This document shows positions 1 through 64,000 of a stretch of 64,000 nt of DNA, in pieces. The notes beneath the pieces were generated by a model, which worked only from the letters and a program-made list of their open reading frames with translations, did no database searches and had not been told where the DNA came from. The position numbers and the translations under genes are program-made. The DNA lies in assembly GCF_002209355.2 (NCBI RefSeq), contig NZ_CP106855.1, positions 1,860,001 through 1,924,000 on the forward strand. Reading direction: 5' to 3'. The number at the start of each line of letters is the position of its first letter. Within the stretch, counting starts at the first letter, position 1. The stretch comes from Bdellovibrio sp. SKB1291214 (GTDB lineage Bacteria; Bdellovibrionota; Bdellovibrionia; Bdellovibrionales; Bdellovibrionaceae).

Positions 1-2
1 TA

Positions 3-245
3 GAAGAGGGTGGCAAAGTGATGATCTATGGCCCTTTCAACTATAACGGTAAATTCACGACTGCCAGTAACGAAGAGTTTGATAAGACTTTGCGAGAGCA
101 AAATCCTTCAAGTGGCCTTCGCAATTTCGAGGATGTCTTAGCTGCGATGTTTAAGAATGGTTTTGAGCTGTTAAAAGATTATGAAATGCCTTCGAATAAT
201 CGCATGTTAGTATTCCGAAGACTTAAATTCATTAGCAAACGATAG
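3..245 (+). CDS. DUF938 family SAM-dependent methyltransferase, C-terminal part
   Basis: The reading frame is open to the left window edge, so only the last 80 residues are present. The segment MIYGPFNYNGKFT, followed by SNEEFD and the RNFEDV stretch, matches what I recall of the C-terminal half of the DUF938 methyltransferase-like family. There a YGPF motif follows the Rossmann core and precedes a conserved SN..FD motif. The SAM-binding region lies outside the window. Substrate is unknown for the family. The next gene is more than 200 bases downstream with its own ribosome-binding site, so co-transcription is not evident. Confidence 0.7.
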   Translation, partial: EEGGKVMIYGPFNYNGKFTTASNEEFDKTLREQNPSSGLRNFEDVLAAMFKNGFELLKDYEMPSNNRMLVFRRLKFISKR

Positions 246-481
246 ATCTCAGAAAGCAAACGATACGCTGGTAAAATGGATGTTCGTTTGCTATACTCAG
301 TCAATAATGATTTCAGCATCTCATCTTTCTTATTTTAACTTTAAAGCTTTACCGCTCCAATTAGGGATGGTTTTGAAGTTTATTTCTTTGAACCGCAGGG
401 ATTACCTCTGTGGTGCTTTTGCTTTCGCTTTCTAGATTTCAACTCAATTTAAAAACTGAATATTAACAAAAGGAGTGCCCT

Positions 482-862
482 ATGCAGCAGCTTCCCTCAT
501 TAGTTATCTCGCAAGAGGACTATACAAAAATCTCTACCTTGCTATCAGTGTCTAAGGCGCCGATTGCAGAACAGCTTGAAGAAGAGCTTGATCGTGCAGA
601 GTTGGTTCCCTCTGACGAACTTCCCCAAGATACCGTATCGATGAATTCCCAAGTGACGTTTGTGGATCTGGATACTGGCAAAGAACAGTCAGTTATTTTA
701 GCTTACCCAAACGATGCTAATATCGAGCAGAACAAAGTTTCGATCCTGGCTCCAGTTGGTGCGGCCTTAATTGGTTTGCGTGTAGGACAAATGATTGATT
801 GGCCTATTGCTGATGGTAAGGTCCGCAGAATCAAAGTGGTCTCGGTTTATAGAGGTGGATAA
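482..862 (+). CDS. rnk: Rnk-like / GreA-GreB C-terminal domain protein
   Basis: This 126-residue protein is about the length of Rnk, the regulator of nucleoside diphosphate kinase. Its second half contains PNDANIEQNKVSILAPVGAALIGLRVGQ, the pattern of the GreA/GreB C-terminal FKBP-like fold that contacts the RNA polymerase secondary channel. The N-terminal half is helical and short, as in Rnk, and lacks the long coiled coil of the Gre factors. The start follows a clear AAAAGGAGTG ribosome-binding site. A strong terminator follows the stop directly, so it is probably monocistronic. The family is clear. A role in nucleotide-kinase regulation is borrowed from the enterobacterial homologue and is not shown here. 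Confidence 0.8.
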   Translation: MQQLPSLVISQEDYTKISTLLSVSKAPIAEQLEEELDRAELVPSDELPQDTVSMNSQVTFVDLDTGKEQSVILAYPNDANIEQNKVSILAPVGAALIGLRVGQMIDWPIADGKVRRIKVVSVYRGG

Positions 863-890
863 AAAAGAGGGAGTAATTCTCCCTCTTTTT
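863..890 (+). terminator. Rho-independent terminator after rnk-like gene
   Basis: AAAAGAGGGAG and CTCCCTCTTTTT are complementary arms around a TAATT loop, ending in a T-run. The hairpin begins immediately after the stop codon at 862. Confidence 0.85.
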
Positions 891-929
891 CGTTAAGCTA
901 TTTCTTCGAACCCAAAGTTTGGAGAAGAC

Positions 930-1787
930 ATGATGAAGTACGTTTTGTCGTTTTTTGTTCTTGTTCTTGCAGCCTGCGCCCACACATCTAAAGTTTCTGA
1001 CGAAACTAAATCCGTAAAGCTTCAACCAGATCAAAGTGGTTATTTGAAAGTTAACGGTACAGATATTTATTACGAAATGCATGGTACTGGCGAACCCTTG
1101 GTTCTTTTGCATGGAGGCGGGTCTGATATTCACGTCAGTTTTGGGAAGGGTATTGTTGCTTTGTCGAAACATTTTCGCGTCATTGCCTTTGATGAGCAGG
1201 GGCATGGAAAATCTCCAGTATCGGATCGACCTTTTGGTTTTGAAAACACGGCGAAAGATATCGCTGAAGCTTTAAAACAGCTTCACATTGAAAAAGCGAA
1301 GTTCATCGGATTTAGTAACGGCGCCACGACAGGAATGTACATTGGCATTCTTTATCCGGATCTGATGAGCAAAATGGTTTTAGGTTCAGGGCTGTACAGT
1401 CGTAAGGGTGCTCCACCGCAATTCTGGGAAATGATGAAGGGTGCGACCATCAATTCCATGCCTCAAGAATTGAAAGACGCTTATGTGAAGGTTTCACCTC
1501 GTCCCCAAGATCTGCAAAAGATGTTCGAATATGATTCAAATCGTATGCGCACCTTTAAAGACATCCCGGAAAAATCCATTCGCGCCGTTAAAGTTCCTGT
1601 CTTGATTATGCAAACGGATCAAGATGTCGCGACATTAGAACATGGAGTTTACGTGACTAGACTGCTTCCGCAAGGGCGGTTCGCAGTTTTGCCTGGACCT
1701 CACGATAATTTTATCGGGAGCGTATCGAAAGATTCTCCTGCCATGGCACAAGCAAGTTTAAATATCATGATCGATTTCTTAAAATAA
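930..1787 (+). CDS. Alpha/beta hydrolase, predicted lipoprotein
   Basis: The first 16 residues form a lipoprotein signal with lipobox LAAC, so the mature protein should be lipid-anchored in the envelope. The rest is an alpha/beta-hydrolase fold: VLLHGGG oxyanion-region motif near residue 60, a nucleophile elbow GFSNG near residue 130, a late Asp in QTDQD, and a C-terminal His in PGPHDNF. These give a complete Ser-Asp-His triad. Length (285 residues) is normal. A GGAGA motif sits upstream of tandem ATG codons. Substrate cannot be predicted. The following frameshifted SnoaL-like gene begins within 30 bases and may be in the same transcript. Confidence 0.85.
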   Translation: MMKYVLSFFVLVLAACAHTSKVSDETKSVKLQPDQSGYLKVNGTDIYYEMHGTGEPLVLLHGGGSDIHVSFGKGIVALSKHFRVIAFDEQGHGKSPVSDRPFGFENTAKDIAEALKQLHIEKAKFIGFSNGATTGMYIGILYPDLMSKMVLGSGLYSRKGAPPQFWEMMKGATINSMPQELKDAYVKVSPRPQDLQKMFEYDSNRMRTFKDIPEKSIRAVKVPVLIMQTDQDVATLEHGVYVTRLLPQGRFAVLPGPHDNFIGSVSKDSPAMAQASLNIMIDFLK

Positions 1788-1814
1788 TTTAAAATGAATT
1801 TTAGTGGAGGTTTC

Positions 1815-2251
1815 GTGTCGCTTCAGGATCAAAATCACGTCAACGACATTGTAACAGTTAAGCAAGTATATGCGGGAATTAACCGCAATGAAACTGATGC
1901 GTTACTGAAATTCTTTGCTCCCGATATTGTTAGAGTAGAGCCTGAAGGCTTTCCTTCGTCTGGAATATATCGCGGGCTTGATCAGATGAAAGTGCACCTA
2001 GCACAAGGAAGAAGCACTTGGGCTGAAGGCAGTTGCGAACCTGAGCAAAAGTCGTCAATGATAAGGTCGTTGTTTTTGTTCATGTGCGAGTCAGACTGAA
2101 GGATAAGACTGAGTGGATCGATGCGCGATTGGGTGACGTTTTTCAATTTAAAAATGGAAAAATCACGGAAATGCGATCTTTCCTGAATAGCGAAGATGCA
2201 ATGAGATGGGCTGAAGAAAATAATTTTTTGAGGAGATTTTGTCATGTCTAA
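1815..2251 (+). pseudogene. SnoaL-like (NTF2 fold) protein, frameshifted
   Basis: From GTG at 1815, which follows AGTGGAGG, the frame reads VKQVYAGINRNETDALLKFFAPDIVRVEPEGFPSSG, a typical SnoaL-like start. It then ends early at 2099. From about 2051 a second frame reads VVNDKVVVFVHVRVRLKDKTEW and FKNGKITEMRSF, the expected second half, through 2251. Restoring one A in the four-A run at 2047-2050 would join both halves into one normal SnoaL-like protein. The GTG start is chosen over ATG 1794 because of the ribosome-binding site. Either a recent mutation or a base-calling error in the homopolymer could explain it. The second half overlaps the start of the next gene. Confidence 0.75.
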
Positions 2252-2723
2252 AATGTACGTAAGTGTATGGTCCGATGATAAAGCCACCGAGATGGCAAAG
2301 TTTTATAAATCAGTTTTTAAAGACGCTAAAATTGGCAAGTCCGCTTATTGGGGAAGTAACCCCATGGGAGTTAAAGAGGGTTCTGTTCTGACGACTCACA
2401 TTACTTTAATGGGTCAAAAGATCATGCTGTTAAATGGTTTCACGAAAATGCCATTTAATGAATCTATCTCCTTCGTTGTTCCATGTAAAACTCAGCGCGA
2501 AATCGACTACTACTGGAAAAAACTTTCTAGCGGCGGTGGTAAAGAAGTAGAGTGCGGCTGGGTTGTTGATAAATATGGGGTGCGCTGGCAGGTGACTCCC
2601 GCTGAATTCGATAAGTGGAATACCAGTAAAAACAAAAAGAAAAAAGAAGCCGTCATGCATGCAATGTGGAAGATGAAAAAGCTTGATATTAAAAAGCTAA
2701 GAGACGCTTACGAAAAATCTTAA
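2244..2723 (+). CDS. VOC family (PhnB / 3-demethylubiquinone methyltransferase-like) protein
   Basis: The 159-residue sequence has VSVWSDDKATEMAKFYKSVFKDAKIGK, then a THITLMGQKIMLLNGF strand, SISFVVPCKTQREIDYYWKKLSSGGGKEVECGWVVDKYGVRWQV and a final PAEF. This is the PhnB-like vicinal-oxygen-chelate pattern, sometimes named 3-demethylubiquinone-9 3-methyltransferase, although most members have no proven methyltransferase activity. The C-terminal 35 residues are Lys-rich and resemble the AMMxMxKLDIxxLxxA tail of this group. It starts after TGAGGAG and overlaps the repaired SnoaL frame by eight bases, suggesting translational coupling. Function is unknown. Confidence 0.8.
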   Translation: MSKMYVSVWSDDKATEMAKFYKSVFKDAKIGKSAYWGSNPMGVKEGSVLTTHITLMGQKIMLLNGFTKMPFNESISFVVPCKTQREIDYYWKKLSSGGGKEVECGWVVDKYGVRWQVTPAEFDKWNTSKNKKKKEAVMHAMWKMKKLDIKKLRDAYEKS

Positions 2724-2736
2724 ATAAGGTTTTGGT

Positions 2737-3081
2737 ATGGAAGACGCATCAGCCATTTTTAGAAAAAAAAGTGTTAACTTATTGCGAGCAGCAATGGCTG
2801 CTCGTGAAACGGAAGCCGTTGGCGCTATTCGTGCTATTATGACAGCGGTGGATAATGCAGGAGCAGTTCCCAAAGAGGAGATCGCAGATTTAGATCCCAC
2901 GGTATCAGAAGTTCCACGTAAACCGGTGACCATCGAAATGATCGAGGAAATTATTAAATCCGAAATGATCATGCGGCGACATGCTAAATCCGAATATGAA
3001 CGCTTGGGAAATCTTGGTGAAGCAGAGAAAATCCGCCTTAGCCTTATCACTCTCGAAGACCTTTTAAAGTTTCTAGTTTAG
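2737..3081 (+). CDS. GatB/YqeY-like small protein
   Basis: This 114-residue protein has two helical blocks. LLRAAMAARETEAVGAIRAIMTAVDNA resembles the YqeY N-terminal AMKARDxxRLxxIRxxxxAI helix. EEIIKSEMIMRRHAKSEYERLGNLGEAEKIRLSLITLEDLL resembles the YqeY block ending in a leucine-rich linker. YqeY proteins are usually near 150 residues, so the C-terminal tail is missing or the resemblance is only partial. It starts 13 bases after the VOC gene behind AAGG and probably belongs to the same transcript. The role of YqeY proteins is poorly known; a tRNA amidotransferase-like fold is the only hint. Confidence 0.5.
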   Translation: MEDASAIFRKKSVNLLRAAMAARETEAVGAIRAIMTAVDNAGAVPKEEIADLDPTVSEVPRKPVTIEMIEEIIKSEMIMRRHAKSEYERLGNLGEAEKIRLSLITLEDLLKFLV

Positions 3082-3116
3082 TTGCTCTTTTGCTAAGGTG
3101 GCCGTATCCTTGAAAT

Positions 3117-3569
3117 ATGTCAGACATATTTTATGTGGTTCTTCTTATTCTTGGGGCCTTGCTGATTTACTTTCGTCCGTTAGCGCGCGCGACGAATGTG
3201 TCTATCTACTGGGAAATAGCCGTCGGCTCCCTGGCCATTGTGGCATTTTCAATCCACATGCTTAATACCTATGTTGTTCAAAAAGAAATTGAAGAGGGGC
3301 TTTCAAAACAGCCCTGCGGCAGTTCTAGTCCTCAAGGAGTTTGCTATAACTTAGATCGTACGGTCTGCGAGTCCGCATGGAATAGTGTTGATCAAGGATG
3401 TAAGGATGAGGCCGCTCCCGTTTTGAAAGAGCGACCTGGTGCTTTGATTGGTCCGATTGTAAATCGTTGTAAAGCACGCCGAATGGATAAGGTCCTACGT
3501 TATAATAGAATCAAGGCCGACACAGCTTTGTGCCGTGCTTACTTTGACTATATCGATAATCCGAATTAG
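3117..3569 (+). CDS. Membrane protein with cysteine-rich soluble tail, unknown
   Basis: I do not recognise this 150-residue protein. Residues about 4-20 and 30-50 are hydrophobic and can form two membrane segments. The remaining 95 residues are polar and contain seven cysteines, several in CGSSSPQGVC and VCESAWNSVDQGC. That suggests a disulfide-bonded domain outside the cytoplasm. A weak AAGGTGG lies 17 bases upstream of the ATG, so the start is less certain than for its neighbours. Confidence 0.65.
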   Translation: MSDIFYVVLLILGALLIYFRPLARATNVSIYWEIAVGSLAIVAFSIHMLNTYVVQKEIEEGLSKQPCGSSSPQGVCYNLDRTVCESAWNSVDQGCKDEAAPVLKERPGALIGPIVNRCKARRMDKVLRYNRIKADTALCRAYFDYIDNPN

Positions 3570-3590
3570 CTATTTCGTTATATTCTTTAA

Positions 3591-3648
3591 GCACAGAGGA
3601 AATTCGAGCTAAACCGTTCTTAAATAGACTCAAGAATTTCATCTGTGC
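3591..3648. repeat. Inverted repeat at convergent gene ends
   Basis: Arms at 3591-3605 and 3634-3648 match in 14 of 15 positions as inverted repeats, separated by 28 bases. The structure lies between the converging membrane-protein and SDR genes. It has no strong T-run, so it may be a poor terminator, an mRNA-stabilising stem, or a relic. Confidence 0.5.
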
Positions 3649-3651
3649 CTC

Positions 3652-4413
3652 CTAACGAAGTCCGCCAGAGCCTTGGATGCGTTCGCCTGTGACCCAAGCA
3701 GAATCATCAGAGGCCAAGAACAAAGCAATTTTTGCGATGTCTTGTGGTTGGCCGATACGTCCCAGTGGGGTTTGTGCGACGATGTTTTTCTCCATATCAC
3801 TGCCGATCATACCAAGAGTTCTAGAGCCTTCCGTCTCAACACCGCCCGGAGCGATATTATTGACGCGAATTTTTCTGCCAGCCAATTCTCTGGCTAAGCC
3901 AATCGTCATAGTGTCGACCGCACCCTTTGTTGCAGCATAAATTGCAGTTCCTGGCATCGGGCTTGTGCTAACAACAGAACTGACATTAATGATGCTTCCG
4001 CCGTCTTTGGTGAAGTGCTTAATGGCTTCGCGAGTGGAAAGTAGGATTCCCAAAACATTCGTATTGAATTGACGGTGGAATTCTTCTTCAGTGACCTCTT
4101 CGATGGTTGTAAATTTATAAATGCCAGCGTTATTCACTAAGATGTCCAGTTTCCCAAAGGCCTTCTTGGTTTCGTCAAAAATTCTTTTGACGTCGTCAGC
4201 ATTGGCAACGCTACCTTGTACGGCGATAGCTTTGCCATCATTGGCGACGATTTCTTTAACGACTCTTTCGGCGTCTTCTTTACTTGAGGAATAGTTAACA
4301 ACCACTGCCGCACCATTTGCAGCGTATTCTTTAGCGATAGCCGCACCAATTCCTTTAGAGGCTCCTGTAACGACTGCCACTTTCCCGTTTAGCTTTTTCA
4401 CTTCGATCTCCAT
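3652..4413 (-). CDS. SDR family oxidoreductase, ArsR-adjacent
   Basis: A 253-residue classical short-chain dehydrogenase/reductase. TGASKGIG near residue 17 is the NAD(P)-binding glycine motif, NNAG follows near residue 93, the catalytic Tyr-Lys pair is YAATK near 160, and IRVNNIAPGGVET is the usual PG motif. The C-terminus GERIQGSGGLR is close to the family IxVDGG ending. The gene lies downstream of an ArsR-type regulator on the same strand. Its promoter is flanked by copies of a CTTAGATAA element, so it is a likely target of that regulator. The substrate cannot be read from the sequence. Confidence 0.9.
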   Translation of the reverse strand: MEIEVKKLNGKVAVVTGASKGIGAAIAKEYAANGAAVVVNYSSSKEDAERVVKEIVANDGKAIAVQGSVANADDVKRIFDETKKAFGKLDILVNNAGIYKFTTIEEVTEEEFHRQFNTNVLGILLSTREAIKHFTKDGGSIINVSSVVSTSPMPGTAIYAATKGAVDTMTIGLARELAGRKIRVNNIAPGGVETEGSRTLGMIGSDMEKNIVAQTPLGRIGQPQDIAKIALFLASDDSAWVTGERIQGSGGLR

Positions 4414-4447
4414 TGATTATCCGGTTGCCCGGGGTTTCGTATTATTC

Positions 4448-4513
4448 GACACTTAGATAAATATCGAAATGAAAATTTCTTTGTCAATGTGACACTTAGA
4501 TAATTGTCTAAGT
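4448..4513 (-). promoter_or_regulatory. SDR promoter with paired ArsR-type operator sites
   Basis: On the minus strand TTGACA (4482-4487) and TATTTA (4458-4463) are 18 bases apart and fit a sigma-70 promoter reading into the SDR gene. The sequence GACACTTAGATAA occurs twice in direct orientation, at 4448-4460 across the -10 box and at 4491-4503 upstream of the -35 box. The upstream copy extends into ACTTAGATAATTGTCTAAGT (4494-4513), an imperfect palindrome. Sites bracketing a promoter are a usual repressor arrangement. That the neighbouring ArsR protein binds them is inference. Confidence 0.65.
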
Positions 4514-4630
4514 ATTAAAAAACTTGAATAATTACAATTAGATAGAAGGGTGGGTCGCCTGAATTTATGCAGGTATGGACATATGTCGCATCCATTTAGG
4601 TCTACAAATCGGAGACCGAGGATTTCAAAA

Positions 4631-4927
4631 TCAGATTTTTGAGAGCTTATCTAGATAGGCGTGCAAAACATCGCGCTGAACTGAAAGGCGCATGAATTTA
4701 CCTTCGCGTGTGATTGTAACTAAACCGGCGGTCTCTAGTTCTTTAATATGATGAGACAGAGTCGCGGCACTGATGTCATGCTCTTCTTGAAGAGCACTGC
4801 AGGCCATTGCTTTATCATTTTTGCAGGAACCGATTTGCTTCAAAATAAGATAACGACGAGGCTCTGCTAAAGCCTTCCCGATCTGTTCAAACTGTTTATC
4901 TGTTAATCGCACCGATTTCGTCGTCAT
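4631..4927 (-). CDS. ArsR family winged-helix regulator
   Basis: This 98-residue protein is the size of a minimal ArsR/SmtB repressor. [15 protein letters not shown] is the family first helix, and [38 protein letters not shown] is the recognition helix and beta wing. It has two cysteines (C34 and C42) but lacks the metal-site ELCVCDL motif of true arsenic sensors, so a non-metal signal is likely. It lies upstream of the SDR gene on the same strand, about 217 bases away, and that gap carries repeated palindromic sites. Confidence 0.85.
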
Positions 4928-4982
4928 GAACTAGATCATACAATAAATCGCAAAATCTGTCCAGCCAGTGCTTTCCCGAGGA

Positions 4983-5570
4983 TTAGTCGTGTAAACCCAA
5001 GCCCTTCAAAATTTTAGGAACGCATTTTTCGACTCGCGCAATTCGTGTGGCTTCTTGTTTTGCAGAAGCGATATGCATTGTATAAAGTCTTTGGCGTCCT
5101 GGTGTGAGTTTTTCAAAAGCGATTTTAAGTTTTTTATTCTTGTTTAAAGCAGCTTGAAGTTCTTCCGGCATTGTTAACTTTTTAGGTGCAGATTTGACAA
5201 CTTTTGCTCCCGAGTCATTTACCTTGATAGCTTGTTTGATCAAGGCCTTCATATCAGCTCGTACCTTTTTAACATCACTTAAAGAATGAAACTCCAGTCT
5301 TTTCACAATCTGAGAGTTGTCGCCAGGAGATTTCAGAATTTTTTTAGGGTCTTTTAAAAGCACACCATTGAAAAACATCAAAGCACACATGTTTTTGAAA
5401 GTCTGAATCATGATCAGGTTCTTGCCATTTCGAGTGTAACAAGGAAATCGCCATTTGAAATCTTCTTGAAGATCGCATTCAAGGCAAACCTCTCTCATCA
5501 ATTTAGCTTCGTTGGGCCAAACTTTTTCAGATTTTATAAACGCGTCGACTTTGCTTTTAGTTTTAGGCAT
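4983..5570 (-). CDS. YdeI/OmpD-associated family protein (DUF1801)
   Basis: The 195-residue protein begins with a DUF1801-like domain: VDAFIKSEKVWPNEAKLMREVCLECDLQEDFKWRFPCYTRNGKNLIMIQTFKNMCALMFFNG. It ends with the OmdA/YdeI C-terminal block of PEELQAALNKNKKLKIAFEKLTPGRQRLYTMHIASAKQEATRIARVEKCV. Both parts and their order match the YdeI family. Members have been linked to polymyxin resistance and to iron-sulfur-like folds, but biochemical function is unsettled. It is transcribed alone. Confidence 0.85.
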   Translation of the reverse strand: MPKTKSKVDAFIKSEKVWPNEAKLMREVCLECDLQEDFKWRFPCYTRNGKNLIMIQTFKNMCALMFFNGVLLKDPKKILKSPGDNSQIVKRLEFHSLSDVKKVRADMKALIKQAIKVNDSGAKVVKSAPKKLTMPEELQAALNKNKKLKIAFEKLTPGRQRLYTMHIASAKQEATRIARVEKCVPKILKGLGLHD

Positions 5571-5704
5571 GTTTTACCCGTCAAATTTAAATTGTTTTAA
5601 GCTCTAATACATCTTTCCGGCATTTATCTGTCCTGACAATCGGATACCGTAAACCAAGCTTCTACAAGAGCAAAACTGGATGTCTTTCGCGGGGTGGAGG
5701 TAAA

Positions 5705-7081
5705 TTAATAGTAGGCAGTAGGGTTTGGCATTGCGGTTAGCATAAAGGCTTTTGCCAAATCGATTTTTAGTTGCGCCAGTTTTTCATTTGCATCTTTTTG
5801 ATCGTACGCGCGTAAGATTGCGGATGGATGCCATGAAATAACGATACTTTCGGCTAAGGAATTATTAGTAATTACTTTATCACGGACTTCGTTGATTTTT
5901 ACCAATTTTCCTAGAATAGAAGTCGCGGCCGTCGCACCCAAAGCAATAATTACTTTTGGCTTAATAGCAGCGATCTCGGCTTCAAGCCAAGGCTTACAGG
6001 CGTGCATATCAGAGCCACTTGGCTTTTTATGAATACGGGCTTTGCCATCCTCGGACGGGGACCATTTGAAATGTTTTACGGCATTCGTAATGTAGACCGA
6101 GTCTCTCGGAATTCCCAATTCGATTAAAGCTTCTGACAGAATTTTTCCAGCGGGTCCGATAAAGGCATGACCGATTAAATCTTCTTCGTTGCCGGGTTGC
6201 TCCCCGACAATCATCAGTTTTGCTTTAGGATTTCCCTCGCCAAAAACTGTTTGGGTGGCGTACTCTGCCCAAGGACAGATTTTACACTTCTTTGCTAAGT
6301 CCTTAATTCCATTTAACGATAAATTTGCGGGAACATCTGCGCGTACTTTCGGAGCTTGTGCCATTTTCTGTAAGCGTTCCGGGGCTTCGCGAATCAACTC
6401 GTGAATTAAAGCAGTCTCGGGCATACTTGACCAGTATTTCGGTGACATCTCTTGCTTCATCATCTTGATATTGAGGCGAGCCGGATTAAAGATCGACTTA
6501 TAATAAGTTTTCCACACCTCATCGAACTCATCCTGATGATTGAACTCGTGCTCGGGCATTCCCTCTGCAAATGTCAGCTCTTTCAAATTCCAATGAGCGG
6601 AGGCATCTGGGGAAAAGATGGACCATGGTTTATCACCAAAGCGTCGGACAAAAAATGGAGTTCCTAGTTCCATGATCAGATGCTCAGTCTTGTGCCAAGC
6701 TATGTAGCCCTCTTGTCCATCAATTTCGATTTTCTTAAATCGCACAAAGGCGTGCATTTTATGAATATCTTTACGGACAGATTTAACTAAATCCATTGCT
6801 TTCTTTACATCGCTATCTGTGATGATGTTCAGTAAATGACTTGTTTCGTGATTCAGTCGATAGACTAAGCGATAAAGCAAATCCCACCGGTCCGGCTCGC
6901 GAGCCGCCGCAATCAAAGGACCAATTTCTAAAAACTCTTTAGGAATGACAGGCTTTTCTAAGGGTTTTCGTTCAAGAACAGAAAATAAAAATTGAGGACT
7001 GTCATTCCAAACAGCTTCGGCAGGAGACACGCCATCAATCAATTGCTTGCGAGCTTTCTCTCGCCACTGATTCCAGTTCAT
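5705..7081 (-). CDS. DUF4130-UdgX fusion, uracil-DNA-binding protein
   Basis: The N-terminal 250 residues match the DUF4130 / TIGR03915 DNA-metabolism domain, including LVYRLNHETSHLLN and the KMHAFVRF segment. The C-terminal 200 residues are a uracil-DNA glycosylase fold of the UdgX type. GEQPGNEED is at 293, GHAFIGPAGKILSEAL follows, NAVKHFKW is near 333 and HPSAILR is near the end. The RIHKKPS loop at 349-355 corresponds to the KRIH loop whose His in studied UdgX proteins bonds covalently to the abasic site after removing uracil. C266 and C269, with C362, are likely iron-sulfur ligands. It overlaps the upstream radical SAM gene by four bases (ATGA), so the two are translationally coupled. 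Confidence 0.88.
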   Translation of the reverse strand: MNWNQWREKARKQLIDGVSPAEAVWNDSPQFLFSVLERKPLEKPVIPKEFLEIGPLIAAAREPDRWDLLYRLVYRLNHETSHLLNIITDSDVKKAMDLVKSVRKDIHKMHAFVRFKKIEIDGQEGYIAWHKTEHLIMELGTPFFVRRFGDKPWSIFSPDASAHWNLKELTFAEGMPEHEFNHQDEFDEVWKTYYKSIFNPARLNIKMMKQEMSPKYWSSMPETALIHELIREAPERLQKMAQAPKVRADVPANLSLNGIKDLAKKCKICPWAEYATQTVFGEGNPKAKLMIVGEQPGNEEDLIGHAFIGPAGKILSEALIELGIPRDSVYITNAVKHFKWSPSEDGKARIHKKPSGSDMHACKPWLEAEIAAIKPKVIIALGATAATSILGKLVKINEVRDKVITNNSLAESIVISWHPSAILRAYDQKDANEKLAQLKIDLAKAFMLTAMPNPTAYY

Positions 7082-8346
7082 AGGTCACCGGAAACCGCAG
7101 AAAGCTTTACGTCAAAAAGTGATAGCTGTTTGTCCTCAGGTTTAATGCGCTCTTTAAGATCATTAGCATCAACTAAGTAAACGTCAGGATTATGATCTTG
7201 GGTGATGATGAAATATTTTGCGCGCTTCAAAGGAATGCGAAGTTTGCCGATATCAAGCAAAGTAATTCGGCGGAAAGGACGCATCTGTAAAATACGTTCA
7301 ACGTTCTTTACACCGAATCCCGGGACTCGCAAAAGCTCCTCTCGACTGGCTGTATTTACATTCACCGGAAAAGCATGGCGATTGCGAAGAGCCCAAGCAG
7401 TCTTTGGATCAATGTCCAACGGTAAGTTTGGAGCATCAGTGCTTGTTAGTTCTTTGGCATCGAACTTATAAAAGCGCACCAGCCAGTCTGCTTGATACAA
7501 TCGGTTTTCCCGCACTAGGGAAGGTTCGCCTCGCGGTAAAAAAGCATCTGCATGAGGAATCGGACTATAAGCCGAGTAATAAACTCTACGTAGAGAATAC
7601 TTTTTATAGAGATCTTGGGATTGATGCAGAATCACAGAGTCGGTGCTTTCAGTCGCACCCACGATCATTTGGGTTGTTTGACCTGCGGGAGCAAAGCGGG
7701 GAGCCTTGAAAAACTTTTTTTGATCTTCCTTCGCCTCCTCGACCCGAGTGGCGATTTGATCCATGGAAGTGGTCGCTTCCTTAATTGTTTTTGCGGGAGC
7801 CAATGCATTTAAATCTTCTTGGACAGGCATTTCGATATTTGCACTGACACGATCTGCCCACAGGCCGGCTTTGAGAATCAACTCTTGCGATGACCCTGCG
7901 ACAACTTTTAAGTGAATATAACCTTGAAATTTGTGTTCAATACGCAGGGACTTAGCGACTTGAATCAGCAGCTCCATGGTTTCATCGGAACTGTTGATAA
8001 TGCCGGAACTTAAAAACAGTCCTTCAATATAATTTCTGCGATAAAACTCTAACGTGAGTTGAACGATTTCTTCAGGCGTGAAGCGTGCGCGTTTTACATC
8101 GCTGGAAACGCGATTTACACAATACTTGCAATCAAAGATGCAAAAATTGGTCATCAGAATTTTAAGAAGGCTGATGCAACGACCATCCGGTGCGTAGCTG
8201 TGGCAAATTCCCATGCCCTCCACATTCCCCATCCCGCCGTTTTCACGTTTACGTTGTGAACCGCTTGAGGAGCAAGAGGCATCGTATTTCGCAGCGTCTG
8301 CGAGGATAGCGAGTTTTGACTTGAGAACATCCCATTTGATTGTCAT
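7078..8346 (-). CDS. Putative DNA modification/repair radical SAM protein
   Basis: The 422-residue protein carries the radical SAM cluster motif CIFDCKYC, with Cys at 69, 73 and 76 in CX3CX2C spacing. It has further cysteines upstream (GICHS and GRC) and a C-terminal helix-hairpin-helix, VNTASREELLRVPGFGVKNVERIL, of the sort that binds DNA. This matches the family TIGR03916, whose genes accompany UdgX-type uracil-DNA proteins, as here. It is expected to be cytoplasmic and to act on DNA, but the reaction is not known to me. The ATG at 8346 has no Shine-Dalgarno sequence and sits at the predicted transcription start. Confidence 0.88.
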   Translation of the reverse strand: MTIKWDVLKSKLAILADAAKYDASCSSSGSQRKRENGGMGNVEGMGICHSYAPDGRCISLLKILMTNFCIFDCKYCVNRVSSDVKRARFTPEEIVQLTLEFYRRNYIEGLFLSSGIINSSDETMELLIQVAKSLRIEHKFQGYIHLKVVAGSSQELILKAGLWADRVSANIEMPVQEDLNALAPAKTIKEATTSMDQIATRVEEAKEDQKKFFKAPRFAPAGQTTQMIVGATESTDSVILHQSQDLYKKYSLRRVYYSAYSPIPHADAFLPRGEPSLVRENRLYQADWLVRFYKFDAKELTSTDAPNLPLDIDPKTAWALRNRHAFPVNVNTASREELLRVPGFGVKNVERILQMRPFRRITLLDIGKLRIPLKRAKYFIITQDHNPDVYLVDANDLKERIKPEDKQLSLFDVKLSAVSGDL

Positions 8347-8348
8347 TA

Positions 8349-8382
8349 ACTTACATATAATTTACATATATATGTAAGTCAA
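8349..8382 (-). promoter_or_regulatory. Near-leaderless promoter with palindromic operator
   Basis: Reading the minus strand, TTGACT (8377-8382) and TATATG (8354-8359) are exactly 17 bases apart. This predicts a transcription start at or next to the ATG at 8346. The spacer is filled by the perfect 16-base palindrome TTACATATATATGTAA (8362-8377), and ACTTACATATA (8349-8359) forms a second half-site. Binding there would block polymerase. The TTAC...GTAA ends recall the reported Bdellovibrio LexA motif TTAC-N3-GTAA, but the spacing here is N8, so the regulator is not identified. Confidence 0.7.
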
Positions 8383-8430
8383 TGTACCTCGGCGGGAATT
8401 ACTGAAAAACGAGACTTACTTAAAAATCGG

Positions 8431-9834
8431 TTACCAAATCAAACCAATATTAGCGTACCAGGTTTTTAGCGTGTTTTTGTTTTCCTCTGTGTCTTGATAA
8501 ATATCGCGGTAGGCAACTCCATAAGTCAGGGTGCGCTTAGTAAATTCGTTGGAGAATTTCAAGCCCGCGTAATAGCCACCACCTGATTTCAAATCAAGTC
8601 CATCATGATTTGTCGCCATACTGATCACGCCATCCGTGATCAATGCCATTTTAAATTTTCCTGTATTTACAAAATTCCATCTAGCGCCCAACTGAATTTG
8701 CGGGATGAAGATTGATTTGACTTCCGCACCCCCAACAGTCGGTTCAACAAACGGAGTTTGCTCATAGTTCACTAGGGCAGCCAAAGTTGTGACCGGAGTC
8801 ATTTCGTATTCAACACCTAAAGTGTATTTCGCAAGCCATTGAGCTTCGCCTTCGATCTCTCCGACATTTTCGTCAGGATGGATATCCATTTTTTCAACGG
8901 CGGCACCAATCAGAAACTCTGTTTTTTCAGATAAGTGATAAGCGACCTCAAGCTCGACACCGTAATCGATATCAGAATGTAATGTGATATCAGAAGATCC
9001 ATCGTTCGCTTTTTCTTGCAAAGAAAATTTAGAAGCAGCCAGTGATGTCTTAAAGCTCCAATTGCTATGACCGTGAGTTTTTTCTTCTTTAGGTTTTGGC
9101 TGTTCAACTGGAACTTGATATGCGGGTTCCGGTTCGGCCGCAGGTGCTTCTGTTTTAGCCGCATGCGGATCCACAGAGGTCGGCGTTGGGAGGGAAGCCT
9201 CCTCCGCAGGTTTCGGTGTGCTTACCGCTGCAGTTGCGGCAGCGGCATTCACGGCAGCTGCCGCAACTGGTGTAGAAGCTTCTTCGTGAGCCGGCTCTTC
9301 CTTAGCCATTTCTTTTTCTTGATGTTTTTCTGAAGCGGCTTGGATGCCTGCAACAGTTTCCATGCGGTTTAGTTTCGTATAGTTCTTAATTAGAATAGCA
9401 TCAGCTTCTTCTGCGGAAATCGTTGGAGATTTTTTGATTACCAACTGCTGACCTTGTTGCAAAGTATAGGGTTCTTTTAAAGAGTTCCAGTCAGCAATGG
9501 CTTTCCACTGTTTTTCATTTCCATAAAGATCACGGCTAACCATGTATAGATGAGGAGCACGGCCGGTCACTGTATAAGTCGTTTTACCATCAATAGTGCT
9601 GATTTCACGATTGTAGCTTGAAGGAGTTTTTCCACTCACAGTTTTCTTAACCGGCTTGGCAGGAGCTTCGTCATGAGTTGCTTTATGTTCAACTTGTGCC
9701 GTCTTTTGTGGCTTTGCTGCGTTTTCTTGCTTTAGCTGAACTTTGAAGTCTTCAGCATGTGCTTGAGCAAAAGCAGCGGTGTTAAAACAAGAAACAACAA
9801 GAGCTAACGAACTGATGTAAATAGTGTTTTTCAT
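8431..9834 (-). CDS. Exported LysM-like protein with C-terminal outer-membrane barrel
   Basis: A 467-residue protein with an N-terminal signal peptide ending near AFAQA. A LysM-like segment follows at about residues 70-135 (YTVTGRAPHLYMVSRDLYGNEKQWKAIADWNSL then LQQGQQLVIKK). Next comes a long Ala/Pro/Glu-rich linker to about 255. The last 210 residues alternate polar and hydrophobic positions in strands and end in a terminal Trp, as outer-membrane barrels often do. It may tether the outer membrane to peptidoglycan. No homologue name comes to mind. It diverges from katG across about 200 bases. Confidence 0.75.
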   Translation of the reverse strand: MKNTIYISSLALVVSCFNTAAFAQAHAEDFKVQLKQENAAKPQKTAQVEHKATHDEAPAKPVKKTVSGKTPSSYNREISTIDGKTTYTVTGRAPHLYMVSRDLYGNEKQWKAIADWNSLKEPYTLQQGQQLVIKKSPTISAEEADAILIKNYTKLNRMETVAGIQAASEKHQEKEMAKEEPAHEEASTPVAAAAVNAAAATAAVSTPKPAEEASLPTPTSVDPHAAKTEAPAAEPEPAYQVPVEQPKPKEEKTHGHSNWSFKTSLAASKFSLQEKANDGSSDITLHSDIDYGVELEVAYHLSEKTEFLIGAAVEKMDIHPDENVGEIEGEAQWLAKYTLGVEYEMTPVTTLAALVNYEQTPFVEPTVGGAEVKSIFIPQIQLGARWNFVNTGKFKMALITDGVISMATNHDGLDLKSGGGYYAGLKFSNEFTKRTLTYGVAYRDIYQDTEENKNTLKTWYANIGLIW

Positions 9835-9940
9835 GAATTCTATTCTTACGAATTATCCGCAGAAAGTGGAGAACGTTGTGCGAGGGCCTGGGCTGAAGTA
9901 CTGAGTTCTAACAAACAACAGCGTATTTAATTTTTTGTAA

Positions 9941-12244
<2,304 letters not shown>

Positions 12245-12301
12245 TTCAAAGATGTGGGGGATGTACGTCCCCCCGCAAAAATTTTTGAAAAGAGTCTTTT
12301 C

Positions 12302-12559
12302 GTGGCGCAATTTAAAAAAAATCAAAAAGTACAATGGAACTATCTTGGTAGAGCCGTGCATGGAACTGTCGAAGACGTATTTCATGAGTCCGTAACGAAA
12401 ACTATTAAAGGTAAAAAAATCACTCGCCATGGGTCTGAAGAAAAGCCCGCATATCTAGTAAAATCGGAAGCCGGTAACATCGCTTTGAAATTGGAATCTG
12501 AACTGGTAAAGCAGGCGAAATCGAGCACAAAATCACCGCGTATGTTTAGCGAAAAATAA
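12302..12559 (+). CDS. DUF2945 (hypervirulence-associated Tudor-like) protein
   Basis: The 85-residue protein reads FKKNQKVQWNYLGRAVHGTVEDVF, then KKITRHGSEEKPAYLVKSEAGNIALKLESEL. It matches the DUF2945 pattern of a small Tudor-like domain with VxWxxxxGxxxGxV and a PxYxVxS strand. GTG at 12302 is preferred because the homology begins there and GAAAAGAG precedes it. An upstream in-frame ATG at 12254 would add unmatched residues. It lies 57 bases after katG on the same strand. Members often sit among stress genes, but their function is unknown. Confidence 0.82.
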   Translation: MAQFKKNQKVQWNYLGRAVHGTVEDVFHESVTKTIKGKKITRHGSEEKPAYLVKSEAGNIALKLESELVKQAKSSTKSPRMFSEK

Positions 12560-12831
12560 TTCGCATTGTTTCCAAATTCCTAGATGGAGTCGGCCCTATC
12601 ATAGCTGAAATCTACGTTTGAAGAAAAATTCAAATGGCCCCTAACGCGTAAACTATTTAGACAATTGGAAATCGCGGTTCCCTAACTCTGTAAAATGTCA
12701 GTTCTTTCTTGAATCAAAACCGGTGGAATCTGTCGTTTATTCACACTTTTTGATGAGTGCAGTTTAATAGAACCCCTCTTGAAACAAAGTCTTAGCTTCA
12801 TATAATATGACCAGCACCTAAAGGAGCTACG

Positions 12832-13203
12832 ATGAAAACGGCCTCTCTGCTAATCACAGTATTAATGCTATTCGCAGCTCCGACAGTGATGGCTAAATCC
12901 TGGAATTTTGATTGTGGTAATAGGCAACTTGATATCACGCCTAACAACCAAACTTATCCTTTGCAGGCCGATTATAAAAATGCAAGCGCAACAATGAAGC
13001 TTGTCGGCGATAAAGACTTCGAACGCGATAACGAAGGATTCTTAGTAGATATCTTTCGCTTGATTGATCCTACAAACTATAACTTTCAAGTTATTCTGCA
13101 ATACACTGAAACCATCGGCACAAAAGTTTGGGCCCAACAAATAGACGCCCAAACAAACCAATCCGAAGACTTTCAGTGCACGCTTAAATCTTTTAAAAAA
13201 TAA
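12832..13203 (+). CDS. Exported protein of unknown function
   Basis: The protein has 123 residues with a clear signal peptide cleaved after VMA near residue 21. Mature residues form a small domain with two cysteines (NFDCGN and DFQCTLKSF) that could make one disulfide. I do not recognise the family. It starts seven bases after AAAGGAG. The 270 bases before it, back to the DUF2945 gene, show no other gene that I can support. Confidence 0.7.
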   Translation: MKTASLLITVLMLFAAPTVMAKSWNFDCGNRQLDITPNNQTYPLQADYKNASATMKLVGDKDFERDNEGFLVDIFRLIDPTNYNFQVILQYTETIGTKVWAQQIDAQTNQSEDFQCTLKSFKK

Positions 13204-13214
13204 TAGCTACATGC

Positions 13215-13844
13215 CTACTTAACGTCAGTTCTTTTAGAACCGCACAAAGGGCGCAATGATTCGCGCTCTTCTTTGGTTAGAACATAAGGTTCCTTTGTTG
13301 GAATACCTTCTGAATCAAAGAACGGAGATGGCGAGCCCGCTCCGGTAAATTTGGCAGTAAGAATAAATTTTAGAACTCTGAACATAAAGCCTGGAGATAC
13401 AGTTTTTCTTGAATCAGCAGGCAATGTTCCTTTGCCGAACTGCGCTTGCATGTGCTCCGTAATGGGACCGAATTCTTCTTGAACTTTTTGCGATGAATTC
13501 TTTTTGGTGAAAATACGTTCTGCCATCCCGATGTAAGGCATTTTCGCGGACGTCATACCATTTCCGATGGGAGTTTTGCAGCAGTCTGCATACCAACGGT
13601 ACATTCCGCTTTTATAAAGTCGAAGATTCTTCATCTGCTCCCAGCCGTCCGTGAATTTCAAGTGAGAAGGCATAACGGGAATGATGTCCGTTCCTCCATT
13701 GGCATCCAAGGTATCAGCGCGTTTAAGATAGTGAGCATAGGCTTGGCAATCATCACACAGGCAAACGGCTCTGAACCCTTTAAGTCTTTTAGATTCAACA
13801 GTACCCTTTACTTTTCCACAGTCACATTCAAATGCCATTAGCAT
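13215..13844 (-). CDS. GFA/DUF6151-like zinc-site protein
   Basis: This 209-residue protein has FECDCGKVKG near the start, then CLCDDCQAYAHYL near residue 28 and CCKTPIGNG near residue 109. The arrangement of CxC and CxxC zinc ligands matches glutathione-dependent formaldehyde-activating (GFA)-like proteins, and the DUF6151 group in particular. It is likely cytoplasmic and zinc-binding. The enzyme activity, if any, is unknown. GAGGTGG lies seven bases before the ATG. It converges with the preceding exported-protein gene. Confidence 0.7.
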   Translation of the reverse strand: MLMAFECDCGKVKGTVESKRLKGFRAVCLCDDCQAYAHYLKRADTLDANGGTDIIPVMPSHLKFTDGWEQMKNLRLYKSGMYRWYADCCKTPIGNGMTSAKMPYIGMAERIFTKKNSSQKVQEEFGPITEHMQAQFGKGTLPADSRKTVSPGFMFRVLKFILTAKFTGAGSPSPFFDSEGIPTKEPYVLTKEERESLRPLCGSKRTDVK

Positions 13845-13930
13845 ATTCCCACCTCGATTAAGAAATGATCACGCAATGCCGAGATAAATGGAATTAAATT
13901 TTTAAATTCAAGACAGAGAGTCGGAAAAGA

Positions 13931-13956
13931 AAAATCCCCGCTTTAGGCGGGGATTT
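13931..13956 (-). terminator. Terminator of GH113-like gene
   Basis: AAATCCCCGC and GCGGGGATTT pair around TTTAG. On the minus strand the stem is followed by a T-run just past the stop codon at 13964. Confidence 0.85.
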
Positions 13957-13963
13957 AAAGGAA

Positions 13964-15238
13964 CTAGTTATTTTTAGAGTAGTTGTCTTTGACAACATTT
14001 TCAGTGGCTTCTTTTCCTATTGGAGAAAAACCGTTGTCGCCTTTACCTTTTTTCGAAGGATCAACTGCGATATCCCAGAAATTGATACCTTGGAACCATG
14101 GCCATTGTGGTTGCCAGAAAGATTCAAACACGGCTTGGAATGCAGCTGCTTGATCTTGAATGTTTACAGTTCCCGAGCCCGCATATGCAAAGGGATCAAT
14201 GAAACCTTTTTCCACAGAGCGGAAACCAATTTCTTTAATGATAGCTTTCTTGTGGTGATCCAAAGTCATTTCGATCTGTGTAAGACCTGTATCCAATTGA
14301 GTTGCATAAGAGTCCGAGCGAAGTTTCAAAGTACTTACAAGGTCACCGTAGTTGCCTGGCAATGCTTGGCCGTTTGAGGCTAATGAACGATAGATATCCA
14401 AACCAACCGCATCAAGTTCTTTCCAGAAAGTGGAAAGGTCTTGCCAGATTTTTTGTTCTTCTGGATTTGGACGATCCGCAAGATCAACCAAACGGTAGCG
14501 CCATCTTTCGAATTCACCACCAGACGCTGTCAACGGACCGTTGTTAACGCTGTCGTCAGTGAAGTTTACGTCGTACATCAAACGCGCGTTAGGTAGTTTG
14601 GCGCGAACATAACGAAGAAGTTCCAACCAGCGACCTGGGAAGCCGTATGGATACTCTTTCCATTGGTCCTCAATACCGACAGTCATAGAGTAAAGCTCTG
14701 CACCGATCGTGAACTCGTCGACTTTAGCAAGCTTTGCCGTTGTTAGGTAAACATCTAAGTAAACGCGGAATGATTCAAACCAACGATTTGGATCTTTAGG
14801 TTGGATATTTCCATGCCACCAAGTTTTGTAAGTGCCATCAGTTTGTTTTTCAACGTAAGGAAATTCGCCATTTGGACCTACCACGAAAAAGATAGGGCGG
14901 ATACCCACGGTCATTCCTTGAGACTGAATGTACTTAATAAGCTTAGCCATGCGCATAGCTTCTTTAGAACGCTCAGCCGGAGCCGTTACGGGAATGATTT
15001 CTGAAGAGTAAGGGCCCCTCATTGTTGCGCGAAGATTCAAGATGATGTGGTTTGATCCAAGGCGTTTTGCCTCGTCCACTGCTTGCTGAGCCAAAGTTTT
15101 CGGCTGGCCCGCGGCTGCAGCATCATAAAGGAAACCTTCAGATTCCGTCAGGTTGAAACCTGCAACGTATTTGCCAGCAGCAATTGAATTTGCTGCGAAC
15201 ATCAATACGAATGCGAAAATTAAATTAAAAATTTTCAT
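13964..15238 (-). CDS. Exported GH113-like glycosidase (TIM barrel)
   Basis: A signal peptide (to about AANSIAA, residue 20) is followed by a 400-residue domain. Its motifs match the family GH113 / glycosidase TIM-barrel group: GVNL-like VAGFNL, VGIRPIFFV, FTIGAELYSM with a likely acid/base Glu, YVRAKLPNARLMYDVNF, LDAVGLDIYRSL, KKAIIKEIGFRS with a likely nucleophile Glu, and FQGINFWDI. Known GH113 enzymes are beta-mannanases. The substrate here is not proven. It starts eight bases after the truncated gene at 15247-15501, so it may once have been the second gene of an operon whose promoter was lost to the neighbouring deletion. Confidence 0.75.
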   Translation of the reverse strand: MKIFNLIFAFVLMFAANSIAAGKYVAGFNLTESEGFLYDAAAAGQPKTLAQQAVDEAKRLGSNHIILNLRATMRGPYSSEIIPVTAPAERSKEAMRMAKLIKYIQSQGMTVGIRPIFFVVGPNGEFPYVEKQTDGTYKTWWHGNIQPKDPNRWFESFRVYLDVYLTTAKLAKVDEFTIGAELYSMTVGIEDQWKEYPYGFPGRWLELLRYVRAKLPNARLMYDVNFTDDSVNNGPLTASGGEFERWRYRLVDLADRPNPEEQKIWQDLSTFWKELDAVGLDIYRSLASNGQALPGNYGDLVSTLKLRSDSYATQLDTGLTQIEMTLDHHKKAIIKEIGFRSVEKGFIDPFAYAGSGTVNIQDQAAAFQAVFESFWQPQWPWFQGINFWDIAVDPSKKGKGDNGFSPIGKEATENVVKDNYSKNN

Positions 15239-15246
15239 GTTCTATC

Positions 15247-15501
15247 CTATTTGCTGACGCGTTTAAGTTTAGACATTGTTTTAGCTTGGCCTTGGCCGCC
15301 CACTACGATGTAAGCATCCAAACCATAAGCCGTTACGTTTGCACGGATTTGAACCCATGAAGAACCGATGTTACGACCGGAAGTCATAATGATAACGCCA
15401 TCAGTGCCTTTGCTGCCGATATTAAGATCAACAGTCAAAACTTTTGAATCGATGCGACCTAAAGTGTAGCCGTTGAATGCGGTAACGATAACGCGACCCC
15501 A
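15247..15501 (-). pseudogene. Truncated gene, 3' part of an exported or structural protein
   Basis: From about 15501 to the stop at 15247 the minus strand encodes WGRVIVTAFNGYTLG, VLTVDLNIGSKG, VIIMTSGRNIGSSW and LDAYIVVGGQGQAKTMSKLKRVSK. These are beta-rich segments that look like the end of a larger protein. The frame upstream of 15501 is only the antisense of a Ku remnant and lacks a plausible start or signal peptide. The 5' part is therefore missing. I cannot name the family. The intact GH113-like gene follows eight bases later. Confidence 0.6.
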
Positions 15502-15505
15502 GAAT

Positions 15506-15691
15506 ATGAAAGTAATTGATCGCAAAATCAAAGGCGGTAAGGGCCATAAAATCGCGCCGGTCAAAGAGGAACAAGTGGAAACAACTGATAACGTTGTGGA
15601 TTTGATGCCGCTATTGCAAAAAAGTTTGGCGGCTCGAAAAACCGCCGCCAAAAAGAAAACTGCTTCGAAATCGCGAACTAAGTCAGCCTAG
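15506..15691 (+). pseudogene. ku: Ku protein, C-terminal remnant
   Basis: The plus strand encodes MKVIDRKIKGGKGHKIAP, then VVDLMPLLQKSLAARKTAAKKK. This is the recognisable end of bacterial Ku: a VIxxKxxG helix, a short acidic linker, a DLMxxLxxSL segment and a basic tail. Ku is about 260-290 residues, so roughly three quarters is absent. No start codon with a ribosome-binding site exists, and upstream of about 15501 the sequence belongs to the opposite-strand truncated gene. The last four bases overlap the convergent SDR stop through CTAG. It lies next to an intact LigD operon, which fits a former non-homologous end-joining locus. Confidence 0.75.
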
Positions 15692-16569
15692 ATAGGTTCT
15701 GCTCCCATCTCAGGAAGTATCACCCCGCTGACGTAGCTAGAGTCTGCTTCTGACGCCAGAAATACATACGCAGGGGCAATTTCCTCGGGTTGCGCGGCGC
15801 GACCAATGGGTTGTTGCTCACCGAATTTTTTAATTTTCTTGGTCTGAGTTCCTTCGTCAGAAGGATTTAGTGGAGTCCAAACGGGCCCCGGTGCAACCGC
15901 GTTGACCCGGATTCCCTTTTTAACCAACATCTGTGCAAGCGACTTCGTAAAGGTATTGATTGCTCCCTTGGTCGACGAGTAATCCAACAGCTGCTCTGGA
16001 GCACGTGTGGAAGTTTCGGAGCTTGTCGCGATGATGCAAGATCCTGGCTTCATGTGGGGGACCGCTGCTTTCGCCAAATGGAAGTAAGCGTAAACATTGG
16101 TTTTGAAAGTTCGATCAAACTCTGCCGTCGTAATTTCGGAAATGTCGTCTTTACGCATTTGGTGAGCGGCATTGCTAACTAAGATATCGATGCCACCCAG
16201 TTTTTTGACGGTTTCTGCGACAGCTTTTTTACAGAATGCTTCCTTCGTCAAATCACCTGATAACAGGACACAAGTGCCTCCCATTTCTTGGATATCACTT
16301 TGGGTTTGTTCCGCATCGACTCGTTCCTCGGGAAGGTAGGTGATGAGCACAGAAGCGCCTTCACGTGCATACAGTAAGGCCACGGCACGACCAATACCTG
16401 AATCCCCACCTGTTATCAACGCGCGTTTGCCGATTAATTTGCCAGCGGCTTTGTATTGAGGAGCGTGATACTTGGGCTTAATGTTCATCTTTTTTTCAAG
16501 CCCTGGGGACTTTTGCTTATGTTCTTTAAAGGGTGGATGCGGTTTTCTTTTGCTGTGAATACTCGTCAT
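15688..16569 (-). CDS. SDR family oxidoreductase (YhdG/general-stress type)
   Basis: The 293-residue protein starts with a basic, proline-rich extension (KRKPHPPFKEHKQKSPGLEKKMNIKP), then an SDR core. GGDSGIGRAVA is the cofactor motif near residue 53. NAAHQM replaces the NNAG motif, DYSSTKGA holds the catalytic Tyr and Lys, and RVNAVAPGPVWTPL and the GAEPI end follow. The N-terminal extension and GGDSGIG place it with the stress-induced SDR group related to Bacillus YhdG/GSP39. It begins 14 bases after rnhB behind AAAGGAG and is probably the last gene of the LigD operon. Confidence 0.88.
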   Translation of the reverse strand: MTSIHSKRKPHPPFKEHKQKSPGLEKKMNIKPKYHAPQYKAAGKLIGKRALITGGDSGIGRAVALLYAREGASVLITYLPEERVDAEQTQSDIQEMGGTCVLLSGDLTKEAFCKKAVAETVKKLGGIDILVSNAAHQMRKDDISEITTAEFDRTFKTNVYAYFHLAKAAVPHMKPGSCIIATSSETSTRAPEQLLDYSSTKGAINTFTKSLAQMLVKKGIRVNAVAPGPVWTPLNPSDEGTQTKKIKKFGEQQPIGRAAQPEEIAPAYVFLASEADSSYVSGVILPEMGAEPI

Positions 16570-16583
16570 GATGGACTCCTTTG

Positions 16584-17180
16584 TTAGAAAATAAATGGAA
16601 GGCTAACTTGAGCAAAGGATTTGCGATGAAGTTGACAAGGTCCATTTTCTCGCAAAGCTTTGATATGCGAAGCCGTGGCATAGCCTGCATTATGTTCCCA
16701 GCCATAGGCTGGATATTGTTCTGCCAAGACTGCCATCAATTCATCGCGCGTGACTTTGGAAATGATTGAAGCGGCAGAAATGGGGGGATAGTGCAGGTCT
16801 CCTTTCACGACAGTTGTTTGTAAATATTCTTTCGGCAAAGTGGGTATTCGAATACGGCCATCCACTAGAACATGCCCCTTGCTCAATTGCAGGCCCATGA
16901 TGGCACGTTTCATAGCCAGTGTTGAAGCATAGACGATATTTAACATAGCAATTTCTTCGACGGTGGCTAAACCTATGGCGACACGATGCTCAGCACAGAT
17001 TTCCTTAAACACTTCAATTCTCTGCTTACGGGATAGAAGCTTTGAATCCCTTAGAAATTCGGGAAGTCGTTCGTGTTTTAGAACGACCGCAGCAGCAAAG
17101 ACCGGTCCGGCAAGGCTGCCACGACCGACCTCATCAACTCCAATCACCGGTTTGGGACGAAATTTATGCCACTCTTTCAT
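16584..17180 (-). CDS. rnhB: Ribonuclease HII
   Basis: Removes ribonucleotides misincorporated in DNA. The four metal-binding acids are visible: Asp16 and Glu17 in GVDEVGRG, Asp107 in VLVDGRI and Asp128 in VKGD. ASIISKVTRD follows as expected. Counting from ATG 17180 gives 198 residues, the normal length. An upstream in-frame extension only reads through the LigD tail. The start overlaps the ligD stop as ATGA, so translation is coupled. Pairing RNase HII with LigD is sensible, since the LigD polymerase domain inserts ribonucleotides. Confidence 0.95.
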   Translation of the reverse strand: MKEWHKFRPKPVIGVDEVGRGSLAGPVFAAAVVLKHERLPEFLRDSKLLSRKQRIEVFKEICAEHRVAIGLATVEEIAMLNIVYASTLAMKRAIMGLQLSKGHVLVDGRIRIPTLPKEYLQTTVVKGDLHYPPISAASIISKVTRDELMAVLAEQYPAYGWEHNAGYATASHIKALRENGPCQLHRKSFAQVSLPFIF

Positions 17181-19618
17181 GCATGTGCTTGTGCACGAGT
17201 CGAACTTTTTTTCGTCGTGGTTTTTTCTAAAAGCGGAATACGCTGTTTGAGTTTTCCATAACCTTGCCACGGATCACTGCGGCGCCGTTGCAGATGCGCC
17301 AATGCTTTTTTCAAATCATAGAAATTTCCACTAGGAATTTTTTTAAGATCATTCCAGGTAATTGGCATGGCAACTGCGCTGACTTCACGCGCACGAAGCG
17401 AGTAAGGAGCCACAGCTGTTGCGCCTTGGGAGTTTCTTAAGTAATCGACAAAGATTCGGCCTTCACGAATTTTCTTAGACATCTTAGAAACATAAAGATC
17501 AGGGTCTTGCTGCTCCATCTGCAATGCTAAAGCATGAGTGAAACTGTTGATCTGATCAAAAGTATACTGCGGCGAGATCGGTACATGCACATGAACGCCT
17601 TTTCCGCCGCTCAGTTTCACAAAGCTTTTTAAACTTAATCCCTCCAGCAGTTTTCTAAGTGTGAATGCGGAATCCACGACAGCTTTCCAGCTGACACCCG
17701 GACCTGGATCGAAATCCATAACGAATTGGTCAGGTACATCAGTTTGGGGATGACGAGAGTTGGAGCAATGGATTTCAAATGCATTCATTTGAACCAAAGC
17801 AGCAAGCCCCGCATCGTCATGAATGCTCATGTAAGTTCCATAACCGCCATGTTCCTTCAATTTTACCGGTGTCATCGATTCGGGAATTTTCGCCTGATGC
17901 TTTTGGAAAAAACATTGTTTCCCGGTTCCGTTGGGACAGCGAACCAGAGAAAGGGGACGGTCCGTGACAAGAGGTATGATGTGTTTAGCAATTTTAGAAT
18001 AGAAAGTTGCAACGTCTTTCTTGGTGATTTTCTCTTTAGGAAAAAGGATTTTCTCAGGACTGGAAATGCTCCAATCCTCTTTCGATGAAGGTAACATAGC
18101 TGGAGTTTCCTTTTTTATTTGTTTTGTTGGTTTGTCTTCGCGCAATCCATGAAATACCGGCACCCTCAGAATTTCTTCGTGAGTCCAGTTGGCAAAGGTG
18201 ATCTCGGCACTGTATTTGGGTTTTAACCAATGGATGTCTTTTCCACGGGGCGACTTTAGGTCGAAAGGTGACGTCTTGATTTCCAATGGCTTTAAAGTTT
18301 TAAAGACGTCTCTTAATGATTGCTGAGTGAAGCCTGTTCCCACCTTGCCCACATATTGAAGTTTGTCATTTTTGTAGATTCCTAAAAGCAATGCCCCAAA
18401 GTGATCCCGGCTGCCCTTGCTGTCCGTGTATCCAGCGATGACAAACTCCTGTTGGGAGCTGCATTTAATTTTCAACCAGTTAGAATTTCTTTCGGAGCGA
18501 TAGGGACTTTCCCTTTTTTTAGAGATAATACCTTCGAGTCCATGTTTTTTTGCCAAGGCAAGCAGGCTTTTGCCGGTGCCTTCGAATTCACCGCTATAAC
18601 GAATTTGCGGAACTGATTTTTTGATCAGCTTTTGAAGTTCGTCTTTCCTTTGCTCTAAAGTCAGTGATCTTAGATCTTTACCGGCAATCGCTAATAAATC
18701 GAACGCATAAAAGAACATGTTTCGGGTGTTATTAGCTTTTAAGGCATTTTGTAAAAGTTGAAAGTCGCTCCGTCCTTGCTCATCCAGAATAACGATTTCC
18801 CCATCTAGTACTGCACCCTCTAAGTTCAGCTTGGTAAGCCCTTGCGCGATACTGGGAAATTTGTCAGTCCAATTCTGTCCGGAACGAGTGTAAAGAGCGA
18901 CATCTTCTCCGTAAACATGCGCTTGAACACGGTAGCCGTCGAACTTTAACTCATGAAGCCACTCGGGTCCTTCCGGTGGTTCGTCGACTAACAGTGCTAG
19001 CTCGGGCGTGATGAAGGGAAGGCGTTGGATCTTTTTTGATTTTGTCGGGATTTTTTTTTTAACCGCCGTGGATTTTGCAGCCGCTTTCGGGCGAGTTGAT
19101 TTTTTCGGTGCGACCAGTTCAATATCCGGGACAGCTTCAGCGTAAGCGTCATCTTTTTTCATCAGCAGCCATTGATTTTGACGGCCTTGACCGCGAGTGC
19201 GAACCAGATGAAAGACGCCCTTTAGTTTTTTTCCCTTGAGGTTAAAGACCAGATGCCCTTTTTTAAAACCTCTGCCAGCGTCTTCCAGAGGTTCCCAAGT
19301 GCCCTTGTCCCAAATGTAAACTTCGCCGCCGCCATATTGATCTTCGGGGATTGTGCCATGGAAACTGCCATAGGAAAGGGGATGATCTTCTGTTTCCACC
19401 GCAAGACGCTTGGTGTGCGGATCCATACTTGGGCCTTTTGGCACAGCCCAACTTTTAAGGACACCCTCCCATTCTAAACGGAAGTCCCAATGAAGATGGC
19501 TGGCGTGATGCTCTTGTACGACAAAAGAAAGAGCTCCCTTTTTTGATTTCTTCTGAATTCCTTTGGGTTCTTTCGTGATAGAAAAGTCCCGCATCTTGTT
19601 ATACTTGGTTAAAGGCAT
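17177..19618 (-). CDS. ligD: Multifunctional ATP-dependent DNA ligase LigD
   Basis: End-joining enzyme with all three domains in the order phosphoesterase, ligase, polymerase (813 residues). The PE domain covers about residues 30-160 (HHASHLHWDFRLEWEGVLKSWAVPKGPS; the metal-binding His and Asp are present). A Lys-rich linker leads to the ligase with nucleotidyl Lys225 in ELKFDGYR and LDGEIV motif near 271. The primase-like polymerase begins near 520 and holds DFDP at 635-638 and the SGGKGVHVHVPI loop. ATG 19618 is preferred over GTG 19621 because AGGAGG would otherwise be only two bases away. It is the second gene of a four-gene operon. A Ku remnant lies at the far end. Confidence 0.95.
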   Translation of the reverse strand: MPLTKYNKMRDFSITKEPKGIQKKSKKGALSFVVQEHHASHLHWDFRLEWEGVLKSWAVPKGPSMDPHTKRLAVETEDHPLSYGSFHGTIPEDQYGGGEVYIWDKGTWEPLEDAGRGFKKGHLVFNLKGKKLKGVFHLVRTRGQGRQNQWLLMKKDDAYAEAVPDIELVAPKKSTRPKAAAKSTAVKKKIPTKSKKIQRLPFITPELALLVDEPPEGPEWLHELKFDGYRVQAHVYGEDVALYTRSGQNWTDKFPSIAQGLTKLNLEGAVLDGEIVILDEQGRSDFQLLQNALKANNTRNMFFYAFDLLAIAGKDLRSLTLEQRKDELQKLIKKSVPQIRYSGEFEGTGKSLLALAKKHGLEGIISKKRESPYRSERNSNWLKIKCSSQQEFVIAGYTDSKGSRDHFGALLLGIYKNDKLQYVGKVGTGFTQQSLRDVFKTLKPLEIKTSPFDLKSPRGKDIHWLKPKYSAEITFANWTHEEILRVPVFHGLREDKPTKQIKKETPAMLPSSKEDWSISSPEKILFPKEKITKKDVATFYSKIAKHIIPLVTDRPLSLVRCPNGTGKQCFFQKHQAKIPESMTPVKLKEHGGYGTYMSIHDDAGLAALVQMNAFEIHCSNSRHPQTDVPDQFVMDFDPGPGVSWKAVVDSAFTLRKLLEGLSLKSFVKLSGGKGVHVHVPISPQYTFDQINSFTHALALQMEQQDPDLYVSKMSKKIREGRIFVDYLRNSQGATAVAPYSLRAREVSAVAMPITWNDLKKIPSGNFYDLKKALAHLQRRRSDPWQGYGKLKQRIPLLEKTTTKKSSTRAQAHA

Positions 19619-19634
19619 CACGGCCTCCTAGGTG

Positions 19635-19808
19635 TTAATACATTGATGGTGTTTGACGGCTGCGTGGTGATTCTACGGAATCATCATAGGGAATATCTGC
19701 GGATGTTTCTTGATCCCAACTTCGTTGATGTGTTTTATTTGTTTCCTTGGATGTTTTTGCAGGGGATTTTTGCGTGGATCGACTTTTTTTATTCGTTTTT
19801 TGAGCCAT
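19635..19808 (-). CDS. 57-residue basic protein upstream of ligD
   Basis: A perfect AAAGGAGGAAG ribosome-binding site stands seven bases before ATG 19808. The frame encodes a 57-residue protein with a Lys/Ser/Thr/Gln-rich N-terminal half (MAQKTNKKSRSTQKSPAK) and a more acidic C-terminal half containing DIPYDDSVESPRSR. It ends 13 bases before the LigD ribosome-binding site region. I do not recognise it. Composition suggests a disordered nucleic-acid-associated peptide. Co-transcription with ligD, rnhB and the SDR gene suggests a role in DNA maintenance or stress, but this is inference. Confidence 0.7.
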   Translation of the reverse strand: MAQKTNKKSRSTQKSPAKTSKETNKTHQRSWDQETSADIPYDDSVESPRSRQTPSMY

Positions 19809-19917
19809 GATTCTTCCTCCTTTGAAGTTTCTATTTTCCTTCTGTTTGATGTCCTCGTAAACGTCCTATGTCATTGATCAATAAAGCGGCCTGTCTTGAC
19901 TTGAGTCCTTTGTCGCC

Positions 19918-21816
19918 GTGATGATTTTGCTTATGAAAGTGTTTTCAAGTATTAAGCAGGCTGAAGAATATATCGTTTCGAAATTTGGCAACGAATTGCG
20001 TTTTGCCATTCCACTGGGGTTGGGTAAACCAAATCAGCTTGTAAATGCTCTTTATGACCGCGTTAAAAATCAGAAGAACTTAAAGCTGACATTTTTCACG
20101 GCGCTTTCTTTGGATATTCCCCAACCAAAAACAGAATTAGAAGCGCGCTTTACGGGACCTTTTTTTTCAAAACATTTTGGAGATAATTATCCTCGTTTGC
20201 ACTACGTCGAAGATCTTCAGAATAACCAAGTACCGGAAAATATTTCTTTGCACGAATTTTATTTCCAAGCCGGTACAACATTGGGGAATCTGCACGCGCA
20301 AAGTAATTATATCAGTTTGAATTATACGCACGTGGCGCAAAGTATTTTGGAAATGAATCTGGATGGTGTGATCCAGCTGATCGCAAAATCGCCGGATGGA
20401 CGCTACAGCCTTAGTTGTAATCCCGATTTAACCTTAGATGTTGTGGAGCTTTATAGGACCCACGGCAAGCCTTTCACAGTCCTTGGCGTGGTTCATCCCG
20501 AGTTGCCATTTTTAGGCGGAGACGCCGAGGTCAGTCCTGATTTTTTTGAGGGAATTGTAGAATCCTCTGAAATTCAGCACAAATTATTTGCGACACCTAA
20601 AAACTCCATTGATGAAGTGGAGCATATGATTGGCCTGCATGCCAGTCGTATGATACGCGATGACGGGACGTTGCAGATTGGTATTGGCTCCCTTTCAGAT
20701 GCTTTGACTGCATCTACAGTCTGCCGTCACCAGCAGAACGACACCTATAAATCACTTTTGGCAGAGCTTGATAAAAAGTTCGTTCTGCCAAGCTCTAAGG
20801 ACATTCATTCAGAAATCTTCGACAAAGGTTTGTATGGAACCAGCGAGATGATTATGGATGGCTTTATGCATTTACGACAGGCCGGTATTCTGAAACGATC
20901 CATAAGGGATCATGAAGAAAATGCGCTTCGTTACTTGCATGGTGCATTCTTTTTGGGATCTAAGTCGTTTTATGAATGGCTTAGAAACCTTTCAGAAATA
21001 GATTTTGCGGGGCTTTCTATGACCCGAGTTTCTAAGGTCAATGATTTGTATGATGCCCATGAATTGGCCCTTAGAAAACAACGCAAGAATGCTCGATTCT
21101 TTAATACCTGTATGCAAATGAGTCTGCTAGGTGGTGCAGCCTCCGAAACTTTGGGCAATGGGAACGTGGTAAGCGGCGTGGGTGGTCAATATAACTTCGT
21201 TGCGATGTCTCACGAGTTACCGGATTCCTACTCTGTCCTGATGATGAAAAGTACTCGAGAAAAAGCAGGGAAAAGGGAATCAAATATTGCCTGGAACCCT
21301 TCTCAATTAACGATCTCTCGACATCTTCGTGACGTGGTGATCACGGAGTACGGAATTGCATTTCTAAAAGGGCAAAGTGATTCCGAATGTATTAAGCGTC
21401 TTTTAATGATTTGTGATGCCGAATTCCAGGAAGAATTGCTAGAGATCGCCAGAAAGAACAAAAAGATCGATCCTCATTGGCAAATTCCAAAGATCGCGCG
21501 GTCAAACACTCCTGCCAAGATTGCAGAATTTGCTCGCACAGCGAAAGCTCACGGCCAATTTAAAGTATTTCCATTCGGCAGTGATTTCTCTCCCGTCGAA
21601 GAAAGGTTGCAAGCGGCCTTGTTAAATTTAAAAGAGAAGCCTCGAAGACAATTGATTAAAACCTTGGTGAGTGGAATCACAGGAAACGCGTTGGATTATA
21701 AAGAGGAACTGGAGCGGATGAAATTATTCAAGCCCCAGTCTTTGAAAGAGATCCTTTATCAGCGAGTTCTGCTGGGCTCACTTAAGGAGCTTGCTCTTCA
21801 GAATCGTCTTCAATAG
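19918..21816 (+). CDS. Acetyl-CoA hydrolase/transferase-like protein
   Basis: The 632-residue protein contains the CoA-hydrolase/transferase C-terminal pattern: HASRMIRDDGTLQIGIGSLSDAL near residue 240, GVGGQYNFVAMSHELPDSYSVLMMKSTREKAGKRESNIAW near 425, then VVITEYGIAFLKGQSDSECIKRLL. This fold transfers or hydrolyses CoA from acyl-CoA. It is longer than the usual 500 residues. Several starts are possible (GTG 19918, ATG 19921, ATG 19933), none with a clear ribosome-binding site. The 3' end overlaps the convergent CsbD-like gene by 35 bases. The acyl substrate is unknown. Confidence 0.8.
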   Translation: MMILLMKVFSSIKQAEEYIVSKFGNELRFAIPLGLGKPNQLVNALYDRVKNQKNLKLTFFTALSLDIPQPKTELEARFTGPFFSKHFGDNYPRLHYVEDLQNNQVPENISLHEFYFQAGTTLGNLHAQSNYISLNYTHVAQSILEMNLDGVIQLIAKSPDGRYSLSCNPDLTLDVVELYRTHGKPFTVLGVVHPELPFLGGDAEVSPDFFEGIVESSEIQHKLFATPKNSIDEVEHMIGLHASRMIRDDGTLQIGIGSLSDALTASTVCRHQQNDTYKSLLAELDKKFVLPSSKDIHSEIFDKGLYGTSEMIMDGFMHLRQAGILKRSIRDHEENALRYLHGAFFLGSKSFYEWLRNLSEIDFAGLSMTRVSKVNDLYDAHELALRKQRKNARFFNTCMQMSLLGGAASETLGNGNVVSGVGGQYNFVAMSHELPDSYSVLMMKSTREKAGKRESNIAWNPSQLTISRHLRDVVITEYGIAFLKGQSDSECIKRLLMICDAEFQEELLEIARKNKKIDPHWQIPKIARSNTPAKIAEFARTAKAHGQFKVFPFGSDFSPVEERLQAALLNLKEKPRRQLIKTLVSGITGNALDYKEELERMKLFKPQSLKEILYQRVLLGSLKELALQNRLQ

Positions 21817-22126
21817 TTCCCGAATCTAAAGTTCCAGCGCTGCGAGAAGAAGATTGTGAGTTCCCTTGCTTCCAAGAGTTCTCTGATTCTACGGCATTCA
21901 TTGTTGTCTGAGTTCCGCAACGAGCGATGATATCATCTAAACGCTGTTCTGTTTCTTCGTGAGTGAGGCCTGTTTTCAAGGAAACCAGGTCGGTCAAAGC
22001 GTTGAAGTCGTGTTCAATGCGCTCAAGGTCAGCCTCGTTCAGTTTAGTCCATTTCTTACGAACTTCCTGAGTAACTTGCCCCCAATTGCTTTCATTTAAA
22101 CCGTGTTGTGTAAGTTCCTTTGCCAT
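21782..22126 (-). CDS. CsbD/YjbJ-like small stress protein
   Basis: From ATG 22126, which follows AAGAGGAGGATGGT, the protein has 114 residues. NESNWGQVTQEVRKKWTKLNEADLERIEHDFNALTDLVSLKTGLTHEETEQRLDDI matches the CsbD-like pattern, in which a NWxxxxGxxKxxWGxLTxxDLxxIxG motif precedes a helical repeat. The C-terminal 40 residues are Ser-rich, acidic and probably disordered. Such proteins are induced by general stress in many bacteria. It is encoded downstream of a DUF883 gene with a terminator between, and overlaps the convergent CoA-hydrolase gene. Confidence 0.75.
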   Translation of the reverse strand: MAKELTQHGLNESNWGQVTQEVRKKWTKLNEADLERIEHDFNALTDLVSLKTGLTHEETEQRLDDIIARCGTQTTMNAVESENSWKQGNSQSSSRSAGTLDSGTIEDDSEEQAP

Positions 22127-22152
22127 ACCATCCTCCTCTTTGAGAAAAATGA

Positions 22153-22185
22153 AAATGGGCGGATGTGATCCGCCCATTTTTTTTA
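22153..22185. terminator. Bidirectional terminator between stress genes
   Basis: ATGGGCGGAT and ATCCGCCCAT form a perfect 10-base stem around GTG. A T8 run follows on the plus strand and a shorter T-run on the minus strand, directly after the DUF883 stop codon. Confidence 0.85.
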
Positions 22186-22476
22186 GTTACGACGACGGGC
22201 GATCAAGCCCGCTACAAATCCTACGGCACAAGCGCCTAGGACTGTGGCAATTGGATGGTCTTTGATGAAGTCTTCAGACGTATCCATTGCATCTTGAGCT
22301 TTGTGTTTGATCGTTTCATAACGATCGCCCCACGTGCTCTCTAGTTCAGATTTCGCTTCGTTGACTTTGCTTTTCAACTCGGACTTTGCTTCGCCGTACA
22401 ACTGTTTGCCAGTGTCTGCTGCTTGTTTGCCAGTTGATTTAATATCATTCATAAATTCTCTTGAAGTTTCAGCCAT
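22183..22476 (-). CDS. DUF883 (ElaB/YqjD-like) membrane-anchored protein
   Basis: ATG 22476 follows AAGGAGGGTGCA and gives 97 residues. Most of the protein is an amphipathic, charged coiled-coil-like helix (KSTGKQAADTGKQLYGEAKSELKSKVNEAKSELESTW). It ends with DHPIATVLGACAVGFVAGLIARRRN, a single membrane helix followed by basic residues. That layout defines the ElaB/YqjD/DUF883 group, whose E. coli members are stationary-phase inner-membrane proteins that associate with ribosomes. That association is not shown for this protein. Confidence 0.85.
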   Translation of the reverse strand: MAETSREFMNDIKSTGKQAADTGKQLYGEAKSELKSKVNEAKSELESTWGDRYETIKHKAQDAMDTSEDFIKDHPIATVLGACAVGFVAGLIARRRN

Positions 22477-22632
22477 TGCACCCTCCTTGGTAATATGATG
22501 AGGCCTTGTTGCTATGATTATCACTTTTTTAGCCAAGAGCTAGGAAAGCTTCGCTTTTTTGTTATGGTTCATAAACTCGACCTACAAAGAGTCCCGTGTT
22601 ATTTGGCGCGCCATCGACGTTCTATGGATACC

Positions 22633-23457
22633 CTATTCAAGCACAGGATTCCATTTATCTAGGTCTTTGGGAGCTTCAGAGACTAACGCGAAAGTGGTTC
22701 CTGCTTTGGCTTTCTCGCCGGCATTTGTCGGTGTAGCGAACTCAATACCTCCGCGTAAAAGCGCATCCACAGAATTCATTTTTACGAAAGAATCAAACAG
22801 TCCCAGCTTTGCTTGAAATCCTGCTTTACGCCAGAAAACAGTGTTAGTGCGCACGAGCCGCGCGTATTCCCAGGGCACTCGAATTTGCACACTGATTGTT
22901 TGGGCCGTTTTCGAAAGGGTCACTTTCGTGACGGTACCGACGCTCATCCCACGATAAAATAAAGTATCGCCATCACTGACGGAATCTAAGCTCCTCGTTT
23001 CCAGTTTAAAGAGGGCAGTGTCTTCTAGAGGGTTTTTTAAATCTGTTCCCACGCGGCCGGTGAAGTTTTTGGTTTTATCGCCCTTGCCAGGCACAGCCGA
23101 GATATAACTGCCTTCCACCAAGGTATCCAGTCCGCGAATTTCTTCGAAACTGATACGAGGGCTTTCCAGCCAATATTTAGTTCCCTCATTTGCAAAGTCA
23201 GATGCATGCTTTTCCAGACGAGCGTGCACTTCGACATTCTTTTTGTCGTCGGCAATTCTTAGGCTGGTAACGACTCCGACTTTAACTCCGCGAAAGCGAA
23301 TTTCTGTCTTGTCAGGTCGAATGCGTGAGCCTTCGTCAAAAGTGATAATGATCTCGGGGCCTCTCTGCTCAAAATATTCATAAAGAAGATACCCGGCAAT
23401 TCCAGCTGCGAACAGAGGAAATATCCAAATAAACCACGTAGCTTTAAAGTTTTTCAT
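22633..23457 (-). CDS. PqiB-like MCE-domain protein, short form
   Basis: An N-terminal membrane helix (residues 8-26) anchors a periplasmic region with two MCE domains. The first has IIITFDEGSRIRPDKTEIRFRGVKVGVV and the second has TRSLDSVSDGDTLFYRGMSVGTVTKV. MCE proteins form hexameric rings that ferry lipids between membranes. Classical PqiB has three MCE domains and about 546 residues. This one has two and 274. It overlaps the 3' end of the PqiA-like gene, so the pair is translationally linked. ATG 23457 is chosen because the extra residues from 23490 resemble only the PqiA tail in another frame. Confidence 0.85.
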   Translation of the reverse strand: MKNFKATWFIWIFPLFAAGIAGYLLYEYFEQRGPEIIITFDEGSRIRPDKTEIRFRGVKVGVVTSLRIADDKKNVEVHARLEKHASDFANEGTKYWLESPRISFEEIRGLDTLVEGSYISAVPGKGDKTKNFTGRVGTDLKNPLEDTALFKLETRSLDSVSDGDTLFYRGMSVGTVTKVTLSKTAQTISVQIRVPWEYARLVRTNTVFWRKAGFQAKLGLFDSFVKMNSVDALLRGGIEFATPTNAGEKAKAGTTFALVSEAPKDLDKWNPVLE

Positions 23458-24049
23458 CTTGGGAGTTTTTCCATATTGTTGAAGGATCAAAGTAAGCTGA
23501 AGACAGCATTGTAAAAATCACGACCAGCGCAAACATCCATGCACCAGCGCCTGGTTCCGCATGAGCCCAAGGACCCATTTTCATAATCGCAACCAAAACC
23601 GCAAGCAGGAATATATCCAGCATCGACCAGCGACCAATAGCTTCGACAAAATTATAAAGACGAGTCTTAAATCTCTCTTGGCCAGAAGTATTCGCGGTGA
23701 GCCCTAAGTAAAATAAGATGATTAGCTTGACGACGGGAACGACAATGCTTGCAAGGAAAACAACCATGGCAATTCCCCAAGCACCGCCTTCACTGAGGGT
23801 CACAATGCCTCCCCAGATAGTGGCGGTGTTTTTATTGCCATACACTTCAAGAGTCATGAAAGGAAGCATGTTGGCGGGAAGATACAAAATCAGGGCCGTC
23901 AACGAACAGGCAAGGCTGACATGCGCGGACGCATTTTTTGCAACTTGATTGATGGTTCCACATTTTTCGCAAACGACAAAACGAGCAGTCCCCTCGTCAC
24001 CAAGGGGAGCTCCGCAAATCTTACAATGATCTTGTGATACCGAACTCAT
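23444..24049 (-). CDS. PqiA-like integral membrane protein, single domain
   Basis: This 201-residue protein begins with a zinc-ribbon-like motif (Cys9, Cys12, Cys27, Cys30) and has four hydrophobic segments at about 44-66, 90-117, 142-158 and 168-186. SLACSLTALILYLPANMLPFMTLEVYG and GGIVTLSEGGAWGIAMVVFLASIVVPVVKL are PqiA hallmarks. E. coli PqiA has two such domains, so this is half-size. It probably works with the overlapping PqiB-like MCE protein in lipid transport or envelope integrity. It follows the SDR gene by 15 bases in an apparent operon. Confidence 0.9.
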   Translation of the reverse strand: MSSVSQDHCKICGAPLGDEGTARFVVCEKCGTINQVAKNASAHVSLACSLTALILYLPANMLPFMTLEVYGNKNTATIWGGIVTLSEGGAWGIAMVVFLASIVVPVVKLIILFYLGLTANTSGQERFKTRLYNFVEAIGRWSMLDIFLLAVLVAIMKMGPWAHAEPGAGAWMFALVVIFTMLSSAYFDPSTIWKNSQDEKL

Positions 24050-24064
24050 TCTTTCAATCTCGCA

Positions 24065-25111
24065 TTAATGTAACTGGTCGGTCTGTGGAGGAATCTCATT
24101 ATTTTTCTCCGCGGCTTCATCACCTAAGGTTGTTAGGAATGAAGGGCTAATAAAGGATTCGGCATTTTTGCCATCCAATGTTGTACGGGAATCCTCTGTC
24201 GGATTTGGCAGCAGCAAGTTTGCCACGGAGCCAATATCGGCATAGATTCCTGGAAAATGCGTATTGAATATAGCAGCCACTCGCGACATCAGTGTCACTG
24301 AAATTTCAGCTTGACCAGTTTTTGTCGCAGAGACGATGCGTCTGGCAGCTTTCTCGGCATTGATCGTGATCAAGGGGGCCGATGCCATCAGTGAAAACCA
24401 TGCATGTTCTTTTTTGAATTGCCCTTTCACTTTGGCATTGCGAGCAGAACCTGTTCGCATAAGTCCTGGGCACACTGTGGTAACATAGATTCCCTGTTTC
24501 ATGAGTGCGAGACGCAGACTTTGTGAGTATCCTCGTAAGGCGTATTTGCCGGTGCAATAGGCCGCGTGATGGGGAACCGGAACCATTCCACCGATTGACG
24601 AAATATTCACGATGCGAGCGCCCGCTTTCAAATGCGGAAGGCAAGCTCTGTTGACGTAAAACGGAGCCCAAAAGTGAATATCCAATGAATCTTCAAAATC
24701 TTTTTTGGAAGCATTCTCGAAAGGTGCTGTCGAAATGATGCCAGCGTTGTTGACGACGACATCAATCTGTCCAAATGTTTTCATAATATCGCCGATGGCT
24801 TGATCGACCTGGTGGGGCTTCGTGCAGTCGCATTCAAGAACTAAGACTTCAGCGGTCGGAACTGCTAATTCGATTATTTTTTTAGCCCGAGCCAGTTCTT
24901 CCGTGTCTCGTGCCAAAAGGGCGACCGATGCACCTTGCTGAGCAAATTCCTTACCTAAGAGCAGACCCAGCCCTCGGGAGCCACCAGAGATAACTACCAC
25001 TGAGTTTTTCAGAGAACGATATCGAAGTTGATCACGAATCAGGGAGTAAGTGATTCCGCCCAGGAGGCCAAGTCCAACGCGCTTGAAGAGTGATCGGGTG
25101 AGTGAATTCAT
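24065..25111 (-). CDS. SDR family oxidoreductase in the pqiA/pqiB-like operon
   Basis: From ATG 25111, preceded by AAAGGAAGAGAGG, the protein has 348 residues. An N-terminal hydrophobic stretch (RVGLGLLGGITYSLI) may associate with membrane. The SDR core has SGGSRGLGLLLG, NNAGII, ISSIGG and the catalytic YCTGK, with CPGLMRTGS after it. The C-terminal 60 residues are outside the usual core. It is the first gene of an operon with pqiA-like and pqiB-like genes 15 bases downstream, suggesting a lipid or envelope-related substrate. That link is inferred only from position. Confidence 0.85.
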   Translation of the reverse strand: MNSLTRSLFKRVGLGLLGGITYSLIRDQLRYRSLKNSVVVISGGSRGLGLLLGKEFAQQGASVALLARDTEELARAKKIIELAVPTAEVLVLECDCTKPHQVDQAIGDIMKTFGQIDVVVNNAGIISTAPFENASKKDFEDSLDIHFWAPFYVNRACLPHLKAGARIVNISSIGGMVPVPHHAAYCTGKYALRGYSQSLRLALMKQGIYVTTVCPGLMRTGSARNAKVKGQFKKEHAWFSLMASAPLITINAEKAARRIVSATKTGQAEISVTLMSRVAAIFNTHFPGIYADIGSVANLLLPNPTEDSRTTLDGKNAESFISPSFLTTLGDEAAEKNNEIPPQTDQLH

Positions 25112-25186
25112 AGAAACCTCTCTTCCTTTGACTGATTTCAGTCTAAGGGAAGGATAAGGTGATCCGCAGATCCAGTGCAAGAATGC

Positions 25187-25216
25187 AAAACCCCCGCTTC
25201 AAAAGAAGCAGGGGTT
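25187..25216 (-). terminator. Terminator of the Leu/Ser-rich lipoprotein gene
   Basis: AACCCCCGCTTC and GAAGCAGGGGTT pair around AAAA with one mismatch. On the minus strand a T-run follows. It lies downstream of the stop at 25250. Confidence 0.85.
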
Positions 25217-25249
25217 CATTGTTGTTTAACAGTTTATAGTTTTTTAGAA

Positions 25250-26206
25250 TTAAATCTTATTAAGCAAATTGCCCAATAAAGAGCCAACTATCGTAGTTAC
25301 TACAGAGGCCGTCGGTGAGGTCGCACCCGCTACTTTAATACCTGCAAGGAGGCTCGACAAGAGTGTCTGTTTCAAAGTTGAAGAGCTAGCGCCACCCAAC
25401 AAAGAACTTAAGCCCGAGTTTGAGCCAGAAGTGAATGCAGTAATAAGACTTTGCAATGTTGTTGATGCATTATTGGACGAGCCCAATTTAGAGATCAACT
25501 GATTCAATCCGGGCAATGAACCTGAGCCTAAGCTGCTAAGGATTGTTTGCAATGCCGAAGACGTATTGCCCAAGTTTCCAAGACCCAGTACAGAACCTTT
25601 AGCAAGGCTTTCTACAACAGTCGCAAGAGAACTGACATCAAAGTCTTTACCACTCAATTTACCAAGAAGAGCTTGGATGATCGTATTTGCGGCCGTGGCT
25701 TGGCTGCTGGAGCCAACCCCTGCAAGTTTAAGATTCGAGAACAATGCAGATGTTACTTTTTGAATAAGTTCTGTAGAAACTTCGTCCTCAGACAGGTTTA
25801 CCAAAGAATTCAAAGTACTATCGCCGATCAAAGCAAGGATGTTTGATTTGCTGACAAGGTCGGCAATATTCAAAGTCCCAACACCTGTTGTTGCACCTTG
25901 AATAAGGACAGGAATGATCGCTGACAAGTTATTACTCTTGCCAAGGTTTGCCGTTTCTAACGCTGCTTGCGCGCTGGCTACGATCGCGGCAATTTGTGTG
26001 GATGACAATTTACCAGCAGATTGAGCTTTCAATTGTGTGCTTAATTCGCTCACCATCGTTTGGGATGCCATCTTAGGTTCAGATGTCTCAATACTTTGAG
26101 ATGAAGAAGTGTCGGTAGAGGAACGTTCTGCAGATTGGAAGTTGCTGCCACAGCCGATCAAGCTAGTTGTCACTGTCAGTGCAAGCAACGAAGTTATTAG
26201 TTTCAT
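25250..26206 (-). CDS. Lipoprotein with Leu/Ser/Ala-rich helical repeats, unknown
   Basis: A lipoprotein signal ends in LIGC at residue 19. The mature 300 residues are dominated by Leu, Ser, Ala, Gly, Thr and Asn. Loosely repeated units such as LQTILSSLGSGSLPGLNQLISKLGSS and LQSLITAFTSGSNSGLSSLLGGASS suggest stacked amphipathic helices. I see no catalytic motif and do not recognise the family. CCGGAGGAAAC precedes the start. It is transcribed alone and closed by a terminator. Confidence 0.75.
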   Translation of the reverse strand: MKLITSLLALTVTTSLIGCGSNFQSAERSSTDTSSSQSIETSEPKMASQTMVSELSTQLKAQSAGKLSSTQIAAIVASAQAALETANLGKSNNLSAIIPVLIQGATTGVGTLNIADLVSKSNILALIGDSTLNSLVNLSEDEVSTELIQKVTSALFSNLKLAGVGSSSQATAANTIIQALLGKLSGKDFDVSSLATVVESLAKGSVLGLGNLGNTSSALQTILSSLGSGSLPGLNQLISKLGSSNNASTTLQSLITAFTSGSNSGLSSLLGGASSSTLKQTLLSSLLAGIKVAGATSPTASVVTTIVGSLLGNLLNKI

Positions 26207-26586
26207 GTTTCCTCCGGTTTAGTTAATTCCTGAACCAGAATAGTTGGTCTTGCTAAAAATAAAAATGGGGGGAGCCCCCACAAAAAGGTCCTGTAAAAAG
26301 CCGCGACGAAAACCAAAATTGTTTTTGTAAACTTCGTTCACAGAAATCAAGAACTGATGAGGGAACTGTTTTTTATTTTTCCAATTTGTTTCTACATTGG
26401 CAGTTTTTGCCCGGGGGAACTGAGGATTGAGGTCAAAAATAAATTCTCAAAACAAAACGACGAGGTCGTGCACATACGGTAATATGACAGGCGAAACTGA
26501 GTTGAATGCATATCTGCCTCGTCTTTTCGAAAAAAAAGGCACTGAGTTTCCTCAGTGCCTTAGAGTGATATGAATTTTTCTAAATC
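26207..26586. other. Intergenic region, terminator and short GC hairpin only
   Basis: This 380-base region between two minus-strand genes holds the terminator at 26531-26561 and a short TGGGG/CCCCA hairpin near 26266-26280. It should also contain the promoter of the lipoprotein gene at its left side. I see no open frame with a ribosome-binding site and no RNA motif that I recognise. Confidence 0.5.
26531..26561 (-). terminator. Terminator of six-cysteine exported protein gene
   Basis: AAGGCACTGAG and CTCAGTGCCTT pair perfectly around TTTC, and the minus strand continues with an eight-base T-run. It lies about 25 bases after the stop at 26587. Confidence 0.88.
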
Positions 26587-27066
26587 TTATTTATCGCAAA
26601 GTTCAAGGCGTTTGTTTTCTACAGAGTACGGACGCTCTTTACGGTAGTCCGACGGGTCGTAAGAATACTGCGTATAAGAGTCATCAAGTTGAACCTCTTG
26701 AACCTCCGTTTTCACACATGTTGGACGAGAGGAATCGTTGCGGTTCCATTGAACACAAACTTCTTTTTTAACATTCAAAGGAGCAGTCAAAGTCATTGCT
26801 GGGACCTTCACCGATTTGCGACCCACGCACACTTTAATAGGCATACCCGTGCGGCTGTAGTCGGTTTTGACAGTTTCACAGCTCTCAGACTCACTTGGTG
26901 GAACGTGGACCTGAAGGGCGTTATTTTGCTCATCCACGCACAAGCGGTCGCGAGTGATAGCGCCTTTTTCAGGGATATACGGGTTGGCAGAGCGATTATA
27001 AATGATCTCAGTCGCAGCGGAGGCGAATACCGGCGCCATAAGCAATATAGATAAGATCAGCTTCAT
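26587..27066 (-). CDS. Exported six-cysteine protein, paralogue A
   Basis: ATG 27066 follows AAGGAGGCATTCG and gives 159 residues with a signal peptide cleaved near ASA (residue 17). The mature protein has six cysteines that all align with those of the protein at 36214-36693, which is also 159 residues. Shared blocks include NPYIP, LC, CVQWNRNDSSRP with CVK, YTQ and SDYRKERPYSV. Three disulfides are plausible, so the protein should be periplasmic or secreted. I do not know the family. It diverges from a TIGR02147-type regulator, with a palindrome between them. Confidence 0.8.
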   Translation of the reverse strand: MKLILSILLMAPVFASAATEIIYNRSANPYIPEKGAITRDRLCVDEQNNALQVHVPPSESESCETVKTDYSRTGMPIKVCVGRKSVKVPAMTLTAPLNVKKEVCVQWNRNDSSRPTCVKTEVQEVQLDDSYTQYSYDPSDYRKERPYSVENKRLELCDK

Positions 27067-27160
27067 CGAATGCCTCCTTAAAGAGGTAAGAAGAGGTAGG
27101 GTTATGGGCGATAGTTTTCCCATAAAAGGGGTGACCAAACAAGAGACGGTCCCGGAAAAC

Positions 27161-27181
27161 CTTTCACAAGGTTTGTGAAAG
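27161..27181. promoter_or_regulatory. Palindrome between divergent genes
   Basis: CTTTCACAA and TTGTGAAAG are perfect inverted arms around GGT. The site is between the start of the six-cysteine protein gene and that of the TIGR02147-type regulator, about 50 bases from the regulator's TATATATAA box (27217-27225). It is a candidate operator for the divergent pair. It could also be an RNA hairpin. Confidence 0.5.
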
Positions 27182-27232
27182 CCCTCCAAAAATGGGGAAG
27201 TCCTCGATTTTTAAGGTATATATAAGCCCCAT

Positions 27233-28012
27233 ATGACAAAGGCTGAAATCCTTAAGTACAAAGACTATAGGCAGTTTCTGGCAGACTATAATGCCTGGAA
27301 GAGCCAAAATAAAGTCGGTTGGAGTTTGACGGTGTGGACCCGTCAGCTGGGGCTCTCTCATCCCTCTGCTTTGTCGATGATCTTAAACCGCAAACGTCAT
27401 ATTGGTGACAAGCTTGCAGAGTCCATCTCTGAATATTTCGCTTTCGACGCTCAAGAAAAAGAACATTTTGCCAACTTGGTAAAGTACGAGAAATCCATCG
27501 ATAGCAGTCATCTGCGAATCATGGTTTTGAATCAAATCCAGGGTGAAAAGAACAGCGCCATTGCACGCTTTGTTTTGAATGAGGGTCATAAGCTTCAGAG
27601 ATTCGATACCCGTGAAGACTTAGCTAAAGCTTTATCACCCATCCTAGGGATGACTTCAGAGGACCTGACGGCCTTGGAGGCCAGAACTCCTGATAAACCA
27701 GATCCAAAGGCTATGCATTTGGAAGTGGTGAAAATTCTAGAGCGATCCTACGACATCGTTCCTAAAGAACAACGCCAATATTCAGCGACCTTCCTACGTA
27801 TGAAGTCGGAGCGTATGCAGGAAGCTATCCTGAAGCTTCGCGCTTTCCAAAAAGAGTTCATTGCTGAGTATGATTGTGAAGATGCCGATGCGCTGGTGTG
27901 CTTTCAAAATTCTTTATTCAATATGATCAATGCGGCTGACGGCGACGCGGAAGCTGAAGAGGCTTGTCGCGATCCTCAGCTTCCGCATAATAAAAAGAAA
28001 AACAAAACCTAA
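27233..28012 (+). CDS. TIGR02147-type regulator (DUF4423-like)
   Basis: The first 80 residues read DYRQFLADYNAWKSQNKVGWSLTVWTRQLGLSHPSALSMILNRKRHIGDKLAESISEYFAFDAQEKEHFANLVKYE. This is the hallmark of TIGR02147, a family abundant in Bdellovibrio and Fibrobacter, and contains a helix-turn-helix-like segment. The middle is more divergent than in typical members, and the 259-residue length is slightly short. The ATG has no Shine-Dalgarno sequence and follows a TATATATAA box by about 8 bases, so the transcript may be leaderless. Its targets are unknown. The divergent six-cysteine gene is the obvious candidate. Confidence 0.8.
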   Translation: MTKAEILKYKDYRQFLADYNAWKSQNKVGWSLTVWTRQLGLSHPSALSMILNRKRHIGDKLAESISEYFAFDAQEKEHFANLVKYEKSIDSSHLRIMVLNQIQGEKNSAIARFVLNEGHKLQRFDTREDLAKALSPILGMTSEDLTALEARTPDKPDPKAMHLEVVKILERSYDIVPKEQRQYSATFLRMKSERMQEAILKLRAFQKEFIAEYDCEDADALVCFQNSLFNMINAADGDAEAEEACRDPQLPHNKKKNKT

Positions 28013-28015
28013 CTG

Positions 28016-28480
28016 TTAAGTCCCACCGCATTCGTCGCCCCAAGCTGCGACCATAGAGCACGTGGGATTCACGTCCGTGCCACCAGTTCCGTTTTTATTA
28101 ATCGTACATTTCATCTCTTTGGCAGTCTCGTGAACGTGCCCCGTCGTTCCGTCTGGCATCACACCCATTTCTGACATGGCATCAAACAGCGATTTCGCCG
28201 TGATCGGTCCCACACCGGTTGGGGGAGTGCATGAATATGCCGGCATCAAATCTGGCAGCACGCCGCGATTTGTTTGTACGCAGTGGAGTTCGTCAATCGT
28301 CCAGGTGGTGTCGTCTCCGTTAAAGGTCTTTTTGGCGATGCTAGAGTTTTTTAAAAGGTAACCAAGGGTTACGGCCTGGTCGCCCTTGAATTCTCTTTTA
28401 CTCATGTCTCCGCAGGCGGCGGAAGCGAACTGAGAAAACGCGAATACGCTAACCACTGTAAGAACAGTTTGTTTAAACAT
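28016..28480 (-). CDS. Exported cysteine-containing protein, unknown
   Basis: The 154-residue protein has a signal peptide ending at ASA (residue 21), directly followed by ACGDMSKREF. The mature part has six cysteines and a Gly/Thr-rich C-terminal segment (NGTGGTDVNPTCSMVAAWGDECGG). I do not recognise the family. A ribosome-binding site AAAGGAG is present before the ATG. It converges with the TIGR02147-type gene, leaving only three bases between stops. Confidence 0.7.
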   Translation of the reverse strand: MFKQTVLTVVSVFAFSQFASAACGDMSKREFKGDQAVTLGYLLKNSSIAKKTFNGDDTTWTIDELHCVQTNRGVLPDLMPAYSCTPPTGVGPITAKSLFDAMSEMGVMPDGTTGHVHETAKEMKCTINKNGTGGTDVNPTCSMVAAWGDECGGT

Positions 28481-28590
28481 TAAAAGCTCCTTTGGTTACA
28501 AAATTAGTAGCACCGAAAATTTCGCTCACTTAGTCCAGTGCATAGAAAACATATTTGGTGTTCAACGGCGAAGATGCTCCAATGTAGTAT

Positions 28591-29502
28591 ATGAGGTCAC
28601 AGTTTTTACTTTCCCTGATTCTGTTGTCGTTACCGTTTGTAAGCCGGGCCGAAGTTGAAGTTCCTGTTAAGAAGCAGGTCTGCTCTGGCGGGGGTACCTA
28701 TCCTGTTCATTTATCTTTTGATGATGGACCCAAACTTCCAGAGACCGCACAAATATTAGATATTCTAAAAAAGAATCACATCAAAGCGACTTTCTTGATT
28801 TCTACCAGTCGTTTAAGTTCCCTTTTAAAGAGGCCTCCCAACGAAAACACGAAAAAGTTGTTGGACTTAATTGAACGAATGAAAAAGGAAGGCCATACGA
28901 TTGGCTCTCACTCTTTCGATCATATTGAGCATGCGAATCTAAAAGAAAATTCTGAAGCTTCTATCCAGGAGAATTTGCGTAAGTCATTTATGATCATGGA
29001 TAAGTTGAATTTGCCGAAGCCCGTTCCTTTTCGCTTTCCCTATGGAAGTGGCTGGTTTCAAGAGCAAGACTCCACAAATCAAAATATGGCAGACAAGGTC
29101 ATGCGCCAAGTGAAGAGTGCAGGGTATCGTCCATTTCACTGGGATATCGATACCTGGGATTGGAGTAAAATTAAACGCAAGGCCTTGCCTGACTCCGTTC
29201 TTGAGCAAATTTGCCTCCACAAGGGGGGAATTGTGCTAGCTCACGACATTCATAAGTGGACCGCGGAAAACTTGCCGGCAATTATTGAATCCATTCATAA
29301 CTCTGGACACAAGTTTGTCAGCGAGTCGGAAATTATTAAATACTCTCAGACGCAAGCGCCAGAACCTTTACTGTCTTTGGCCGATCAGGTGGGTAGCATT
29401 CGTTCTTGTCATAAACGTCTTGGAATCCTTGATCAAGTGGGACCAGTCTGCGACACTGGTACCTCTAATAAAACAACTCATGGCCAAGGTGGAGTCCAAT
29501 AA
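28591..29502 (+). CDS. Exported polysaccharide deacetylase (NodB domain)
   Basis: A signal peptide (about residues 1-20) precedes a carbohydrate esterase family 4 domain. HLSFDDGPKLPETAQIL holds the catalytic base Asp and metal-binding Asp, GHTIGSHSFDHIEH holds the two metal-binding His, RFPYGSGW is the third motif, and GGIVLAHDIHKWTAENLPAII is the last. Such enzymes remove N-acetyl groups from peptidoglycan or chitin-like glycans. In Bdellovibrio relatives prey peptidoglycan deacetylation is known, but this particular role is inference. It overlaps the next gene at TAATG. Confidence 0.92.
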   Translation: MRSQFLLSLILLSLPFVSRAEVEVPVKKQVCSGGGTYPVHLSFDDGPKLPETAQILDILKKNHIKATFLISTSRLSSLLKRPPNENTKKLLDLIERMKKEGHTIGSHSFDHIEHANLKENSEASIQENLRKSFMIMDKLNLPKPVPFRFPYGSGWFQEQDSTNQNMADKVMRQVKSAGYRPFHWDIDTWDWSKIKRKALPDSVLEQICLHKGGIVLAHDIHKWTAENLPAIIESIHNSGHKFVSESEIIKYSQTQAPEPLLSLADQVGSIRSCHKRLGILDQVGPVCDTGTSNKTTHGQGGVQ

Positions 29503-30158
29503 TGAAACTTTTTTTGCAAACTCTGGTAACGTTCTTTATCGGTTTTCAAGCGCAAGCTGCCGTTCTTCAAGCAGCATCTAACCTTCAGAATAACAAGGTC
29601 ATCGTTTTGGTCGAGGACCCCACTCGCCGTGTGTTTATGGAAGTGGATGCGAAAACAGGTCGTAAGGAAGCTTTGGGTTTTCCAAATGATCTTGTGTCGG
29701 AGGACATTATGGCAGTGATCTCATTGCCAGATTATGTGGTTGTCGTGTCTCAATGGACATCAGGTGACGGCAAAAAGCCCCGCGTGCACGAGTACGTAAG
29801 AAGTTCTAAAATTTGGATGGCGGCGGGCGAGTTGGGCTGTTTGTCTTTTGATCAAATCGAAATTGAAAAAACGGAGTTGCGTGTCCAATGTGCTGACGCC
29901 GACAACAACAAAACAGTTAAGATGGCATTGGATTTCACGTCGAAGGCGATGATTAAAATGAAACTTCCGCTTGAACAAGACAAGCAAGGTGCTGCAAGCT
30001 TTGCTCTTGCAGGCGGATCTAAATTCAAATGGGATTCTTTGGAGCTAAGTCTGGGTAAGAAAAAAAAGGTTTTCACTTCTAAAGATCTGTCGTTGTCGTC
30101 AGATGCTAAAACCTTTAAGACGATCAAAAAAACTGAAACTTACGGACCTAAAGAATAG
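29502..30158 (+). CDS. Exported protein coupled to the deacetylase, unknown
   Basis: This 218-residue protein begins with a signal peptide ending near QAQA (residue 19). The remainder is rich in beta-strand patterns (NKVIVLVEDPTRRVFMEVDAKTG and VVVVSQWTSGDGKKPRVHEYV) and has two cysteines. I do not recognise it. Its ATG shares bases with the deacetylase stop (TAATG), so it is translationally coupled and probably serves the same process. A bidirectional terminator follows. Confidence 0.7.
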   Translation: MKLFLQTLVTFFIGFQAQAAVLQAASNLQNNKVIVLVEDPTRRVFMEVDAKTGRKEALGFPNDLVSEDIMAVISLPDYVVVVSQWTSGDGKKPRVHEYVRSSKIWMAAGELGCLSFDQIEIEKTELRVQCADADNNKTVKMALDFTSKAMIKMKLPLEQDKQGAASFALAGGSKFKWDSLELSLGKKKKVFTSKDLSLSSDAKTFKTIKKTETYGPKE

Positions 30159-30182
30159 GGTAGCGATCCTTTCAGTGGAAAT

Positions 30183-30215
30183 AAAAAAAGCCATCCAACC
30201 GGATGGCTTTTTTTT
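30183..30215. terminator. Bidirectional terminator
   Basis: AAAAAAGCCATCC and GGATGGCTTTTTT form a perfect stem around AACC with A and T runs on both sides. It serves the deacetylase operon and the convergent nuclease gene. Confidence 0.92.
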
Positions 30216-30236
30216 GCTCAAAGTTTGTTCCGAAGT

Positions 30237-30890
30237 TTAAAAGAACTTGTAACCGTTATTGAGGGCGATGTTCTTATCCGAAAAAAAGACTCGGCGCCAG
30301 ACGGGGATTTGTTCTATATCTTCGGGGAAGTACAGAACTTTTGTTTCAGTGTCTCCCACATAATTGGTTCCCGTTAAATTGCGAGACTTCATTCTGAAGT
30401 CGTAGGGCGCTAAAACTTTGTCATAACGAGAGGCAAAAAGACCTCTTTGGTTATCGACCGCAAACTTACTGTCGGCGCTGTACGTAGCAAGAAGGCCTTT
30501 ATCGAATGGATAGATAAAGTACATGTATCCCCAGCCCTCTTTTAAAATCTCGCGGTTGATTTCAACGTTATTGTATATGACGCGTCCTAGGATTCGATTG
30601 TGTTTATCATGCCCATTGTCGTCGTAAACAACTGTGACGTGACTTCCAGGGGGCACCAGGCCGGCGACAAAGTCACGGGCTACATCTGCCACTTCACCTT
30701 GCGTATTGCCGAAATAATCAACTTCCGGAGTGTCTACCCCTAAGAAACGTACTTTATAGCGGTCACTGCCAGACTGAATTGTCAGTGTGTCGCCATCGTG
30801 AACATTTATGACGGTTCCTTGCAGGGAATAGGCAAGAGCCAGTGCAGGAAAAAATAAAAGGATCGACAGGGTCAGGCGGATTAATTTCAT
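30237..30890 (-). CDS. Exported thermonuclease-family nuclease (SNase)
   Basis: The signal peptide ends near ALA (residue 20). The mature protein is a staphylococcal-nuclease-like OB fold: GTVINVHDGDTLTIQ, YKVRFLGVDTPEV with the catalytic Arg and a metal-binding Asp, EVADVARDFVAG, KHNRILGRVIYNNVEINREILKEGWGYMY with the second catalytic Arg, and NQRGLFA. The C-terminal 60 residues go beyond the core. It should degrade DNA or RNA outside the cytoplasm, useful for nutrient salvage or prey digestion. ATG 30890 is preferred over GTG 30914 because the signal peptide begins there. Confidence 0.9.
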   Translation of the reverse strand: MKLIRLTLSILLFFPALALAYSLQGTVINVHDGDTLTIQSGSDRYKVRFLGVDTPEVDYFGNTQGEVADVARDFVAGLVPPGSHVTVVYDDNGHDKHNRILGRVIYNNVEINREILKEGWGYMYFIYPFDKGLLATYSADSKFAVDNQRGLFASRYDKVLAPYDFRMKSRNLTGTNYVGDTETKVLYFPEDIEQIPVWRRVFFSDKNIALNNGYKFF

Positions 30891-30969
30891 AACAGTCTTT
30901 GTATCAATTCCCACCGGGGGAGCCTATCGGTACTCCACCCTTGGAAAAAATTGCGTGACTGTCAAATAG

Positions 30970-32508
30970 TTAGTCTTGGATATCTAGATAAGTGGTTTTA
31001 TCAAGGAACGGGAAGACAGGAACAGAGTCAAATACAGAATCATAAGTGAACTTAAATGTATTCAAACTCATGATAGCGATCTCTGCGATAACTGATCCTG
31101 ACACATTACCTTGGTAACGGCTGTGAATCTGTGGTGCATTAAGAATAATTCTTTCGTATTCCACACTGCGACCTTCAGAACGGCAAACCGCATCGTACAG
31201 AGGACCGTTTTTAGCTTCGATCAAAGCTGCTTCTGCCACCACCGAATCGCCAAAGGCTTTTGGGTTCGTGGAGGCTCTGACAAAGTTCCCAGGAACTGTC
31301 CAGAACGTCGAGTAACGGTTCACGATGGAATTCACACCGTAGCTTGCTGGGCTTACTGCATAGTTATCTGTTGTGTTGCAATAGCTGCCATTCTTTTTTA
31401 CGTTACCAAGGCCCATGCTGATGGACTTGCTGCTTGTAATTTGCAAATTACGATTCGCATCGCTGTTGCTATATTTTATAGGGCCGTACATGAATACAGA
31501 ACCCACGACATAAATGCGGCACCCTGTGCGAGATTTAATAGTTACGTTATCTAGTAACAACGGACCGCGAACGGCTACGTCACCTTCGCAGGCAAGTTCA
31601 CCACTGTTTTGGAAAAATGTCCCTTGATCCAACAGGCCCGATAAAGCCACGGAGTCTGAGCCATCTTTATAATATTTAACTCTTTCAGATGCAGCCATCT
31701 GGAAGGCTGCGGTGATATTCGCATCCGTTGGAGCACCGATGTACACGCTTTTCTTTTCTTGAACTGCAGCGCCAACAGTTGAAGAATAAGTCGAAGCTAG
31801 GAGTTGATTTTTAATATATTGACCTAAAGTTGAAACGTTCGTCGCCGCAGCGATAGCTGCTGGCAGTGTCGCTTTCGGCACTATCACAGATTTATCAGCG
31901 GGCATCGCAATCGTATTGAAGCTGTTGCCGTGATCGCCATAAACCGCACCACTTGTCCAAGTCATGGGGCTTGGAGAACCTTGACCCATGAAGTAGCTGG
32001 ATTGATAACCAAAGTCTGTCACGATATTAGACGCGACTTGTGCGTGACATTGGATACAACCCATACCACGAACAGCCAATGCTGGTTTGAATGTCTGGAA
32101 AGCATTCCCCACACTCACTTTAACGGTAAACTGAATCGCCACGCTGTCTTTATCAGTGACGACAACAATCACATTGTCATTTCCGCGGAAACCATAGTTC
32201 GGAGTGTATTTAAATTTATAGGTGGCTTTATCTGTGACTTCGAATTTTCCGTTTAAGGCAGCACCCGAATTGGCCGCGATAAATGAAATTTTATCAGCAA
32301 CGGGTGCTCGAGACGAGTCCGCCTGAAAATCAATGGCGGTATTCATCTTAGTTTCTAAGAGCATATCCGGAATAACTTTGGCTTCAGCATTACCACCACT
32401 TTGGCTGGCGATTTCTACGCCGCTAAAATGAGCTTGAGGCGCACAGTTTTGAAAGGCTGTCACCAGAGTTGCAGTCACGATGGCTAAACCAAGAAGTCTC
32501 ATTTTCAT
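30970..32508 (-). CDS. Lipoprotein with cadherin-like domain and one CXXCH motif
   Basis: The 512-residue protein has a lipoprotein signal with lipobox FQNC (Cys22), a form seen often in Bdellovibrio lipoproteins. Residues about 45-135 resemble a cadherin/Big-like tandem domain (KISFIAANSGAALNGKFEV, YTPNYGFRGNDNVIVVVTD). GCIQCH at 150-155 is a single CXXCH heme-binding motif. The last 250 residues contain beta-helix-like strands (VAVRGPLLLDNVTIKSRTGCRIYVVGSVFMYGPIKYS) and end in KTTYLDIQD. Whether it carries heme is uncertain, because no distal ligand is evident. It is transcribed alone. Confidence 0.75.
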   Translation of the reverse strand: MKMRLLGLAIVTATLVTAFQNCAPQAHFSGVEIASQSGGNAEAKVIPDMLLETKMNTAIDFQADSSRAPVADKISFIAANSGAALNGKFEVTDKATYKFKYTPNYGFRGNDNVIVVVTDKDSVAIQFTVKVSVGNAFQTFKPALAVRGMGCIQCHAQVASNIVTDFGYQSSYFMGQGSPSPMTWTSGAVYGDHGNSFNTIAMPADKSVIVPKATLPAAIAAATNVSTLGQYIKNQLLASTYSSTVGAAVQEKKSVYIGAPTDANITAAFQMAASERVKYYKDGSDSVALSGLLDQGTFFQNSGELACEGDVAVRGPLLLDNVTIKSRTGCRIYVVGSVFMYGPIKYSNSDANRNLQITSSKSISMGLGNVKKNGSYCNTTDNYAVSPASYGVNSIVNRYSTFWTVPGNFVRASTNPKAFGDSVVAEAALIEAKNGPLYDAVCRSEGRSVEYERIILNAPQIHSRYQGNVSGSVIAEIAIMSLNTFKFTYDSVFDSVPVFPFLDKTTYLDIQD

Positions 32509-32973
32509 ACAGTCATCCCCCGAAACATGTGAAATCCGACCGATTCAATTAGTTGTCATTTGCAATATTGTTACCAGCTTAAAACGAATACCCTCTCGAC
32601 GGCGTTTAGTTTATTCGACAGTGTCTGTCAGGTAGTCATTTCTAGATCTATGGCCAGGCCCTTCCAGTCTTTTTCAGGCCTTATTATTTTTTAGAACAAG
32701 TACAAGATGGTGGCTAAAAATTCGAGCCACTAAAATGCGTGCGGATAACTGGCGTATTTGCAAAGAGGTGATCCCGGGCAATCCCAATCCAACACCTGCA
32801 GAATGTAAAGCGGCTCATGCACAACTTATCAACGATTTGATCGATCAGTGTATGGCTTTAGTAAATATCGGCCATAACCCACATAACGTCGGTTTATTCA
32901 TTGATCCGTTGACTGTTGAGGTGTCCTGCCTGAAAGGCGTTGATACTTCATTGAAATAGATCGGGGCAGCCAA
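32509..32973. other. Intergenic region with one doubtful small frame
   Basis: This 465-base stretch lies upstream of the minus-strand lipoprotein gene and past the stop of the RlpA-like gene. It must hold the lipoprotein promoter on its left. The only frame of note is the doubtful 74-codon one at 32735-32959. No hairpin with a T-run and no RNA motif was recognised. Confidence 0.5.
32735..32959 (+). CDS. Possible small protein, doubtful
   Basis: A 74-codon frame encodes WRICKEVIPGNPNPTPAECKAAHAQLINDLIDQCMALVNIGHNPHNVGLFIDPLTVEVSCLKG. It has protein-like composition and four cysteines. There is no ribosome-binding site or signal peptide, and the frame stays open upstream without a convincing start. 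It may be the tail of a decayed gene. I list it because it fills an otherwise empty region. Confidence 0.3.
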   Translation: MRADNWRICKEVIPGNPNPTPAECKAAHAQLINDLIDQCMALVNIGHNPHNVGLFIDPLTVEVSCLKGVDTSLK

Positions 32974-33360
32974 TTACTGACCGGGGATAGATACAACTTC
33001 CATGCGAACCTGGTCAGTGCCTTTTTTTATAAAGCCTAACTGTTTCGCGGCGGCTTCCGAAACATCCAAAATGCGACCCTTCGTAAAAGGTCCACGATCA
33101 TTTATTCGAACCACGACAGAGCGACCCGAAGACAAGCTTGTCACGCGAACCTGCGAACCCATAGGAAGGGTTTTGTGAGCTGCGGTCAGTTTATTTAAAT
33201 CAAAGATTTCTCCACTGGCAGTGCGGTTGCCTTGATGGCTTTCTCCATACCAGGAAGCCTGACCCTTCTTAACACTGCCAACATGAAGCGCTGTCGCACA
33301 GCTTGGAAGAGCTATGCTCAGAACTAATAGCAATGTGATCAAGGGTACGTTGAAGCGCAT
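32974..33360 (-). CDS. rlpA: RlpA-like lipoprotein
   Basis: From ATG 33360, after GAGGAGAAGGT, the protein has 128 residues. The lipobox is LPSC near residue 20. The rest is one double-psi beta-barrel: GQASWYGESHQGNRTASGEIFDLNKLTAAHKTLPMGSQVRVT, VVVRINDRGPFTKGRILDVSEAAAKQLGF. These are the classic RlpA motifs including the Asp-containing INDRGPF. RlpA proteins bind or cleave peptidoglycan lacking stem peptides. There is no SPOR domain, so this is the short form. Confidence 0.9.
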   Translation of the reverse strand: MRFNVPLITLLLVLSIALPSCATALHVGSVKKGQASWYGESHQGNRTASGEIFDLNKLTAAHKTLPMGSQVRVTSLSSGRSVVVRINDRGPFTKGRILDVSEAAAKQLGFIKKGTDQVRMEVVSIPGQ

Positions 33361-33605
33361 ACCTTCTCCTCGGCATTTTCGGCTTTCTACTTGATTTTCC
33401 CTCTGATATGCAAGGTCCACAGTATGTATCTTGCTGCTGGACCATAGGATAAAGACCCCAAGTGTTGTCTATAAGCACCAATCGTGTTCGGAAAGCTACA
33501 GTGCTTGTGCCCTGCAACGCATCGCCCTTGATTGCACAAATCAAAATCTTATCGGAAAATCATTAATGAATCGTATTTAACTTAACCTTGAATGAGAGAG
33601 CCTTT

Positions 33606-34724
33606 ATGAGCATTCAACAAGTTCCATTTATTACTTTGAACCGTTTCGAACCTGGTTTCCGCGATGAGTTTTTGGCGGGAGTTGCCAACCTTTTTGATAA
33701 GACTCAATTTGTTGGTGGACCTATCGTCGGCGAGATGGAAGCAAATCTTGCTGCTTACACTAAATCTAAACATGCTATCGGTTGCGCAAACGGAACTGAT
33801 GCCATTCAAATCGCACTTCGCGCTGTGGGTGTTGAAAAGAACGATAAAGTTCTAGTTCCAGATATGACTTTCTGGGCAACTTTCGAAGCTGTTGTGAACG
33901 TGGGTGCAAACCCTGTGACTGTGGATGTGAATAAAGAATACTGCCATTGGGATCTTGCGACTTTCAAAAAAGCAGTGGAGCAATTCAAACCAAAAGCAGC
34001 TATCATGGTTCACCTTTATGGTTGGGTGACTCCTGAGACTTTGGAAATCAGAAAATTCGCAAAAGACAACGGCGTTGTTTTGATCGAAGACGGTGCTCAA
34101 TGTTTCGGTACAGAAATTTCTGGCCAATCTGTTTTGGGTACGGCTGAAATTTCTACGACAAGCTTTTACCCAGCAAAAGTTTTGGGTGCTTCTGGTGACG
34201 CTGGCGCGATTTTCACAGCAAACGATACATATGCTAAAAATTGCCGTACATTGATTAATCACGGTCGTACAGATCACTACTCTCACGGGATGATCGGTTG
34301 GAATTCTCGTATCGGTGCTTACGAGTCATTATTCTTGAACATGTCTTTGAAACACATCGATGCTCGTATCAAGTCTCGTATGAACGCAGTTAAGTTTTAC
34401 GAAGAATCTTTGAAAGGCTTGCCACTAAAACCAGTTCGCGCGGCTTCGACTGTGACTGAAAACGGTTACTGTGCGGTTGCGATGATTGAGCCAAAACTTC
34501 GTCCCGCTTTGATTGAGAACTTGAAAAAAGCAAACGTAGGTTACGGCACAATTTATCCAGGTGCGATGAGCATGCAGTCTGGCGCTCAAAGCCACTTGGC
34601 AGGTAAGATTGACAATGGAAACGCTCACTACATCTCTCAAGCTGTATTGAACCTTCCATGCTTCGCATACATCACGCCAGAAGAACTTCAATACGTTGTC
34701 GACGTCGTTAAAAAGAGCTTCTAG
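33606..34724 (+). CDS. DegT/DnrJ/EryC1/StrS sugar aminotransferase
   Basis: PLP-dependent aminotransferase of nucleotide-sugar pathways, 372 residues from ATG 33606, which is preferred over ATG 33588 because GAGAG precedes it. GCANGTDAIQIALRAVGV, GAQCFG and SFYPAKVLGASGDAGAIF (with the PLP-binding Lys) are diagnostic, and NSRIGAYESLFLNMSLKHIDARI follows. It probably makes an amino sugar for surface polysaccharide. The codon choice looks more regular than in neighbours, hinting at good expression. Its terminator was split by the IS element just downstream. Confidence 0.92.
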   Translation: MSIQQVPFITLNRFEPGFRDEFLAGVANLFDKTQFVGGPIVGEMEANLAAYTKSKHAIGCANGTDAIQIALRAVGVEKNDKVLVPDMTFWATFEAVVNVGANPVTVDVNKEYCHWDLATFKKAVEQFKPKAAIMVHLYGWVTPETLEIRKFAKDNGVVLIEDGAQCFGTEISGQSVLGTAEISTTSFYPAKVLGASGDAGAIFTANDTYAKNCRTLINHGRTDHYSHGMIGWNSRIGAYESLFLNMSLKHIDARIKSRMNAVKFYEESLKGLPLKPVRAASTVTENGYCAVAMIEPKLRPALIENLKKANVGYGTIYPGAMSMQSGAQSHLAGKIDNGNAHYISQAVLNLPCFAYITPEELQYVVDVVKKSF

Positions 34725-34793
34725 TATTCATTCTAAATTCAGAGCCCTGTCATCAGTGGATGTCGGGGTTACAAAAGAAAAAGCCGGGTTTGA

Positions 34794-34814
34794 TGATCTG
34801 TACCCCAAAAACTG
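34794..34814 (+). repeat. IS left terminal inverted repeat
   Basis: TGATCTGTACCCCAAAAAC-type end, inverse of 36153-36173 in 19 of 21 positions. The preceding TTGA is the target duplication. Confidence 0.88.
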
Positions 34815-34874
34815 GAGAAGGAAATAAAAGACCTTTTCCCGTATTTGGGGTATTTTCTTTTAAAGGAAGAGATC

Positions 34875-35285
34875 ATGGCAATTTTGAGCGATTCAGCAAG
34901 GAAGAAGCTGGAGGATAATCCCAATGTACTTAAGGTTACCGCCAAGAATGTGACTTACACTGCGGCATTTAAGATTAAAGCGGTGAAGCAGTTTCTTGAT
35001 GGTGAATCTTACGAGTCTATTTTTTCTAAAGCTGGTGTGGATTTAGCCCAGTTTGAAAGTAACTATGCACGAAAATCTGTCGATCGTTGGCACAGAATTT
35101 TTAAAGAGTCTGGCGAACAAGGGCTCAAGGCTGAACGGCGGGGCTCCGGAGCCAAGGGCCGACCTAAAGGAAAGAAATTCAAGTCTCTAGAGGCTGAAAT
35201 CGCGTATTTAAGAGCGGAGAATGATTTCCTAAAAAAGCTGAACGCCTTGGAAGCAGCCTACTTAAAAAAGAAAAATTCTCGTTAG
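34875..35285 (+). CDS. IS3-family OrfA, transposase DNA-binding subunit
   Basis: The 136-residue product starts after AAAGGAAGAGATC. It contains a helix-turn-helix region (YTAAFKIKAVKQFLDGESYESIFSKAGVDLAQFESNYARKSVDRWHRIFKESGEQGL). A leucine-zipper-like coiled coil follows near the end (LEAEIAYLRAENDFLKKLNALEAAYLKK). That is the layout of IS3 OrfA proteins, which bind the inverted repeats. Near its end the sequence A AAA AAG at 35264-35270 is in the correct phase for a -1 ribosomal frameshift into orfB. An ATG further upstream at 34845 lacks a ribosome-binding site. Confidence 0.9.
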   Translation: MAILSDSARKKLEDNPNVLKVTAKNVTYTAAFKIKAVKQFLDGESYESIFSKAGVDLAQFESNYARKSVDRWHRIFKESGEQGLKAERRGSGAKGRPKGKKFKSLEAEIAYLRAENDFLKKLNALEAAYLKKKNSR

Positions 35286-36130
35286 TTTCCAAGGCAAATT
35301 TAATTCGACCAGAATTATCTATTGAAGATCTTTGTCTGCAAGCAAATGTAAGCGTCAGTGGTTATTATTATTGGAAAAAGCACTCTGCTGTTCAGAGAAA
35401 TAATGTAGACGAAGATTTAATCCAAAGCATTTTTCATTGTCGCAGAGGTAAAGCCGGTGCTCGTACTATTAAAATGCTACTGCAGCGGCACTTTTGGATG
35501 ATTCTAAACTTAAAAAAAGTGCGACGGGTTATGAAAAAGTATGAGCTGAAAGCGGTGATTCGTAGAAGAAATAAATACAGCTTTCCAGCAGCCACAAAAG
35601 AGCATAAGTCTTGCTCCAATTACTTGAATAGAAAATTTAGTCCTGCAAAAAGTGACATGGTTTACTCGACGGATATCACCTATTTAAACTATGGGGCTGG
35701 TAAAGCTTATCTTTCAGCAGTTAAAGATCTTGGAACTCGCGAAATTGTTCATTACCAAGTATCAAAATCACCGAACCTTTTGTTGGTGATGGAGGGCTTA
35801 AATAATTTACTGAAAGGGTTACCTGAATCTAAGCTTAAGAAACTGACTATCCACTCGGATCAAGGATTTCATTATACATCCAGCCCATATAGGAATTTGC
35901 TCAAGAATTACGGCGTGAGGCAGTCGATGTCCCGGAAAGGAAATTGTTTGGACAACGCTCCGATTGAAAGCTTTTTTGGTCACATGAAAGACGAGTTGGA
36001 ACTTCAAAGTTGCAAAACGTATACGGAGTTGGTAACTGAGGTCGATAGCTTTATAAACTATTATAATAACGAACGCCCACATTGGGGATTAAAAGGAAAA
36101 ACCCCGGCAGAGTGCCGAGGTTTTTCGTAA
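35282..36130 (+). CDS. IS3-family OrfB, DDE integrase-type transposase
   Basis: The frame is open from before the slippery site to 36130 and overlaps orfA. No start with a ribosome-binding site is visible near its beginning, so it is most likely made as an OrfAB fusion by -1 frameshifting at 35264-35270. ELSIEDLCLQANVSVSGYYYWKK and RRGKAGARTI mark the N-terminal part. The catalytic acids are in STDITYL, IHSDQGFHY and NAPIESFFGHMKDEL, followed by YYNNERPHWGLKGKTPAE. All are intact, giving a full rve/DDE domain. A hairpin near 36099-36125 may end the IS transcript. Confidence 0.9.
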   Translation, partial: LVSKANLIRPELSIEDLCLQANVSVSGYYYWKKHSAVQRNNVDEDLIQSIFHCRRGKAGARTIKMLLQRHFWMILNLKKVRRVMKKYELKAVIRRRNKYSFPAATKEHKSCSNYLNRKFSPAKSDMVYSTDITYLNYGAGKAYLSAVKDLGTREIVHYQVSKSPNLLLVMEGLNNLLKGLPESKLKKLTIHSDQGFHYTSSPYRNLLKNYGVRQSMSRKGNCLDNAPIESFFGHMKDELELQSCKTYTELVTEVDSFINYYNNERPHWGLKGKTPAECRGFS

Positions 36131-36152
36131 AGAGCCTTTTTATTTATCTATA

Positions 36153-36173
36153 CAGTTTTAAGGGTACAGATCA
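36153..36173 (-). repeat. IS right terminal inverted repeat
   Basis: CAGTTTTAAGGGTACAGATCA, inverse of the left end in 19 of 21 positions, followed by the TTGA duplication at 36174-36177. Confidence 0.88.
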
Positions 36174-36213
36174 TTGATCCCGGCTTTTTTTTTAAATCTG
36201 AATCGGAAACCGA

Positions 36214-36693
36214 TTAATTGCAGTTTGCGATTGTTTTAGTTTTCACAGATCGTGGGCGTTCGTGGCGATAGTCAGACATTTCGTAGACCGACTGTGTGTA
36301 TTCCAATGGATACTTTTTAATTTGTTCCACAGATTTCACACAGCGTGGGCGAGTAGAGTCATCGCGATTCCATTTAATACAAACCTCTTGAACATAGTCC
36401 CGAGAAGCAGTGATGTACTTCGCCGGATAGGAAACCCTTTTAGGCTTCACACAAATCTTTTTAGGATATTTGGAGTCAGAGTGGTCCCAGCGATATGATT
36501 CACAGACGGTCTCCTTATGAGCTGGAACGAAAACTCTGAAGGCGTTTGCTTCAGCCATATAACAAAGGGCGTCCTTTGTGAAAGTACCTTGTTTCGGAAC
36601 ATAAGGGTTGATCGTGCGGTTCAAAACAGTTTCCCCATAATAAGCAGAAGCCAAGCCAGGGGCCAAAAGCATAAGAGCAATAATAAATTTCAT
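36214..36693 (-). CDS. Exported six-cysteine protein, paralogue B
   Basis: This 159-residue protein has a signal peptide cleaved near ASA (residue 17) and aligns end to end with the protein at 26587-27066 without large gaps. Shared features are NR..NPYVP, LC, VFVP, CES, ICV, EVCIKWNRDDSTRPRCVK, YTQ and SDYRHERPRSVKT with a final Cys. The set of six cysteines is conserved, so three disulfides are likely. Function is unknown. The start follows AGGATC. Unlike its paralogue it has no regulator next to it. It lies just right of the IS element. Confidence 0.8.
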   Translation of the reverse strand: MKFIIALMLLAPGLASAYYGETVLNRTINPYVPKQGTFTKDALCYMAEANAFRVFVPAHKETVCESYRWDHSDSKYPKKICVKPKRVSYPAKYITASRDYVQEVCIKWNRDDSTRPRCVKSVEQIKKYPLEYTQSVYEMSDYRHERPRSVKTKTIANCN

Positions 36694-36710
36694 AAGATCC
36701 TCCGAAGGAA

Positions 36711-36771
36711 AAAAGGTGCCAGGTCCCGTTTACATATGCAGCGCCTACGTAAACAGGACCTGGCACCTTTT
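36711..36771. repeat. Large GGTGCCAGGTCC hairpin, REP-like
   Basis: AAAAGGTGCCAGGTCC (36711-36726) and its exact inverse (36756-36771) enclose GTTTAC/GTAAAC (36728-36733, 36749-36754), so about 22 base pairs form a stem with one mismatch. The centre holds ATATGCAGCGCC. It sits alone between the six-cysteine gene and the protease gene. The shape fits a REP- or MITE-like dispersed element. No second copy was noticed in this window. Confidence 0.7.
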
Positions 36772-36932
36772 AGGAGAACTGGCTTTGAAAAGCATCAAAA
36801 TCTTTTAAGTAGCGGTGGGTTATCGACCTCTTACGATGCTTAAGAAATCGTTAATATATGCGCTGCGTATCTGATCTTTCCGTTGTGACTTCGGGGGCTT
36901 ATGGATAGGCTTTTGGGCCTAGGGGGGGACAC

Positions 36933-37775
36933 ATGAATCTTATTATTTCTTTACTAGCTGTAATGACAGTCGCTTCAACGGCGCACGCTTTACCGCTTCC
37001 AAACTCGCACCAATTGGTATCTTTGCCTGCGAACTTTACGGCTCAATACAACTTCGAAGGGATTGTTGGATTGGACAACTGTTCAGGATCTGTGATCCGT
37101 TTGGAAAACTCGCGTGATACTGATAATGCATTGGTTCTGACGAATGGTCACTGCTTGGAAACAGGTTTTCCTAAACCAGGGACTTATGTTTATGGAAAGC
37201 CGAGCCGCCGTTCTTTCCGCTTGTTTAACGCAAGTATGGAAGTCGTAGGTCGCTTGACTGCAACTACGATCGTTTACTCGACAATGACTAAAACTGATAT
37301 GACGATTTACAAATTGTCTGAGACGTATGCTGATATCAAATCTAAATACGGTGTAAACGCGTTGACACTTTCTTCGCAACGTCCAACAGAAAAAACTCAG
37401 ATTGAAGTGATCTCCGGTTACTGGAAACGTGGTTACTCTTGCGAAATTGAAGCCTTTATTCCTCACTTGGAAGAAGCTGGTTTCACTTGGGATGATTCCA
37501 TCCGCTACTCTCGCCCTGGTTGCCAAGTGATTGGCGGAACTTCAGGTTCTCCAATCATTCAGAAAGACACTCGCACAGTGATCGGTGTTAACAACACGGG
37601 TAGTGACTCTGGTGAGATGTGCACAATGAACAATCCGTGTGAAATTGATAAAAACGGCAAGAAAACTGCCTATCGCGGTTATTCGTATGGTGAACAAACA
37701 TACTGGGTGTATTCTTGTTTAAACCAATACAATGAGATCGATGTAAACGTTCCTGGTTGCCAGCTTCACCACTAA
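36933..37775 (+). CDS. Exported trypsin-like serine protease
   Basis: The signal peptide ends near AHA (residue 19). The mature protein is a chymotrypsin-fold protease of the V8/trypsin-like kind: His73 in LTNGHCLE, Asp122 in KTDMTIYKL and Ser204 in GGTSGSPII form the triad. Several cysteines (50, 74, 170, 197 and a C-terminal group) suggest disulfides. It should act outside the cytoplasm, and predatory relatives secrete many such proteases. Substrate specificity is not clear. GGGGGGAC precedes the ATG. Confidence 0.9.
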   Translation: MNLIISLLAVMTVASTAHALPLPNSHQLVSLPANFTAQYNFEGIVGLDNCSGSVIRLENSRDTDNALVLTNGHCLETGFPKPGTYVYGKPSRRSFRLFNASMEVVGRLTATTIVYSTMTKTDMTIYKLSETYADIKSKYGVNALTLSSQRPTEKTQIEVISGYWKRGYSCEIEAFIPHLEEAGFTWDDSIRYSRPGCQVIGGTSGSPIIQKDTRTVIGVNNTGSDSGEMCTMNNPCEIDKNGKKTAYRGYSYGEQTYWVYSCLNQYNEIDVNVPGCQLHH

Positions 37776-37803
37776 GGGTCTTGGGGCTCAAGGCTCATCA
37801 ACT

Positions 37804-37822
37804 GGCGTACTTAAAGTACGCC
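37804..37822. repeat. Short perfect hairpin after the protease gene
   Basis: GGCGTACTT and AAGTACGCC pair perfectly around one A. No T-run follows, so a terminator role is weak. It lies between convergent genes. Confidence 0.5.
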
Positions 37823-37844
37823 TCGTTGAACCTCTAATATCCAT

Positions 37845-38051
37845 TTAGCTTGCGGTATTTTCCTGCTTCTGCGGGCGCAGGTCTTCAACTTTTACGTTAT
37901 TTTTTCGCGGAGCACGTTTGTGCTCCGTTTTTTTTGCGGGACGATCAAACTCGTCTTCTCCGCGCAAGCGACTCATCGTCATCTCATCAAGCTCTTTAAT
38001 AAATTCGTAGTATTTCAAAACCGTTTCTTTGATGTTCGTTAGAAATCGCAT
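37845..38051 (-). CDS. Small charged protein, unknown
   Basis: The 68-residue protein starts with MRFLTNIKETVLKYYEFIKELDEMTMSRLRGEDEFDRPAKKTEHKRAPRKNNVK. It combines an amphipathic helix with a basic, probably disordered tail. GGGAGA lies about 11 bases before the ATG. There is no signal peptide. I do not recognise it. Composition and a reasonable start make it more likely real than not. Confidence 0.5.
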   Translation of the reverse strand: MRFLTNIKETVLKYYEFIKELDEMTMSRLRGEDEFDRPAKKTEHKRAPRKNNVKVEDLRPQKQENTAS

Positions 38052-38177
38052 GGACAGCCGTTCTCCCGATGTGATGTTGAATCACAGTGTAGAATAGCAG
38101 GGGATATCTTTGGGGATTTTAATGTTCAACTGGTCCTTTCGAGAGGATTATTAGAGTTTATTCTTATTCAGATGCAG

Positions 38178-38315
38178 CTAAGCGAGCATTGTTTGAATCT
38201 TAACCGGCGCGGGCGCAGGAGCAGGAGACTGTATCGACCAATGATTCGCTGGACCAACTAATTTAGTTCGGATCGAATGTTTCAGGAAAGTTGAAATCGT
38301 CGCAAACACTTTCAT
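38178..38315 (-). CDS. Possible 45-residue protein, doubtful
   Basis: A frame beginning ATGAAAGTGTTTGCG encodes a short protein with basic residues and an APAPAPV stretch. The residues look plausible, but there is no good ribosome-binding site. It is divergent from the glycosyltransferase gene and otherwise the 287-base gap holds only promoter-like AT-rich DNA. Treat as doubtful. Confidence 0.25.
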   Translation of the reverse strand: MKVFATISTFLKHSIRTKLVGPANHWSIQSPAPAPAPVKIQTMLA

Positions 38316-38338
38316 AATAAAATTCAGCGAGGAACGGA

Positions 38339-39442
38339 ATGCCGGAAACAATTTTGCAAGTGTGCTTATCAACATCATGGGGTGGTCAGGAGATGGTGGC
38401 GCTAGAAACTGCGCAACTCCTTCAACAAAAAAATATTAAGTGTACGACCGTGACGGTTTCAGGAAGCCCCTTAATGCAAAGACTGGTTCATAGCCATTGC
38501 GCGGTCTTGGAATGCAATTCTGGCACTTTTCGCACGCTTTCATCCATCATCCAAATCCGGCGTTTTTTAAAAACCCAAAAATTTTCTACGATCCTTGTTC
38601 AACAGTTACGGGATCTTTTTTGGATTCGCCTGGCATCGTTGGGTTACAAGCAAAACAAAATAATTGGCATCTCTCACACGTTCTTGGGCGTGTTTAAAAA
38701 AGACCTTTATCACCGGTGGATTTATGGTCGAGTGCAGGAGATCATTGCCTTAACGGAAACCCACCGCGCAAATCTAATCGATCATTTGGCGATTGAGTCG
38801 GAAAAGATCGTAGTGATCCCGAACTCTGTAAGTACAGAGAAGTTCAGTCCCCGTCACAAAAACGCCTTATTAAGAAAAGAATTTGGATGTGATGAGCGTA
38901 CAGTCTTGATCGGATTAATAGGTCGACTGGATAAGGCTAAAGGGCAAGGCCTGTTAATTAAGGCAGCGGCTTTGTTGAAAAATAATATTTCAAACTTCAA
39001 AATTGTTCTGGTCGGGGAAGAAACTCTGAACGAGCAAGGTAACTTAGGTGAATTAAAGAATCTTTGCTCTGAACTGAACTTACAAGAGGAAGTCATATTT
39101 ACGGGCTTTCGCACGGATATTCCACAAATCGCGGCATCGCTGGATATTTTAGTGATGAGTTCTGATGCTGAAACTTTTGGACGAGTGATAATCGAAGGCA
39201 TGGCCTCTGAAGTTGCCGTCATTGGCTCTAAAGCAGGCGGGGTGGTGGATATCATCGATGATGGGAAGACGGGTCTTTTGTTCGAACCTGGTAACGCTGC
39301 AGCGCTTGCAAATAAGTTGCTAGTTCTTTCCCAAAATCTGGGACTTCGTAAAGAACTGGCTCACAATGGTCGCCTGAAAGTTTTGAATCAGTACGACCAA
39401 GGAAAAGTGAACGAACAACTGCTCAATCAATTAATTGCTTAA
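38339..39442 (+). CDS. Glycosyltransferase family 4 protein
   Basis: The 367-residue protein has the two-Rossmann (GT-B) layout of family GT4. WGGQEMVALETAQLL near the start binds acceptor or donor, IVVIPNSVSTEKFSP is the linker, and LIGLIGRLDKAKGQGLLIKAAALL is the start of the second domain. SSDAETFGRVIIEGMASEVAVIGSKAGGVVDIIDDGKTGLLFEPGN holds the donor-binding E-X7-E motif. It transfers a sugar, probably for a surface polysaccharide or LPS core. GAGGAACGG precedes the ATG. The last 12 bases overlap the convergent PepF gene. Confidence 0.92.
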   Translation: MPETILQVCLSTSWGGQEMVALETAQLLQQKNIKCTTVTVSGSPLMQRLVHSHCAVLECNSGTFRTLSSIIQIRRFLKTQKFSTILVQQLRDLFWIRLASLGYKQNKIIGISHTFLGVFKKDLYHRWIYGRVQEIIALTETHRANLIDHLAIESEKIVVIPNSVSTEKFSPRHKNALLRKEFGCDERTVLIGLIGRLDKAKGQGLLIKAAALLKNNISNFKIVLVGEETLNEQGNLGELKNLCSELNLQEEVIFTGFRTDIPQIAASLDILVMSSDAETFGRVIIEGMASEVAVIGSKAGGVVDIIDDGKTGLLFEPGNAAALANKLLVLSQNLGLRKELAHNGRLKVLNQYDQGKVNEQLLNQLIA

Positions 39443-41236
39443 CAAACTTTCGAAGTGGTTGATTTTGGCTTTAACCACTTCGATGGATTTTTGCCAGAAT
39501 GCAGGCTGAGTAATGTCTTCACCTAGATGTTTCATGATCAGATCCTCCGCTGTCATGCGCCCTGTATCGCGTAAGATCGCTTTATACTTTGGCATGAACT
39601 CCGCGCCAAGCTCCTTCCGGCGGGCATAGATGCTTAACGAGAACAAATATCCAAATGTGTATGGGAAATTGTAAAAGCTTAGCCCTGCAATATGGAAATG
39701 AAGCTTATGGGCCCAGAATAGCTCATCAGCTTTGTCTGTGCAGTCGCCATACCATTCCGTCCAAACATCAGTCATAAGTTTGCGAAGTTCGCTTGCACTG
39801 AGTGTGCGCTCTTTACGAGCTTCATAGAATTTGCGCTCGAATTCATAGCGAACGGGGATATTGATTAAAAACGCCATGGCACCTTCCAGGTCACCCCAAG
39901 CATTTTCAATTTTTTCTTCCCGAGTTTTTGCGTGGGTCATCAGGGCATCGCCCAAAACAGTTTCAGCGAAAACACTGGCCGTTTCCGCCAATGTCATCGG
40001 GTATTCCATTTCTCCTAACGTCATGTCACGCATGACCCAGGAATGATAACCGTGACCCAGCTCGTGCGCCAAAGTCCCGATGTCACTGTTAGAGCCCATG
40101 TATGTCATGTATACGCGCGGCTCGCGTTTGCTTAAAAAACCTGTGCAATAAGCGCCAGTGCGTTTGTTCGGCAAAACCCGACCTTCGATCCACTTCTTGT
40201 CCACCATCATTTGCACGAAGTCGGCCATTTCCGGCGATACATTGGCAAATGAATCTTTCACGATTTGAGCACCTTTCTCAAAAGGCACTGCATCTTGAGA
40301 CGCACCGATAGGACTTGGCGCCAAAAGATCCCAAAGTTCCAATTTATCTTTCTTCATGACCTTAGCCATTAAGTGGCCCGCCTTTTGAATGTCTTTGGCG
40401 TTGTTACGACAAGCCATGATCATCGCATCCAAAGTTTTTTGAGTGATGCGGTTGTCAGATAGTGGATTATTCATAAATGACATGGGTTTTGTGTGGGACC
40501 GCTTTTGTGCATCCTCAATACGCCATCCAGCAAGGGCGTTTACAATTGCAGCCGCTGTGTGCTGATGCTCACTCCAAGCTTCTTGAATTCCCAGCCACGC
40601 TACTTTACGGTCTAACTCATTTGCAGTCTTGGTTAAGGCCGAAGCCTTTGCAAGCCCAACAATCTCCGTGCGATCTGGATAATTAAGTTGAACGCGCAAG
40701 TTGCCGCTTAGTTCGTCATAAAGGTTGCCCCAAGCTGTGTGACCGGGAACTTCCAGACTGCGTGCCAAGGTTTCCTCGGCCTCAGACAAAGTGTGTGCGG
40801 CTTTCTTGCGTTGCTCTTCGTACATGAAACGATATGTTTTGATATGATCATGAGACAGAATTTTATTAAAAATCGAGTCGTCACAACGTTGGATCATCAA
40901 ATTAACAGGGACCATCGCCTGGGAAAGCTTGGAAAAGAAAATCTGAATTTCTGATTCTTTGGTTTTCGCTTCGTTGTTTGCAGAATCAACAGATAAAGAA
41001 CAGCTTAAATATGTGGACATCGTCGCGGCAGTGATAACGCAGTCTTCGTATGCCAATAAAATATTTTGAATTTCTGTGACCGTTTTGTCAGTTGGTTTTG
41101 CAAGATCGCCTTTTAGGTGAGCGATGCTTTTTTGCAACGACTCAAGTTTTCCCGTAATCAAAGTCCAATCGTTTTGGAATTCATGGGAGGAAATGGAAGG
41201 GTAAATTGATTCGATATTCCATGTAGGACCGTTCAT
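39431..41236 (-). CDS. pepF: Oligoendopeptidase F-type M3 metallopeptidase
   Basis: The 601-residue protein is the usual M3B length. The zinc motif HELGH in DIGTLAHELGHGYHSWVM, followed by MTLAETASVFAETVL with the third zinc-binding Glu, identifies the active site. The long helical N-terminal half, which closes over the substrate, is present. It has no signal peptide and should trim short peptides in the cytoplasm. It starts on TAATG, sharing bases with the DUF2252 stop, so the two are translationally coupled. Confidence 0.93.
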   Translation of the reverse strand: MNGPTWNIESIYPSISSHEFQNDWTLITGKLESLQKSIAHLKGDLAKPTDKTVTEIQNILLAYEDCVITAATMSTYLSCSLSVDSANNEAKTKESEIQIFFSKLSQAMVPVNLMIQRCDDSIFNKILSHDHIKTYRFMYEEQRKKAAHTLSEAEETLARSLEVPGHTAWGNLYDELSGNLRVQLNYPDRTEIVGLAKASALTKTANELDRKVAWLGIQEAWSEHQHTAAAIVNALAGWRIEDAQKRSHTKPMSFMNNPLSDNRITQKTLDAMIMACRNNAKDIQKAGHLMAKVMKKDKLELWDLLAPSPIGASQDAVPFEKGAQIVKDSFANVSPEMADFVQMMVDKKWIEGRVLPNKRTGAYCTGFLSKREPRVYMTYMGSNSDIGTLAHELGHGYHSWVMRDMTLGEMEYPMTLAETASVFAETVLGDALMTHAKTREEKIENAWGDLEGAMAFLINIPVRYEFERKFYEARKERTLSASELRKLMTDVWTEWYGDCTDKADELFWAHKLHFHIAGLSFYNFPYTFGYLFSLSIYARRKELGAEFMPKYKAILRDTGRMTAEDLIMKHLGEDITQPAFWQKSIEVVKAKINHFESLLSN

Positions 41237-42330
41237 TAGCTATTCTCTTTCATCATGAGACTGACATAGGTTTTAACCATTTGTTCAAAGGCCTCAAAGT
41301 TCAAAACGTTCAATAGATTTTTGCCAGCTGTTTGTTGGCCATGCCATAACCCCAAGCGGTTGGCGATATACAAAGACATCTTCTGACCGTCACTAACGTT
41401 ATGGTCATCATCGTTATCCGAATCAAAATCCAGATAGGCAGACAATCTGGCGCGCATCAAGAACTGACCTCCCCCAGATGTCACGATGTTATAGGGCCCA
41501 TAGGCCGCGCGGGAGGGACGATATATCTGCGCGATATAAGGAAACCGTTGATCTGGCGCACCTTGCTCTGAATAAAAGGAAGTCGCGGCTTTTTCTTGAA
41601 ATTTAAATTCTATAATATAGCGATCTTGATTTTTTTGAATGAGGTACCAAAATCGTGGGAGTCCCTGGCTGCCGCCACTTAGTTTCGTTTTATAGCCAGT
41701 GTCTAGAATAAGATAACCTGCCAGTGCCGCTTCAAAAGCCGCACGTGATTTTTGAAATAATTCCTGAATGTCAGGGCCCGCTTGAGCAATTGGCGTTAAT
41801 TTCGCTTTTGCCGAAAAACGATTTTGCTCGGTCATTTTACTTAAGTACTTGTTCTGTCTTTTATGGTAATCGGTGTCCGAGTGCGACAGCGCTGAAAGCA
41901 AAATTTCTGGTTCATTCATACGTTGGCCTTGAAGACCTTGAATGTAGGCATCAAAAATATTTTGCAGAGAAACATGAAACGGCGATACTTGATTGCCAGC
42001 TGCATAGCGAATCAAATCACCAGCCAGCGGCGCATTCGGTCCACCATCATCGATATCTATCAATGCGAATTCGCGGCCGCCACTGGACATCTGAACGTCT
42101 CCGAAGTTCAAAATATGCGGATCGCCCACTACCACGCCTGCAGGTGCCAAGATCGGAGAGCTCTGGGCCTTTAACCAATTCCAATAGTGAGGAGCGTTTG
42201 CGCGAAAGGCATTAAACAGTCCCTCTTCGTGATGCCAATCAGCTTTCATTGCAGAGGAATAGGTTTCGACAGCGGAGGCGGAACCTACGCAAAATACGCA
42301 CAGTGCAAAATTCAGAAATAGTGATTTCAT
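41236..42330 (-). CDS. Exported DUF2252 family protein
   Basis: A signal peptide (to about SASA, residue 20) precedes a DUF2252 domain. VVVGDPHILNFGDVQM and FALIDIDDGGPNAPLAGDLIRYAAG are the family's kinase-like catalytic-region motifs, and YLDFDSDNDDDHNVSDGQKM is a late acidic segment. At 364 residues it is shorter than typical cytoplasmic members (about 400-450). Family function is unknown. Export from the cytoplasm, where ATP is, is odd for a kinase-like fold. It is translationally coupled to pepF. Confidence 0.82.
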   Translation of the reverse strand: MKSLFLNFALCVFCVGSASAVETYSSAMKADWHHEEGLFNAFRANAPHYWNWLKAQSSPILAPAGVVVGDPHILNFGDVQMSSGGREFALIDIDDGGPNAPLAGDLIRYAAGNQVSPFHVSLQNIFDAYIQGLQGQRMNEPEILLSALSHSDTDYHKRQNKYLSKMTEQNRFSAKAKLTPIAQAGPDIQELFQKSRAAFEAALAGYLILDTGYKTKLSGGSQGLPRFWYLIQKNQDRYIIEFKFQEKAATSFYSEQGAPDQRFPYIAQIYRPSRAAYGPYNIVTSGGGQFLMRARLSAYLDFDSDNDDDHNVSDGQKMSLYIANRLGLWHGQQTAGKNLLNVLNFEAFEQMVKTYVSLMMKENS

Positions 42331-42479
42331 GCAGGGTACAAACTAGCAAAGCCCTTCCCTGAAGGCAAGAGACCCCATTGTTAAGAGTCTGTTGGTATTT
42401 GGCACGTTACAGGAAGTTCAATTGAAGGGCCCAGGGGCCTTCGCAATAGTGATAGAGCTCAATAAAAAAGGAGAACAGC

Positions 42480-43856
42480 ATGAGGCATCAGATTTTGATT
42501 CTGGGGTTGGCTTTGTATTCCTGTATGGCCAACGCAGCGGCGGGCGATTTAGAAGCTTATAACACGAAAGATTTTTTGAAAAAGATACTCCCCACAGGGT
42601 GCCAACCTAAGGGAGCAAAAGTTGCTCCGGGGGGACACTACCTTTACTTGGCTGAGATGTGCGGCAAAATCGAAGCGGGAACAGGGAAAAGAGTGCCCAC
42701 AGCATCGATATACGACATCGAAAAAATGAATTTAGTAAAGACATTGGTCACTCCAGTTGGCATTCGAAAAGGTATTTTGGCCAACACCGAAGTCGATTTT
42801 TCAGTCAATGGGCGTTGGGCGCTGATTGCGCGGGCGGAAGGAAATTCCGAATCGGAGATTTATAAAAATCAGGGTTTGATTACAGTCGTAAATACCAAGA
42901 CTCAGAAAATCACCAAGTACATTCCCACTTATGGGCAAGGAGCTAAGATCATCGCGGCACGGCCGGCTTTGACTCGAATTAGAAATCCACAACAGATTGT
43001 CTATGTTGCCAATTATTTTTCCGATGATATCAGTGTTCTTGATATCACAAATCTCCAGGATGATGGAAAACTGAAGGGCGATGCTCATTTTGTTAAAAAG
43101 ATTGCCTTAGAAAGTCATTTCAAACCTCCAGTGAATCACGGTTATCAAATTGCACCCCGGGGTATGGCATTCAGTCCCGACGGTCTGTATGCATTGGTCT
43201 TAAGTACCGAGACGGGAAGTCTGTTCGTTATTGATGCTGTTAACCATACGCAGGTGGCAGAACTTGCCCCAATTACTAGAGAACTTGCCGGGCGTGATCT
43301 TAATTTACGTCATATAGTGATAACGAAAGATGGGCAGCTGGCTTACCTAAGTCATATGCGCGGCAACGCTGTATCAAGAATTGATTTACGTGCCTTGATT
43401 AAAAGCGTAGAGGCCTTGCCCGAAAAAGGCCCCAATGTGGTTTTGAAAGCGTCACTGTGGCAAGAACTTCTTGTCCCGTTTCATACTGTGCAGGGTCCGC
43501 AGAACTTCCTAGTGTTAGAGGACTATCCTAAAGATCATCCCAACTTTCCAAATAAAAAGTGGCCCCTGGCTCATCCTAACACCATTGTGCTGGATCCAAT
43601 CGACAATCGTTACCTTTATGTTTCGTCCCGAACAACAACGGTCGAAGGCGATACATCTGTTGATGCCCGTGTCGTGGGGAAAATCGATATAGTGGACACG
43701 AGCAACGGCGCCACCGTGATGACGTTGGTGGGTGGCACGCAGCCCACGGCACTTGATGTTTCTCCGGATGGTAGTACCTTGATTTCGAGTGCCTTAATTA
43801 GTGCGAAGTTATTCTTTTATGACATCGCAAAACTAAAAGCTGTCTACGAAAAGTAA
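42480..43856 (+). CDS. Exported YncE-like beta-propeller protein
   Basis: A signal peptide ends near NAAA (residue 21). The mature protein repeats four-stranded blades with YVANYFSDDISVLDITNLQDDGK, APRGMAFSPDGLYALVLSTETGSLFVIDAVNHTQVAEL, HIVITKDGQLAYLSHMRGNAVSRIDL and PTALDVSPDGSTLISSALIS. These match the YncE/YVTN seven-bladed family. A pair of cysteines near 41 and 60 may form a disulfide. The ligand is unknown. AAAAGGAGAACAG precedes the ATG. Confidence 0.82.
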   Translation: MRHQILILGLALYSCMANAAAGDLEAYNTKDFLKKILPTGCQPKGAKVAPGGHYLYLAEMCGKIEAGTGKRVPTASIYDIEKMNLVKTLVTPVGIRKGILANTEVDFSVNGRWALIARAEGNSESEIYKNQGLITVVNTKTQKITKYIPTYGQGAKIIAARPALTRIRNPQQIVYVANYFSDDISVLDITNLQDDGKLKGDAHFVKKIALESHFKPPVNHGYQIAPRGMAFSPDGLYALVLSTETGSLFVIDAVNHTQVAELAPITRELAGRDLNLRHIVITKDGQLAYLSHMRGNAVSRIDLRALIKSVEALPEKGPNVVLKASLWQELLVPFHTVQGPQNFLVLEDYPKDHPNFPNKKWPLAHPNTIVLDPIDNRYLYVSSRTTTVEGDTSVDARVVGKIDIVDTSNGATVMTLVGGTQPTALDVSPDGSTLISSALISAKLFFYDIAKLKAVYEK

Positions 43857-43859
43857 TAA

Positions 43860-43882
43860 AAAAGGCTCCCGCATTGGGAGTC
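43860..43882 (-). terminator. Terminator of the old yellow enzyme gene
   Basis: GGCTCCC and GGGAGTC pair around GCATT. On the minus strand a T-run follows, close to the stop at 43894. The plus-strand T-run is weak. Confidence 0.7.
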
Positions 43883-43893
43883 TTATAACTGGA

Positions 43894-44964
43894 TTATTTG
43901 TAGTCGTTATAACCTTTATCGCCCGGTGTGTAGAAAGTGTTTGGATCTGGTGGCGTAAGGGGTTTGCCCTCTTTCAATTTCTGTAACAAATCCGGATTGG
44001 AGATGTAAGGTCGGCCAATTGCGACCAAGTCACCTTTCTTATCTTTCAAATCTTGTTGTGCCCTTGCTTCATCATAACCCCCTGACGTGATGTACAGTCC
44101 TTTGAAGTTTTGACGAATCAGTTGTTTGATTTCAGGATTTACTGGTGGTGCACCCATTGCACTGTGATCGACAACGTGGATGTAAACCAACCCCAAATCA
44201 GAAAGTTTTTGTGAAAGTGTTGAGTAGAATTCATTGATACCTTCAAAAGCTCCCGTATCGTTAAAGACTCCGTAAGGGGAGACACGAATTCCCAAGCGAT
44301 CACCACCAATTTTTTCAACAGTGCCTTTAGCGATCTCTAAAACAAAGCGCATGCGATTTTCCGGAGAGCCGCCGTACATGTCTGAGCGTTTATTAGCATT
44401 TGGATTAAGGAACTGTTCGATCAAGTATCCGTTAGCACCGTGAAGCTCAACGCCATCAAATCCAGCTTGAATCGCGAGCTCTGCACTTGTGATATATTCT
44501 TGGATCGTGGACTTAATTTCATCGAGCGTCATTTCATTCGGCGTAGGATAAGGTTGCTGTTGTGCCGTATCGGTCCAAATTTTTCCGGACAGGGCAATGG
44601 GTGAAGGCGCTAAGATTTTCGCACCCTTGGGCAAGTTGTCTGGATGAGACGCGCGGCCCGTATGCATCAATTGTACAAAGATATGCCCACCCTTAGCGTG
44701 AACAGCATCAGTGACTTTCTTCCAACTTGCGACTTGCTCTTGGTTGAAGAGTCCCGGAATGCGTGCATAACCCAAACCATTCGGTGAAGGGGAGATCCCC
44801 TCTGTGATGATCAATCCTGCCGTGGCGCGATCTGCATAATACTTAGCAATCATATCGTTTGCCAGGTTTCCAACAGCACGCGAGCGAGTCATTGGTGCCA
44901 TGACCAGACGATTAGATAATTGAATACGGCCCATTTGCACGGGTTCAAAAAGTGGACGAGACAT
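43894..44964 (-). CDS. Old yellow enzyme-family alkene reductase (NemA-like)
   Basis: FMN-dependent NADPH oxidoreductase with 356 residues from ATG 44964, preceded by GAAAGGAACAGAC. RLVMAPMTRSRA near the N-terminus, TEGISPSPNGLGY, VQLMHTGRASHP, GFDGVELHGANGYLIEQFLNPNANKRSDMYGGS and the end LVAIGRPYISNPDLL are characteristic of the NemA/OYE class. It reduces activated alkenes or nitro compounds and may detoxify electrophiles. An in-frame start at 45009 adds a hydrophobic stretch unlike the family. Confidence 0.92.
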   Translation of the reverse strand: MSRPLFEPVQMGRIQLSNRLVMAPMTRSRAVGNLANDMIAKYYADRATAGLIITEGISPSPNGLGYARIPGLFNQEQVASWKKVTDAVHAKGGHIFVQLMHTGRASHPDNLPKGAKILAPSPIALSGKIWTDTAQQQPYPTPNEMTLDEIKSTIQEYITSAELAIQAGFDGVELHGANGYLIEQFLNPNANKRSDMYGGSPENRMRFVLEIAKGTVEKIGGDRLGIRVSPYGVFNDTGAFEGINEFYSTLSQKLSDLGLVYIHVVDHSAMGAPPVNPEIKQLIRQNFKGLYITSGGYDEARAQQDLKDKKGDLVAIGRPYISNPDLLQKLKEGKPLTPPDPNTFYTPGDKGYNDYK

Positions 44965-45054
44965 GTCTGTTCCTTTCACGTGAATTCTATAAGTAACAAT
45001 ACTGAGCACGTTTTCGGAAAAGACAAGATGATATTTAGCTAGGTCCCAGAAGCA

Positions 45055-45432
45055 CTAGGGAGTGTTTTTCTCGTTGCACTCGAGATTTTCAGTGGGAGCT
45101 GTGGGCTTCAAATGTTCGATATGGATAGATTGAATTCCCCCCGCTGTCGCAAACTGTTTTGTAACCAAAACCCGATAAGCTACGTCTTTAAATTCAAGAT
45201 TTTCAGACGTCGAGGTCAGGTAAGCTCGTACTGGCTTTTTGGAAAGGATCGTATTATCAACGGCCACCAACCACGTCGTCGCTTGCATTTGACGACCGTC
45301 TTTTAAGGTACAAAATACGAAGTTGCCATCGGCATCCGTCGACAAATCGTCGGGATTCACGTCAGTCTCGCCAGGGGCGGCGAAACTGAAAGAGGTTCCA
45401 AGAATCAACAGACTGGCAATTAGCAACTTCAT
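45055..45432 (-). CDS. Small exported protein, unknown
   Basis: This 125-residue protein has a signal peptide ending near SFA (residue 18), then an acidic start (GETDVNPDDLSTDADG). The mature part has two cysteines (VFCTLKDG and LECNEK) and strand-rich sequence. I do not recognise it. It is transcribed alone on the minus strand. Confidence 0.65.
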   Translation of the reverse strand: MKLLIASLLILGTSFSFAAPGETDVNPDDLSTDADGNFVFCTLKDGRQMQATTWLVAVDNTILSKKPVRAYLTSTSENLEFKDVAYRVLVTKQFATAGGIQSIHIEHLKPTAPTENLECNEKNTP

Positions 45433-45533
45433 GCGTTCACTCCAGGTAAGAGTTAGTACTTATTATTCTTTATAAGATACTTTGAACACTTTTGCTAAAA
45501 CATTATTAATGTCATTGATCGGCAGCACCTCGC

Positions 45534-46814
45534 CTAAATGCGAGGCTTAATATGAACAGCATTTTGTCCATCATTTTTAACCTGGAACTCTATGGGGCTA
45601 ATCATAATGCGTCTGCGGCAGTCATTTCGTTTCGAACAGGCTTGATGATCTAACCTGTGGTAAACATAAAAAAACTGGCCCTGCTCTTTTTCAACGACTG
45701 AGCCATGACCATAGGAATACCGATCATCGGGGATCAGATATCTTCCAACCACTCTTTTAGGATTATTCAGTGAAAGTTCTTCCACTGAAGGAGCAGCGAT
45801 CCAAAACACGTGATAGCTTTTGGAATCCCAGATTCCACCACTGGCTAAAAGATAAACCCAATTTCCATTTCTGAAGATGCTGGCTCCTTCAGCCACGCCT
45901 TGCAAATAGCCGTTCATTAAGAACGGTTTTCCAGATCGGCCTGTAGTAAACGATAAATTTTTATCGCACCCTTTGCACGATTTTGCCAAACCCGTATAAA
46001 GATTTGAATCGTGAGGATTAACAGCAAAGATTTTTTTTGTTTCGCTATCGCAAGATAAAGCACCCAAATTTTGGGTGTCCATCTGTACGATACTTAAGTG
46101 CTCACCATAATTTTTTTCTTCCCAGGCATTAGGAATTGAGTTTGCATACCAGGAATACGCTAACCAGTTTTTACCTTGATCGCTGAACACTGTAGAGTCT
46201 AATCGCAAAATAGCGTCACAGTCGCCGCCTTGGCAACTATTGAAAGCTGTATCTGGTGAAGCCGGGCTTCGTCCTGGTCTCGGAGTTAAAGCAGTGGACA
46301 TGCAGCTTTTATCCGCCTTCAAAGATTGCGGCTCTCCAAAATGTCCATTCATTCCATTGTCTGAAACAGAAATATATATTCCGCTATCTTGGTTGTAATC
46401 GGGACAGCGTCCTTGCGGAGGTGCTTCTTTCGTACGAACAGCAGTAAACGTTAAATATGTTTTTCCCGTTGAATCATGGTGAAATTCTGGGGCCCAGATA
46501 TGGCAATAGTAGTACTCTCCAAATTTCAGAGCATTGCCTACCATTTTTATATCTGACGATGCAAAAACATGGCGTTGGAATTTCCAGTTTTTTAAATCAT
46601 TAGAAACAAAGACGGGAATATTCCCAGAGTCCGTGGTGTAAGAAAGATAAAAGCGGTCGTCTTTTTTGAAGACACTTGGATCAGGGCTGTCTAAAACAGT
46701 GGCACCATTGATTTTCAAATCCAACAGAACAGAATCATTTTTTTTACCGTAAGCAGATTTAGATACAGACAGAAAGGATAATAAAATGGCAGTCACTGCC
46801 CAAACAGATCTCAT
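45534..46814 (-). CDS. Exported glycoside hydrolase family 43 protein
   Basis: A signal peptide is followed by a five-bladed propeller of the GH43 type. LDSPDPSVFKKDDRFYLSYTT contains the general base Asp, and HIWAPEFHHDSTGKTYLTFTA contains the catalytic-region Glu. Late motifs GVAEGASIFRNGNWVYLLASGG and YGHGSVVEKEQGQFFYVYH supply the proton-donor Glu and a conserved His. GH43 enzymes usually cut arabinan or xylan, unusual diets for a predator, so a glycan of its own or its prey is possible. ATG 46814 follows GGAGGG by about 13 bases, but TTG 46820 is also possible. Confidence 0.85.
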   Translation of the reverse strand: MRSVWAVTAILLSFLSVSKSAYGKKNDSVLLDLKINGATVLDSPDPSVFKKDDRFYLSYTTDSGNIPVFVSNDLKNWKFQRHVFASSDIKMVGNALKFGEYYYCHIWAPEFHHDSTGKTYLTFTAVRTKEAPPQGRCPDYNQDSGIYISVSDNGMNGHFGEPQSLKADKSCMSTALTPRPGRSPASPDTAFNSCQGGDCDAILRLDSTVFSDQGKNWLAYSWYANSIPNAWEEKNYGEHLSIVQMDTQNLGALSCDSETKKIFAVNPHDSNLYTGLAKSCKGCDKNLSFTTGRSGKPFLMNGYLQGVAEGASIFRNGNWVYLLASGGIWDSKSYHVFWIAAPSVEELSLNNPKRVVGRYLIPDDRYSYGHGSVVEKEQGQFFYVYHRLDHQACSKRNDCRRRIMISPIEFQVKNDGQNAVHIKPRI

Positions 46815-46890
46815 AGTCAAATCACCCTCCAGGTGAATGACATTATGAATTGTTAATGATCGTTTGTGTGATAACAGCGAGAAAAAATTT

Positions 46891-48672
46891 CTATATCAAA
46901 TCATTTGTCGAGGCGACCACGGGCAACGGCATTCCTGAAGACGAAGGTTCTTTTGATTTTCTTCTTAAAACTCGTCCATCATCCGTATTTACGACTTCAA
47001 AAATCTGTGAATGAAATTCAGCTAGACTCAAGCGGTGGCCGACACTGACTAGGGTGGAGGTGCGAAGTTCATTGTTGAATATTGACATGACATTTTTCTG
47101 ATTGTTCTCGTCCAGCGCAGAGGTGGCTTCATCCAGAAAAATCCATTGAGGCCGGTGTATTAAAAGTCGAGCAAATGCCAATCTTTGCTGTTGTCCCAAA
47201 CTCATTAATTTATCCCAGCGAATGTTCTGATCTGCCAAGGGCTGAAACTCGCTAAGATTCACGCGCTCTAAAGCGGCAAGAATCTTTTTTTTGTCGATTT
47301 GGGCGGAGGAGAGGGGATAGGCCACGGCATCCAATAGTGTGCCCAGGGGGACATAAGGTTTTTGTGGCAAAAACATGGTACTCGTGGGAGGTGGAATAGA
47401 AATCTTTCCTGTCCCCCAAGGCCAGATACCTGCAAGGACTCGCAGGATAGTGCTTTTACCCGCCCCCGAATCACCGGTTAACAGAATGCGATCGCCTAAA
47501 AGAATGTGCATGGAGGCGTTATCCACGATACTTTTTCCGTCGGCAGAAGTTATGCATGTGCTTTCCATAGAATAGTGGGTTCGGTGAGTGAGAACTTCAA
47601 CCTGAGGGATGTCAGTACGGACGCTGTCAATGGTGGTGAGCTCTTCCTCGAAATGGCTCACGCGGTTCAAAACCGATTTCCAGTCTGCTATGCGCGAATA
47701 GTTTTCAACGAACCATCGGAGCGATTGCTGAACATGGTTGAAAGCTCCGACAGCCATCATAAGGCCTCCGAAATCCAGCCTTCCTTGAAGATAGGCGGGA
47801 AGGGCCACCAGTACTGGCAAAATCACGACCATCCAACCATGACCACAAGCAATCCAAGTTAGCCTTGCTTGGGCAAAGGAGAGTCGTCGCATAATATTCA
47901 GAGTTAAATTTAACTGATCATCTAGGATTTTTCGTTCATCTTTTTCACCGCCATAAAAAGCGATCCCTTCGGCGTTGTCGCTGACGCGCACCAAGGCATA
48001 ACGTAAGTTAGCTTCGCGGGTATAGCGTTCTTCGTTGAGTTTGATCAAAGGACGTCCTACTCGGGTTGCTAAAAAAGATCCTAGCAAAGCATATATTACT
48101 GCAAACCAAACCATGTATCCTGGAATGGAAACAGTCATATTTCCCAGATTGAAAATCACTCCTTGTGACATCGACCAAAGCACGCCGACAAAAGTTAACA
48201 AAAAAAGCGAGGCCCTAAAGGCGCCTAATGCCAAATCTCCGGTCAGTTCACTGAAATGTTTGACGTCTTCTTGAATTCGTTGATCGGGATTAAGGCTTTC
48301 TTTAGAAACTATATTTAAGCGATATGCGCGGCCCGGTTTGATCCATTCATCAATAAGATGGGACGATAACCATTTTCTGAAACGGATCTTGAATTGTTCT
48401 AACAGCCAGTTTTGGGTAACGATAAAACTGAGCAGAATCACCATTATAATAACGAAAATTGCGGATTGAGTACCCACTTGGGGAATATCTTTTTTCTCTA
48501 TAGCGCGAAAGAATTCTCCTTGCCAAGTATTCATTCGCATTTCGCCAAGGACATTCAAGACAAGGACGAACAGAACCGCACCCACTATCAGCCCGATAGG
48601 TTTGATATCCTTGGAATTCCACAGCTGTCGAAAAATATTTTTTCCACTATCCTGTTGCATGGGGTTCTCCAA
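46891..48672 (-). CDS. YddA/SbmA-like ABC transporter (fused permease-ATPase)
   Basis: The 593-residue protein joins an ABC_membrane_2-type transmembrane domain (several helices, residues about 25-300) to an ATPase domain. The membrane part includes MRMNTWQGEFFRAIEKKD and the WRxWL-like FRKWLSSHLIDEWIKPGRAYRL, hallmarks of SbmA/BacA/YddA proteins. The ATPase has Walker A GDSGAGKST, signature MSLGQQQRLAFARLL and Walker B WIFLDEATSALDE. Related proteins move very-long-chain fatty acids or peptides. It overlaps the upstream NdvA-like gene by 26 bases. Confidence 0.9.
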   Translation of the reverse strand: MENPMQQDSGKNIFRQLWNSKDIKPIGLIVGAVLFVLVLNVLGEMRMNTWQGEFFRAIEKKDIPQVGTQSAIFVIIMVILLSFIVTQNWLLEQFKIRFRKWLSSHLIDEWIKPGRAYRLNIVSKESLNPDQRIQEDVKHFSELTGDLALGAFRASLFLLTFVGVLWSMSQGVIFNLGNMTVSIPGYMVWFAVIYALLGSFLATRVGRPLIKLNEERYTREANLRYALVRVSDNAEGIAFYGGEKDERKILDDQLNLTLNIMRRLSFAQARLTWIACGHGWMVVILPVLVALPAYLQGRLDFGGLMMAVGAFNHVQQSLRWFVENYSRIADWKSVLNRVSHFEEELTTIDSVRTDIPQVEVLTHRTHYSMESTCITSADGKSIVDNASMHILLGDRILLTGDSGAGKSTILRVLAGIWPWGTGKISIPPPTSTMFLPQKPYVPLGTLLDAVAYPLSSAQIDKKKILAALERVNLSEFQPLADQNIRWDKLMSLGQQQRLAFARLLIHRPQWIFLDEATSALDENNQKNVMSIFNNELRTSTLVSVGHRLSLAEFHSQIFEVVNTDDGRVLRRKSKEPSSSGMPLPVVASTNDLI

Positions 48673-50410
48673 GATGTGGTTCGCGTTTCAGTTCCCCGAG
48701 CTTGACTAATTCCGTGAACAAACCATTTCGGTTGCACAGCTCTTGGAAGTTTCCCGATTCAATGATGCGACCATTTTTGAAAACTAGAATTAAGTCCGCT
48801 TCAATGACTGTAGATAGTCGGTGGGCAATGACAAAAGTTGTTTTATTCTGCGCTCTTAGATTTTCGATAGCATGCTGGATCTTTTTTTCTGTCTGGTAGT
48901 CAAGGGCGCTCGTGGCCTCATCGAAAATCAGAATGGGTGCATTCTTTAAAATAGCTCGCGCGATTGCCAGTCTTTGCCGTTCTCCTCCGGAAAGGGCAGA
49001 CCCACGCTCTCCGATGACGAATTCATAACCACCCGGTTTGCTCATTATGAAATCATGGGCATCGGCTTGGATAGCCGCTTGGTGAACTTCCTCATCTGTG
49101 GCCGTGGGACGACCGATGCGAATATTTTCCGCGACCGAACGGTTGAAAAGTCCGGCGTCCTGAAAGACAGTCGCAATCGAATGACGGAGGCTTGTGAGGG
49201 TGAAATGACGAATATCTTCGCCATCTATGGTAATATTGCCCGTATTTGGATCGAACAAGCGCTGAAGCAACGCAAGTGTCGTCGTTTTACCAGAGCCGGA
49301 AGGACCGACTAAGGCAACAGTTTGGCCGGAGCCCGCCGTAAAGTTGATATCAAAAACACCTTGGGTTGAGTTCTTGTAGTTGTAGGTAACGGATTGAAAA
49401 CGGACCTCTCCCTTTTGTGGCTCGATGGCTTTTGCATTGGGATGTTCTTGAGCTCCGTCAGGTTGATCCAAGAGTTGGAAAAAAGTTTGCAGAGACGGCG
49501 CTTGTGAGATGGTTCGAGAAAGGAAAGAAGAAATCTGTTCAAGTTTCGCAATCAAAAGACCAGAAAAGCTGGTGAAAGCTACGACTTGTCCCACAGTCAT
49601 TTCATTTTTTTGGACCAAATAGGAGCCGAGGATCAATATACTTACCATCGTAAGCGTCGAGGAAACACGCGTGATGACCGCTAATATACCCCACCAAGTT
49701 AGAATGGGATATTGCTCATTTAAGAGTTGTGCGGTGATTGTTTGCATTGATTTTATTTCATCCCAAAGTCGCGCATAGCTTTGCACGACAGTGACATTCC
49801 CTAAGACATCTCCGATACGGGCGAACAGATTTTGGTGGTAAGTTTCAACTTGTGCTTGTCGAGAGTGGGTCTTTTTAACTATCAGGAAATTTGCGACGGC
49901 GTAAATCAGTGCCAGCACAAAGAGCAACGCTGCCATTCGGCGATCTAAAGTAATAGCCATCGGAATTAATAAAATTATACCAATTAAGGATGAAGCGTGT
50001 TCCCGCATGAATGAAAGCCAAAGATGAAATAGCTGATCGGTTCCTGAGAGAATGCTTCGTACCATTCGCCCAGAGCCTTGTTCCGAATGATAACTGACGG
50101 GGAGGCCGATCACCCTTTCGAAAACGAGGTCAAGGGTACCCAATCTTTGTCGATGAGCCAGGCGATCACTAAGAACTGCTAGGAAAACACTCGTTAAGAT
50201 ATTGATGATTCCTAATAGTCCCCAAAATGCGAGAATTGAAAAAACATTTTCGTTGCGGGTTAATGAGTCAATAACTCGGCCGAAAAGCACGGGCTCTGCA
50301 ACTTGAACAAAGCCCACGAATACACTTGCGCTCAGCAAAGCCAGCGTCATGCCACGCTCTTCATGCCATAGTATGCTTAGAGATCGTAGGTATGTTTGAA
50401 AAACTGGCAA
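48647..50410 (-). CDS. ndvA: NdvA/ChvA-like ABC exporter (cyclic beta-glucan type)
   Basis: The 587-residue half-transporter has six membrane helices then an ATPase. VAEPVLFGRVIDSLTRNENVFSILAFWG, DRLAHRQRLGTLDLVFERVIGLPVSYHSEQGSGRMVRSILSGTDQLFHLWLSFMREH and NVTVVQSYARLWDEIKSM closely follow NdvA/ChvA, the exporters of cyclic beta-1,2-glucan. Walker A is GPSGSGKTTT, the signature LSGGERQRLAIARAIL, and Walker B ILIFDEATSALD. The start codon is TTG. No glucan synthase (NdvB-like) gene is nearby, so the substrate may differ. It is the second gene of the operon, 21 bases after an outer-membrane-type protein. Confidence 0.88.
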   Translation of the reverse strand: MPVFQTYLRSLSILWHEERGMTLALLSASVFVGFVQVAEPVLFGRVIDSLTRNENVFSILAFWGLLGIINILTSVFLAVLSDRLAHRQRLGTLDLVFERVIGLPVSYHSEQGSGRMVRSILSGTDQLFHLWLSFMREHASSLIGIILLIPMAITLDRRMAALLFVLALIYAVANFLIVKKTHSRQAQVETYHQNLFARIGDVLGNVTVVQSYARLWDEIKSMQTITAQLLNEQYPILTWWGILAVITRVSSTLTMVSILILGSYLVQKNEMTVGQVVAFTSFSGLLIAKLEQISSFLSRTISQAPSLQTFFQLLDQPDGAQEHPNAKAIEPQKGEVRFQSVTYNYKNSTQGVFDINFTAGSGQTVALVGPSGSGKTTTLALLQRLFDPNTGNITIDGEDIRHFTLTSLRHSIATVFQDAGLFNRSVAENIRIGRPTATDEEVHQAAIQADAHDFIMSKPGGYEFVIGERGSALSGGERQRLAIARAILKNAPILIFDEATSALDYQTEKKIQHAIENLRAQNKTTFVIAHRLSTVIEADLILVFKNGRIIESGNFQELCNRNGLFTELVKLGELKREPHLGEPHATG

Positions 50411-50431
50411 AGGACCCTTTCCAGCGGCTTT

Positions 50432-51499
50432 TTAGATGGGAATTTCCAGATTCATACTTAAATCATTCTTCCACCAAGCGCCGCTCTCAACATCTAGGAT
50501 ATTTGCGTTAATACTGAAGAACCAACGAGAAGGTGTGCGATAGCGAAGATACAATTCTGTGGTTGTTTCTTTACCAGGAGGATGGTCTTTTTCCTGATGA
50601 AACCCATGACTTAGTCGAGTTTCTAAATTCCAGTGGGTTAAGAAATCTTTTTGAGCGATCATCCTTAATCCATATGTCGCAAATTGCTCTGGGCACCAAT
50701 AGCCTTTTAATCGCTGATGAAACCCCATTGTGTTTCCGCCAACTCCCAATTTTAAAATAAAAGGGACGGAATGAATTTCTCTTAAGATTAATCCATCATA
50801 AATTCTTTGAGAATTGGAGTCAGCAAAATGGACTTGTCTGGCGTTTAAGCGAAACTGCCAGTTTGCAAATTCAAAAGTGTCAATCTCCAGGAAAAGACTT
50901 TTTAACTCCATGATCTGAGATTGGTCGCCTTGATCCAGCCAACCCATAAAGGAAAAGTCATTGTTATATTCAGCGCGAAGATGGGTGTGAAAGCTAAGAG
51001 TGTAATCGACTTTAAATTTCCAGAGGGGGAGGACTCTCTCCGTCAGATACACTTTGTGTTGGAATTCTTCCAATTGTAATTGGCCAGTACCAAGTATCGT
51101 TGTTAATAAAATGTTTTGATGAGGTCTTAGGTCGCTGAATCCCATGACTCTCGATCCACGATATTTTAGCCAAGTCGAATCACCCCATAATTTACTATAA
51201 TCCACGCCCATTATTTGGATTAGTTTATTGGATACGTAGGCGACTCCGACGCGGTCTTCGCGATGCTCGATATGGTTTCCATCGGTAATTTGCAAAGTCG
51301 TGAATCGGGCGACGGTCGCCGCAGCTGAATCACTTATTTGTTCTGGTAATAGCTCCGACAGCCTAGCGTTTTCGGTGCTGCTTCGAATTTCCTCGACATT
51401 TTGTGCAAAGGAGAAACTACTGAAGCCCAGAATAAATGCGTTTACCGTTAATAGAAAGAAACCCAAAGACTTAATAGAATGGCTCCTAATGTTCTTCAA
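50432..51499 (-). CDS. Exported outer-membrane-type protein, operon leader
   Basis: From TTG 51499 (TAGGA upstream) the 355-residue protein starts MKNIRSHSIKSLGFFLLTVNAFILGFSSFSFAQ, a convincing signal peptide. The longer ATG frame from 51595 would read through the tRNA terminator and is unlikely. The mature part alternates aromatic and polar residues (WKFKVDYTLSFHTHLRAEYNNDFSFMGWL, NWQFRLNARQVHFADSN), as in outer-membrane barrels. I do not recognise a family. It leads an apparent operon with NdvA-like and YddA-like transporters and could be their outer-membrane partner. Confidence 0.65.
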   Translation of the reverse strand: MKNIRSHSIKSLGFFLLTVNAFILGFSSFSFAQNVEEIRSSTENARLSELLPEQISDSAAATVARFTTLQITDGNHIEHREDRVGVAYVSNKLIQIMGVDYSKLWGDSTWLKYRGSRVMGFSDLRPHQNILLTTILGTGQLQLEEFQHKVYLTERVLPLWKFKVDYTLSFHTHLRAEYNNDFSFMGWLDQGDQSQIMELKSLFLEIDTFEFANWQFRLNARQVHFADSNSQRIYDGLILREIHSVPFILKLGVGGNTMGFHQRLKGYWCPEQFATYGLRMIAQKDFLTHWNLETRLSHGFHQEKDHPPGKETTTELYLRYRTPSRWFFSINANILDVESGAWWKNDLSMNLEIPI

Positions 51500-51592
51500 A
51501 AGTCCTATTATCAGAACGCCGTGAAGCTTTTTAACAAGTACACATGTTGGCTTTTGCTGACTTGCAGTTGGAAAGTGGAGGGCCTGAAATGA

Positions 51593-51615
51593 CAAAACCC
51601 CTGAACGGGGTTTTG
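51593..51615 (-). terminator. Terminator of tRNA-Arg
   Basis: CAAAACCCC and GGGGTTTTG pair perfectly around TGAAC just past the CCA end of the tRNA, with T-richness on the minus strand. Confidence 0.8.
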
Positions 51616-51619
51616 AAAA

Positions 51620-51696
51620 TGGTGATTCCGGTACGACTCGAACGTACGACCCTCTCCTTAGAAGGGAGATGCTCTATCCAGCTGAGCTACGGAACC
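51620..51696 (-). tRNA. tRNA-Arg (anticodon TCT)
   Basis: The minus strand reads GGTTCCGTAGCTCAGCTGG at the 5' end. All four stems form: acceptor GGTTCCG/CGGAATC with one G-U pair, D arm GCTC/GAGC, anticodon arm TCTCC/GGAGA around CTTCTAA, and T arm GTACG/CGTAC around TTCGAGT. The anticodon TCT reads AGA codons for arginine. Discriminator A and CCA are encoded. Total length is 77. Confidence 0.97.
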
Positions 51697-51872
51697 ACTT
51701 GCGATCTAATATCGCTGAAGGGGCACAAACTAGCAAATTGATTCCGATTTTCCAAGCCCCTGACCGCACTTTTTACTCTTTGACGCGATAAGTCTATGGG
51801 CTCTGGGAGCAAATTTACGTCTTCAAACTTATTTAAACGTTCCTGAGAATTCGAAACAGCGCTTCATCGAGA

Positions 51873-51901
51873 GTGCGTTCGAGTCGCACCGGGATCACCC
51901 A
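51873..51901 (+). repeat. tRNA 3'-half remnant, possible old att site
   Basis: GTGCG, TTCGAGT and CGCAC form a perfect T arm, followed by CGGGATC, A and CCCA, which is an acceptor strand plus a slightly altered CCA end. The 5' half of the tRNA is absent: no GATCCCG occurs at the right distance upstream. It resembles, but is not identical to, the intact tRNA-Arg 180 bases away on the other strand. Fragments of this type are left by integrating elements. No integrase is nearby. Confidence 0.6.
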
Positions 51902-51956
51902 TTTTGGGTAGCTTCAACTTGCGAGATAATCTTTTTTAAGTTTAGTAATTGTTGTG

Positions 51957-52001
51957 ACTTCTCAACGTTCCTTGAAGACATCTCAATATTCCTTGAGAAG
52001 T
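51957..52001. promoter_or_regulatory. Two tandem TCAA-N6-TTGA palindromes
   Basis: CTCAACGTTCCTTGAA (from 51961) and CTCAATATTCCTTGAG (from 51982) are repeated at a 21-base interval, about two helical turns. Each is itself an inverted repeat TCAA-N6-TTGA. The outer arms ACTTCTCAA and TTGAGAAGT are also exact inverses. Such spacing suits cooperative binding of a dimeric regulator upstream of the lipoprotein gene at 52153. The regulator is unknown. Confidence 0.5.
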
Positions 52002-52152
52002 TGCGTTTCATTATCGCGCGGATCTGGAAAGTTTCTCTCTGAATAAAACAGTTATGTAGAGCGTTCTCATGTTACCAAATAATTGTTTGGTTGTAACAAA
52101 TGCTGCGAAAAACTTCGCCGATAAGTTGCATGTTGATTAGGAGAAAACTTTT

Positions 52153-53466
52153 ATGAAAAAGAAGCTGAACGTAATTCTGATGAAAACCGCCCTGACAGCG
52201 GCAACCCTCGGGATGCTGTTTATGAACAGCGCTTGTAGTAAGGGCGGAACGAGTGCCTCCAGCACTTTGGATCCGCGCTTTAGTAAAGAAGGTTCTGCGC
52301 AATTCGTCGATGACCCGAATAATACAACGTTTGAGGTGGATCCAAACGCGATTTCCTCTCAAGCATCAGCATTATCGATTTCACTCGCGTTATCGATCCT
52401 GCCTCCAGCAACGACAAGCACTGATGGCGTTCAATTATATGCTGCAGACTTGAAATCCTATGGCGGTAAAGTGATCACGGGTTACAACGTTCCAGGGGCT
52501 GTGGATAAGGGCTGGTTAGACTATGTTGACGTAACAACAATTGCGGCTCCGCTTTTACTGGGCTCGCAGTACTTAACTGATACCGAGGTGAATGGTCTGG
52601 CTATGCACAGCAGTGGCAAGTTCGCCCTTGTTGGTGCAAAAGAAAATATTGGTTCAAAATTGATGACCGGAACATTTGGTCTGTTAGGTTTTTCTTTGAA
52701 TTCAACTCAAACAGATATTCCAAGTTACGCAGGTACTGGGGTTGCGTTCGATGGGACGGCTGCGAACATAGGAACAACATCAGGCAGTGCGGGTGGTTTA
52801 GCGTTGTTGAATAGTACGACTTTGGCAAACCCAATTACGGCGACTGCATCAGATGCTCGTAATATCGCCTTTAGTTCGGCAACAGGCAAGTACTATGTGG
52901 TGACGGGTCAGCCAGGAGCTGTCACGTCTTACGATACAAGTGGTAACGTGCTCGCGACGAGAGCTCTTGGTGGTGCAACTATTGCTAACTCCAAATCGAC
53001 AGTTGTCGCGAGTGGATCCGGTGAATTTCTTCTGGTAACAACAGGGGATGGTGGTTTCCACGTTGTATGTGCTGCTGATATGCAAATTGCGGCTTCTCAA
53101 GCGGCTTACCAATATGCGAACTATGCGTCTTTGGGACTTCCAGATCCTACGCAAACAGTAACGAATGCAGCGGTCTTCGGTCCTGGTATGATTTTCACGG
53201 CTTCGGGTGCTGCAGGTATTCGTGTCTATAGCTTCTTGAAATCTTCCGTTGGAGCGACGACTGCTTGTCAAAAAGTGGCAGTGGCTTACATGGGTTATTT
53301 CGGCTTCAGCACTCCTGTGTCAGCGAATAACTTATATTACCAAAACGTCCTTTCCACAGGCTTAACATATACAGGTACTTTGTATGTGGCAGCAGGTTTG
53401 GGCGGATTTAAGGCTGTGACGGTAACGGCAACAGCTAATGCCTTAAACGATATTATTGATTTCTAA
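52153..53466 (+). CDS. Lipoprotein with LVIVD/beta-propeller-like repeats
   Basis: The 437-residue protein has a long lipoprotein signal with lipobox NSAC near residue 28. The mature part repeats strands such as VNGLAMHSSGKFALVGAKENIGSK, ARNIAFSSATGKYYVVTGQPGAVTSYDTSGNVLATRALGG and STVVASGSGEFLLVTTGDGGFHVVCAADMQIAASQ, then TLYVAAGLGGFKAVTVT. These look like LVIVD/propeller blades. It is probably an envelope structural or ligand-binding protein. AGGAGAAAAC precedes the ATG. Candidate operators lie 150-190 bases upstream. Confidence 0.78.
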   Translation: MKKKLNVILMKTALTAATLGMLFMNSACSKGGTSASSTLDPRFSKEGSAQFVDDPNNTTFEVDPNAISSQASALSISLALSILPPATTSTDGVQLYAADLKSYGGKVITGYNVPGAVDKGWLDYVDVTTIAAPLLLGSQYLTDTEVNGLAMHSSGKFALVGAKENIGSKLMTGTFGLLGFSLNSTQTDIPSYAGTGVAFDGTAANIGTTSGSAGGLALLNSTTLANPITATASDARNIAFSSATGKYYVVTGQPGAVTSYDTSGNVLATRALGGATIANSKSTVVASGSGEFLLVTTGDGGFHVVCAADMQIAASQAAYQYANYASLGLPDPTQTVTNAAVFGPGMIFTASGAAGIRVYSFLKSSVGATTACQKVAVAYMGYFGFSTPVSANNLYYQNVLSTGLTYTGTLYVAAGLGGFKAVTVTATANALNDIIDF

Positions 53467-53492
53467 AACCCATAAACGAACGTTTTGTGAAG

Positions 53493-53525
53493 AACCGAGG
53501 GCCAAGAGGGCGCTCGGTTTTTTTT
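53493..53525 (+). terminator. Terminator of propeller lipoprotein gene
   Basis: AACCGAG and CTCGGTT enclose a GC-rich inner stem, followed by eight T. It lies 27 bases after the stop at 53466. Confidence 0.85.
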
Positions 53526-53526
53526 G

Positions 53527-54360
53527 TTATGTAATGTGACGTTTTTGCAGACTTGCGCAAAGTGCGACGCCGGCCAAGATCACATACCATAATGACAATA
53601 TCCAAAGGGCTAAGATCGGAATGGCAGCGAAAGAGCCATAGATTTTATTATAATTAAAAACCCCTGCAGTCAGGTAGGAAAAGCCCTTGTGAACACCAAA
53701 CATACCCACAGCGGCCAACAGGGAGCTTACAAAGGCGGAACGCCAGTGCACGGGCAAATCTGGTACTAACTTATAAATTAAGAATAAACTTGCAAGCAGA
53801 ACCGTTGCGTTCATCGCGCCACTCGGCAGTACTTTTCGAACGACTTGGAATTGATCTAAAGTATTAAAGCCCACGTAAATTGCCAGGAATACAGGAATCA
53901 ACAGAATCAGCACCCATTGATAAATCAAACGCTTGTAAAATGGGCGCGTGTTTTTTTGATTCCAAACTCGGTGAATTCCAACTTCCATATCGTGAAGCAG
54001 GCGCAAAGAGGTGATGAACAGAAATACTGCACCCGTTGTACCAACCTTACCTGCATTGATGTTTTTCAAAAAGATGCGCAGATATTTTGTTAAGTCGCTG
54101 CCCGCAGCTTCACGAAGATTCATCAACAGAAAAAATTCAACTTTTGGATAAAGGGCTTCAAAGCCACCGATGGATTGAAAAGTCGCTGTTACAACAGCAA
54201 GGAATGGCACCATTCCCACAATCGTGGAAAACGAAAGGGAGCTTGCAACCAGTGCCAACTCACCATCCTGCATCTGCTGGACAGTGTCCCTGATCACACC
54301 CCAAAAATTTTTAAAATTCGATTTAATTTTTCCAACCATAGCCGTTCCTGATTTCACCAT
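53527..54360 (-). CDS. YihY/BrkB-family membrane protein
   Basis: The 277-residue protein has about six membrane helices. ALVASSLSFSTIVGMVPFLAVVTATFQSIGGF, FLFITSLRLLHDMEVGIHRVWNQKNTRPFYKRLIYQWVLILLIP and NYNKIYGSFAAIPILALWILSLWYVILAGVALCASL are the diagnostic BrkB/YihY blocks. Family members were once called ribonuclease BN, which is incorrect. Their real function is unknown, possibly transport. It is transcribed alone and converges with the lipoprotein terminator. Confidence 0.9.
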   Translation of the reverse strand: MVKSGTAMVGKIKSNFKNFWGVIRDTVQQMQDGELALVASSLSFSTIVGMVPFLAVVTATFQSIGGFEALYPKVEFFLLMNLREAAGSDLTKYLRIFLKNINAGKVGTTGAVFLFITSLRLLHDMEVGIHRVWNQKNTRPFYKRLIYQWVLILLIPVFLAIYVGFNTLDQFQVVRKVLPSGAMNATVLLASLFLIYKLVPDLPVHWRSAFVSSLLAAVGMFGVHKGFSYLTAGVFNYNKIYGSFAAIPILALWILSLWYVILAGVALCASLQKRHIT

Positions 54361-54390
54361 AGCGGCTAATTCGAAAAAAGTGCATTAAAA

Positions 54391-54415
54391 AAGGGATGCC
54401 GGTCGGGCATCCCTT
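54391..54415 (-). terminator. Terminator of Lys-rich lipoprotein gene
   Basis: AAGGGATGCC and GGCATCCCTT pair perfectly around GGTCG, and the minus strand continues with a T-run. Confidence 0.88.
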
Positions 54416-54444
54416 CAGAAATTAGTTTGTTAACCGTCGTAGTT

Positions 54445-55152
54445 TTATTTGCTAGCGACGCGGCTTTTTGAACCCTTTTTCTTTTTCTCTGCTTTACAAA
54501 ATGCGACGTCGGCTTTTTTAGCTTTCTTGCCAGCCTTAGCAACCTTTTTGCAGTCCACTTTTGGTTTCTTAGCTGCAGCTTGAGCTTTCTTTTCAGCTTT
54601 GCAGTAAGCTACGTCTGTTTTCTTAGCTTTCTTGCCAGCTTTAGCGACTTTTTTGCAATCGACTTTGGGTTTCTTAGCGACTTCTTTTTTACCTTTGGAT
54701 TTTTTCTCTATCGCAGCCTTCTTGCTCTTTTTAGCAGGGGCATCTGCATAAGAGTTCGTATTATAGATTGGTGGCGCTTCAACGTGTCCGTAAGACTGAC
54801 GCATTTCTTCGTTAATAACTTTCGGCGGAAGGTTTTCGTTTACACCTGAAATATTATTAGCCGGGCTTTGTGTTTGTGCGGCAAGCTCACTGGCTGCCTC
54901 AGCAACAGCGGGGTCCGAGTGATTAGAAAGCTCGGCACCATTACCGGCAGCGGCTTGAGCCGGTTGGCCTTCGGCGGAGGGAGCAGGGGCTACGCGCTCT
55001 GCAGAGTCCTCGTCAGGTAGATCTAATGGATCTGGTGGCTTGGGTTGCTCCTGCGTTTGTGGAGTTTCTTCGGAAGAGCCAAACATCGATTTGATCGACG
55101 CGCATGAAATCATCAAGGAGCTGAGTGCTGCTAGAACGAGTACATTTCTCAT
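54445..55152 (-). CDS. Lipoprotein with tandem Lys-rich cysteine repeats
   Basis: The 235-residue protein has lipobox MISC (Cys17), then an acidic, Pro/Ala/Glu-rich stretch to about residue 135. The C-terminal 90 residues hold two nearly identical units of about 32 residues: KKPKVDCKKVAKAGKKAKKTDVAYCKAEKK and the same with ADVAF. Each unit carries two cysteines about 17 residues apart, in a very basic setting. A disulfide within each unit is possible. The basic tail could bind DNA, LPS or acidic glycans. I do not recognise the family. Confidence 0.75.
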   Translation of the reverse strand: MRNVLVLAALSSLMISCASIKSMFGSSEETPQTQEQPKPPDPLDLPDEDSAERVAPAPSAEGQPAQAAAGNGAELSNHSDPAVAEAASELAAQTQSPANNISGVNENLPPKVINEEMRQSYGHVEAPPIYNTNSYADAPAKKSKKAAIEKKSKGKKEVAKKPKVDCKKVAKAGKKAKKTDVAYCKAEKKAQAAAKKPKVDCKKVAKAGKKAKKADVAFCKAEKKKKGSKSRVASK

Positions 55153-55301
55153 TGTTGTCCCTCTTGTAAATGTCTGAATATCATCAGCATAACAAGCCTA
55201 TCGGCGGGAGTTTTGATAAACAAAATGGCATTCTCAAAATAGAGCGTTTCCAAATGGGGCGGTGAGCGGCCCCATGGAAAAAGAGAAAAAAAGTTCGTCA
55301 A

Positions 55302-56219
55302 TTACAGCCAGAATCTTTTTTGAACCGAGAAATCGTGGCCATTTCTTTCTATTAAAGCAGCATCACAATAAGGATCATGCTCAAAGAAAAGGAACCATTT
55401 CCCATCAGCAGCTTCGCCTAAATGTTTGGTTTTTTCTTCCATCAGAACCAGTGGCTGGAGGTCATAACCCATTAACCACGGGATTTTAACGTGAGTACTG
55501 GTGGGAACCATATCCGCACAATACATCAACGTATTTTGTCCATCGGTGACTTTAATAATTTGTTGAGATTGAGTGTGGCCGTTCGAGATTACGCAGGAAA
55601 TCCCGGGGATGAAGTTTTCAGTGGGACCATCCAATAACTTTAAAACACCTGCATCTATCAAGGGTTGAAAATTAGCGGCGTAATAGCTGGCCTTTTCACG
55701 CAAGTTCGGATGGGTGGCGACCTCGAGGTTTCCTTTTTGCGCCCAGTAAGTCGCATTGGGAAATGTTGGAACCAGTTTTCCACCTTGCTCCGTCACACCA
55801 CCGCCGGCATGGTCAAAGTGGAAGTGAGTGATAATGACGTGGTGAATGTCTTCAGCTTTTAAACCGTGAGAGTTCAATGATTTCATCAAAGACGGACCGG
55901 CCTGATCCATGCCATACATTTCAGCAAATTTGTTGCCTAACTTATCACCGTATTTAGCGACGAAGTCAGCGCCATTTCCCGTATCAATCAAAACGTTGCA
56001 ACCAGGGGATTTTAATAATAATCCGCGAGCTTCCATTTGAATGCGATTTTTATCATCTGTGGGATTGGTTTTTTCCCATAAAACTTTAGGAACTGTTCCA
56101 AACATCGCGCCACCATCCAGGCCGAACAAACCGGTTGGAACAGAGCAAACATCATAAGGGCCGATTTTTAAACTTCGTTTCTCGACTTCAAACTTGTTCT
56201 GAGGGATTGCTAATGTCAT
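55302..56219 (-). CDS. MBL-fold metallo-hydrolase
   Basis: The 305-residue protein has the metallo-beta-lactamase motif HxHxDH in IITHFHFDHAGGG, further metal ligands in ISNGHTQSQQ and YCADMVPTSTHV, and LIDTGNGADFV near the start. Without a signal peptide it should be cytoplasmic. Quorum-signal lactonases and several other enzymes share this outline, so the substrate is uncertain. It overlaps the PlsC-like gene by 32 bases and is the last gene of a four-gene operon. Confidence 0.88.
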   Translation of the reverse strand: MTLAIPQNKFEVEKRSLKIGPYDVCSVPTGLFGLDGGAMFGTVPKVLWEKTNPTDDKNRIQMEARGLLLKSPGCNVLIDTGNGADFVAKYGDKLGNKFAEMYGMDQAGPSLMKSLNSHGLKAEDIHHVIITHFHFDHAGGGVTEQGGKLVPTFPNATYWAQKGNLEVATHPNLREKASYYAANFQPLIDAGVLKLLDGPTENFIPGISCVISNGHTQSQQIIKVTDGQNTLMYCADMVPTSTHVKIPWLMGYDLQPLVLMEEKTKHLGEAADGKWFLFFEHDPYCDAALIERNGHDFSVQKRFWL

Positions 56220-56973
56220 CGGCGTTCTCCTTCGTTTCGATTCCAGCTTCCACGGGGAAAGCCTCAGGATGAAAACTCATCACCCAGCTCTTGTAAGCAG
56301 CATACACCTCTTCAATAGGCCCCGGTGGATGTACGGGACCAACGTGTAAAACCAAACGGCCCGGCTTTGCAAAGAACTGACCCTTAGGCCAAAGATCCGA
56401 GTTTCCTTCTAGGTAAGTGAACAGAATCGGGGTTTGAGTTTTCTCGGAAAAGATAGAAACACCCCGTTTAAACATCTGCACCTTACCTGTTTGCGAGCGA
56501 GTGCCCTCAGGAAAAATGATCAACCACATGCGTGGCAGCTCAGTTAGCAGTTTTAAAATCAGATTAACCGCTTCACCCTTACGGTCTTTACGATCAATAG
56601 GAATTGCGCCCAAGCAGTGTTGTGAAAAAAACATGAACAGGGGATTTGAAAAGAAATAGTCCTTTGCCGCAGCAATATATACCGTCAACCAGTAAATACG
56701 CGGAATCGAGGCTGTCAAAGAAACCGCATCCAAGTGACTGGCGTGATTGCTGATAATGATAAGCTTAGGGTGTTTTTCGTAAACTGTTTTGAAAGGCACA
56801 CCTGTGACTTTCAAACGGATGTAAAACTTAAAGATGATATTTTTTAAAATCAGTGACCACAAAAAACGCATGCACACACTGAAAAAATCAATGTGGCGAG
56901 TGAATAGTGGCAGATGTTTTAAATATCCAGGCAGCTTGGTCCACTGCTCATTTTCGTAATCCCAATCCTTCAT
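56188..56973 (-). CDS. plsC: PlsC-family 1-acyl-glycerol-3-phosphate acyltransferase
   Basis: The 261-residue protein carries NHASHLDAVSL, the HX4D active site, and IIFPEGTRSQTGK, the phosphate-binding motif, in the correct order. A hydrophobic segment near residue 40 probably anchors it to the inner membrane. It should add the second acyl chain to make phosphatidic acid, the substrate of the CdsA-like enzyme encoded just upstream. The two genes overlap at ATGA and so are coupled. A different acyl acceptor cannot be excluded. Confidence 0.9.
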   Translation of the reverse strand: MKDWDYENEQWTKLPGYLKHLPLFTRHIDFFSVCMRFLWSLILKNIIFKFYIRLKVTGVPFKTVYEKHPKLIIISNHASHLDAVSLTASIPRIYWLTVYIAAAKDYFFSNPLFMFFSQHCLGAIPIDRKDRKGEAVNLILKLLTELPRMWLIIFPEGTRSQTGKVQMFKRGVSIFSEKTQTPILFTYLEGNSDLWPKGQFFAKPGRLVLHVGPVHPPGPIEEVYAAYKSWVMSFHPEAFPVEAGIETKENADDISNPSEQV

Positions 56974-57905
56974 AGCAGAACCGTCATCACGTAGTAATAA
57001 ATGGGAGCGACGAAGATCAAGCGGTCCACACGATGAAGGAAGTCACCACGGCCTATAATGAAAGGACCGACAGTTTTCATGCCCGCATCACGACGTACCA
57101 CTGTCATCACCAAGTCACCTAAAAAACCGCCTAACGACGCAATCAATCCCGAAGCCAACCAGTATTTATCAGACCCATCCGGAAGCAAGAAGCGCATGCT
57201 GCCCGCAAGGAAAAGTGTCAAAAGAATTGAAACGGCGGTACTGCCCACAGTACGACGAGCGTTTATAGATGGAAAAAGTCTCCAGCCACCGATATAACGA
57301 CCCACCGCCAAGTTTGTGTTATCACAGAACTCAGTCAAGATGATCAAATACATTAATTGGTAAATTCCATTTGGGAATTTCATGATTAACCCCAAGTGCA
57401 TGAAAGACCATCCCAAAAAAATGAACGCCAGTAATGTCAAAGACATGTACTGAATCATGCGCTTGTAAGAGTTTCGGATCAGTGGAACTAAGCAGGAAAC
57501 GCCTAATACGATCATAGGCATCACGTTATAGATATCTTCGCGATCAAAATAAATACACGCTGCCAAACCGATGATTCCCGCATAGCAAATTAAAACGAAA
57601 TTGCTTCGGTGGAACATACCCATGATTTGGAAAAAGATCTTAGCACCCAAGATTGCAAGGCACGTCAAACAGATCAAGGGCCATGGTGTCGGTAGCCCCA
57701 TGACAATGAACATAATGGGCGCTGCCACCAACCAGCTTTTGATGCTGGCCCATGACTGCACAAAGTAATAGTTCTTGTTACGGAAGAAAAAGACGATGGC
57801 ACCGGAGCCAAAGATGATTGAAAGAACAATCAAGACTGTTTGGCGATAGATATGGGATTCCCATGCAGCAGGTATATTCAGTGTGATGGGAAGTTGAAAA
57901 TCCAT
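56970..57905 (-). CDS. cdsA: CdsA-type phosphatidate cytidylyltransferase
   Basis: An integral membrane protein of 311 residues with about eight hydrophobic segments. The C-terminal signature region reads INARRTVGSTAVS, GGFLGDLVMTVVRRDAGMKTVGPFIIGRGDFLHRVDRLIFVAPIYYY, matching CDP-diacylglycerol synthases, where a DxxxSxxKRxxxxKD-type motif and a DRxDS-like motif bind the substrate. It makes CDP-diacylglycerol from phosphatidic acid for phospholipid synthesis. It begins only three bases after the sigma-54 regulator and overlaps plsC at its end. A second housekeeping CdsA elsewhere is likely. Confidence 0.88.
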   Translation of the reverse strand: MDFQLPITLNIPAAWESHIYRQTVLIVLSIIFGSGAIVFFFRNKNYYFVQSWASIKSWLVAAPIMFIVMGLPTPWPLICLTCLAILGAKIFFQIMGMFHRSNFVLICYAGIIGLAACIYFDREDIYNVMPMIVLGVSCLVPLIRNSYKRMIQYMSLTLLAFIFLGWSFMHLGLIMKFPNGIYQLMYLIILTEFCDNTNLAVGRYIGGWRLFPSINARRTVGSTAVSILLTLFLAGSMRFLLPDGSDKYWLASGLIASLGGFLGDLVMTVVRRDAGMKTVGPFIIGRGDFLHRVDRLIFVAPIYYYVMTVLL

Positions 57906-57908
57906 GAT

Positions 57909-59258
57909 CTATTCCTCTTGGATGTTATAATCGCTGATCTTTTTATAAAGATTCGATCTTGAAATCTGCAAAAGCTGTGAAGCCTCTTCAATATTTTTCG
58001 TTTGTTTCATTGCCGTGCGTATCACATGGGCCTCGAACTCATCAACCAAAGTATTTAAGCCCTTTGCAAAATCAATCACTGTATAGGAAGGTGCTTTAGC
58101 CGGAGTCGCCGCCGGAGTTAACCACTTGTTCACATCTTCTGCACGAATAAAGGGCAACGGGGACGTTAAGCTCAATTGTTCACAAACACGCTTGAGCTCG
58201 CGCACATTTCCGGGCCAGTTGTATGTTTTTAAAGCAGCTAAGCCATCTTCTGTAAACTGTTTGTTACGACGAGGTCTTTCCATGGCTAAGAAATGTTGGG
58301 CCAGCTCATCAATGTCTTCCAGACGATTTCGCAAAGGAGGCAATTGAATTTTCTGCGAAGCCAAGCGGTACAAAAGGTCTTCGCGAAACTCCCCAGCTGC
58401 GACCATTTTATCCAAGGGTTTATTTGAAGCAACAATGACACGAGCTTTCACCGTGACAGGTTCTTTCGCGCCCACTTTGCGAACTTCACCGCTTTCTAAA
58501 AAGCGCAGAAGCTTTGCTTGTTGAGTTAAGGGCAACGCTTCGATTTCATCTAAAAACAAATCGCCACCGTTGGCGGCTTCAGCCAAGCCTATTTTATTTT
58601 GATCCGCTCCCGTGAAGGCCCCTTTGACGTGACCAAACATTTCTGATTCAAAAAGGTTGTCAGGGATGCTTGCGATGTTGACGGCGATGAAGGGTCTTTC
58701 ACCCTCCTGCTCGTGCAAAAGTTTGGCAACCACTTCTTTACCACAACCGGTTTCACCTTCGATTAAAACGGGTTTCGTTTCGCCACGCAGATCTGCCAGG
58801 CGTTTTTTAATCGCTTGGGATTCTTTGGATTGTCCCACCCAGCGAATAGAGTTGCGGTCGGCACTTGGATCGACGGTTCGCAAATCCCATAGCGCTTCAA
58901 TTTTTTCAAGCACCATCGTGATTTCTTCAGGCATCAGTGGTTTTGCTAGAAAACGTTGGGCCCCAGCCTTAAGGCAAGACTCCATGAGCTCGCGACTCAA
59001 ATCACCTGACATCGCAACGACTTCAAGTTGCGGATTGTGTTTCATAAGTTTTTCGATGATCTGAGGACCGACTGCCGCTTTGTTGGGCTCGAGGTGCATG
59101 TCGACGAAGGCAGCATTGTAAAAGCGCTCGAACTGAACAGCCTCCAGCTTTTGTGCAGAAAAAACTTTCCAGTGTGAGGGCAGACTCATCTTCAATGATT
59201 GGTGGATGAGGTTGTCGTCATCGACAATGAGTAGGGAAAATGCTCGAGTTTTTGCCAT
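57909..59258 (-). CDS. NtrC-family sigma-54 response regulator
   Basis: From ATG 59258 the protein has 449 residues. A receiver domain has acidic LLIVDDDN and phosphoacceptor Asp53 in AAFVDMHLEP, with a Lys in FLAKPL. The AAA+ domain has Walker A GETGCGKE (168-175), sigma-54 contact loop GAFTGA (213-218), GDLFLDEIEALPL as Walker B and WPGNVRELKRVCEQL. A Fis-type helix-turn-helix (IEEASQLLQISRSNLYKKISDYNI) ends it. It heads an operon with cdsA, plsC and a metallo-hydrolase. No histidine kinase is next to it. It diverges from serA across 105 bases. Confidence 0.93.
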   Translation of the reverse strand: MAKTRAFSLLIVDDDNLIHQSLKMSLPSHWKVFSAQKLEAVQFERFYNAAFVDMHLEPNKAAVGPQIIEKLMKHNPQLEVVAMSGDLSRELMESCLKAGAQRFLAKPLMPEEITMVLEKIEALWDLRTVDPSADRNSIRWVGQSKESQAIKKRLADLRGETKPVLIEGETGCGKEVVAKLLHEQEGERPFIAVNIASIPDNLFESEMFGHVKGAFTGADQNKIGLAEAANGGDLFLDEIEALPLTQQAKLLRFLESGEVRKVGAKEPVTVKARVIVASNKPLDKMVAAGEFREDLLYRLASQKIQLPPLRNRLEDIDELAQHFLAMERPRRNKQFTEDGLAALKTYNWPGNVRELKRVCEQLSLTSPLPFIRAEDVNKWLTPAATPAKAPSYTVIDFAKGLNTLVDEFEAHVIRTAMKQTKNIEEASQLLQISRSNLYKKISDYNIQEE

Positions 59259-59363
59259 AGAGTATAGGATGGCTCGGCGAAGGTCCTTTGACCACCCTTG
59301 ATGCCTATGGTCAGTAGTGACGACCGCCACGTTTTGGCTCTAAACTACGTACTTGGAGGCCGC

Positions 59364-60569
59364 ATGAGTGAGCTTAAGATTCTTCTGACTGAAAATATCC
59401 ACACCGTCGCCAAAGAGAGACTTTCTGATGAAGGTTTCAAAGTGGATTTAATTACTCATGCGCCTACAGAAGAAGAGTTCTTAAAAATTCTTCCAAACTA
59501 CAATGTTTTGGGCATTCGCTCGAAATCAGAAATCACTCAAAAAATTTTAGAGGCTAATAAGCATCTGCTGACCATCGGCTGTTTTTGTATTGGCACAAAC
59601 CAAGTCGATTTAAAGAACGCCCGCAAATGGGGCGTTCCGGTTTTCAATGCACCTCACTCCAACACGCGCTCGGTTGCGGAGCTGGTCATTGCAGAAATGA
59701 TTTCCTTATCTCGTCAACTGGGAGATCGCAATACTCAGGCGCACTTGGGTGGCTGGGTGAAATCAGCGGAAGGCGCGCATGAAGTGCGCGGAAAAACTTT
59801 GGGAATCGTGGGTTACGGTCACATCGGCAGTCAGGTGAGTGTCTTGGCCGAGGCAATGGGCCTTCGCGTGATATTTTATGACATCGTTAAAAAACTTCCC
59901 CTAGGAAATGCCGTTGGTAAAGCAACCTTGGGTGAATTGCTGGCAGAGTCTGACTTTGTCACCTTGCATGTTCCTGAAACTCCTGAGACCAAGGACATGA
60001 TCACGAAAGTGGAGCTTGCGTGGATGAAAAAAGGTGCGCACTTGATCAACGCCAGCCGCGGAACTGTGGTGGTCATCGAAGATCTCGTGGCAGCATTGAA
60101 AGAAAAGCATATCGCAGGTTGCGCCATTGACGTGTTTCCTGAAGAACCCGCGTCCAACAAGGTTAAATTTACCTCTCCATTGCAGGGGCTACCGAACGTC
60201 ATCCTAACTCCCCATATCGGGGGCAGTACGGAAGAGGCCCAATATGCGATCGGCCTGGAGGTTGCGGAAAGTTTCCGACGGTATTTGCGCATTGGTTCCT
60301 CGTCGGGTGCCGTGAACTTCCCAAATGTTGATTTGCCCGTTAAGCAGGGGACATCTCGGTTGTTGAACGTCCATCGTAATGAGCCCGGAGTATTGGGAGA
60401 GATCAATGGTATCATTTCGAAAGCCGGTGCGAATATCGAAGGTCAGTACCTTTCAACAGACCCAGAAATCGGTTACCTGGTCATGGATGTGCATTCGGCT
60501 CAGGTTCAGGCTTTGGCGGATCAGATCGGCAAGTTGGATCGTTCGATCCGCACGCGTGTTGTTTATTAA
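59364..60569 (+). CDS. serA: D-3-phosphoglycerate dehydrogenase SerA
   Basis: The 401-residue enzyme catalyses the first step of serine synthesis. HSNTRSVAELVIAEMI and the NAD motif GIVGYGHIGSQVSVLAEAMG lie in the dehydrogenase core, with catalytic Arg in NASRGTVV, Glu in PEEPAS and His in LTPHIGGSTEEAQ. The C-terminal 80 residues are an ACT domain (HRNEPGVLGEINGIISKAGANIEGQYLST). The short E. coli-like layout has one ACT domain, so serine feedback is likely. ATG 59364 is chosen because TTGGAGG precedes it. An upstream frame from 59298 overlaps the divergent regulator's promoter. Confidence 0.95.
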   Translation: MSELKILLTENIHTVAKERLSDEGFKVDLITHAPTEEEFLKILPNYNVLGIRSKSEITQKILEANKHLLTIGCFCIGTNQVDLKNARKWGVPVFNAPHSNTRSVAELVIAEMISLSRQLGDRNTQAHLGGWVKSAEGAHEVRGKTLGIVGYGHIGSQVSVLAEAMGLRVIFYDIVKKLPLGNAVGKATLGELLAESDFVTLHVPETPETKDMITKVELAWMKKGAHLINASRGTVVVIEDLVAALKEKHIAGCAIDVFPEEPASNKVKFTSPLQGLPNVILTPHIGGSTEEAQYAIGLEVAESFRRYLRIGSSSGAVNFPNVDLPVKQGTSRLLNVHRNEPGVLGEINGIISKAGANIEGQYLSTDPEIGYLVMDVHSAQVQALADQIGKLDRSIRTRVVY

Positions 60570-60668
60570 CGCGTTGTCGTTACATCTGTAACATTTTTGC
60601 AAGCTGGGTTGTTCCCAACAGCAGCCCGTGGTACATCCGGAACCTCGAAAAATTAAGTGGGGGTTCCC

Positions 60669-60941
60669 GTGAAATCATTGTTGATCGCATTGTCTATTTT
60701 TACAGCAGTACCGGCGTTGGCTTTTCAAGTGGAGCCTTATGGAGGCAATGATGAACCAATGGGTGATTCTTGGTGTGTAAGAAACCAAGTGATGATGGCA
60801 ATTGATGGTGAAATTGTTCCCGGTGAAGACTGCGGCACTTTGACTTGTGTCCCTTCAAGACGCTGGGAAGGCTACCGTTACCGTAATTCAGCCGTTTGCA
60901 TGGCTATCAATGCAGCGGGTGCGCAAGGCACAAACAACTAA
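60669..60941 (+). CDS. Small exported protein, unknown
   Basis: GTG 60669 after GGGGGTTCCC gives a 90-residue protein with signal peptide MKSLLIALSIFTAVPALAF. The mature part holds four cysteines (WCVRN, DCGTLTCVPSRRW, AVCMA), which could form two disulfides. I do not recognise the family. A GTG at 60657 in the same frame is a less likely start because it would lengthen the signal's n-region without a good ribosome-binding site. Confidence 0.65.
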   Translation: MKSLLIALSIFTAVPALAFQVEPYGGNDEPMGDSWCVRNQVMMAIDGEIVPGEDCGTLTCVPSRRWEGYRYRNSAVCMAINAAGAQGTNN

Positions 60942-60953
60942 AAGAGAATCGAG

Positions 60954-60980
60954 AAAGGCTCCGTATCCCGGGGCCTTTTT
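60954..60980 (+). terminator. Terminator of small exported protein gene
   Basis: AAAGGC-T-CCG and CGG-G-GCCTTT pair around TATCC, followed by a T-run, about 12 bases after the stop. Confidence 0.8.
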
Positions 60981-61140
60981 AGTTTTTGTCATTATGAAAC
61001 CATAGAGCAGAAACTCAGAGCTGAGTTTACTTCTATTCTGGTAAAAATTCTGTAAAATTTCCTGCCTCAAACCGAGAACCCGGATTCAGTGGACCTCATG
61101 AAAAGCCGATAAATATCTCATACTTTTTGGGGTCGTATCG

Positions 61141-63264
61141 GTGAATTTATCTGTCTGGTTCCGTTCAACTATCGCTATATTGGCGGGCGTCCTTACAGCC
61201 TGTACCATGGATGTGAGCTTAGTATCCTTAGGGTCGTCTGATGCTCTCGGCCCGGAGGCTATCGCCATTGACGGAACCTTGACCGTTTCGGGTCTTAAAG
61301 TAACTGATAATTCCACTCCCAATCTGACGCTTTCCTCTTCATCCATCACGCCGACACAGATGAAAATCACTAACAATGCGAACTGCAGTGGCGGCACCTG
61401 GGTTGCCTATGCCTCGACGGTCACTGGCTATGCTTTGACGGCTTCGGATGGAACCAAGGACGTGTCCGCCCAGTTTAAAGATGCATCAGGTGCAATCACT
61501 TCCTGTGTTAGTACGACAGTGTTGTTGGATACTTCGGCGCCGACAAGTCCCTCACTGACGGTGGTGGCAGATTATACAGACGGCAGCTCTGTCAATTTCG
61601 TGAAGAGCTCATCTCCCACTTTTAATTTAAGCGCCGTGGATGCGACTTTATATGAGATGCAGATTTCAAACTCCGCAACCTGTGCTTCAGGTTCTTATGA
61701 ACCTTTCGCGGCTGCTAAAGTTTGGGCTTTGACGGCGAGTGATGGTTTAAAAGACGTCTCTGTAAAATATCAGGATCGTTTCTCCCACGAATCTACTTGC
61801 GTAAATATCAGTGTGGTATTGGACTCCACGGCCAGCGCCACGCCCGTGATTGCGCAGGCAGAGGGTGCAGAGGGAGCGGGTTCCAATTCTTTCTCTCCCA
61901 AAGTTTTCGTAAAAAATATCAGTGCGAATGAAGTAGCTGATGCGACCCACAGTGGATTTTTAGATTATCAGGCCCGGATAGTGCGGGTCAGTGATTCGGC
62001 CGAAATTCAAGCGTGGCAGTCTGTGGGTGCGGGACCTTTACTGCAATTAACCGGTCTGACATTGGTGGATGGGACCCCTTACCGCATGGAGGTTCGCTCG
62101 CGTGATAAAGCGGGCAATACATCCTCCTCTGCATCAGTCACGTGGACCAGCTCCCTAGTTCCTTTCTATGTCAAGTCGTTGGAAAACGCGACGCCATCCA
62201 CAGAGTTTACCAGTGACTCGTTCACCTTGGCAGGTGGCACAGGTGCCGTGACGGTGGCTGTCACGAATGGAGCAAAAGTGTGTATTTCCCCATGTGCAAA
62301 TTGGGCAGCAGCGGGTGCCTCGGTATCCGCTACAGTGGGGGATACGTTGTCATTAAAAGCTTTTTCCCCGGCTTCGGGAACTTTGACTTCGACGATCACA
62401 GCGGGGGCTTACACGACGACTTGGAAGATTTCGACGAGCCTTTTGTGTCCCTCGAATTACGTCTTAGTTCCCGGTGAAAATGGAACTTTGCAAGGCGAAT
62501 TCTGTTTGGCAAAATTTGAGATGAAGATTTATGGAAATTCTGACGGGTATCAAACTTATAGCGCAGCCTATGTGGCGGAATCCCGTGCAGACGGCACCCC
62601 GTGGCGTTTGTTGAATGTGGATCAAATGATTTCCGAGTGTCAGGCCTTGGGTTCTGGTTATGACCTGATCAACAACACGCAGTGGAATACAGTCGCTCGT
62701 AACATTTCATCTTTGGGTTCAAATTGGAGCAGCGGTACCGTTGGCACAGGACAAGTCAATCAGGGGAACCGCTCCAGCACGAATCAATTGGAAGCATCCA
62801 CAGATGACTCCGAGGCTTGTGTAAACCTACCGGGCTTTACATATCCGGCGGCGGCAAGTTCTTGCTCCGATTCAGTCTGGCATAATTTCCGTCGTACTCA
62901 CCAGCTAAGTAACGGTTCCGTGCTTTGGGATTTCTCGGGGGGCTCGTGGGAAGGCGTGAAGGACACCTATGCGGATAGTTATACCGGCACGAATGATTTC
63001 TTGTCGGCGATGATCGACGGAAGTTTTTTTAAAATGCTTTTAGGAGCTCAAGGAAAAACTTGTGCAGATCCTTCTAACACAACGGAACGTTGTGGCTTCG
63101 GTTATGCATACCTAAGCAATGCTCGTCCCGCCAGTGCGATTTTCAGAGGTGGCAGTGCTAGTAACGGTCGCGAGGCCGGCATCTTTGCCATCGACTTTGA
63201 CTACAGTCGCACCTTTAGTGATGGGGCCCATGGCTTCCGTTGTGTGGCGCCACTTACAAACTAG
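61141..63264 (+). CDS. Large lipoprotein with Ig-like repeats and FGE-like end
   Basis: A 707-residue protein with GTG start and lipobox LTAC (Cys21). Residues about 30-230 hold two related beta-sandwich repeats: NLTLSSSSITPTQMKITNNANCSGGTWVAYASTVTGYALTASDGTKDVSAQFKD, and the second near 145. A third Ig or fibronectin-like domain follows. Residues about 440-707 (FCLAKFEMKIYG, NNTQWNTVARNISSL, FRGGSASNGREAGIFAIDFDYSRTFSDGAHGFRCV) resemble formylglycine-generating-enzyme/DUF1566-like C-type-lectin folds. It may be a surface adhesin. Cysteines pair across repeats. Ligands are unknown. Confidence 0.75.
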   Translation: MNLSVWFRSTIAILAGVLTACTMDVSLVSLGSSDALGPEAIAIDGTLTVSGLKVTDNSTPNLTLSSSSITPTQMKITNNANCSGGTWVAYASTVTGYALTASDGTKDVSAQFKDASGAITSCVSTTVLLDTSAPTSPSLTVVADYTDGSSVNFVKSSSPTFNLSAVDATLYEMQISNSATCASGSYEPFAAAKVWALTASDGLKDVSVKYQDRFSHESTCVNISVVLDSTASATPVIAQAEGAEGAGSNSFSPKVFVKNISANEVADATHSGFLDYQARIVRVSDSAEIQAWQSVGAGPLLQLTGLTLVDGTPYRMEVRSRDKAGNTSSSASVTWTSSLVPFYVKSLENATPSTEFTSDSFTLAGGTGAVTVAVTNGAKVCISPCANWAAAGASVSATVGDTLSLKAFSPASGTLTSTITAGAYTTTWKISTSLLCPSNYVLVPGENGTLQGEFCLAKFEMKIYGNSDGYQTYSAAYVAESRADGTPWRLLNVDQMISECQALGSGYDLINNTQWNTVARNISSLGSNWSSGTVGTGQVNQGNRSSTNQLEASTDDSEACVNLPGFTYPAAASSCSDSVWHNFRRTHQLSNGSVLWDFSGGSWEGVKDTYADSYTGTNDFLSAMIDGSFFKMLLGAQGKTCADPSNTTERCGFGYAYLSNARPASAIFRGGSASNGREAGIFAIDFDYSRTFSDGAHGFRCVAPLTN

Positions 63265-63315
63265 CATGTCTTTTTACAGACTGATTCCCTTCGGTCCCAC
63301 GTTTAGAATGTGCAT

Positions 63316-64000
63316 ATGATGGCAAAATTAATTCCTTTTATCGTGCTGGCCATGCTTTGGGGCATGTTCAAGTATGCCTTTGCGGCAACAGAAAAATGCA
63401 CCCGTCGCTTTGAAGTGGGCTTGGCAAATTACGTTCCGACGTATTATCGCGAAGATGGTCAGGTGAAAGGAATCGGGCATGAGTTCGCCCAGGAGTTAGC
63501 TCGCCGCACCGGTTGTACTTTTATAGAAACGGTGTATGCGAGGCCTTCTGCGATTTCTCAAATGAAGTTGGGACGGTTAGATCTTTTTTTCTTTACGGCT
63601 TCGCTTTTTGAGTTTGAGGGGTCCGCAAATTTCGTTCCGATATTAGAAGCCAAAAGAGCATTGAAGGTTCTATCTTCGATTGAAAGTAAGCATCCCAACA
63701 TTGATGATTTTATCAAAGATAAATCGATAAAATTCGGAGTGATGATTGGCTCGCAATCCAGTTTTACCAAAGAAGAATATGACCTGCTTATTTCAGAGGA
63801 AAGGACCATTGGCGTTCCCGATCCTGATGGACTTTTTCGAATGCTTAAAGCGAAACGAGTTCAAGCGGTGATGTTTCCCAGCATGAGTACGAAATACTAT
63901 GTCCAAGTGAATGGTTTAGAAAAACTGACGAAATCGATCGATGATCCGGATAAAAAATCTGTGGTGGGTTATGTCTACTCAAATCGACGCATGTCTAAAA
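63316..64000 (+). CDS. Periplasmic substrate-binding protein (SBP_bac_3-like), partial
   Basis: The frame is open to the right window edge, so only the first 228 codons are seen. A hydrophobic N-terminus (MAKLIPFIVLAMLWGMFKYAFAATEKC) is probably a signal peptide. FEVGLANYVPTYYREDGQVKGIGHEFAQELARRTGCTFIET then FGVMIGSQSSF match family-3 extracellular solute-binding proteins. In relatives, such proteins bind amino acids or serve as sensor domains, and a longer product with more domains is possible. ATG codons at 63316 and 63319 are tandem and no ribosome-binding site is obvious. Confidence 0.75.
   Translation, partial: MMAKLIPFIVLAMLWGMFKYAFAATEKCTRRFEVGLANYVPTYYREDGQVKGIGHEFAQELARRTGCTFIETVYARPSAISQMKLGRLDLFFFTASLFEFEGSANFVPILEAKRALKVLSSIESKHPNIDDFIKDKSIKFGVMIGSQSSFTKEEYDLLISEERTIGVPDPDGLFRMLKAKRVQAVMFPSMSTKYYVQVNGLEKLTKSIDDPDKKSVVGYVYSNRRMSK

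Follow-up and report, generated by a model that had tools for sequence, protein, structure and literature searches.

An IS150-type insertion sequence in the loop of a Bdellovibrio transcription terminator, and the probable targeting of terminator-like palindromes by its relatives

The element and its insertion site

The window analysed here, 64,000 nucleotides of contig NZ_CP106855.1 (1860001-1924000) from Bdellovibrio sp. SKB1291214, carries an insertion sequence between an aminotransferase gene and a convergent gene (Table 1). A sequence-only reading had named the upstream gene as DegT and assigned the element to the IS3 family, and both identifications are borne out by protein models. OrfB scores 277 bits against the IS3 transposase model NF033516 (cut-off 160) and has the catalytic triad DD(35)E, with invariant residues D150, D212, and E248. 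The ends are of the TG...CA type (TGATCTGTACCC/GGGTACAGATCA), and the flanking TTGA duplication falls within the 3–5 bp of the family. The element also has overlapping frames and an A AAA AAG heptamer (A6G), and a −1 frameshift that joins orfA and orfB into OrfAB is presumed by analogy.

Table 1. Features at the insertion site, numbered from the first nucleotide of the window
Feature	Position	Strand	Basis
DegT/DnrJ/EryC1/StrS aminotransferase gene, ahead of split terminator; start codon uncertain	33588..34724	+	ORF; PF01041, E 4e-77
Host terminator 5' arm GCCGGG, A-rich tract ahead	34783..34788	+	Sequence; rebuilt-site fold
Left TTGA copy, 4-nt target duplication, inner part of loop TTTGAT	34790..34793	+	Sequence
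IS3-family, IS150-type insertion sequence, 1380 bp	34794..36173	+	Ends; duplication; NF033516; tree
Left terminal inverted repeat TGATCTGTACCC, 12 bp	34794..34805	+	Sequence
Terminator-like hairpin (21-bp imperfect stem) and TTTTCTTTT, before orfA	34801..34861	+	Inverted repeat; fold; relatives
orfA, 136 aa, helix-turn-helix protein	34875..35285	+	
orfB, DD(35)E transposase domain, without obvious own start	35225..36130	+	Open frame
A AAA AAG heptamer; orfA/orfB −1 frameshift presumed here	35231..35237	+	Sequence; frames; function from IS3 family
Terminator-like hairpin AAAAACCCCGGCA-GAG-TGCCGAGGTTTTT, at orfB end, can be read from either strand	36097..36125	.	Fold z = −4.9; relatives
Right terminal inverted repeat GGGTACAGATCA, 12 bp	36162..36173	+	Sequence
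Right TTGA copy of target duplication	36174..36177	+	Sequence
Host terminator 3' arm CCCGGC (36179–36184) and T9 (36185–36193)	36179..36193	+	Sequence; fold
Convergent gene, unknown family	36214..36693	−	ORF; ortholog in L205 adjoins uninterrupted hairpin

The OrfB tree, a quick tree with just three reference elements, places the element in the IS150 subgroup: it lies in one 59-row clade with IS150 (SH-aLRT 90), apart from IS2 and IS3. In the same quick tree, the branch of the window element also holds Firmicutes and CPR elements and is sister to the branch that bears IS150.

The insertion reads AAAAAGCCGGGT-TTGA-[TGATCTGTACCC...GGGTACAGATCA]-TTGA-TCCCGGCTTTTTTTTT. Removal of the element and one TTGA copy restores AAAAAGCCGGG-TTTGAT-CCCGGCTTTTTTTTT, which is the GCCGGG/CCCGGC terminator that the sequence-only reading had proposed, with a predicted fold of −21.8 kcal/mol (z = −6.0). 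The presence of this hairpin at the insertion point is not chance, because its p value against the local background is 0.0011, and loop-hairpin scores of 28 or more occur at just 0.09% of positions in the window. The duplication had been described as the loop sequence itself. It does lie within the loop, but the loop has six bases (TTTGAT), of which TTGA is the inner four.

Neighbouring genes and transcription

An uninterrupted version of the site is present in the congener G015 (L205), where AAAAGCCGGG-ACTCAA-CCCGGCTTTTT has the same stem as the window site and adjoins the ortholog, 82% identical, of the convergent gene that follows the element on its right. An empty site without a hairpin, named beforehand as counter-evidence, was therefore not what the relative showed. 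In G015 this hairpin terminates a 139-aa gene, situated between it and degT and missing from the window, and degT has a separate terminator of its own; five further congeners likewise have a terminator-like hairpin directly after degT. Relative to G015 (L205:2425-3012), the window (34725-34782) has neither the 139-aa gene nor the degT terminator. The degT gene of the window now depends on the terminator split by the element, and an imperfect hairpin without a T-run is left after it, near 34743-34767.

The physical division of the host terminator had suggested that degT transcription might run into the element and beyond. Such read-through is unlikely, because the element has predicted terminator-like hairpins at both ends: a strong one with a T-run, which begins 7 bp inside the left end and precedes orfA, and another at the end of orfB. 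In addition, the gene beyond the element is convergent. From their predicted folds, the internal hairpins probably stop transcription entering from both sides. Similar structures recur among 55 distinct relatives, which are not independent owing to common descent, at 26 left ends (2.8 expected from shuffles) and 39 right ends (11.5 expected). None was found at the ends of IS2 and IS3.

Copies across Bdellovibrionota

The sequence-only reading had suggested that the transposase targets terminator hairpins. This is strongly supported by other copies in the phylum, whose flanks also proved to be terminators and not unrelated sequence. Both flanks were available for 23 Bdellovibrionota copies, and an insertion in a hairpin loop is seen for 20 of them at p<0.01 and for 19 at p<0.005. 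With a background of 0.85%, for which the window and 400 kb of the genome G004 served as the source, chance would give at least 19 such copies with a probability of 4e-36. A later test set consisted of copies fetched, after the hypothesis had been formed, by searching 369 genomes from the phylum. Here, 11 of 12 two-flank copies occupy hairpin loops, including all six of G170, and the copy in G158 is imperfect. Copies cut by contig ends retain half a terminator in five of six cases, as judged by eye. The right ends of the G170 copies and of one G157 copy are ...TA rather than ...CA, and were called by the repeat motif and a 3–4 nt duplication; the ends of many distant relatives (e.g. L045/L443, L055) were called with end motifs.

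Within the same genus, G000, the genome of the window, holds two diverged relatives and G004 holds eight copies of another relative, and hairpin loops at p<0.005 accommodate one of the former and seven of the latter. The L040 copy has an imperfect hairpin and lies within an ORF, while L004 and L438 yield no clean hairpin on rebuilding. L004 (1102-2456), a diverged copy in the same genome, is without a duplication and has half a terminator on the right only, pointing to a left end that may have been deleted or rearranged.

In the 20 hairpin-loop copies, both arms are retained and 2–4 nt are duplicated. The stems are unrelated across sites, and when the arms of different sites are exchanged, the median pairing score drops from 29 to 17.75. 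What the targets have in common is composition, namely an A-tract, a G/C stem, and a T-tract.

The suggestion that such a location is low in cost is also supported, since 21 of the 23 copies are flanked by convergent ORFs (taken in all of these counts as frames from stop to stop and not as curated genes). The corresponding proportions are lower for the strong hairpins in the 400 kb taken from G004 (34/69; Fisher 6e-6) and for hairpins flanked on each side by A- and T-tracts (23/29; p 0.03). It follows that the element prefers terminators that are symmetric and two-way.

Wider relatives and target recognition

A single pipeline was applied to IS150-type elements, IS2, and IS3 proper. Hairpin insertions at p<0.01 were found in 30 of 51 IS150-type insertions (counted where both end motifs were present and the duplication measured 3 nt or more; nine Bdellovibrio copies are included, such that the sets overlap), as against 1/55 for IS2 and 0/25 for IS3 proper (Fisher 8e-15). 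In viral contigs alone, the source of nearly all controls, the IS150-type figure is 15/25. The 21 insertions that fail the hairpin test include some in larger loops or half terminators, and others elsewhere, such as L057 and L065 at tRNA 3' ends. Both sister branches of the IS150 clade contain hairpin insertions in the OrfB tree. Compared by eye through T- and A-run lengths, the polarity of element against terminator shows no consistent orientation.

The targeting of terminator-like palindromes is thus well supported. As a whole explanation, we propose, with a probability of about 0.85, that an IS150-type transposase selects the dyad centre of such palindromes, and that the element in effect takes over from the terminator it splits. 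The OrfAB transposase, made via the −1 frameshift, would pick the dyad centre and make a cut staggered by 3–4 bases within the loop, from which the duplicated bases would derive. It would recognise no fixed sequence; the feature recognised may be the symmetric A-tract / G+C stem / T-tract, or the hairpin that it can form. The usual target would be the terminator common to two convergent genes, and the end hairpins of the element would probably halt transcription from either side, effectively taking the place of the terminator that was split. We infer both that the transposase itself makes the target choice and what it reads at the target.

An apparent preference could also result from survivorship, where insertion is widespread and only intergenic copies persist. 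The position of most sites between convergent ORFs, where insertion costs little, agrees with this. However, insertions a few bases outside the loop would be equally harmless, yet in 28 of the 32 strong hairpins located near IS150-type insertions, no more than 1.5 nt separates the dyad from the centre of the duplication, which selection alone cannot produce. Nor do IS2 and IS3 exhibit such centring in similar collections, where the three strong hairpins near their insertions are all off centre. Survivorship is consequently a highly improbable explanation. Scarcely better is the idea that a paused or terminating RNA polymerase, and not the DNA itself, attracts the transposition complex. Although intrinsic terminators are most of the Bdellovibrionota targets, centring is exact on the dyad and not on the T-tract where polymerase halts, and relatives occupy palindromes that have no T-runs.

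For the physical step alone, there is a competitor, to which we give somewhat less than even odds: a transposase dimer might read two half-sites of symmetric duplex (an A-tract, then G/C steps) without any hairpin being formed, with terminators simply providing the best symmetric matches. Most sites do share this half-site composition, and the A- and T-tracts flanking both sides agree with the convergent-gene bias. By reasoning, a full cruciform would separate the loops widely, which is awkward for a 3–4 nt stagger. The matches of a half-site matrix in 400 kb of G004 are all terminators, a result that does not separate symmetry of sequence from the shape of a hairpin. Against duplex reading, L443 has the lowest matrix score (−27) and yet a long perfect stem, and the relatives L163, L115, and L090 are in palindromes that lack long A/T tracts. 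These cases lean towards the palindrome or its shape as the feature that matters.

Comparison with known systems

Group IIC introns are retroelements associated with terminator hairpins. Their enzyme is unrelated, and they insert beside the hairpin, whereas the window element lies in the loop.

Targeting of REP sequences or palindromic units is known in the IS3 family from IS1397, ISKpn1, and ISPsy8, with specificity reportedly set by the transposase (PMC1525189). These elements resemble the present one in transposase family and in their use of short intergenic palindromes. They differ in that they hit one conserved repeat family, while the window element and its relatives occupy ordinary intrinsic terminators whose stems, as the arm swaps indicate, do not belong to a single REP family. 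Three relatives from Pseudomonas and Klebsiella (L098, L122, L083) lie within apparent REP or palindromic-unit sequences, matching published ISPsy8 and ISKpn1.

IS1272 and TnSha1 target inverted repeats whatever their sequence, including several terminators, and they delete the stem-loop and make no duplication (PMC4923244, PMC5678879). The present elements, in contrast, keep both arms and duplicate 3–4 loop bases. In this they look like a loop-duplication route that had been drawn merely as hypothetical (PMC5678879).

Palindrome-targeting elements are therefore already known, and the novelty here lies in the targets of an IS150-type element, which are ordinary intrinsic terminators whose stems are unrelated. 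No report of terminator targeting by the IS150 group was found in the literature searched, which left subscription papers largely uncovered and is weak evidence of absence. It seems that a harmless landing site is chosen by shape or symmetry, and not by fixed sequence. The suggested landing rule for this large and widespread group, the centre of hairpin-forming DNA and usually the common terminator of convergent genes, would unify scattered reports of REP targeting and explain how IS150-type elements spread with little harm. It would also point to a transposase that needs no guide to locate a feature of which each genome has hundreds. Tentatively, and with slightly less than an even chance, dyad-centred and sequence-independent recognition of hairpin DNA could be ancestral to the IS150 subgroup, with REP targeting and the hok/sok hot spots as derived states.

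Classical IS150 of E. coli belongs to the same large OrfB clade, and one copy (L379) sits in a perfect terminator loop. It was considered as a simple terminator-loop element and rejected as such: L379 fits, but 14 of 16 copies in the E. coli sample (L417-L433) adjoin hok-family genes. The sites concerned are at hokA, hokB, mokC, hokE, and plasmid hok, in the antisense sok region, and the insertion points at hok loci are often identical between strains. From these sequences, the hok/sok region looks like a target hot spot, and the sok terminator hairpin is perhaps the actual target. In an evolution experiment, insertion hot spots of IS150 were seen at hok/sok loci and at ldr loci and were interpreted as selection (PMC5419217); recurrent insertions at hok/sok in such experiments may reflect hot spots, and not selection only.

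A different kind of target is found in two relatives from uncultured bacteria, one of them a CPR genome (L057). In L057 (2470-2545) and L065 (2442-2533), the elements begin 2–3 bases past the 3' ends of the genes for tRNA-Glu and tRNA-Ser, respectively.
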